A DNA stretch of 33,983 nucleotides. It comes from Candidatus Uhrbacteria bacterium (lineage in GTDB: Bacteria > Patescibacteriota > Patescibacteriia > UBA9934 > GWF2-40-263). Positions 1-33,983 of this stretch are shown here, piece by piece (position 1 is the first letter of the stretch; the number at the start of each line of letters is the position of its first letter). The notes under the pieces are model-generated. The model was given only the letters and a program-made list of their open reading frames with translations, searched no databases and had not been told where the DNA came from. The stretch lies in NCBI GenBank assembly GCA_014239775.1, contig JAAZYG010000044.1, forward strand, positions 1 to 33,983. Direction: 5' to 3'. The translations under genes were made by a program, and so were the position numbers.

Positions 1-150
1 ATCCTTTACAAGCACTGCACCAACTGGAAATAAAGAATCACCCGAACACTCTTTTTGTGCATTGAAAGCCTCTTTAATAAACTTATTATCAAGAGAAACA
101 AAAATGATCTCACGACCTTCTGGCAGATATGTGTATTTGATTTCAATCAT
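1..150 (-). CDS. Partial (C-terminus outside window) CMP/dCMP deaminase-like protein
   Basis: Minus-strand translation MIEIKYTYLPEGREIIFVSLDNKFIKEAFNAQKECSGDSLFPVGAVLVKD. The FPVGAVLVKD segment resembles the N-terminal strand of the cytidine/dCMP deaminase fold, and pyrimidine-metabolism genes follow. The zinc motifs lie outside the window. Confidence 0.55.
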   Translation of the reverse strand, partial: MIEIKYTYLPEGREIIFVSLDNKFIKEAFNAQKECSGDSLFPVGAVLVKD

Positions 151-186
151 AGATAATGCTCATATTATCATATATTTAAAAAACTT

Positions 187-366
187 ATGAACGATAATGA
201 AAATCAAAAAATGCTCGAGAATATAGGAAAAGATATGGCTATATTACTCCATAATTCAAATCTACCTGATGATGTAAAACAAGCATGGTCTGTTGTAATA
301 CCACATATGTCAGCTGAACAAATAGATAGATTGTCTAAATTACTTGCTCAACGAATCAAAAACTAA
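187..366 (+). CDS. Small hypothetical protein (59 aa)
   Basis: ATG-TAA ORF MNDNENQKMLENIGKDMAILLHNSNLPDDVKQAWSVVIPHMSAEQIDRLSKLLAQRIKN, just below the ORF-track cutoff and 1 nt upstream of the next ORF start. Confidence 0.6.
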   Translation: MNDNENQKMLENIGKDMAILLHNSNLPDDVKQAWSVVIPHMSAEQIDRLSKLLAQRIKN

Positions 367-367
367 T

Positions 368-793
368 ATGTCAGAACGACTAGGATACAATCCTGAAAGC
401 AACCCAAAAGAACAACCATCTGAACGGGCTGGAGAAATTCTAACCAACGCTTTAGATGCAGTACTTAACACAGCTGGACTGTCCTCTATTAGAAACATAG
501 GTGTTGGCCTTAGAACAGCATATGATCGTGCACAAACAATAAGCAGAGAAATCGCTTCTGGTGAGCGAACAGATGGTTTCATGCAAGAATACTTTGTAAA
601 TGGCTTTAAAGAAACATGGGACAAACTACGCATGCACGAAGGTGCAACAACAACAGATAAAATACTGAATGCGATTGATTCATTAACTGTAGCTCTAAAT
701 TATGGCAACATAGCCCTAGGACAATCAAAAAAATCTATCGATTCGACAGACATTGATCTTGCACTTGACGGTCTTGAAACTCAACCAGCTTAA
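368..793 (+). CDS. Hypothetical protein
   Basis: ORF 344..793. The internal ATG at 368 directly follows the upstream stop and is the likelier start. No recognised domain. Confidence 0.6.
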   Translation: MSERLGYNPESNPKEQPSERAGEILTNALDAVLNTAGLSSIRNIGVGLRTAYDRAQTISREIASGERTDGFMQEYFVNGFKETWDKLRMHEGATTTDKILNAIDSLTVALNYGNIALGQSKKSIDSTDIDLALDGLETQPA

Positions 794-1290
794 ACCTCCT
801 GTAAATGTAGCAAAACCGAATGCTCGCCCAACCGTGTTGAGTTGACCAACTTAAGGTTAACTCTATCAAATCCATGTGCAAATGGAACACCTTTACCAAA
901 CAAAACTGGTTCAATTGTCAAAAAATAATCTGTAATCAGACCTTCTCTAATAAAAATACTATAAACAGAAGAACCTCCTGCTACAACAACACTCTCATGA
1001 CCTTCCTTTTTAAGACGTGCCAAAAGTTCATTAGGTTGTTGTTTAGTAAATTCAACACCATTCACACTATAATCTTCAGGTGAATAAGTCATAACAATAA
1101 GCCTACGATCTTTTAAAGGCCGACCTATAGTATTAAATGTTTTGGAACCCATAATAACTACACCGCTTTCTTTTGTTTTTTCAATAAAAAAACGAGTATC
1201 CTCTTTGGATGTCCAATCAAGTGAGTTTTGTTCTGCTGATTCAGCAATTTTCCCATCAACAGACATTGCTGCAATTAAAATTACCTTCAT
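790..1290 (-). CDS. RibD C-terminal/dihydrofolate reductase-like reductase
   Basis: MKVILIAAMSVDGKIA start, VIMGSKTF and VVVAGGSSVYSIFI motifs of the DHFR/RibD_C fold. Overlaps the stop of the upstream thyA-like gene (ATGA). Confidence 0.8.
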   Translation of the reverse strand: MKVILIAAMSVDGKIAESAEQNSLDWTSKEDTRFFIEKTKESGVVIMGSKTFNTIGRPLKDRRLIVMTYSPEDYSVNGVEFTKQQPNELLARLKKEGHESVVVAGGSSVYSIFIREGLITDYFLTIEPVLFGKGVPFAHGFDRVNLKLVNSTRLGEHSVLLHLQEV

Positions 1291-2120
1291 AATGCTATTT
1301 TCATTTTTTTTACTGGTGACGCTGGATCATACTGCTCTTTAAACATTGAAAACATTTCATGAACAAGTTCTGAATCTCCATTCAATGCACGTTTAAATGA
1401 ATCCTTTGGAAGTTTACATATAATCTCATTATGAACATGACCTTCCCTATTTATCAACTCATTAACCTGACTATAATGATTCTCATAAATATGCGCATGT
1501 GAAATAGAAACCGTAAGTTTCCCTACTTCAACACCCAACTCTTGAGCAAGCATGGCCTGCAAAAGAGCAAATCCAGCCGTATCGTGTGGATTACCCAGCA
1601 TCATGTCATTTGAACGAATAATTAAGTGTAAATTTAATTTATTATTAATTATATTAACTGTCCAACAAAAAGGACAAGGAACATTTTTCTTTTTTGGCGC
1701 AATAAGACCATCGGTTGCAGGGTCCCACATTACAACAACCCCTTGGCGTGAAGAAGGCTCCTCTTTTAAATGCTTTACGAGGTCCAACAACTGATCTCTG
1801 CCGAAATACTTTCTCCACCTATATCCATAAGCAGCTTCGATTGTTCCATCTTCCTCTGCAAAATCATCCCAAATTTTTGTAAACTGACGTAAAAAATCTA
1901 AATCCTTTGATCCTGTTATCATCCATACAACTTCTGCACAAAATAAACGCACAGGAATTTTTCTAATTGTAAGTAAAGGAAAACCATTTGCTGGATAAAG
2001 CTCATACGTCATACCAGGCAAAGCCTTTGTACTAAGACCAGTACGTGCAGAAAAAATATCATCACCCTTGTGATAAACATTTAAAATCATATCCATATAA
2101 ACTTTATCGAAGCTTGTCAT
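1287..2120 (-). CDS. thyA: Thymidylate synthase family protein (Asn-to-Asp substrate-selectivity variant)
   Basis: Colinear with ThyA: GFPLLTIRK, IWDDFAEEDG, AYGYRWR, catalytic VPC, RSND, AHIYENH. The dUMP-selecting Asn is replaced by Asp (LGNPHDTAGF). Confidence 0.88.
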   Translation of the reverse strand: MTSFDKVYMDMILNVYHKGDDIFSARTGLSTKALPGMTYELYPANGFPLLTIRKIPVRLFCAEVVWMITGSKDLDFLRQFTKIWDDFAEEDGTIEAAYGYRWRKYFGRDQLLDLVKHLKEEPSSRQGVVVMWDPATDGLIAPKKKNVPCPFCWTVNIINNKLNLHLIIRSNDMMLGNPHDTAGFALLQAMLAQELGVEVGKLTVSISHAHIYENHYSQVNELINREGHVHNEIICKLPKDSFKRALNGDSELVHEMFSMFKEQYDPASPVKKMKIAL

Positions 2121-2190
2121 ATTAACCTTAATTTACCAGAAGATTGAATCCATTTCCAACTAACGCAATTTCAGTTAAAATAGCATCATT

Positions 2191-2625
2191 ATGAAAATAC
2201 CTGTGGAAATCTTTAAAACTCACCCAGATGCTCAAATACCACAATATGAAAGCACTGGTGCATGTGCATTCGACCTATCACCTATAGAAGACGCAACAAT
2301 TGCACCAAATGAAATAGTCAGGCTTAAAACAGGCTTAGTTATTTGTGTACCTGAAAATTATACACTTATACTTGCAGCACGTTCATCTACTCCTAAAAAA
2401 TATGGAGTAAATATACCGCAAGGATTTGGAATTGTTGATACAGACTACTGTGGCCCAACAGACGAAATTCTTTTACAACTCAGAAACTTTTCAAATCAAA
2501 CAATACAAATCAAAAAAGGACAACGTATCGCACAAGGAATGTTTGTTCCAGTAATAAAAGCTCAATTTAAAATAATAGAAAATATATCAAAACCAGACCG
2601 TGGCGGGTTCGGATCAACAGGTTAA
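2191..2625 (+). CDS. dut: dUTP diphosphatase (dUTPase) family
   Basis: Trimeric dUTPase motifs: STGACAFDLS, ARSST, GIVDTDYCGP, GQRIAQ, DRGGFGSTG. Confidence 0.88.
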   Translation: MKIPVEIFKTHPDAQIPQYESTGACAFDLSPIEDATIAPNEIVRLKTGLVICVPENYTLILAARSSTPKKYGVNIPQGFGIVDTDYCGPTDEILLQLRNFSNQTIQIKKGQRIAQGMFVPVIKAQFKIIENISKPDRGGFGSTG

Positions 2626-2641
2626 TTTGCTATAATATACT

Positions 2642-3367
2642 ATGAATCGTAAAGGATACTTCATCATAATTGATGGCATCGCTGGTAGTGGAAAATCCAC
2701 CATAATCAAAGCTGTTCAAAAGAATTTTATTAATTCTAATAAGAAAATATTTAAATTATCTGACTGGACACACGCCGAACCACCAAAATTTGAAGACATT
2801 TCTGATTTTGATGTTTACTTTACTTACGAACCAACAAGACACTGGATTGGTGCTGCAATCAGATATGAACTATCTCGAGAAGACGATTTATACGGAGGAG
2901 AAGAGCTTGCACACGCATTTTCACTCGACAGACAAATAATGTATAAACGCCTTATCCTACCAGCACTCAATGCTGGAAAAATAATAATTCAGGATAGAGG
3001 AATCTCCACATCATTGGTATATCAACCAATAATGCCGCAAAGTATAAGTATAGAGACAATCAGAAATCTTCCAGGAAATAAATTGGCTATCAAACATGCA
3101 CCTGATACACTTATCTTAACAAAACTATCTGCTGAAAATGCGTTTCAACGAATACAAAACAGACAAGATGAGCTTAAAGGAGTGTTTGGACAACTAAATT
3201 TTCTTAAAAAATTAGAAAAACGCTTTTCAGAAAAATGGTTAATTGAAACCTTTGAAAAACAAGGAACTGAAATAGTACACCTAGATACAAGCAGTGAACT
3301 TAGCAAAACAATAAACGAGACAAATAAAATCATAAATAAAATACTTACAAAAAATTTTTATGCCTAA
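2642..3367 (+). CDS. tmk: dTMP kinase-like P-loop nucleotide kinase
   Basis: P-loop IDGIAGSGKST, YEPTRHWIG, LDRQIMYKRLILPALNAGKIIIQDRGISTSLVYQ, as in thymidylate kinases. Confidence 0.78.
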   Translation: MNRKGYFIIIDGIAGSGKSTIIKAVQKNFINSNKKIFKLSDWTHAEPPKFEDISDFDVYFTYEPTRHWIGAAIRYELSREDDLYGGEELAHAFSLDRQIMYKRLILPALNAGKIIIQDRGISTSLVYQPIMPQSISIETIRNLPGNKLAIKHAPDTLILTKLSAENAFQRIQNRQDELKGVFGQLNFLKKLEKRFSEKWLIETFEKQGTEIVHLDTSSELSKTINETNKIINKILTKNFYA

Positions 3368-4244
3368 TAAACTAATATCAATAGGTGAAATTATAGATAG
3401 ATCCATAAATATCTATCAAAAACACTTTGCAAATCTAATCAGCATATCCTCATGGATGTTAATTGTAGTAATTTTAAATATTATTGCACTTGGACTATAT
3501 CCATCAGCTGGAAAAATGATTACTTCAGAAGTCTTAACATCAACAGAATCAGCTGGAGTAATAATATATGCACTGACAAACTTTATAATTTCACCGATAA
3601 TTGCAATATTTATTTTAGTCATGCTTGTCAGAGCATTAAAAATGGTTTTAGCAGGAAAAACCATAGATATAAGCAAAGTAATGCATGAAACAAAAACAAG
3701 AATAATACCCACAATTCTTATATCAATAATGGTTTTCTTTGTTGTACTTTTTGCATCAGTAATATCCTTTAGTCCTGCAGCAATACTTGCAATGATAAGC
3801 TTATGGACACAAAGCACGTTCTTGGTAACTGCAACTAATATACTTCTAATTATTGGTGTTTTTGCTGCATTAATACTTACAATCAAATGGTCTGTTCAAT
3901 TCTATCTTGCCCCATACATTACAGCATCAGATGACATAAAAGGTAAAAAATCATTAATATACTCTCAAAAAATTACAGACAAGAAATTTTGGGGTGTACT
4001 TTTAAGATTAGTTCTTCCAAAAATAGTCTTTTTAATGATAGGTGTACTAATTATTCTGTTCTTTGGTTTTATCATGTCGATTGTTGCATCAACAATCTCA
4101 GGATTAAATCTCAATCTAGAACTTAGAATAATTACACTATCAGACACCATAGTTCCTATACTTGCAAGTATTTTTGTTCAACCACTTATCATAATCACAG
4201 ACATGATTCTTCTAAACAACCTAAAAGGAAGTGTTGCAAAATAA
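3360..4244 (+). CDS. Multipass membrane protein, resembling glycerophosphodiester-phosphodiesterase membrane-domain proteins
   Basis: Several long hydrophobic segments. 8-nt overlap with the upstream kinase gene. Confidence 0.65.
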   Translation: MPNKLISIGEIIDRSINIYQKHFANLISISSWMLIVVILNIIALGLYPSAGKMITSEVLTSTESAGVIIYALTNFIISPIIAIFILVMLVRALKMVLAGKTIDISKVMHETKTRIIPTILISIMVFFVVLFASVISFSPAAILAMISLWTQSTFLVTATNILLIIGVFAALILTIKWSVQFYLAPYITASDDIKGKKSLIYSQKITDKKFWGVLLRLVLPKIVFLMIGVLIILFFGFIMSIVASTISGLNLNLELRIITLSDTIVPILASIFVQPLIIITDMILLNNLKGSVAK

Positions 4245-4247
4245 ATT

Positions 4248-4997
4248 ATGGTATCACCCTTTGCACTCATTAAATCAAGTATTATTCAGTACAAAAAAAA
4301 TGCTGTAACATATTTAGGATATACTGCATGGACACTCATACCAGCAACGGGAATCATTCTTCTACAAATTGCTCCTAAAACACCAACAACTTTTTTAATT
4401 CTATTTTTATTAACAATAACAGAAATTTTTTTGTGGGTATGGATTAGTATAATAATTATACAGCTAACAACCTCAACTAAACCCATAAACAAACTTGACC
4501 AGAACAAACTACAAATATCTTCAATTCAAAAAATGCACCCACTAATTTGGGTGGGTTTTATAGAACTACTTATAATAGCTGGTGGAACAATACTCTTAAT
4601 AATACCTGGGTTAATATTCATGGTCTGGTATGCTTTTGCTCAATTATCTGTTGTACTAGACAACAAACGAGGTATGAAAGCCTTATCCTATAGCAGAGAC
4701 CTCGTAAAAGGTAGATTTTTGTATACAGCGTATTCAGCAATACTAATACCGATTCTTATGATGTTGGTATATCTAATGATATTCTCTATTATAACCACAC
4801 CTTTTTTCAGCATGTCTGGTCAAACAATTAATGACATACTTGAACTAAACGCAGCACCAATGTGGTTACAAAGCCTACAAATTGCAGGAGATGTGCTATT
4901 TATGCCTCTGATTATTATTTATACAACAAAACTATATCAACACATGAAAGACACATATAATTCCACAGGACTTGAAAAAGGAAGCAAGATTGCGTAA
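4248..4997 (+). CDS. Multipass membrane protein, similar in style to the preceding ORF
   Basis: Multiple TM segments, GTILLIIPGLIFMVWYAFAQLSVVLDNKRGMKALSYSRDLVKGRF motif. 3 nt downstream of the previous gene. Confidence 0.65.
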   Translation: MVSPFALIKSSIIQYKKNAVTYLGYTAWTLIPATGIILLQIAPKTPTTFLILFLLTITEIFLWVWISIIIIQLTTSTKPINKLDQNKLQISSIQKMHPLIWVGFIELLIIAGGTILLIIPGLIFMVWYAFAQLSVVLDNKRGMKALSYSRDLVKGRFLYTAYSAILIPILMMLVYLMIFSIITTPFFSMSGQTINDILELNAAPMWLQSLQIAGDVLFMPLIIIYTTKLYQHMKDTYNSTGLEKGSKIA

Positions 4998-5030
4998 TCT
5001 CAATGAGTTAAATTCCTTTTTTTTATTTCT

Positions 5031-6554
5031 ATGATATACGAACCAGTAATAGGACTTGAAATACATATACAACTTAAAACAAAGACAAAGATGTTTTGCA
5101 GTTGTTCTGCAAATGAGTCTGCAACTTCACCAAATACAAACATATGTCCGATATGCCTTGGTCACCCCGGTGTACTTCCAGTCACAAATGAACAAGCTGT
5201 TAGGTTTGGGATACTTTTAGGAATTGCTTTAAATTGTAAAATTGCAAATAATTCAAAATTTGATAGAAAAAATTACTTTTATCCAGATCTACCAAAATCT
5301 TATCAAATATCACAATTTGACTTACCTATAGCAGAACATGGCTATATGGATATTGAAATACCTGATGGTATCAGAAAAACTGCACGAATAGGAATAACCA
5401 GAGCCCATCTTGAAGAAGATGCCGCAAAATCACTTCATGGCACTGATGGTAAGTCATATGTAGACTTTAATCGTGGTGGAACTCCATTAATTGAAGTTGT
5501 CACTGAACCAGATTTCAAAACACCAAAAGAAGCAAAAATCTTTTTACAAGAACTAAGATTAATCGCAAGATATCTTGGAATATCTAATGCTGATATGGAA
5601 AAAGGACAATTAAGATGTGATGCGAACATATCTTTACGACCATTAGATGAAAACGGAAATATTATAGGTAAAACACTAAATCCAAAAACAGAAGTAAAAA
5701 ACATAAACTCTTTTAAGCATGTTGAGCGCGCACTGGAACATGAAATACAAAGACAAACAAAACTTTGGAAACAAGACAATCCTCCAGCAATCTCAACAAC
5801 ACGTGGCTGGAATGATGAAAAACAGCAAACAGTTGATCAACGATCAAAAGAAGACGCTGCTGATTATAAATATTTCCCTGAACCAGACATCCCAGCACTT
5901 TCCTTAACAGAAATTGCAGAAGAAATGAAACAGCAATTACCAGAACTCCCAGCAAAAAGAAGACTTAGATTTACTGAGGAATACTCACTGAGAATGATGG
6001 ATTCTAAACAAATATGCTCAGACCCTGCACTTGCAGATTTTACAGAGCATGTATTCTCTGAACTACACGCATGGATGAATTCACTTGACGACATGGCTGA
6101 TGCAGACGACGAGATGGTCGAAAGCGAAAAGAAAAAACTTGGTAAAATTGTATCTGGATGGCTACTATCAAAACTCGGCGGTCTTTTAAGTGAGCGATCA
6201 ATTGATGTACGTACAATGAAAATTAACCCAGAAAATTTTGCTGAATTCATAACATTGATCGCAACAAAAAAATTAAACAATGCAACAGGACTTAAAGTAC
6301 TGAACAAAATGCTAGACGATGGAAGCGACCCATCTCACGTAATGGAAGATGAACAACTAGGTCAAATGGATGATGAAGGTGCAATAGCTGAAATAATCAC
6401 AAAAATAATTGAAATGAATCCAAAAGAAGTTACCCGCTACAAAGAAGGTGACGAACAACTAATCAAATTCTTTATAGGTCAAGTAATGAAAGAAACACAA
6501 GGAACGGCAGATCCTGCACTTGCAAAAAATATTCTAAAAGTAAAACTTAATTAA
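5031..6554 (+). CDS. gatB: Aspartyl/glutamyl-tRNA(Asn/Gln) amidotransferase subunit B
   Basis: MIYEPVIGLEIHIQLKTKTKMFCSC, NICPICLGHPGVLPVTN, FDRKNYFYPDLPKSYQISQ, RGGTPLIEVVTEPD. Confidence 0.97.
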   Translation: MIYEPVIGLEIHIQLKTKTKMFCSCSANESATSPNTNICPICLGHPGVLPVTNEQAVRFGILLGIALNCKIANNSKFDRKNYFYPDLPKSYQISQFDLPIAEHGYMDIEIPDGIRKTARIGITRAHLEEDAAKSLHGTDGKSYVDFNRGGTPLIEVVTEPDFKTPKEAKIFLQELRLIARYLGISNADMEKGQLRCDANISLRPLDENGNIIGKTLNPKTEVKNINSFKHVERALEHEIQRQTKLWKQDNPPAISTTRGWNDEKQQTVDQRSKEDAADYKYFPEPDIPALSLTEIAEEMKQQLPELPAKRRLRFTEEYSLRMMDSKQICSDPALADFTEHVFSELHAWMNSLDDMADADDEMVESEKKKLGKIVSGWLLSKLGGLLSERSIDVRTMKINPENFAEFITLIATKKLNNATGLKVLNKMLDDGSDPSHVMEDEQLGQMDDEGAIAEIITKIIEMNPKEVTRYKEGDEQLIKFFIGQVMKETQGTADPALAKNILKVKLN

Positions 6555-7434
6555 TAAAGCGTTCGATCAATTCGATCGCTTTATTTTTTTTATCAATCCA
6601 AACAATCCTATCATCCCTTTTAAACCATGTAATCTGACGTTTGGCATATTTTCTAGTAGATTGCTTGATCTCTGAAACAGAATCTTCCAGAGTTGATGTA
6701 CCTTCTAAATAATCACAAACTTGTCTATAACCAATACCTGTCATAGATTCAATTTTGCATCCATATATACTTTTTAACTCTTCAACTTCAGACACTAGTC
6801 CTTTTGCAATCATATCCTCAACACGTTTATTAATTCTTTCATACAACACATCACGCTCAGCCTTAAGTCCAATTTGCAACACATTGTATTTTGACTCCCC
6901 TTTTGTTTGCTGTTTAGAAAATGGAACACCTGTACGGTTCGTAACCTCTATCGCGCGAACCAACTTACGCTTATTATCAGAAGCAATGTTTTCTGCACCT
7001 AATGGATCTATGCTTTTATATTGATAAAACAACTCTTCAACTGAAAGACCTTCCAATTGTTGTCGCAACTTAATATCAGACCCTGTACTTGCTAAATCAA
7101 AATTATCTATTAATGCTTGTAGCCAAAAACCTGTTCCACCAACCAAAACAGGTAACTTACCCCTACCTATAATTTCCTCGATTTTTTTCTCTGCATACTG
7201 CTTAAAATCTGAAACAGAATAATCTAAATCTGGATCAACAAGATCGATACCCCAATGCACAACACCACAGTCATCAGAAAATTTTGCTGTACCAAGATCC
7301 ATCCCCTTATAAACCTGACGTGAATCAACCGAAACAACCTCACCATTAAACAACTTGGCAATTTCTATACCAAGCGATGTTTTTCCTGATGCTGTAGGAC
7401 CAACAACAGCAATTATTTTAGGTTTGATGCCCAT
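6547..7434 (-). CDS. miaA: tRNA dimethylallyltransferase
   Basis: VVGPTASGKTSLGIEIAK, SVDSRQVYKGMDLGTAK, LVGGTGFWLQAL, RKYAKRQITWFKR. Confidence 0.96.
   Translation of the reverse strand: MGIKPKIIAVVGPTASGKTSLGIEIAKLFNGEVVSVDSRQVYKGMDLGTAKFSDDCGVVHWGIDLVDPDLDYSVSDFKQYAEKKIEEIIGRGKLPVLVGGTGFWLQALIDNFDLASTGSDIKLRQQLEGLSVEELFYQYKSIDPLGAENIASDNKRKLVRAIEVTNRTGVPFSKQQTKGESKYNVLQIGLKAERDVLYERINKRVEDMIAKGLVSEVEELKSIYGCKIESMTGIGYRQVCDYLEGTSTLEDSVSEIKQSTRKYAKRQITWFKRDDRIVWIDKKNKAIELIERFIN
6553..6590. terminator. Hairpin plus T-tract between convergent gatB and miaA
   Basis: AATAAAGCG (6553-6561) / CGCTTTATT (6577-6585) followed by TTTTT. Lies inside the 3' end of miaA. Confidence 0.7.
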
Positions 7435-7461
7435 AACCTATTCGTGGTTAATACGTTTCAT

Positions 7462-8862
7462 TTATTCATTACAGACTCCTTCTAATACCCATTTATCAGC
7501 CTTGTTGATTTTTACATCAACAATCTTTCCTATAAACTTTGCATCTCCATGAAATCTAACGAGTTTCATTTCTCTTGAATTCCCATAACAATACCCTGGT
7601 TGTTTAGCCATTAATTCCTGTATTTTTTCTGGCATTGCAAGCATCTCATCTGTTATTTTTGGTTGCTCATAACGTTCAACCAAAACACTTACTGTTTGAT
7701 TTACAAACTTTTGATTTTTTTCGAATGTCCTTTTTTCCATCAATTCCTGAAGAACCTTCCATCTACGCTTCTTTTCGTCATTTGAAACATCATCTTTAAA
7801 AGCACGATGCGCTGCTGTACCTGAACGAACAGAATATCTGGCAGTATATGAAATATCAAAATCCGCCTCTTTATACATGTCGACAGTTTTATCAAATTGA
7901 TCCTCGCTCTCTCCAGAAAAACCTACAATAATGTCAGTACCTAATGCTATGTTAGGCAACTTTACTCTAATTCTTTTTACAACATCCAAATATTGCTCAG
8001 CTGTATATCTTCGATTCATTTTTCTAAGAACATCATTGTCTCCGGCCTGAACTGGCAAATGTATGAAATTTAAATGAGCCGGCAATGACATTGCATCTAT
8101 TATTTCATCTGTCATATGCACAGGATGAGGTGCTGTGTAGTGAAGTCTAGAAATTCCATCTACTTGGTTTATCTCCCACAAAAGAGCTGCAAAATTATCT
8201 TTATACGGATTATCTTTTGAAAAATTTTCTGGATCTGGCGCCTGATAGCTATTAACCGTTTGACCCAACAAAGTAACCTCAACACAACCATGCTCTGATA
8301 AATCGATTATCTCTGTCATAAGATCTTTAACTGATCTGTTTTTTTCCAACCCTCTTGAAAATGGCACCACACAATATGTACAAAATTTATTACATCCAGT
8401 CTGGATACTTACATACGCTTGCACCTTTGTATTTCTATCTGGTATTACTTTTAAATAATCCTCAACAATATCATCACTGTTTACAAGCTCTGGACGTATC
8501 TCCCCTATCCACCTAGGCAACTGCCCCATGTCAGCTGTAGGAAAATACAAATCTACAATCGGCATTTTTTTTAAAAACACACCAGCCCTATCTCTGCCTG
8601 GCATACAACCAGTAATTCCAATTATAACTTTTGGATTTTTTCTTTTTATTTTTTTAAACTCATTAATCTTTCCAAACACACGATCTTCAGCGCTTTGCCT
8701 TACAGAACATGTGTTGATCAAAATAAAATCAGCATCAACAACCTCATCAATAGACTCAAACCCAATATTTTGCAATATTGTTGCAACTCTTTCTGAATCA
8801 TTCTTATTCATCTGACAACCATAAGTAATCAAATGATATTTTGGTGTGACCTGCTCTTGCAT
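7462..8862 (-). CDS. miaB: tRNA-2-methylthio-N6-dimethylallyladenosine synthase
   Basis: ITYGCQMNKNDSE, radical-SAM GCNKFCTYCVVPFSRG, LLGQTVNSY, GTDIIVGFSGE; adjacent to miaA. Confidence 0.95.
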   Translation of the reverse strand: MQEQVTPKYHLITYGCQMNKNDSERVATILQNIGFESIDEVVDADFILINTCSVRQSAEDRVFGKINEFKKIKRKNPKVIIGITGCMPGRDRAGVFLKKMPIVDLYFPTADMGQLPRWIGEIRPELVNSDDIVEDYLKVIPDRNTKVQAYVSIQTGCNKFCTYCVVPFSRGLEKNRSVKDLMTEIIDLSEHGCVEVTLLGQTVNSYQAPDPENFSKDNPYKDNFAALLWEINQVDGISRLHYTAPHPVHMTDEIIDAMSLPAHLNFIHLPVQAGDNDVLRKMNRRYTAEQYLDVVKRIRVKLPNIALGTDIIVGFSGESEDQFDKTVDMYKEADFDISYTARYSVRSGTAAHRAFKDDVSNDEKKRRWKVLQELMEKRTFEKNQKFVNQTVSVLVERYEQPKITDEMLAMPEKIQELMAKQPGYCYGNSREMKLVRFHGDAKFIGKIVDVKINKADKWVLEGVCNE

Positions 8863-8906
8863 ATACGCATGAGATTACCAGAAACAGAAAAAACTATCTA
8901 GACAAA

Positions 8907-8927
8907 TAAAAAAAGCCCTTTTGGGCT
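8907..8927 (-). terminator. Rho-independent terminator for the 8950..9438 gene
   Basis: Minus strand AGCCC-AAAA-GGGCT followed by a TTTTTT tract. Confidence 0.8.
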
Positions 8928-8949
8928 ATTGAGTGAGTTTGCAAAAGTA

Positions 8950-9438
8950 TTAGCAAACTTGGTGCGCGTCGTCATTGAGACTAATTCCTAAAATCATGGC
9001 ACATGCGCAAAAATACACGCGTAGATAAGAAACAACATGATTTTGATCAACTGCAACCCTTGGGTAAGCAACATATTCTTGATCCAAACCACCTTCACGC
9101 TCTCTAATCTCAGAGCTGAGACTCATTGAAAGTGCTGCAGCCTGACGCATGACCTCTGGTCTAATTTCCTCTAACTTAAAAGAAATACGTGCGACATAAT
9201 CAACATCTGACTCTAATGACAACCTCTTCACATCTGCGCTTGAAATAACAATATCTTTAGATTGATCAAATACGCGATTGATGTGATGTGAGATCAAACG
9301 TGCAGTTTCAATGGTTCCATTTGTACTTTTCATTGAATTTGTTAAATATGCAACAAATTCAGGCGATTTTGGAAAAAAAACATTGAAAACACTTAAAATT
9401 CTTGGATCTCCCTTACTAAGCTGTAAAATATTATTCAT
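8950..9438 (-). CDS. Hypothetical protein (about 162 aa)
   Basis: ORF 8950..9474. An AGGAGG Shine-Dalgarno 5 nt before the internal ATG at 9438 supports that start (MNNILQLSKGDPR). Confidence 0.7.
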   Translation of the reverse strand: MNNILQLSKGDPRILSVFNVFFPKSPEFVAYLTNSMKSTNGTIETARLISHHINRVFDQSKDIVISSADVKRLSLESDVDYVARISFKLEEIRPEVMRQAAALSMSLSSEIREREGGLDQEYVAYPRVAVDQNHVVSYLRVYFCACAMILGISLNDDAHQVC

Positions 9439-9541
9439 TTCATCCTCCTGTCCTTGCCTAATACAGCAAGTCAAAGTATCATGAAATCATCAATATGTCA
9501 ATAAATGAGACATAATCATCTTTTAATTAAACAAACAAACT

Positions 9542-11860
9542 ATGCCTAGATCAGCCAAAAAAGAATCATCTCCTTCATCATCTGAAATGGAGATGCAACC
9601 TGTTCAAAAAGAACAAGCACAACAATCACCTGACGTTCATGTAATTAATCCAGAAACAGACCTACTTACAGAAGGTGAACTTGCGGCACTTTTTATGCCA
9701 GATGGTCAAGAATATAACGCAACAGTCATTCAAGACAACAATGAATCTGGACGCGTTGTAGCTTTTGAAAATGGACAAGTTTTATCAACAAGCCAAATGG
9801 AAGAATCTGCAAGATCAGAAGCTGCAGAATCATATGAATCTATTTCAAATGCAATGCAAAGTGCAGTAGATGCAGTAATTGTTGCGTCTGGTCTAAAAGG
9901 TGCTGAAGCAGATAAAATCAGAAACACACTGCATGAACAAGAATCACAATTATTATTAGAAGCAGTTCTTACAGACAACCCAGAAAAGTCTATGGTTGAT
10001 TTGGTGCAAAAAGCCGTAGACTCAAATGAAAATATTCAAGATGCAATTCTAGAAGGAAAAACATTCGCACTGAGTGATGCATTGAGTGAAAAAATGCATG
10101 CAACAGAAGCAGCTCGTCAAGCAGAACAAAACGGTGATGAATCCGCTTATCAAGATGCTATAAATCAAATTTATGCATCTGAAAACCTAATAAACGGACT
10201 TAGAAACGAACTACATCCGAATGCAGACTCAGAAGAAGTTGAACAAATTGCACTTGATACACGTGGTGCGGTTGAGGTACGAGCAAATCCAATCTATGAC
10301 CAAGGAATAGAAGCTGTTAAAGCCAGACTAACTCAGCTTGAAACAGACATGAACAGTGCTGATAAAGAAAACAATGAAATTGCGTGGAATATTGCAAGAA
10401 CAGAATACGACCAACATAGTGCAATAATGCCAGTTCTTGAATTAGCACAAAACGTAAAAGACACAGTACATACAATTGAAGATCAATTGCGTAGTGCACG
10501 ACTAAGTGCAGCGATAGATGCAACAGAGACAAACACAGAGATTACTTATGCAACAGGAATTGCAGAAGGTTTAGAACAAGGAATTAAACAGGTAGAAGAT
10601 GCGATGCGTGAAGTAGACGCAAGCCCAGCAACAAAAGAAGCAGAAGGTACGTATCAGTCACTTACAGCTGACAGAAAAACACTGCAAAAAAACTTAGGTG
10701 AATGGCAACAATATCTAAAAGGCCTAAACAGACAATATGAAAACCTTGTAAATACAGAAGTGATGCCTACACTTGAACAAAATAAAGCAGTAGAAAACGA
10801 CCAAATAGCAATGTATAGACTGCTAGAAGATCAATACATGAGCAATCCTGAAAGAACCATGGAATATGTACACAGCATTGTTGAAAACGGACAAAGTAAT
10901 GAATATGTGCGTAAAGTAGTACAACTGTTTGAAGCAGATGTTAAAACAGGAGTAATAAATGAAACAGTAGATGCTATTATTTATGACCAAGAAATTGGAG
11001 ATGAATTAGACATTGCTGATTCTGATATACTCAGTAGTGAAAAAATTACAGAAACAGAAAGCACCGAAAGAAAATACGATCTTGGGAATGAAGTAACGAT
11101 TGTAAGAAGTAACGGAAAGGAAGAGAGTGGATGGACAATAGCTCAGATGTTTGATGAGAATGATAAATATGATTATAGGGTAATTAGAGATGCAGTTGAT
11201 TATGAGGACCTAAAAAGATTAGCTGAAACTACAACTACAACATTTGAAGAATATAAAACAACATTTGATAGTGGTGAAAAAATACCAATGTGGAGAAATG
11301 TAAGAGAAGGCGATATTGTTGGTGGTGAAGCACTGTCTGAAGACCTTTTGGACACTGTGCCCGATATGAAAGTACCTGAAATGAGAGAAGCAGATCCTTC
11401 TGTGATCATAGACGATGAACATAAGAAAGAATTAGATAAAGATCAGGCTACAAAAACAGAAACAATGGAAGATGAATTCTTTGATAAAGGTAAAATACAT
11501 GACACAGAAATAGCGCTAGAAATACCAGAAGGATCAATGCAACTATTTAAAGAATTACATGCGGAGGTAATTAAAGCACTTAATGAATCAAAAATTACAC
11601 CTGAAGCAATGCAATTGCCTAGTTGGGATGCTATAATGAACCCGCCTGAGCCAAAAACAAGACTAAAAAAATTCATGAGTCGATTTGGTAAAACTCAACA
11701 AGAGAAAAATTTTGAAAAATTTTTGGAAGTAAAATATGACGTACTGGACCGAGGTCTTGTAAAAATATCAGAAGCAGCAAAAGCCAGAATGCGCAAATCT
11801 ATTAGCAACTTAGAAAGTAAGGGTGTTAATCTATTTAGTATTCCTATTAGCAGACCATAG
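9542..11860 (+). CDS. Large acidic, coiled-coil-like hypothetical protein (772 aa)
   Basis: Long uninterrupted ORF, Glu/Gln/Ala-rich with helical composition. No signal peptide or TM seen and no domain recognised. Confidence 0.85.
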   Translation: MPRSAKKESSPSSSEMEMQPVQKEQAQQSPDVHVINPETDLLTEGELAALFMPDGQEYNATVIQDNNESGRVVAFENGQVLSTSQMEESARSEAAESYESISNAMQSAVDAVIVASGLKGAEADKIRNTLHEQESQLLLEAVLTDNPEKSMVDLVQKAVDSNENIQDAILEGKTFALSDALSEKMHATEAARQAEQNGDESAYQDAINQIYASENLINGLRNELHPNADSEEVEQIALDTRGAVEVRANPIYDQGIEAVKARLTQLETDMNSADKENNEIAWNIARTEYDQHSAIMPVLELAQNVKDTVHTIEDQLRSARLSAAIDATETNTEITYATGIAEGLEQGIKQVEDAMREVDASPATKEAEGTYQSLTADRKTLQKNLGEWQQYLKGLNRQYENLVNTEVMPTLEQNKAVENDQIAMYRLLEDQYMSNPERTMEYVHSIVENGQSNEYVRKVVQLFEADVKTGVINETVDAIIYDQEIGDELDIADSDILSSEKITETESTERKYDLGNEVTIVRSNGKEESGWTIAQMFDENDKYDYRVIRDAVDYEDLKRLAETTTTTFEEYKTTFDSGEKIPMWRNVREGDIVGGEALSEDLLDTVPDMKVPEMREADPSVIIDDEHKKELDKDQATKTETMEDEFFDKGKIHDTEIALEIPEGSMQLFKELHAEVIKALNESKITPEAMQLPSWDAIMNPPEPKTRLKKFMSRFGKTQQEKNFEKFLEVKYDVLDRGLVKISEAAKARMRKSISNLESKGVNLFSIPISRP

Positions 11861-11862
11861 TA

Positions 11863-11910
11863 CAGTGTAATAAAAAACAGTCCCTAATGGGACTGTTTTT
11901 TATTACACTG
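11863..11910. terminator. Bidirectional terminator between convergent genes
   Basis: Perfect 22-bp inverted repeat CAGTGTAATAAAAAACAGTCCC-TAAT-GGGACTGTTTTTTATTACACTG with a T6 tract on each strand. Confidence 0.92.
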
Positions 11911-13645
11911 GAAATTTAGCAAATTTTTGTGCTTGTTTAATAAGCTCCCCTGCCTTTATTTTTAAATCTTCATCTACACCAAAAACGTTCACTGTAAAAT
12001 CTCCACCAGCAACCTCCTTATCTCCTATAACAATAGTCCATGGAATCTTATTTATTGCAGCTGTCCTTATTTTTTTACCAACACCTTCATCTGATGAATC
12101 TATCTCGACCCTTATATTAGCTTCCAATAATTTATCCTGCACATCTTGTGTAAACAACTTATGATCTCCACCAACGGTAACTAACTGAATTTGTACTGGT
12201 GCTAACCAAAATGGAAATACACCAACATAGTGTTCGATAAGCACACCAGTAAAACGCTCTATAGATCCTGAGATTGCACGATGAATCATAACAGGACGCT
12301 TCTTTTGACCATCTGAATCTGTATACTCAAGTTCAAATCTCTCTGGTTGATTAAAATCTAATTGAATTGTAGCTACCTGCCATTCCCTGCCAATTGCATC
12401 CTGTGCTATAAAATCTATCTTTGGCCCATAAAATGCAGCCTCACCAACACCAACCTCATACTCTCTACCAATATCTTCAAGCATTTCACGCATAGTATCA
12501 ACGGAATTCTTCCACAACTGCTCAGAACCTAAGTATTTATCCATATCCTCAGTATCATGAGTAGACAATCTTATACGTAACGACATTTCAAATGCATTAT
12601 AAAACTGACTAATTATCTCATATATATTCATCACCTCTTGTTTGATCTGGTCTGGCATACAAAATATATGACCATCATCCTGGGTTAAAGACCTAACACG
12701 TGTCAATCCTTGTAACTGCCCCGTATTCTCATCCCTATATACAGTTGTAACCTCTGAAAACCTAACTGGCAAATCCCTATATGACCTCTGCTCTGAAGCA
12801 TAAATTTGCGCATGATGAGGGCAATTCATTGGTTTTAACACAAACTTTTCATCTGTCTTTTTTGATGAAACATGAAAAATATCATCTGCAAACTTATCCC
12901 AATGTCCTGATTTTTTATATAGATCAATTTTTGCCATATGTGGAATCCACACTCGCTGATAACCATAGGGCTTCATCAAATGACTAACGAACCCTTCTAA
13001 CTTTTCTCTTATAACAGTCCCTTTTGGTGTAAACAATGGAAGACCAGAACCTACCAACGGAGAGAATGTAAACAAACCAAGCTTGGCACCAATTTTTCTG
13101 TGATCACGTTTTTTTGCCTCCTCAAGCATTGATAAATATGCCTTCAACTCATCTTTTTCTATAAAGCAGGTTCCGTATATTCTTGTAAGCATCTTATTCT
13201 TTTCATCACCACGCCAATACGCACCAGCAATAGAAAGAAGCTTAAAATTCCTCAAAACTTTTTTAGGTTCATCACAATGTCCACCACGACACAAATCACT
13301 AAACTCACCAGACTTATATGATGTTAATGTTTGGTCTTCAGAAGAAAACTCATTAATCAATTCAAGTTTGTATTCATTATCACTAAACATTTCTTTTGCT
13401 TCATCAACAGATATTTCAGATCTTTCAAATCCATTCCAAGACTTTAGAAGTTCTTTCATTCTTTTTTGAATTTTAGACAAATCATCTTCTGTAATCTTTA
13501 TATCACCGAAATCAAAATCATAATAAAACCCATCTTTAATAGCTGGACCAATGGTCCTTTTTGTATTTGGCCATAAATCAATAACAGCTGCTGCCAACAA
13601 ATGAGCACATGAATGCCTTAAATTATCTAAGGAAGAATTTTCCAT
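11903..13645 (-). CDS. thrS: Threonyl-tRNA synthetase (no N-terminal TGS domain)
   Basis: HSCAHLLAAAV and CRGGHC editing-domain motifs; LKPMNCPHHAQIY, FYGPKIDF, RAISGSIERF. Confidence 0.96.
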   Translation of the reverse strand: MENSSLDNLRHSCAHLLAAAVIDLWPNTKRTIGPAIKDGFYYDFDFGDIKITEDDLSKIQKRMKELLKSWNGFERSEISVDEAKEMFSDNEYKLELINEFSSEDQTLTSYKSGEFSDLCRGGHCDEPKKVLRNFKLLSIAGAYWRGDEKNKMLTRIYGTCFIEKDELKAYLSMLEEAKKRDHRKIGAKLGLFTFSPLVGSGLPLFTPKGTVIREKLEGFVSHLMKPYGYQRVWIPHMAKIDLYKKSGHWDKFADDIFHVSSKKTDEKFVLKPMNCPHHAQIYASEQRSYRDLPVRFSEVTTVYRDENTGQLQGLTRVRSLTQDDGHIFCMPDQIKQEVMNIYEIISQFYNAFEMSLRIRLSTHDTEDMDKYLGSEQLWKNSVDTMREMLEDIGREYEVGVGEAAFYGPKIDFIAQDAIGREWQVATIQLDFNQPERFELEYTDSDGQKKRPVMIHRAISGSIERFTGVLIEHYVGVFPFWLAPVQIQLVTVGGDHKLFTQDVQDKLLEANIRVEIDSSDEGVGKKIRTAAINKIPWTIVIGDKEVAGGDFTVNVFGVDEDLKIKAGELIKQAQKFAKFPV

Positions 13646-13679
13646 ATTATTTCACTTACAATGTATAAAATTAAGTAAT

Positions 13680-13920
13680 AAAAAAGCTCACGTTTCCGTG
13701 AAACTTGGGATCCCACTAAATAAATAGGGACGGTTCCACCCAAATTGTTGCAAGGTTTACTCTCCTTAACAACCACTCATTTGTGTTCTAACGGGAACAA
13801 CACGATCGTGTTACCAATAACTAAGTAGGATAGTATTTATATCTGTTCTGCGTTTAAAGCTCTCAGCCATGGCTTTAAATCTCTGTCAATTGCTCCAGAC
13901 ATAACATGTTCCTAACGATA
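13680..13920 (-). promoter_or_regulatory. T-box leader upstream of thrS
   Basis: Minus strand TTTGGG-TGGAACC-GTCCC ... GGGATCCCAAG forms a canonical T-box antiterminator (two helices flanking a UGGAACC bulge), followed by an AAGTTTCACG-GAAA-CGTGAGCTTTTTT terminator and then thrS. 5' and 3' boundaries are approximate. Confidence 0.88.
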
Positions 13921-13950
13921 CATATAGAATAAACAAGGTTTAATATCTAG

Positions 13951-13983
13951 TCAAGAAAAAAACCCTCTCACAATGAAAGGGTT
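13951..13983 (-). terminator. Rho-independent terminator of the EEP-family gene
   Basis: Minus strand AACCCT...AGGGTT followed by a TTTTT tract. Confidence 0.75.
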
Positions 13984-13987
13984 ATAG

Positions 13988-14860
13988 CTATTTAAGAATG
14001 AATTCTCCAAGTACAGGATAATGATCTGAATGATCTACATCCTGTAATACTGCATAAGAACAGATCTCCCAATCACCTTCTGTGCACAAAATAAAATCAA
14101 GTGTACGATTTGGTTTATGATTGCAAGCATCATCCTTAAACATTGTAGGATATGTGTAATCTGACATTTGATCTTCATGATGTGGAACACGAAAACCTGC
14201 ATCAAAAAACAATTTAAATGATTCATCACCTACATAGCTACCGGGGTCCGGGTCACCAGACTTGAATGGACCTACTGGAAGACCGGGTAGAACAGCATTA
14301 AAATCACCCAAAATGATTATTGGTACATCGCCGTACTTATCACGCATGTTCTGTATACGTTCAAGGATATATCTGACTTGAACAGATCTTAAGTGTGGAT
14401 CATATGGATGTAAGTGTACGTTACCAACCCAAATTTGTTTACCACAAAACTCATATGGTGCCAATGTAAAACCACATGTTGCAAGACCATAAACCTTACC
14501 TGGTAAATCATGATAAACAGCAGTGTCTGGTAAATGTACTCTTGCTAGGTTACTTAAAAGAACATTGTCATACCTAAAACCCCAAGTTCCAACTATGTGA
14601 CGTAATGCATTTTTAAAACCTGCTTTACGATAAATCTCAAATTGAGGATCAGAAAATGGAGATAAGTTATGCCGCACTTCCTGTAAACCAACTATGTCTA
14701 CTTTTTTTGAAAGCCTGGCTAACCAACCACTAATACGCTTTGGATAAACTCTGGATTCACCAATGCGCGCAAGTAGCTTACGCCAAAATCCAGGTACATC
14801 AGATGGACCTAGTCCACAATGAGTATTGTATGTCATTACTCTTAGTTTGCGTTTCAACAT
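13988..14860 (-). CDS. Endonuclease/exonuclease/phosphatase family hydrolase
   Basis: MTYNTHCG, VGLQEVRHN, GNVHLHPYDP, ILGDFNA, LDFILC, DHSDHYPV motifs of the EEP superfamily. AAGGAGG SD upstream. Confidence 0.88.
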   Translation of the reverse strand: MLKRKLRVMTYNTHCGLGPSDVPGFWRKLLARIGESRVYPKRISGWLARLSKKVDIVGLQEVRHNLSPFSDPQFEIYRKAGFKNALRHIVGTWGFRYDNVLLSNLARVHLPDTAVYHDLPGKVYGLATCGFTLAPYEFCGKQIWVGNVHLHPYDPHLRSVQVRYILERIQNMRDKYGDVPIIILGDFNAVLPGLPVGPFKSGDPDPGSYVGDESFKLFFDAGFRVPHHEDQMSDYTYPTMFKDDACNHKPNRTLDFILCTEGDWEICSYAVLQDVDHSDHYPVLGEFILK

Positions 14861-14935
14861 GCATCACCTCCTTCTATTTTGAAACGTTCTAATTAGCACA
14901 ATAAAATCATGCTAACAGAAACATCCCAAAATTAA

Positions 14936-16150
14936 TTATAAAGTCTCTATGTAAATATGATCCTTTAGTCTAGGTACAGTACGTACCCAAAACGGAAAAA
15001 ATTCTACATACACTGATTTGGCAACACCCTCACCAACCAACATATCTTCAACCTCCAACTTTGTCTTACCAGAAAATCGACCAACCTCTAATGCTTTTGA
15101 TGTTTGAGATGTTATAGACTGACCATTTATTCTAACTAATAACTTTGTTGTCTCAGATTCTGAATCATACTTATCTATAGTAATCTCCATAGAATCAATA
15201 CCTTCTGAAATTAACTCCTTTCCTTGACCTAAGCCTTCATAGAGTTTTGCTATTGCAACTTTATTTAGTGCGTCCTTATCATAAAAAACACCCGCAACTG
15301 ATAATTTTAATGTAACATCAAAATTATCAGCCTCGGTATCTGGATCGATACTAAAACTTTCGTCAATGATTTCTACTTTAAAAATCTCACCCGTAAATTC
15401 AGAAGAAGACTCTTTACGAAGCACATCTTTTGAACTTTCAATTAACTTTTGCTGCAATAAGGCAGAGGCCTTATCTAGATCAATTTGTGAAACAACTGTA
15501 ATACTTACAACACCACCACTAAATGCTTTGTCACTTTTTGCAAATACTTTTTTCTGACGCACTTCTGATAAACCTGGTATTGTAAAATCTGTAGGGTCAG
15601 AATTACCAGAAACACCCTCTTTATCTGCATACACCTGTCCAACCACACTTCCCCCTGCTGGAACAACCACACCTTCTGAAAGCCTAAAGAGTACATTGTC
15701 TGAACTCAAAAAACGCGTTGTTTTTACAAGTTCTTGATCAAAAGATAATTCATTATAAATAACAACCTCCCCTTCAGATATACTATCAACTTCTTTTGCT
15801 CCCGTATTTGAAGGGATAAAATTTTGTGTCTTTTCAAGTCCACCCATTATAAACACACCTTCTACATCTGTATTGCTTAAAGGTACATCTACGACACTAA
15901 CGATAAAATCTGAGCTTAATGTAGTTTGTACTGGTGTAACTTTTATAACCGCCTGCATGGTTGATAAATAAATTACAACAATCAAAACAGCTGCTACCAA
16001 AATTACAAATGTAAGTGCAATCCTTCTATAGATAAACAAAGGAATCGTGGACGAAACATCTGGTGTTTTAGATTTTTTGTTTGTATTTTTTTTTGAGGTA
16101 GGTTTCTTTTTTACAGAAACTCGTTTTTTTGTAACTTTCTTTTTTGTCAT
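14936..16150 (-). CDS. Membrane-anchored protein with Lys-rich N-terminus, baseplate J/gp47-like
   Basis: Poly-Lys/Thr N-tail, one TM (IALTFVILVAAVLIVVIYL), then TGAKEVDSISEGEVVIYNELSFDQELVKTTRFLSSDNVLFRLSEGVVVPAGG, reminiscent of baseplate-J-like proteins annotated in CPR genomes. Confidence 0.6.
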   Translation of the reverse strand: MTKKKVTKKRVSVKKKPTSKKNTNKKSKTPDVSSTIPLFIYRRIALTFVILVAAVLIVVIYLSTMQAVIKVTPVQTTLSSDFIVSVVDVPLSNTDVEGVFIMGGLEKTQNFIPSNTGAKEVDSISEGEVVIYNELSFDQELVKTTRFLSSDNVLFRLSEGVVVPAGGSVVGQVYADKEGVSGNSDPTDFTIPGLSEVRQKKVFAKSDKAFSGGVVSITVVSQIDLDKASALLQQKLIESSKDVLRKESSSEFTGEIFKVEIIDESFSIDPDTEADNFDVTLKLSVAGVFYDKDALNKVAIAKLYEGLGQGKELISEGIDSMEITIDKYDSESETTKLLVRINGQSITSQTSKALEVGRFSGKTKLEVEDMLVGEGVAKSVYVEFFPFWVRTVPRLKDHIYIETL

Positions 16151-16176
16151 ACTGTATTTATTATAACATTTTTTTT

Positions 16177-19100
16177 CTATGAAACTGAAACATTTTGTCT
16201 ACCAACAATAGAAGCAACATCATTAATCATCTCATCAGATGCACTGACCAAATATTCTGTCTCTATTTTTCTCATATGACCACCGGATTCTACAACTAGG
16301 CACACAGCTTTTGAGCCTGGTGATCCTTTAAAAATCTCACGTAAATCACCAACCATTTCAGGTGTTGGTTTACCTTTCAATGTAATTGATAAAGAACCTA
16401 TTTTTAAAGATGTGTCGTCATCAGCACTATCATTCATACTACTTTCAGAATCTTCTGATTTTGTATATCCAGGCACCCACATTCCTTGTGATAGCATTTC
16501 TTGAACCTCCAACTCTGAACCATTGGCTATGGTAATAAAAGTATTTGCAATTAACTTACCTTCTTCATCATCTCTTCTGGACACTCTTGCTGAAACCAAT
16601 ATCACAGAATCTTCAATCAAATACTCTCTTAAAGTTTCATAGGATTTTGGAAAAACTATAATTTCTGTTTGCCCAGACACATCCTCTAGTCCTACAAATG
16701 CCATTGGATCACCTTTTTTTGTAATAATTTCCTTAACTGATGTAATTACACCCCCACATTTTACATACTTACCATCCTGACATGTGGCAACTTTTTCACA
16801 ATCAACCAGATACTTTGAAAATATTTTATGCATCTCATCGTATGGATGTCCAGAAACATATATTCCTAGAATTTCTTTTTCCCAACCCAAAATCTCATTC
16901 ATAGTTGCAGGCTCTACATCACGCAAAGTAATCCCATCACTCATGACACTTGGCACAACAGAAAATAAACTTTGCTGATTCAACAATCTCTCTCTCTGTT
17001 TACTTTTATTATACACCAAAATCCTATCTAGACTTTCAATTAATTTTTTTCTATCACCAAAGCAATCCAAAGCACCAGCTTTTATCAAAGCCTCTAGTGA
17101 TTTTTTATTAAACGCCCTATGAGAAACCCTGCATGCAAAATCTGATAAATCTTTAAACTGACCATTCTCCTTACGCTCATTAATAATAGATAACACAACC
17201 TCATCACCCAAACCCTTAATAACAACCAGTCCAAAACGTATCTCATGTTCATTAATGTAAGTAAAATCTTTCAAGGACATATTTATATCTGGTGGCAACA
17301 CCTGAATACCCATTCTTTCACACTCAGACACTGCAAGTGCAACCTTTTCTAAATCTCCAGATTCATTTGTCATCAAGGAAGTCATGTATTCTGCTGGATA
17401 ATTAGCTTTCATAAACGCAGTTTGATATGCAACCATTCCGTAACTGCAAGCATGTGCCTTATTAAAACCATAGGCAGCAAAAGGCTCAATCAATTTCCAT
17501 AATTTCATTGATAAATTTTTTGATAAACCGTGCTCAATAAATCCATCTAATAATTTCTTCTTCTGTTTCATCATTTCTGCTGGAATCTTTTTTCCCATCG
17601 CCTTACGCAACTTATCAGCCTCCAACCATGAATATCCAGCCAAATGAATAGCAATAAGCATCACATCATCTTGATATACAATAACTCCGTGAGATTTATT
17701 TAAAATCGTCCTCATTCGTGGGTCTAAAAATGAAACCAAAGATTGATCGTGCTTACGACTAATATACTCTGGAATAGATTCAATTGGACCTGGTCTATAC
17801 AAAGCAACCATGGCCATTATGTCCTCTATGACTGACGGCTTAAGTTCCATTAAGTACTTTGTCATCCCTTCACCTCCAAGCTGAAAAACACCCATAGTAT
17901 GCCCGGCAGCAAGCAGTGTAAACGTACATTTATCATCAACAGGAATTTTCTCAATATCTATATCTACTCCCTTAATCTTTTTTACCAAATGAATAGCATC
18001 CCCAAGTATGGACAGGTTTCGTATACCTAAAAAATCCATCTTGACCAAACCAGCAGCCTCTACAGATTTCATTTCATACTGAGTTATAACTTTTCCCTCA
18101 CGAGTATCAATCTGCAAAGGAGTATACTTGGTTAATTCAATAGGTGAGATCACGGTTCCAGCTGCATGAATTGAAACATGCCTACCACAACCCTCAATGC
18201 GTCTTGCAAGATCAATTACACGATGAGAATTTGCATCTGTATCATATAAACTTTTTAAATCTGGTGCTTCATCCAATGCACGATCAAGAGTCATTGGAAA
18301 GCCCTGAGATCCCATTGGAACCAACTTTGCAATCTTATCAACCATAGAATATTCAAACCCTAAACCACGTCCAACATCACGCACAGAACCACGAGCAAGC
18401 ATGGTTCCAAACGTACAAATCTGAGCAACTTTTTCTATTCCATAACGCCCCCTAACATAATCAAGTACTTCATCTCGTCTATTATCAGCAAAATCTGCAT
18501 CAACATCTGGCGCAGAAGGTCGTTCTGGATTTAAAAATCTTTCAAACGGCAACTCATACACCAAAGGATTTATTGCAGATATTCCAACAGAATATCCAAC
18601 CAAAGACCCAGCAGCAGACCCACGTGTTGTTGTCATAATACCCTGCTTACGAGCCCAAGAAATAAAATCAGAAACAATTAAAAAATACGGACAAAAACCT
18701 TTTTGTTCAATGATATCCAACTCATACTCCAAACGTTCCTTCATTAAATCGGTTAATACACCCTCCTTAATCTCAAGTTCTTTATATGTAAACTCACGAA
18801 GCACATCCAAAAACGTCTTATTTTTTGGAATTTCATATTTTGGAAAATTCCATTTACCTAATGTCAATTCAACATTGCATTGATCCGCAATTTTTTGAGT
18901 ATTCTCAATCGCTTCAGGTATGTCTGAAAAACGATTTTCCATATATTCAGAACTTACCATGGATGCATCAAAGTCATACTGATTTAAACGATTAAAATGC
19001 TCTAAGGTCTTTCCACCTTTTATACAATTTAAAATCTTCCATGCTTCCACATCAGTAGGTTCTATGTAAGAAGTATTTTTTGTGGCAACTAGAGGTACCC

Positions 19101-19695
19101 CTAATTTTTTTCCGAGCTGTATGGCTTGTGCATTTATAGATTCTTGTTCTGCAACCTCTGGACGATCAACGAGTTCTAAAAAGAAATTACCTTCACCAAA
19201 AATCTGAACATACTCCTCAATTAATTCAGTTGCCTCCTTTGTTCGCTCCCATCTCAAATGCTCACCAATCTCTCCATTGTAACCACCAGACAAAACAATT
19301 ATTCCTTCCGAATGTTGCTCTAAAACTTCTTTATCTATTCTTGGTTTGTAATAAAAACCTTCAAGAAAACCAATCGAAGACATTTTTATAAGGTTCTCAT
19401 ACCCAACATTATTTTTTGCCAAACAAACAAGCCTATGTGGTTTTGTATCTATACGTGCACGTTTTTGATGACGACCATCTTTTGCAACATAAAAATCAAC
19501 TCCTATAATAGGCTTAATATTTTTGCTAAGAGCTTTTTGATAAAACTCAATAATGCCATACATGGTTCCATTGTCAGTCAACGCCAAAGAACCCATACCC
19601 ATATCCTTCACATGATCAAGCATGTCAGGAATTTTAGGCAATGCCTCAAGTAACGAATAGTGAGAGTGTGTATGGAGGTGTACAAATTTAGACAT
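16177..19695 (-). CDS. dnaE: DNA polymerase III subunit alpha
   Basis: PHP start [82 protein letters not shown]. Confidence 0.98.
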   Translation of the reverse strand: [1172 protein letters not shown]

Positions 19696-19737
19696 AAACT
19701 AAACTGAGATTACCATCAATTAAACACATTTCAAAAT

Positions 19738-19761
19738 TAAAAACAGAGGCTCTCGCCTCTG
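19738..19761 (-). terminator. Terminator after the 19772..20080 gene
   Basis: Minus strand CAGAGGC-GAGA-GCCTCTG followed by TTTTT. Confidence 0.82.
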
Positions 19762-19771
19762 TACATGCCAT

Positions 19772-20080
19772 CTAATTTACATCAACTATTTTACCTTTTT
19801 TTTTGCGCTTTTTAGGCTCTTTTCTTGTAACCATGTAATCAATTGCTTTACTTGCTGTTTCTGCAACCACACCAAACAATGATGATGCATCTTCAAATCT
19901 TCTCCTAATTCCAGTCAGGGCTTCCTCTGCCTTATGCATGACTTCTTTACCTTCTGACACAACTTCATTTATATTCTTAAGCATTATAGCAGCCTGCCAC
20001 AGCAGCCAAAATATTGCAGCAGTTAACCACATCGCACAAAAAGCTAGAACTATATATAAAATATCTAAAGGTGAAAACAT
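19772..20080 (-). CDS. Small single-TM protein with basic C-terminal tail
   Basis: N-terminal TM (LDILYIVLAFCAMWLTAAIFWLLWQ), amphipathic helix, KEPKKRKKKGK tail. DUF948-like layout. Confidence 0.65.
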   Translation of the reverse strand: MFSPLDILYIVLAFCAMWLTAAIFWLLWQAAIMLKNINEVVSEGKEVMHKAEEALTGIRRRFEDASSLFGVVAETASKAIDYMVTRKEPKKRKKKGKIVDVN

Positions 20081-20119
20081 AAACGATTGCTTTTATGAAC
20101 GTATTTGAAAATCTAAATA

Positions 20120-22522
20120 CTATGATCTCATTATAGCATTAAACTCTTTTTGTAGCATTGTACGCAACAATTCCAACTCATCATCAACTTCTTTTGCATT
20201 TAATGTACGTTCAGAAGAACTAAATGAAAGATGTAATGCCAAAGACTTTTTATCTTCATCAACTCCCTTACCTCTATAAATATCAAACACGTCTACTGAC
20301 TCAAGCAATCTAGCATCAGACATTATTTTTTCTATAACCGCTCCATATTCAATACGCTCGTCTATTACAAAAGCAATATCTCTCTTAACAGAAGGAAATT
20401 GTGCAATGGCTTTATAGAATTTTATATTAGTGAATAAATCTAGCATCTCAGCAATTTCCAACCGTATAATTACAGCAGAAACATCTAACCCAAATGCACG
20501 CTCCACAAAACGACTCACCTGACCCATCTCACCAACAAACCTACCATCAACATGAATTGAAACAGAACGTCCCGCATGCCAAATCTGTGGATCTGTATCG
20601 CGCTTATATTCATAATTATGTATACCAACCTGACCAAACAATCTTTCAAGAATACCTTTAGCTTTCAAAAACGAACCCTTGCCATCTCCACCATACACAC
20701 CTAAAACCAATTGGAGCGGCTCTTTTGGTCTGTCATTTTTTCTATTTTTATATACAGGTGCAACCTCGAATAAACCACCGACAGGAAATCGTTTATTATT
20801 TTTTGATATTGCAGTCAACATACTCGGAACCAATGAAGGACGCATGTATTCTTGATCTATTGTAAGTGGGTTTTTTATCTTAACAACATTCTGTTCCGAT
20901 ATACCATAGTTATCTAACTGATCTTTTGAAACAAAAGCGAAAGAATATACTTCTGTTAAACCAGAACCAGCTAATAAATCTTTAATTTTTCGCTCCCACA
21001 CTAAACCAGGATCTTCTTTTAAGAAATTTAATCCGCTTGAAGGAAGCTTTGCTGGAAAATTATCATAACCATAAATACGTGCGATTTCTTCAACAAAATC
21101 GACAGAACTCTCAATATCATTATCACGCCAGTAAGGAACAGTTACTTTATTTGATTTAGAAACCATAAAACCAAGTTTTTCTAAACTTGTAACCATGGCT
21201 TTTTTACTCATATCAATTCCCATCAATGAATTTACGGAATCTTCATCAAAATCAAACACTAAAGATTTATAGTCAGATGTTTTGTGAGTAATAATATCTG
21301 AAATAATTTTACCACCTGCAATTTCAAGTATTAGTGATATTGCGCGCATTAACGCTGGCTCCGTAGCCTCAGTTGATAAACCTTTTTCAAATAATAATTG
21401 TGAATCTGAATACAAATTTAATGCACGAGAAGTTCGTCTTACAGACACCGGATCAAAAGTTGCACACTCAATTAATACACTTGTTGTGATATCTGTAGTA
21501 CCAGTACTTTCACCACCCATCACACCAGCAATTGCTATAGGCCTTTTTGAATCAGCAATAACCAATACGCTTGAATCAAGTTTGTGTTCACTACCATCTA
21601 GCGCAACAAACTTTTCAGATTTCTTTGCTTTTCTAACAACAACTTTATCTCCATTTAATTTATCCGCATCAAAAGTATGCATTGGTTGTCCATACTCATG
21701 CAAAACATAATTTGTAATATCAACCAAATTATTTATAGGTTTAAACCCAGCTAATAATAGCTTTTTTTGTAACCACCAGGGTGAAGGACCAACCTTAATT
21801 CCACCAATTAAAACTGCTGAATATTTTGGACACAATTCTTTTTCCTTAACATCCACAACAAACTCTTTTATTCCTTTCTTTGTGTGTACATTTGTATTCT
21901 CACTCTTACTAACTTGTTTTGAAAAATTAAATTTTCCACTTGTTACAGCCCCACCCTCTCTTGCTTGACCAATAATACTTTTACAATCAGGTCTGTTAGT
22001 TGTTACTTCAATATCAAAAATAAAATCATCTAAACCTAATGCTTCCGATATTGGTGTTCCTGGTTTTGATTCAGTTATTTTTGTAATGTCCCAAATATCT
22101 TTTTCAGACTGTTCCAGCTTATCAAAACCAATCTCACTTGCGGCACAAATCATTCCATGACTTTCAACTCCTCTTATTTTTGTTTTTTCAAGCTCAACTA
22201 AGTCACCTTCACCGTGCCACAAAACTTTTGCACCAGGTAAACCAACAACAACAAGCATTCCCTCTTCTAAATTCTCTCCGCCACAAACAATATCAACTTT
22301 TTTCTTGCCAATATCTGTTTTAACAATACGCAACTTATCAGCATCAGGATGAGACTCAACTTTAGTTATTAATCCAACAACCATTCTATTAAATTTCTTT
22401 GATAAGTCACTTATTGTCTCAACTGAGTTTCCAGCAGATGTGGTTAATTTAGCAAACTCTTCCGCAGATAGATCTGTTTTTAAATATTCCTTTATCCAAT
22501 TGTATGAAGCTAATATATTCAT
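20120..22522 (-). CDS. pheT: Phenylalanyl-tRNA synthetase beta subunit
   Basis: MNILASYNWIKEYLKTDLS, EMAP-like tRNA-binding domain (VESHPDADKLRIVKTDIG), VTTNRPDC, B5 and FDX-ACB domain motifs. Confidence 0.96.
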   Translation of the reverse strand: MNILASYNWIKEYLKTDLSAEEFAKLTTSAGNSVETISDLSKKFNRMVVGLITKVESHPDADKLRIVKTDIGKKKVDIVCGGENLEEGMLVVVGLPGAKVLWHGEGDLVELEKTKIRGVESHGMICAASEIGFDKLEQSEKDIWDITKITESKPGTPISEALGLDDFIFDIEVTTNRPDCKSIIGQAREGGAVTSGKFNFSKQVSKSENTNVHTKKGIKEFVVDVKEKELCPKYSAVLIGGIKVGPSPWWLQKKLLLAGFKPINNLVDITNYVLHEYGQPMHTFDADKLNGDKVVVRKAKKSEKFVALDGSEHKLDSSVLVIADSKRPIAIAGVMGGESTGTTDITTSVLIECATFDPVSVRRTSRALNLYSDSQLLFEKGLSTEATEPALMRAISLILEIAGGKIISDIITHKTSDYKSLVFDFDEDSVNSLMGIDMSKKAMVTSLEKLGFMVSKSNKVTVPYWRDNDIESSVDFVEEIARIYGYDNFPAKLPSSGLNFLKEDPGLVWERKIKDLLAGSGLTEVYSFAFVSKDQLDNYGISEQNVVKIKNPLTIDQEYMRPSLVPSMLTAISKNNKRFPVGGLFEVAPVYKNRKNDRPKEPLQLVLGVYGGDGKGSFLKAKGILERLFGQVGIHNYEYKRDTDPQIWHAGRSVSIHVDGRFVGEMGQVSRFVERAFGLDVSAVIIRLEIAEMLDLFTNIKFYKAIAQFPSVKRDIAFVIDERIEYGAVIEKIMSDARLLESVDVFDIYRGKGVDEDKKSLALHLSFSSSERTLNAKEVDDELELLRTMLQKEFNAIMRS

Positions 22523-22523
22523 A

Positions 22524-23579
22524 TTAAAACTGTCTTACAAACCTTAAATCATTTTTATACAAAGTTCTTATATCATCTACATTCATACCAGCCCTCATCA
22601 TCATGGTTCTCTCAATTCCAAACGCAAATGCCAAGGCTGTATATTTCTTTGTATCCACACCACCTGCTTTAAGAACATTTGGATGAGTCATCCCAGCACC
22701 TGCAAGCTCAAGCCAACCTTCTTTACACATTTTACACTGAATATTATCTAATTCACCTGTACCACTACACAAACCACAACTTATATCTACTTCAAAACTT
22801 GGTTCAGTAAACCTAAAGTGATGTGGTCTTAATCTTATACTTCTATCAGGACCAAAATAACTATGTACAAAATGTTCAATAACACCTCTTAGATGTGTAA
22901 AATTCACACCCTCATCTATCATTAATATTTCAAACTGATGAAACATTGGTGAGTGAGATGTGTCTGATTGACGCCTATAAGAACGACCTATATACAAAGC
23001 TCTAAACGGCAGTTCATAATCTTCCATAGCACGAACCTGAACATTTGATACATGAGGAATTACAACCAACTTACCCTTTTTACCTTCTGGTGCATCAATA
23101 AAAAAAGTTTCCCAATCATCACGCGCAGGATGATCCTTTGGCATATTTAATGTCTCAAAAGCATAATGATCCCAATCAACCTCTGGTACTGGAATTCGTG
23201 TAAAACCAATTTTAGAAAAAATGTCCTCTATTTCATAAATAGTTTTTGTAACAGGATGCAAATGTCCTTGCTCTGCAAATGTTCCGGGTTGTGTAACATC
23301 CATCCATTCACGATCAACTATTGTTGCATACTCTTGCACCTCGAGTTCTTTCTCTTTTAAACCATAAGACACCTCGATTGCATCTTTTATCTCATTTGCA
23401 ATCTTTCCAATAACTTTGCGCTCTTCATCTGCAAGACTTGCAACATTTTTCATCAAAGACTTTACCTTGCCTTTTCTGCCAAGAAACTCATTTTTTAGTT
23501 TTTCTAATGAGTCTTTGTCAGATACTTTTTTAATTACACCTTCAAACTCATTTTTTAGTTTTTCTAATTCTTTTTTCAT
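22524..23579 (-). CDS. pheS: Phenylalanyl-tRNA synthetase alpha subunit
   Basis: HPVTKTIYEIEDIFSKIGF, TSHSPMFHQFE, ELAGAGMTHPNVLKAGG, AFAFGIERTMMM. Confidence 0.96.
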   Translation of the reverse strand: MKKELEKLKNEFEGVIKKVSDKDSLEKLKNEFLGRKGKVKSLMKNVASLADEERKVIGKIANEIKDAIEVSYGLKEKELEVQEYATIVDREWMDVTQPGTFAEQGHLHPVTKTIYEIEDIFSKIGFTRIPVPEVDWDHYAFETLNMPKDHPARDDWETFFIDAPEGKKGKLVVIPHVSNVQVRAMEDYELPFRALYIGRSYRRQSDTSHSPMFHQFEILMIDEGVNFTHLRGVIEHFVHSYFGPDRSIRLRPHHFRFTEPSFEVDISCGLCSGTGELDNIQCKMCKEGWLELAGAGMTHPNVLKAGGVDTKKYTALAFAFGIERTMMMRAGMNVDDIRTLYKNDLRFVRQF

Positions 23580-24691
23580 ACACCTATCATACTTTTAATT
23601 GCACCAAGTATTTCGTCACCAAAATTTATAAAATCACCATATGTCACCAGTACAACAAGTACCATAAGTAATGTAAATCCTATGTTATGAACCGCTATCT
23701 CAATCTTTTGATTAACAACCTTACCTCTAAGCTTTTCAATAGCAAGAAATAAAATACGACCACCGTCCAATGCAGGAAATGGCAAGACATTTATAATAGC
23801 CAAATTAATAGAAAGCATTGCCGCAAACTGCAACAAATACACAAAACCTTTTGCAGCAACCTGACCTGTCATAACAGCAATACCAACCGGACCTGACAGC
23901 TCCACACCTGTATCTTGCCTAGTAACTAAATTTGTAATTAAGCTGCCAAACGCTTTTGTGATCTCAAATGTAAACTGCCCAGTAGCAACAACACCTTGTA
24001 CAACTGCATAATGTGGCGCAAATGAAACTTTTGCAGTTTGAATAAATCCTATACCAACACCCATAACATCTGTGTCCTTCAACTGCTCTGATATAAGAAT
24101 GTTAACAGACCTTTCGCCTTCATAACTTACAGTTGTAAGCTCAACAGCATCCTCTGTACGCGACTGCATGTACTCTCGTGCATCGTCAGCCAATAAAAAC
24201 TCTTTACCATCTATGTGTGTAATACTTGCACCTTGCTGTATACCAGCCTTAAATGCTGGTGAATTTTCAACAACAGTCATGACTGTCAACTTACTGTCTT
24301 CAACATGAGCATGTGCAGGAGTGTTCTCATTAATAACACTTGGCATTCCCATCATAAAACCAACAGACAACAAAACTCCAGCTAACACCAAATTCATAAC
24401 AACACCTGCAATAAGCACCAAAAACCTTTGCCACGGCTTTTTAGAAGCAAAACTATCTGAATCACCTGCATTTTCACCAGACTCACCTTTAATCTTCACA
24501 AATCCACCTAGTGGAATCCAATTAATAGAGTAGGTGGTGTCACCTTTTTTTATACCAAAAACTCTTGGTGGAAAACCAAAACCAAACTCCTCAACCTTCA
24601 TACCCATTTTTTTTGCCATTAAAAAATGGCCCAATTCATGGACAAAGACAAGTAGAGATAAAACAACTAAAAATAAAAGTATAGTTCCCAT
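23576..24691 (-). CDS. rseP: M50 site-2 protease (RseP/MmpL-like) with PDZ domain
   Basis: VHELGHFLMAKK zinc motif, PDZ-like segment, NVLPFPALDGGRI motif. Overlaps the pheS start. Confidence 0.92.
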   Translation of the reverse strand: MGTILLFLVVLSLLVFVHELGHFLMAKKMGMKVEEFGFGFPPRVFGIKKGDTTYSINWIPLGGFVKIKGESGENAGDSDSFASKKPWQRFLVLIAGVVMNLVLAGVLLSVGFMMGMPSVINENTPAHAHVEDSKLTVMTVVENSPAFKAGIQQGASITHIDGKEFLLADDAREYMQSRTEDAVELTTVSYEGERSVNILISEQLKDTDVMGVGIGFIQTAKVSFAPHYAVVQGVVATGQFTFEITKAFGSLITNLVTRQDTGVELSGPVGIAVMTGQVAAKGFVYLLQFAAMLSINLAIINVLPFPALDGGRILFLAIEKLRGKVVNQKIEIAVHNIGFTLLMVLVVLVTYGDFINFGDEILGAIKSMIGV

Positions 24692-24769
24692 ATATTAATC
24701 AGATTCTAACGGTTTTTAAGTTTTTATTCAACTTTAAATATACCAATAAAGATAGTACAATTTAACTCT

Positions 24770-27016
24770 ATGAAAGGATCTATGCCAAAGGAACTTCAAA
24801 AATTCACAGAAGGACCAAAGGAAGAAAAAAAGTCTTTTACACCTCGTGAAACAAAAGACCTAAAAACATGGTGTTTACGACTTGAAGCTGTTGCTCAAAA
24901 CATATCTGGAGATTCCTCTTTACGCGTACATCAAGGCGAACCAAATACACAACTTTGGTATTATAACACCATAAGAAATGAAGCTTTTTTTGATCCATCA
25001 GAAGTACTTGAAAGACAAGAAGACCAAGAAGAAGTTTTGCTTGGAAGCATTGCCCACGAAGCAGGTCATGCAATTATTTCAGATTTTACATTTATCCCAA
25101 AATCAGCATCTAAACAATTAGGTTTTACCTCTTTGATGCGTGCAGTTGAGGAAAGGCCCACAGATCAAGTTGTACGAGACAGATTTCCAGGTGCCGGAAA
25201 ATGGGTAGATAAAATGCGTGAAGTGCTTGCAGAAGAAGGTGCAATACAAGGTCCAATTAAAGACAGGATTGGATATGTACCTTATTTTTCGCAACTATTA
25301 TCAATGATTGTTTTTGAAAGAGTATATTCAGATGAAATAACAGCAACACAAGATGAAGAAGTGCTGCACAAATACCAACAAATCAAAAAAACAGTTGAAC
25401 AAATTGAGAAAATGTTCCCAAATCAACAGTCAGATACAAGTACAAAAAAAGATTTTGCAATAAAGCGATACAAAAAAACATATAAACAACTTTTTCCTGA
25501 ACTTAAAAAACTAGTAGAAATAGATAAAGAAAGAGAGCAGCTAAGACAAATGGCAATAGCATTACTTGCCGATGACATGGAAAAAAATAAACCACAAAAT
25601 ACAAGCACTGAGCCGAAAATATTAAAAAAATTGTCAACAGAACTTCAAGACGAAATGTTCTCTAAAATCATTCCATGCTTACGTAAAAGATCAGAAACCT
25701 GGATCCAATCATTAGGTGACCAAGAGGACGCATCGATATTACCAACGATGAAGACAAATGACTCTACTAGCCGTAAACTTGAGTTAATACATGCACTAAC
25801 AATACAAAATAATTTCGAAGCCTATAAACTGATACCCGTTCCTGTAGATAAATTTTCACAAGAACTTCAACATGCATTAAAAGCTTTAATTGAAGAACAA
25901 GAACAAGAAGAACAAGAAGAAGAACAAGAACGCAACGAAACATCTAAAAATCAATCTATACAGGAACAAGCTCAAAAAGTTCTAGAACAAATTGAAGACA
26001 TGATTAATGAGACTCTTAAAGGAATGATGGAAAAAGAAAGTCTGCCAACACACAAAGAAATTGCAAAACAAGAAGAAGAACAAGAACTAACAGAAAAATT
26101 AGAAAAAAGCAGGCAAGAAAATGAACAAAGAATCGAAAGCATAAGAAAAGAAATAGAACAAAATATGTCAGAAGTACTTAAAAAAAGTACATATGATGAA
26201 TTTTATGAACAGGTTAGAGAACAAGACGAAGCTCTGTATAATGAACTGTACGAAATTTTTTACCCTAGCAAAAAACAAAAAAAGCAACTAAAAACTACAG
26301 GTTCACAATTAAATATAAGGGCATTGTTTAATTTTATATCTGCACGAAAAGCTGGAGCAAAAGACATTCCCGCAAAAATATGGGAAGCAAAAACAACACC
26401 AGAAGTTCGTGATTATGCATTCATGATACTTATAGACCTGTCTGGATCAATGCAACGGACAGACTATTATAATTCGATTTCACCAATTAAAGAATCTTTA
26501 AAAGCACTAATTGCAGTATCAGAATCATTAAACAGACTTGGTATTAAATTAGAAATAGTTGGCTTTGGTAGTATTGAAAATTACGATGACCAAGGATTAT
26601 ATAGAGATGAAAATGAAGAAATCATAACCCTTAAATCAATAGAAGATGAAATGACAGATGAAATACGAGAAAAATTAACAACAGTATTAAATGCAGATGG
26701 AACTACACCTACAACAAAGGCATTAAAACATGCAAAAGATAGAATGAATAGTATTCAGGCAGCAAATAAATTTATTACAGTACTTACAGACGGTGCACCA
26801 GACTATTTTAGTGACGCAAAAGAACAAGCAGAAATAATAGAATCAACTCCAGATATTGGACTACTTGGACTTGGTATTGGTTCTAACACAAGACGAATAG
26901 AAGACCTGTTCTCACACTCAAAAGGTGAAATTAAAATTGATGAACTTACCGACGTATTAACAGAACTTATTGTTGAATTAATAAAAAATCCAACAAGTAC
27001 TAAAACACGTGACTAA
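24770..27016 (+). CDS. Metallopeptidase-like (HExxH) plus C-terminal von Willebrand factor A domain protein
   Basis: SIAHEAGHAIISDF...AVEERPTDQVVRDRFPGA at the N-terminus; complete MIDAS (DLSGS, TTPTT, LTDGAPD) at the C-terminus; Glu/Gln-rich linker. Alternative start at 24782. Confidence 0.85.
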   Translation: MKGSMPKELQKFTEGPKEEKKSFTPRETKDLKTWCLRLEAVAQNISGDSSLRVHQGEPNTQLWYYNTIRNEAFFDPSEVLERQEDQEEVLLGSIAHEAGHAIISDFTFIPKSASKQLGFTSLMRAVEERPTDQVVRDRFPGAGKWVDKMREVLAEEGAIQGPIKDRIGYVPYFSQLLSMIVFERVYSDEITATQDEEVLHKYQQIKKTVEQIEKMFPNQQSDTSTKKDFAIKRYKKTYKQLFPELKKLVEIDKEREQLRQMAIALLADDMEKNKPQNTSTEPKILKKLSTELQDEMFSKIIPCLRKRSETWIQSLGDQEDASILPTMKTNDSTSRKLELIHALTIQNNFEAYKLIPVPVDKFSQELQHALKALIEEQEQEEQEEEQERNETSKNQSIQEQAQKVLEQIEDMINETLKGMMEKESLPTHKEIAKQEEEQELTEKLEKSRQENEQRIESIRKEIEQNMSEVLKKSTYDEFYEQVREQDEALYNELYEIFYPSKKQKKQLKTTGSQLNIRALFNFISARKAGAKDIPAKIWEAKTTPEVRDYAFMILIDLSGSMQRTDYYNSISPIKESLKALIAVSESLNRLGIKLEIVGFGSIENYDDQGLYRDENEEIITLKSIEDEMTDEIREKLTTVLNADGTTPTTKALKHAKDRMNSIQAANKFITVLTDGAPDYFSDAKEQAEIIESTPDIGLLGLGIGSNTRRIEDLFSHSKGEIKIDELTDVLTELIVELIKNPTSTKTRD

Positions 27017-27046
27017 TATCAAAAATCAACATATACTTAAACTATT

Positions 27047-27484
27047 ATGAACATAAAACAAGTAGAAAAACTCGAGGATTATATAAATGGTCTTATGCAA
27101 TTGAGATCTGATCGTTTTGTGTTGGGGTCCATAAGTGTGCACAAAAAAGACGCAACTCACGTTTTGGACAAGCTAACATTAAATGGAGTGTCTGTGTTAC
27201 ATACAGAAGAAGGTTATGAAGACAGATTATTAGAGATACTTGCCAGAAGACTAGAAAAAAAACAAGCAACAGCAATTACAATTACCAATGAAATACCACA
27301 AAAATTCAACAATCAATTACATAATATAAGTAATGGTTTATTCAATGCACACATTGCAGGCCACAACTCACCAACCATAATCAATCCTCTTCTAAACGGA
27401 GCTATGGTTATATTAATTTTTATTGATTGTGATCCAATGTCATGTGGGGTACAACACATACTTTCATCAACTGTAAATATATGA
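27047..27484 (+). CDS. Hypothetical protein between VWA and AAA+ genes
   Basis: 145-aa ORF whose stop overlaps the downstream AAA+ start (ATGA), consistent with translational coupling. Confidence 0.65.
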   Translation: MNIKQVEKLEDYINGLMQLRSDRFVLGSISVHKKDATHVLDKLTLNGVSVLHTEEGYEDRLLEILARRLEKKQATAITITNEIPQKFNNQLHNISNGLFNAHIAGHNSPTIINPLLNGAMVILIFIDCDPMSCGVQHILSSTVNI

Positions 27485-29046
27485 AAAGCAAAAGAAACCC
27501 AGATCAAGCAGGCCACAGTTTAGAACAAGAAAAAAGTGAATCATTAATTGGAAAGACTTTCCATGAAATTATTTTTGATACAAAACAACAAACTGGAGTA
27601 AATAAAACAATATTTTTTGTTAATGGAACAGATGAACATAAAATCATGTATCTTGATCCGGCATTTTCAAGCCACATTGAAGAAGGTAAAGAATATTCAG
27701 TAGAAATAACACAAGACACTCGTCCAGATAAAAATAAAACAGGTGAAAGAAAAGGTAAATTATTTGTAAAAATAATAGCAGAGGACGGTGTGCCCTTTAA
27801 AGCAGAAGCTGCGCGTAAAATACCTCTACCAATTGAAATAAAAAAAGAGGAAGGAAGTGTATTGGTTATTGAAGCAGAGATTCCCTACAACAAAGAAGGT
27901 GGACCACTTGTACCTGATATAAAAAAATTTGAACTTTTCACACTTGACGAACATACACTTAAAATACTTCATAAAGTTGCAGGTGCTGTTGAACAAAACT
28001 TACCCCTGCTACTTGAAGGAGATACAGCTGCAACAAAAACCAGTGCAATAGAGTACCTTGCGGCAGTAACAAACAATGAAGTTATACGACTTAACTTAAG
28101 TGGACAAACAGATACATCAGAACTAATCGGTAAATTCGTACCAAATGACGGTGAAATACAGATGGAATTTGAAACACTTTTAAAAAACACAGAAACTCTT
28201 CAACCAATCTCAAGAAATATAGTGGAACAAGCAATGAATGAAGGTAGAGAGCTTACAAAAACAGAATCACAACTCATAGCGACAAATGAAGGATTACAAA
28301 TTGCAGAATGGAGATGGCAAGACGGAGCTGTACCACACGCAATGAAAACTGGAGCATGGCTTATTTTAGATGAATTTACATTTGCAGATCCAAGTGTACG
28401 TGAAAGATTAAATTCAGTTCTTGAGCGTGGAAAAAGTATTGTATTATCTGAAAATGGCGGTGTTAAAATTGGACCTGGTGGAGACCATGAAATAGACGAA
28501 CGTTTTCGAATATTTGCAACCACAAACCCAGCAGATTTTGGAGGTCGTATACCATTAACACCAGCAGAGGCAAGACGTTGGTCAAGATATATGTATGTTA
28601 AATCACCCTCAAAAGAAAGCTACATTGCAATGATGAACTTTATTGCATTTGGAAAACAGCCTAAAGTCACAATAAAAGGCCAAGAATATAAGGCAGATAA
28701 CATAGAGCCGGTTTACAAAAAACTACGTAGAATTCCAGATTTTAGAAAAAAAATAGAACAGATTGCAGCATTTCACAGTACAGTTGAAAAATTTGCCAAA
28801 GAAAAATCTATAGGGAAAAGTAGAAAAAGACCTTATGTTTTTACTAGAGACAACCTAATAAATCTACTTGAATTTTTAGAAAAGAAAACTATTTTAGACA
28901 GAAAAACTGGACGAAGAGAAGATGCACAACAAAATCCAAGTAAATTCCTACAACGAGCACTAGAAGAAACTTATTTTGATTTCATTGTAGATGAAGATGA
29001 TAGACAAAAAGTAAAAGATGCTTATTATGCATCAGTAACAAGTTAG
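27481..29046 (+). CDS. MoxR/AAA_5-type AAA+ ATPase
   Basis: P-loop LLEGDTAATKTSA, RLNLSGQTDTSELIGKFV, Walker B AWLILDEFTFADPSVRERLNSVLE, sensor 1 IFATTNPADFGGR. Start at 27481 is preferred over 27442 because of the 4-nt overlap. Confidence 0.85.
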   Translation: MKSKRNPDQAGHSLEQEKSESLIGKTFHEIIFDTKQQTGVNKTIFFVNGTDEHKIMYLDPAFSSHIEEGKEYSVEITQDTRPDKNKTGERKGKLFVKIIAEDGVPFKAEAARKIPLPIEIKKEEGSVLVIEAEIPYNKEGGPLVPDIKKFELFTLDEHTLKILHKVAGAVEQNLPLLLEGDTAATKTSAIEYLAAVTNNEVIRLNLSGQTDTSELIGKFVPNDGEIQMEFETLLKNTETLQPISRNIVEQAMNEGRELTKTESQLIATNEGLQIAEWRWQDGAVPHAMKTGAWLILDEFTFADPSVRERLNSVLERGKSIVLSENGGVKIGPGGDHEIDERFRIFATTNPADFGGRIPLTPAEARRWSRYMYVKSPSKESYIAMMNFIAFGKQPKVTIKGQEYKADNIEPVYKKLRRIPDFRKKIEQIAAFHSTVEKFAKEKSIGKSRKRPYVFTRDNLINLLEFLEKKTILDRKTGRREDAQQNPSKFLQRALEETYFDFIVDEDDRQKVKDAYYASVTS

Positions 29047-29065
29047 ATAATTTTTTAACAAAAAG

Positions 29066-29089
29066 AAAACACCCGAAATATGGGTGTCA
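29066..29089 (-). terminator. Minus-strand terminator-like hairpin
   Basis: Minus strand ACACCC-ATATTTC-GGGTGT followed by TTTCTTTTTGTT. Confidence 0.55.
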
Positions 29090-29240
29090 AGGGTGTTCTC
29101 TACTATATATTAATTTTGGCTTTTTACTGACCAGTGACTTGGATATCGTCACAAATACTGATTGCGGTAGGAATGGGTACCTTTCCGGAATCATAGGATG
29201 TATTTCATATAATTCTATTATATATGAATCATGTTACAGC

Positions 29241-29299
29241 TTATATATAATATTATTATATAAAGTTATTATTATATATAACGTTATTGTTATATATAA
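29241..29299. repeat. AT-rich palindromic/tandem repeats
   Basis: Three exact copies of the palindrome TTATATATAA at 29241-29250, 29272-29281 and 29290-29299. The last two sit in adjacent imperfect 18-bp units GTTATTATTATATATAAC / GTTATTGTTATATATAAT. Confidence 0.85.
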
Positions 29300-29442
29300 T
29301 CAACATCTGCATCCATGCACACATCCGAAACAGTAAGCAGCCATTCAATTATCTTGTTAAATCGTACAGCAGCAAACACATGCCATTTCCTCCATCAAGT
29401 GTCTATCTGTTTCTTCTTTCATTATAGTAGCGAACAAAAAGT

Positions 29443-29471
29443 ATAATACCATAAAGACACTCTTTTGTCAA
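29443..29471 (-). promoter_or_regulatory. Sigma70-type promoter on the minus strand
   Basis: TTGACA (complement 29466-29471), 17-bp spacer, TATTAT (complement 29443-29448). Confidence 0.72.
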
Positions 29472-29481
29472 GAGTGTCTTT
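29453..29481. terminator. Hairpin downstream of tyrS, overlapping the promoter -35
   Basis: AAAGACACTCTT-TTGTC-AAGAGTGTCTTT, 12-bp perfect stem. Confidence 0.65.
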
Positions 29482-29544
29482 ATTGTTATAAACCTAAAAT
29501 AGGTAACTTTGCTAACTTAAGCGAAATTAATAAAATTTTTTTTG

Positions 29545-30741
29545 TCAAACTAGCCGAACAAAACCTCTTTTTCCCTTCTGAAGCAACTGGCCGGGTTCCA
29601 CAGATTGTCCACCATCTACAACAACCTCCCCATCAAGCTTAACACCTTTACCCTCTATTAAACGTCTAGCGTCGGATTTAGATTTTGCCAATTTTGAATC
29701 AACTAACACATCTACAATATTTGAGCCTGATTTCATTTTATACTCTGCAATATCTTCTGGAGTAGTGTGCTCCTTAAATAATTGATCAAACCTATCAGAT
29801 GCAGACTGAGCTTCACTTTCATTAAAAAATGACTCCACCAAACAACGTGCCAACCTGGCTTTTAGATCTCTTGGGTTTGTGCCACCGGCTAATTCTTTTT
29901 CAATCAAATCAATCTCCTTAATTTCAATGTTAGTAATAAGCTCAAAACCTGAAACAATCAGCTCATCTGGCCAACTCATAACCTTACCAAACATATCATC
30001 AGATGAATCTCCCAACTTAATCATATTACCCTCACTCTTACCCATCTTTTTTCCTGTAGGATCAACTAATAATTTTGTTGTAAGTACGAACTTTTCTTTT
30101 TTATTAATTGCTTTCATCAATGTCCTACCAGCCAACATGTTAAACATCTGATCATTACCGCCCAATTCACCATCTACATCCATTGCAACACAATCATAAC
30201 CTTGCATTAATGGATACATAAACTCATGAAGATAAATTGGCTTTTCTTCATCCATTCTCTTCTCAAACATGTCGCGTGTAAGCATTTGTTGAACAGTAAA
30301 ATGAGATGATAACTCAACAATTTCTTCAAATGTAAGCTTAGCTAACCACTCACTGTTAAATCTTATCTCTGCCTTATTTTTACTATCAAAATCTATCAAC
30401 TTTGATGCTTGTTTTTGATAATTTTTTGCATTTTTAAGAACTTGTTCTCTAGTCAAACGCACTCTAGTTGATGACTTATCAGTTGGATCACCTATCATTC
30501 CAGTAAAATCCCCTATCAATAGAATAAGTTTGTGACCCAAATCTTGGAATTGACGCATCTTCCTCAAAAATATTCCATGACCAATATGTAAATCTGGCCC
30601 TGTAGGATCAACACCAACATATAATGTAAGCTGTTTACCTTCTTGTAAACGTTTTTCTAAAAATCGTCTATTTGGATAAATATTCTCAACTCCTCTATCC
30701 AGTATTTCACTTATTTTATTTTTATCTGTAGATATTTTCAT
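29545..30741 (-). CDS. tyrS: Tyrosyl-tRNA synthetase
   Basis: VGVDPTGPDLHIGH, GGNDQMFNMLAGR, KKMGKSEGN, C-terminal S4-like domain. Confidence 0.96.
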   Translation of the reverse strand: MKISTDKNKISEILDRGVENIYPNRRFLEKRLQEGKQLTLYVGVDPTGPDLHIGHGIFLRKMRQFQDLGHKLILLIGDFTGMIGDPTDKSSTRVRLTREQVLKNAKNYQKQASKLIDFDSKNKAEIRFNSEWLAKLTFEEIVELSSHFTVQQMLTRDMFEKRMDEEKPIYLHEFMYPLMQGYDCVAMDVDGELGGNDQMFNMLAGRTLMKAINKKEKFVLTTKLLVDPTGKKMGKSEGNMIKLGDSSDDMFGKVMSWPDELIVSGFELITNIEIKEIDLIEKELAGGTNPRDLKARLARCLVESFFNESEAQSASDRFDQLFKEHTTPEDIAEYKMKSGSNIVDVLVDSKLAKSKSDARRLIEGKGVKLDGEVVVDGGQSVEPGQLLQKGKRGFVRLV

Positions 30742-30761
30742 ACTAAATTAAATATAAACGA

Positions 30762-32132
30762 CTATTCGCCCTTTATCAATGAAATTATTTTATCTCTATG
30801 TTTTTCCATACTCTCACGATCAACACTCTCTAAATTTAAACGTAATTTAGATTCTGTGTTTGAAGCACGCACATTAAACCAATAATCCTCATATGTTATA
30901 GATATTCCATCTAGCTCATTTAATTCCCCATCTGAATACTGATCCTTTATTCTTGCAATAGTACCCTCCTTATCATCCACCTCAAAATTTATCTCACCTG
31001 AATGTACATACCTTGCATCAAGTAGCTCAACAATTTCAGACAAATCTTTACCTAGTCTTGTAATTTCTTGCAAAATTTGTGCTGCAACTGTAACAGGACC
31101 TTCATATACCCCTGTTTTAAATTCATAGAAAAAATGACCAGAAGACTCACCACCAAACGGCGCATTTACATCTCTCATCTGCTCTTTTATTAATGAATGT
31201 CCAACACGTGTTACAGACGGAATACCACCAGATTCTACAATCATATCTTCTGTAATCTTTCCTGGTCTTATGTCATAACAAATTGTAGCACCTGGATGAT
31301 CACGTAAAACTATTTGTGATAAAAGACCACGCACAACTGAAGGTGTGACTTTTTTGCCTTTGTTATCAACAAAAAAGATCCTATCACCATCACCATCTGT
31401 AGCAATGCCTAGATCGGCCCCAAGTTCAACAACCTTTTTCTCTAAATCTTTTGTATTTTCTGGTTTGAACGGATCAGCTTCATGATTAGGAAAAGTTCCG
31501 TCTAATTCCCAGTACATTCTTGTCACATCAACATCGATCATCTTAAACAACTCATCCAAATATTGAGCACCCATTCCATTTGCACTATCAGCTACTATTT
31601 TAAACTTTTTGATTGAATGTTTGCCAGCATGCTCAAACTCTTTTTCTGCAGATTTCTTTACCACTCCACCAACCTTCTCTATTTCCCCTATTACATTTGC
31701 TGTATCAAATAAATCTGCTTCAACTAAATCAGCAATATCTAATATTCCCGTGTCACCGCTTACAGGAATGGCATTTTCACGAGTTAACTTAAAACCATTA
31801 TAGGCAGCGGGATTGTGTGAAGCTGATACCATAATACCTCCATCTGCACCTAAATCACCTACACCAAAATAAAACGCAGGAGTCGAAACCAGACCAATAT
31901 CCAGCACCTTCACACCAGACTCAACGAGCCCTTCCATTAACTCAGTTTGATAGTTTATAGAACTCTTTCTCATGTCACGACCAACAACTACTGTAATTTG
32001 CTTATTTGGAACTTCTTTTTGACGTAAAATAGCGTAAGCTTTTCCTATTTTTTTTGCTAATTCTGGCGTAATTTCCGTATCTACTAAACCACGGATATCA
32101 TACTTCTTAAAAATGTGTCTTGGTATCACCAT
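30762..32132 (-). CDS. Phosphomannomutase/phosphoglucomutase
   Basis: FKKYDIRG, GIMVSASHNPAAYNGFKL, ATDGDGDRIFFVD, FGGESSGHFFY. Confidence 0.95.
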   Translation of the reverse strand: MVIPRHIFKKYDIRGLVDTEITPELAKKIGKAYAILRQKEVPNKQITVVVGRDMRKSSINYQTELMEGLVESGVKVLDIGLVSTPAFYFGVGDLGADGGIMVSASHNPAAYNGFKLTRENAIPVSGDTGILDIADLVEADLFDTANVIGEIEKVGGVVKKSAEKEFEHAGKHSIKKFKIVADSANGMGAQYLDELFKMIDVDVTRMYWELDGTFPNHEADPFKPENTKDLEKKVVELGADLGIATDGDGDRIFFVDNKGKKVTPSVVRGLLSQIVLRDHPGATICYDIRPGKITEDMIVESGGIPSVTRVGHSLIKEQMRDVNAPFGGESSGHFFYEFKTGVYEGPVTVAAQILQEITRLGKDLSEIVELLDARYVHSGEINFEVDDKEGTIARIKDQYSDGELNELDGISITYEDYWFNVRASNTESKLRLNLESVDRESMEKHRDKIISLIKGE

Positions 32133-32138
32133 ATTTCT

Positions 32139-32167
32139 TTGACTCGTTAATAAAAAATGAGTACAAT
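32139..32167 (+). promoter_or_regulatory. Sigma70-type promoter for lemA-htpX-clp
   Basis: TTGACT, 17-bp spacer, TACAAT, about 32 nt upstream of the lemA ATG. Confidence 0.65.
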
Positions 32168-32199
32168 TTAAGTATAAAATTCACTAAAAACCATAAATT

Positions 32200-32751
32200 A
32201 TGGAGCTTATTTTGATTATTATTGTAGCACTGATATTTGGTGCGTTTTGGCTCATTCTAACATATAATGGATTAGTTAGTGTAAAACATCGTGTTGATGA
32301 AGCATGGTCTGACATTGAAGTGCAATTAAAACGTCGTTATGACCTTATTCCAAACATTATTAACACAGTAAAGGGGTATGCCAAACATGAAGAGAATGTT
32401 TTCACAAAAGTAACAGAAGCACGTGTAGCTGCAATGGGATCAAAAACAATGGATGATCATGCAAAAAATGAAAACATGCTTTCAAATACATTAAAATCAC
32501 TTTTTGCAGTTGCTGAGAACTATCCACAACTTCAAGCTTCTGATAATTTCCTACACTTACAACACGAACTTACAGACGCGGAAGATAAAATCCAAGCATC
32601 AAGAAGATTTTATAACAGCAACACAAGAAACTACAACATAAAAGTACAGGTCTTCCCTACAAATCTTATTTCTGGAATGTTTGGTTTTACAAAAAAAGAG
32701 TATTTCGATGCTCCTGATGTAGAACTAGAAAAACCAGAAGTAAAATTCTAA
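32200..32751 (+). CDS. lemA: LemA family protein
   Basis: TM start then YNGLVSVKHRVDEAWSDIEVQLKRRYDLIPNIINTVKGYAKHEENVF; followed by htpX. Confidence 0.95.
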   Translation: MELILIIIVALIFGAFWLILTYNGLVSVKHRVDEAWSDIEVQLKRRYDLIPNIINTVKGYAKHEENVFTKVTEARVAAMGSKTMDDHAKNENMLSNTLKSLFAVAENYPQLQASDNFLHLQHELTDAEDKIQASRRFYNSNTRNYNIKVQVFPTNLISGMFGFTKKEYFDAPDVELEKPEVKF

Positions 32752-32761
32752 GCACATTGAC

Positions 32762-33645
32762 ATGTATCAACAAATTGCTGCAAACAAAAGAAAGACCTGG
32801 ATACTAATATCTCTCTTTACAATAGTAATTCTAATGCTTGGATGGATATTTGGAGAATGGATGGGTGATGTAAGTGCAGGTATAATTCTTGCAACAATGT
32901 TCTCTGTAATAATGACGCTTTTTGGTTATTACCGTGGAGATAAAGTTGCATTATTTACATCTGGTGCAAAACCTATCAAAAAATCTGACAGTCCTGAACT
33001 GTATAGACTTGTTGAAAACTTATCTATTGCATCAGGCCTACCAACACCAAAAATATATTTAATAGACGACACGTCTCCAAATGCATTTGCAACAGGAAGA
33101 AAGCCAGAATACGCGTCGGTTGCCGTAACTACAGGCTTGCTGAAAATGCTAACAAAACAAGAACTCGAGGGAGTGTTAGCACACGAAATGTCACACATAA
33201 AAAATTATGACATTAGAGTGATGACGATTGTTGTAGTGCTTGTTGGTGTAGTAATGCTTTTATCAGACTGGCTTATGAGATCATTTATCTTTGGTCGTAA
33301 TAACTCAGATTCAAAAAATTCTGGAATACTTATGATAATAGGACTTGTCCTTGCGATTCTGTCACCAATCTTTGCACAACTAATAAAATGGCTGTGTCAA
33401 GATCACGAGAATATCTAGCAGATGCATCAGGAGCACTACTAACAAGATATCCTGACGGATTGGCTGGTGCACTAGAAAAAATTGCAAAGTTTGATCAACC
33501 GTTAAAAAAAGCAAATCATGCAACAGCACACATGTTTCTGGCAAATCCATTTGATCCACATGTAACAAAAAAATTTGAATCATTGTTTTCAACTCACCCA
33601 CCCATCAAAGACAGAATTGCTAAACTTAAAAAAATGGGTGCATAA
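32762..33645 (+). CDS. htpX: HtpX-like M48 protease, coding sequence split by a -1 frameshift near 33382-33390
   Basis: ORF 32762..33418 carries LAHEMSHIKNYD; ORF 33388..33645 in the -1 frame carries SRSREYLADASGALLTRYPDGL and the C-terminus. Shifting -1 at ATA-AAA-TGG restores QLIK-MAVSRSREYLADAS. Confidence 0.85.
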
Positions 33646-33651
33646 AAATAT

Positions 33652-33983
33652 ATGTCACATGACATAGTAGATAAATTTTCATCACATCTAAAAAATGTTC
33701 TTACAAGAGCACTGTGTTTTGTGGTTGAAATGAATCAAAAAACAATACAACCAGAACATCTACTATGGGCACTGGCAACCGAAAAAGGATGCATAGGTTC
33801 AGAAATAATAAAAAAAGTAGATATTAAAACGGTGCACCTAAAAAAACTAGTTGGTGCTAAAGCAAAAATTTCAAACTCACTTCCTGAACCTGATCAAATC
33901 ACACTTCACCTATCGGATGATTCCAAAAGAATAGTTGAAAAAGCTGTTTTAACTGCAAATATATATAACCACAAATATGTTGG
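33652..33983 (+). CDS. Clp N-domain protein, probably ClpC/ClpA ATPase N-terminus (partial)
   Basis: Open to window edge: MSHDIVDKFSSHLKNVLTRALCFVVEMNQKTIQPEHLLWALATEKGCIGSEII...LSDDSKRIVEKAVLTANIYNHKYVG, matching the two Clp-N repeats. Confidence 0.85.
   Translation, partial: MSHDIVDKFSSHLKNVLTRALCFVVEMNQKTIQPEHLLWALATEKGCIGSEIIKKVDIKTVHLKKLVGAKAKISNSLPEPDQITLHLSDDSKRIVEKAVLTANIYNHKYV

Follow-up and report, generated by a model that had tools for sequence, protein, structure and literature searches.

The thymidylate synthase (TS) homologue described here, encoded by a Candidatus Uhrbacteria genome, is probably a dCMP methylase that evolved from a thymidylate synthase; on the evidence of sequence it would feed a pathway leading from dCMP through 5-methyl-dCMP to dTMP. 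In the textbook account, cellular thymidylate is made from a single substrate, dUMP, by either of two enzymes, ThyA and ThyX. The wider reading, which we hold to be fairly likely, is that many lineages of Patescibacteria (CPR) possess a third route to thymidylate, from dCMP to 5-methyl-dCMP to dTMP, which would be their sole de novo source, shared with XP12-type phages and repeatedly fixed by one and the same pair of active-site changes.

The window, i.e. the whole stretch of 33 983 nucleotides that was analysed, is one contig (G000:C24) of a genome of 872 kb in 56 contigs, with an estimated completeness of 100%. The features on which the argument rests are as follows.

1..150, minus strand: DEA deaminase (dCMP-deaminase-like), first 50 codons, cut by the contig end; begins MIEIKYTYLPEGREIIFVSLDNKF (DEA profile, E = 7e-16)
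344..793, plus strand: ORF without assigned function, between the DHFR-type and DEA genes and convergent with the operon (no Pfam or NCBIfam match)
790..1290, minus strand: RibD_C/DHFR-type reductase, proposed to act as the operon's dihydrofolate reductase (PF01872, E = 2e-19; PF00186, E = 2e-18)
1287..2120, minus strand: ThyA-family enzyme, Asp in place of the dUMP-selecting Asn, proposed dCMP methylase (277 aa, ATG start; PF00303, E = 6e-55)
1581..1583, minus strand: codon of Asp180, equivalent to E. coli Asn177 and L. casei Asn229 (alignments)
1617..1619, minus strand: codon of Ile168, equivalent to E. coli Gln165, preceding Arg169 (alignment)
1671..1676, minus strand: codons of the catalytic Cys149 and of Pro150, equivalent to E. 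coli Cys146-His147 (alignments)
2191..2625, plus strand: dUTPase, divergent from the TS gene, its place kept in many relatives (PF00692, E = 6e-21; TIGR00576 over cut-off)
2642..3367, plus strand: thymidylate-kinase/dNK-like kinase (PF02223, E = 1.5e-19; TIGR00041 over cut-off)

An Asp at the dUMP-selecting position of a ThyA-family enzyme

The sequence-only reading of this DNA had placed a ThyA homologue at 1287–2120 without giving its strand. This assignment was borne out by profile search (Pfam Thymidylat_synt, PF00303, E = 6e-55, 186.6 bits), and the strand proved to be the minus one. Indeed, the protein has the TS fold, the catalytic Cys, the Arg-Ser-x-Asp motif and the sugar-site His and Tyr of the family, and its best Foldseek matches are all TSs. 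Among the NCBIfam models it passes only TIGR03284, scoring far under the equivalog cut-offs of most bacterial thymidylate synthases.

Residues were mapped through a MAFFT alignment with the database sequences of E. coli ThyA and T4 gp42. In E. coli numbering, the window TS displays Cys146, Pro147, Ile165 and Asp177, where E. coli ThyA has His147, Gln165 and Asn177 and T4 gp42 has Thr147, Met165 and Asp177. The same alignment gives Glu58, Tyr94, Arg126, Arg166, Ser167, Asp169, His207 and Tyr209 for the window enzyme, in which the general TS catalytic residues are all kept. In HMMER alignments, RSNDMMLGNPHDTAGF aligns without gaps to RS.D..LG.PFNIASY of solved TSs, and its Asp falls on the Asp of the L. 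casei N229D structure 1njc (GVPFDIASY). Each residue claim of the sequence-only reading thereby holds: Asp at the position of Asn177/Asn229 (window Asp180, with both HMMER and MAFFT), the catalytic Cys retained but followed by Pro in place of His (Cys149-Pro150), Ile in place of the Gln before Arg-Ser (Ile168 before Arg169, MAFFT) and an Asp at the same position in T4 gp42 (Asp177, MAFFT). Chance or misalignment as a source of Asp180 was ruled out by the HMMER comparison with solved TSs, N229D included, and by the invariance of the residue across the clade, as all 25 members of the CPR clade included in the tree have Asp177.

Two residues that define a dUMP-specific thymidylate synthase (EC 2.1.1.45) are accordingly replaced in the window TS, Asn177 by Asp and His147, which belongs to the O4 hydrogen-bond network, by Pro150. 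Asn-to-Asp mutants of the E. coli (N177D) and L. casei (N229D) enzymes carry the same substitution as the window TS and switch from dUMP to dCMP, which they methylate in vitro (Hardy & Nalivaika 1992; Liu & Santi 1992; as summarized in PMC8670742). These laboratory single mutants keep the His, whereas the natural Asp enzymes also change position 147. In the MetaGPA study, positions 177 and 147 were the two best separators of the TSs of modified-cytosine phage contigs from other TSs (PMC8670742).

Gene neighbourhood and proposed pathway

The stop codon of the TS gene overlaps the start of the DHFR-type gene as ATGA, and the TS-DHFR order recurs in many relatives. The DEA deaminase at the window edge had been missed by the sequence-only reading, and its presence changes the finding from an odd enzyme to a thymidylate pathway. 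The ORF at 344..793 probably lies outside this pathway.

In the pathway that we propose, a dCTP-deaminase-like (DCD-like) protein without the deaminating Glu would probably convert dCTP to dCMP. The Asp-bearing TS would then methylate dCMP at C5 with the one-carbon unit taken from CH2-THF; the products would be 5-methyl-dCMP and DHF, and from the latter the DHFR-type neighbour would regenerate THF. Deamination of 5-methyl-dCMP by the zinc deaminase DEA would yield dTMP, a substrate for the neighbouring kinase, and kinases would lead on to dTTP. The methyl group would thus be added before the amino group is removed, whereas the standard pathway deaminates first. The earlier suggestion that dCMP rather than dUMP is the substrate is supported by five lines of evidence, all of them read from sequences: the aligned Asp, the lost His147, the independent Asn-to-Asp origins, the linked deaminase DEA and the phage relatives of the XP12 group.

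The search for a second ThyA or a ThyX, which had been put forward as a check, was run genome-wide, and the profiles returned neither a second PF00303 match nor a ThyX in the window genome. A thymidine kinase is present, so salvage is possible there, a point against the proposed route. Another contig of this genome, C43, carries a complete DEA together with a DCD-like gene and another, partial, DHFR-type gene (L002/L271, 1-1902). Its DHFR and DEA share 59% and 56% identity, respectively, with the window copies, so C43 is a paralogous locus or else a contaminant from a relative that was binned with this genome. This, like the truncation of the window DEA, also weighs against the proposed route. 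Contig C43 also bears rplA-, rplK-, nusG- and gyrB-like ORFs.

The DEA and DCD-like proteins

Complete DEAs possess the zinc motifs of dCMP deaminases (DCTDs), HAE and CCxxC, and match PF00383 with 43 bits; the window copy ends before the zinc motifs, and all motif results refer to complete copies. The DEA signature is GHWW[CA]CxxCW. Two DCTD motifs are altered: CC or AC replaces the PC of PCxxC, and the allosteric motif G(Y/W)N(A/G) reads GFN[KR]G in Uhrbacteria and is absent in others. A structure model of DEA (pLDDT 76) matches RibD-type and dCMP deaminases in Foldseek. Some DEAs end in a PF05014/MilB-like domain (Pfam, Foldseek), which is degenerate or missing in many; MilB is a CMP N-glycosidase. 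A Phe of DEA aligns close to an aromatic residue that was reported to face the methyl group in the XP-12 deaminase (PMC12088426); this alignment is suggestive only. A viral origin of DEA was considered and rejected, as the viral contigs searched yielded no DEA relative at the sensitivity used.

In the DCD-like protein, a Pro is aligned to the Glu of the LExxN strand that we take to be the catalytic one of dCTP deaminase, and this is so in all readable members, those of Asn-type genomes included. A role for this partner as a dCTP deaminase supplying dUMP was rejected on account of the absent Glu. The Pro in its place leads us to read the protein as a likely dCTP/dUTP pyrophosphatase, which would supply dCMP. 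The family is CPR-wide (L002:1243-1902; homologues L003, L005 and L032-L054) and probably carries a dCTP deaminase annotation.

Distribution among genomes

A search of 85 462 genomes for DEA retrieved 23 loci, nearly all with an Asp-type TS, a DHFR-type gene and a DCD-like gene nearby. The cluster is arranged as TS-DHFR-DEA or TS-(DHFR)-DCD-DEA in Uhrbacteria, other CPR families and Doudnabacteria. The four genes TS-DHFR-DCD-DEA are contiguous in a Parcubacteria genome and form the same row in further CPR families (L118, L122, L126, L127, L129, L130 and L131); TS-DCD-DEA is found in a Doudnabacteria genome and in the CPR regions L132, L133 and L128.

Among 381 genomes of the class, 36 with an Asp-type TS were identified through a DNA pattern for this type combined with a PF00303 search, and 34 with DEA through the DEA profile (33 strong matches, plus G164, matched in two pieces). 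DEA is present in 32 of the 36 Asp-TS genomes versus 2 of the 345 others (Fisher p ~1e-39, kinship ignored). The Asp-TS genomes without a strong DEA match, which speak against the proposed pathway, are G017 (94% complete), G094 (79%), G238 and G355. Genomes G201 and G249 carry DEA without TS and have ThyX and a canonical dCMP deaminase instead; DEA is thus not bound to the Asp-type TS everywhere, which counts against a pathway in which methylation comes first. In one Gracilibacteria genome, DEA is accompanied by both a clade-type Asp TS and an ordinary Asn TS.

ThyX was absent from the Asp-TS genomes tested, with the sole exception of G238, whose TS forms a long branch. Thymidine kinase was detected in 19 of 33 Asp-TS genomes. 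The other 14, all at least 93% complete and several of them 98-100%, also lack ThyX and a second TS, so their dTMP would come from the Asp-type TS or from some other source not recognised. Two observations on related families were made in passing. Tandem double ThyX profile matches in single ORFs of approximately 570-660 aa (L151-L153; G001, G019, G249, G201, G098, G183, G219 and G235) correspond to a duplicated or fused ThyX in several CPR genomes. Proteins of approximately 500 aa with a weak, partial TS-domain match (L134:5294-6802 in G037; also G040, G042, G044 and G046) are sometimes the only PF00303 match of their genome.

The Asn-type CPR genomes used for comparison mostly have a canonical dCMP deaminase, a dUTPase, a DHFR-type gene and a kinase near TS. 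Their loci (e.g. L265 in G043, and L252) resemble the window in TS fold, catalytic Cys and DHFR-type, dUTPase and kinase neighbours, and sometimes share the Glu-less DCD-like protein with the Asp-TS clusters. These shared neighbours indicate that the neighbourhood serves thymidylate synthesis in both types. The canonical loci combine Asn177 and His147 with a canonical dCMP deaminase, whereas the window type combines Asp177 and a residue other than His147 with DEA. What varies together is the residue pair at TS positions 177 and 147 and, in the main clade and in genus g4 (see below), the deaminase family. A divergent Asn-type TS in which Ile or Gln replaces the phosphate-binding Arg21 was also noted in related genomes (L009-L015 and L145), in some of which a second deaminase-like ORF lies close to it.

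Methylation or hydroxymethylation

TS methylation makes DHF, whereas hydroxymethylation does not oxidise THF. The choice between methylation and hydroxymethylation had been left open by the sequence-only reading; a linked DHFR would be needed only by an enzyme that releases DHF, and its presence, together with the TS-type C-terminal tail kept by the window enzyme, favours methylation. The alternative, a dCMP hydroxymethylase of the T4 gp42 or MilA type that would make 5-hydroxymethyl-dCMP for DNA modification or as a metabolite while thymidylate came from salvage, seems to us barely credible. T4 gp42 does have Asp177 without His147, and both it and the CMP hydroxymethylases MilA/BcmA are, like the window TS, members of the TS superfamily with Asp177 (PMC5175136). 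The MilB-like domain at the end of some DEAs would also fit such an enzyme, but its degeneration or loss in many DEAs does not. Moreover, the identity between the window TS and T4 gp42 is 24.5%, and the window TS has DHFR-type and deaminase neighbours, although a hydroxymethylase would leave THF unoxidised. The C-terminal tail kept in the window TS is absent in T4 gp42, but also in XP12-type phages. Lys and Ala at E. coli positions 126 and 167 mark the MilA ribonucleotide type, and Arg and Ser the deoxy-specific enzymes (PMC5175136); the window TS has Arg126 and Ser167, the MilA pair being absent. Finally, reliance on salvage is hard to reconcile with the 14 Asp-TS genomes devoid of thymidine kinase, ThyX and a second TS.

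Phylogeny and repeated origins of Asp177

A maximum-likelihood tree of 80 TSs was built with columns 147, 165 and 177 removed. The CPR clade, related viral contigs and XP12-type phages group together with moderate support (95/64), and position 177 requires five changes on this tree. The alignment with ThyA and T4 gp42, part of another check suggested beforehand, leaves the Asp on position 177. The topology indicates that a deep Asp177 clade spans many CPR families and that Asp arose again independently in other CPR ThyAs. A large TS group of viral contigs (L205-L245), with Asn at 147, 165 and 177, was observed on a very long branch.

In three genomes of genus g4 (L006-L008, from G003, G030 and G021), the TS is a canonical-like ThyA that falls within the Asn-type CPR sequences in the tree but has Asp177 and Tyr147. 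This ThyA occupies the TS-DHFR-DEA locus, and a fourth g4 genome (L029, from G035) keeps the clade-type TS. A single clade of g4 ThyA and the window-type Asp TS was rejected, the constrained tree being worse by 293 lnL units. The placement indicates that in these three genomes the TS was replaced by an unrelated ThyA in which Asp177 re-evolved and His147 was lost, amounting to a natural replacement experiment. A further case is L115 (G355), sister to an Asn-type sequence (100/97), with Asp177 and Pro147 and with a canonical dCMP deaminase, a DHFR-type protein, a dUTPase and a kinase as neighbours.

In a table of 209 homologues, whose rows are not independent as a gene may be entered more than once, His147 is missing from every Asp177 row and present in every Asn177 CPR row; for position 147, L116 is the one aligner-dependent case (PCC or PCH). 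Phylogenetically independent pairs for positions 177 and 147 amount to three starred pairs, too few for significance.

These origins bear on whether the pathway could run in the ordinary order, with DEA converting dCMP to dUMP and the Asp-type TS methylating dUMP, the Asp and the loss of His147 being tolerated or compensated in a divergent ThyA. We regard this as unlikely, even though several observations agree with it. The window TS keeps every general catalytic residue; a canonical dCMP deaminase and TS adjoin in the standard pathway too; and the authors of the AXL1 study themselves read the XP12-type operon in this manner (PMC9206674). It is just as conceivable that DEA makes dUMP from dCMP and that the TS still accepts dUMP. 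The dUTPase linked to the TS gene makes dUMP, which a route with methylation first would not use; this counts against such a route, although the dUTPase may only bar dUTP from DNA. However, the ordinary order leaves unexplained the repeated gains of Asp together with a change at position 147, the convergent Asp of the g4 ThyA inside a DEA operon and the different deaminase of Asn-type relatives. It is also at odds with the preference of N177D and N229D mutants for dCMP, as related in PMC8670742.

Relation to XP12-type phages

Among phages, the best scores against the window TS come from Bradleyvirinae and Achromobacter phages. The closest, from Bradleyvirinae, show 36-38% identity over about 230 aa, have Asp177 and Pro147 and lie in a TS-dCMP deaminase-DHFR operon. 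The Asp-type phage loci examined have Pro147 too and share the row TS-dCMP deaminase(-DHFR), often after a pyrophosphohydrolase, and most Asp-type viral contigs are arranged likewise. The window TS thus displays the sequence traits of an XP12-type dCMP methylase: Asp177, a residue other than His at 147 and a grouping with the phage enzymes of moderate support (95/64).

Two phages of the same genus, AXL1 and DoCa6, represented XP12 in our comparison. AXL1 is closely related to Xp12: their genes follow almost the same order, and their DHFRs are 91% identical (PMC9206674). Cells infected with XP12 make a dCMP-methylating enzyme, and XP12 DNA has 5-methylcytosine throughout (PMC8543423). The XP-12 deaminase converts 5-methyl-dCTP to dTTP, independently of the host, and DCTDs accept 5-methyl-dCMP and generally act on monophosphates (PMC12088426). 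The methylation-first synthesis of thymidylate by XP12 goes back to ‘A new thymidylate biosynthesis’ (Kuo, Chow & Lin 1982) and to Wang & Ehrlich (1982), both as cited in PMC12088426. The AXL1 operon (L162:2501-4391) and those of related phages are annotated as dUMP-type thymidylate synthesis; operons of this type more likely encode a dCMP methylase and a methyl-dCMP/dCTP deaminase.

The XP12-type operon (Xp12, AXL1, DoCa6, Mallos and Donnerlittchen) resembles the window cluster in its Asp177/Pro147 pair and in having the three gene functions side by side. It differs in belonging to a phage and not to a cell, in gene order (TS-deaminase-DHFR versus TS-DHFR-(DCD)-DEA in CPR) and in its deaminase, a canonical-looking DCTD with PCxxC, whereas DEA, with GHWW[CA]CxxCW, represents a different subfamily. 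In XP12 the methylated product also replaces all C in DNA, a further difference. The likeness raises the possibility that the cells follow the phage more closely, 5-methyl-dCMP being phosphorylated first and deaminated as the triphosphate, or some 5-methyl-dCTP entering DNA. The reported activity of the XP-12 deaminase on 5-methyl-dCTP (PMC12088426), the 5-methylcytosine throughout XP12 DNA (PMC8543423) and the dNK/TMK-like kinase adjoining TS are compatible with this variant. We nevertheless judge it quite improbable, since DEA and the phage deaminase differ in subfamily, DCTDs generally act on monophosphates (PMC12088426) and the DCD-like protein, if a dCTPase, would draw the pool toward the monophosphate.

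Significance of a route from dCMP

No report of thymidylate synthesis with methylation before deamination in cells or in CPR was found in PubMed Central, which covers few subscription papers and is weak evidence of absence. The reaction order is already known from XP12 infection; its chromosomal and apparently de novo use by cells appears, from the sequences compared, to be new, as do the different deaminase family and the repeated evolution of the 177/147 pair.

If the proposed route from dCMP through 5-methyl-dCMP is true, the label of ordinary thymidylate synthase that annotation pipelines give to an entire clade is wrong, and the order of the last two steps of thymidylate synthesis is evolvable. 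How the two-residue switch became fixed is testable, because in genus g4 it evolved anew in a ThyA acquired from elsewhere. The phage pathway described in 1982 would gain a counterpart in cells, and free 5-methyl-dCMP would be a normal metabolite of the Patescibacteria with an Asp-type TS. With a standing pool of 5-methyl-dCMP, these cells would either exclude 5-methyl-dCTP from their DNA or tolerate it, which would bear on DNA repair and epigenetics.
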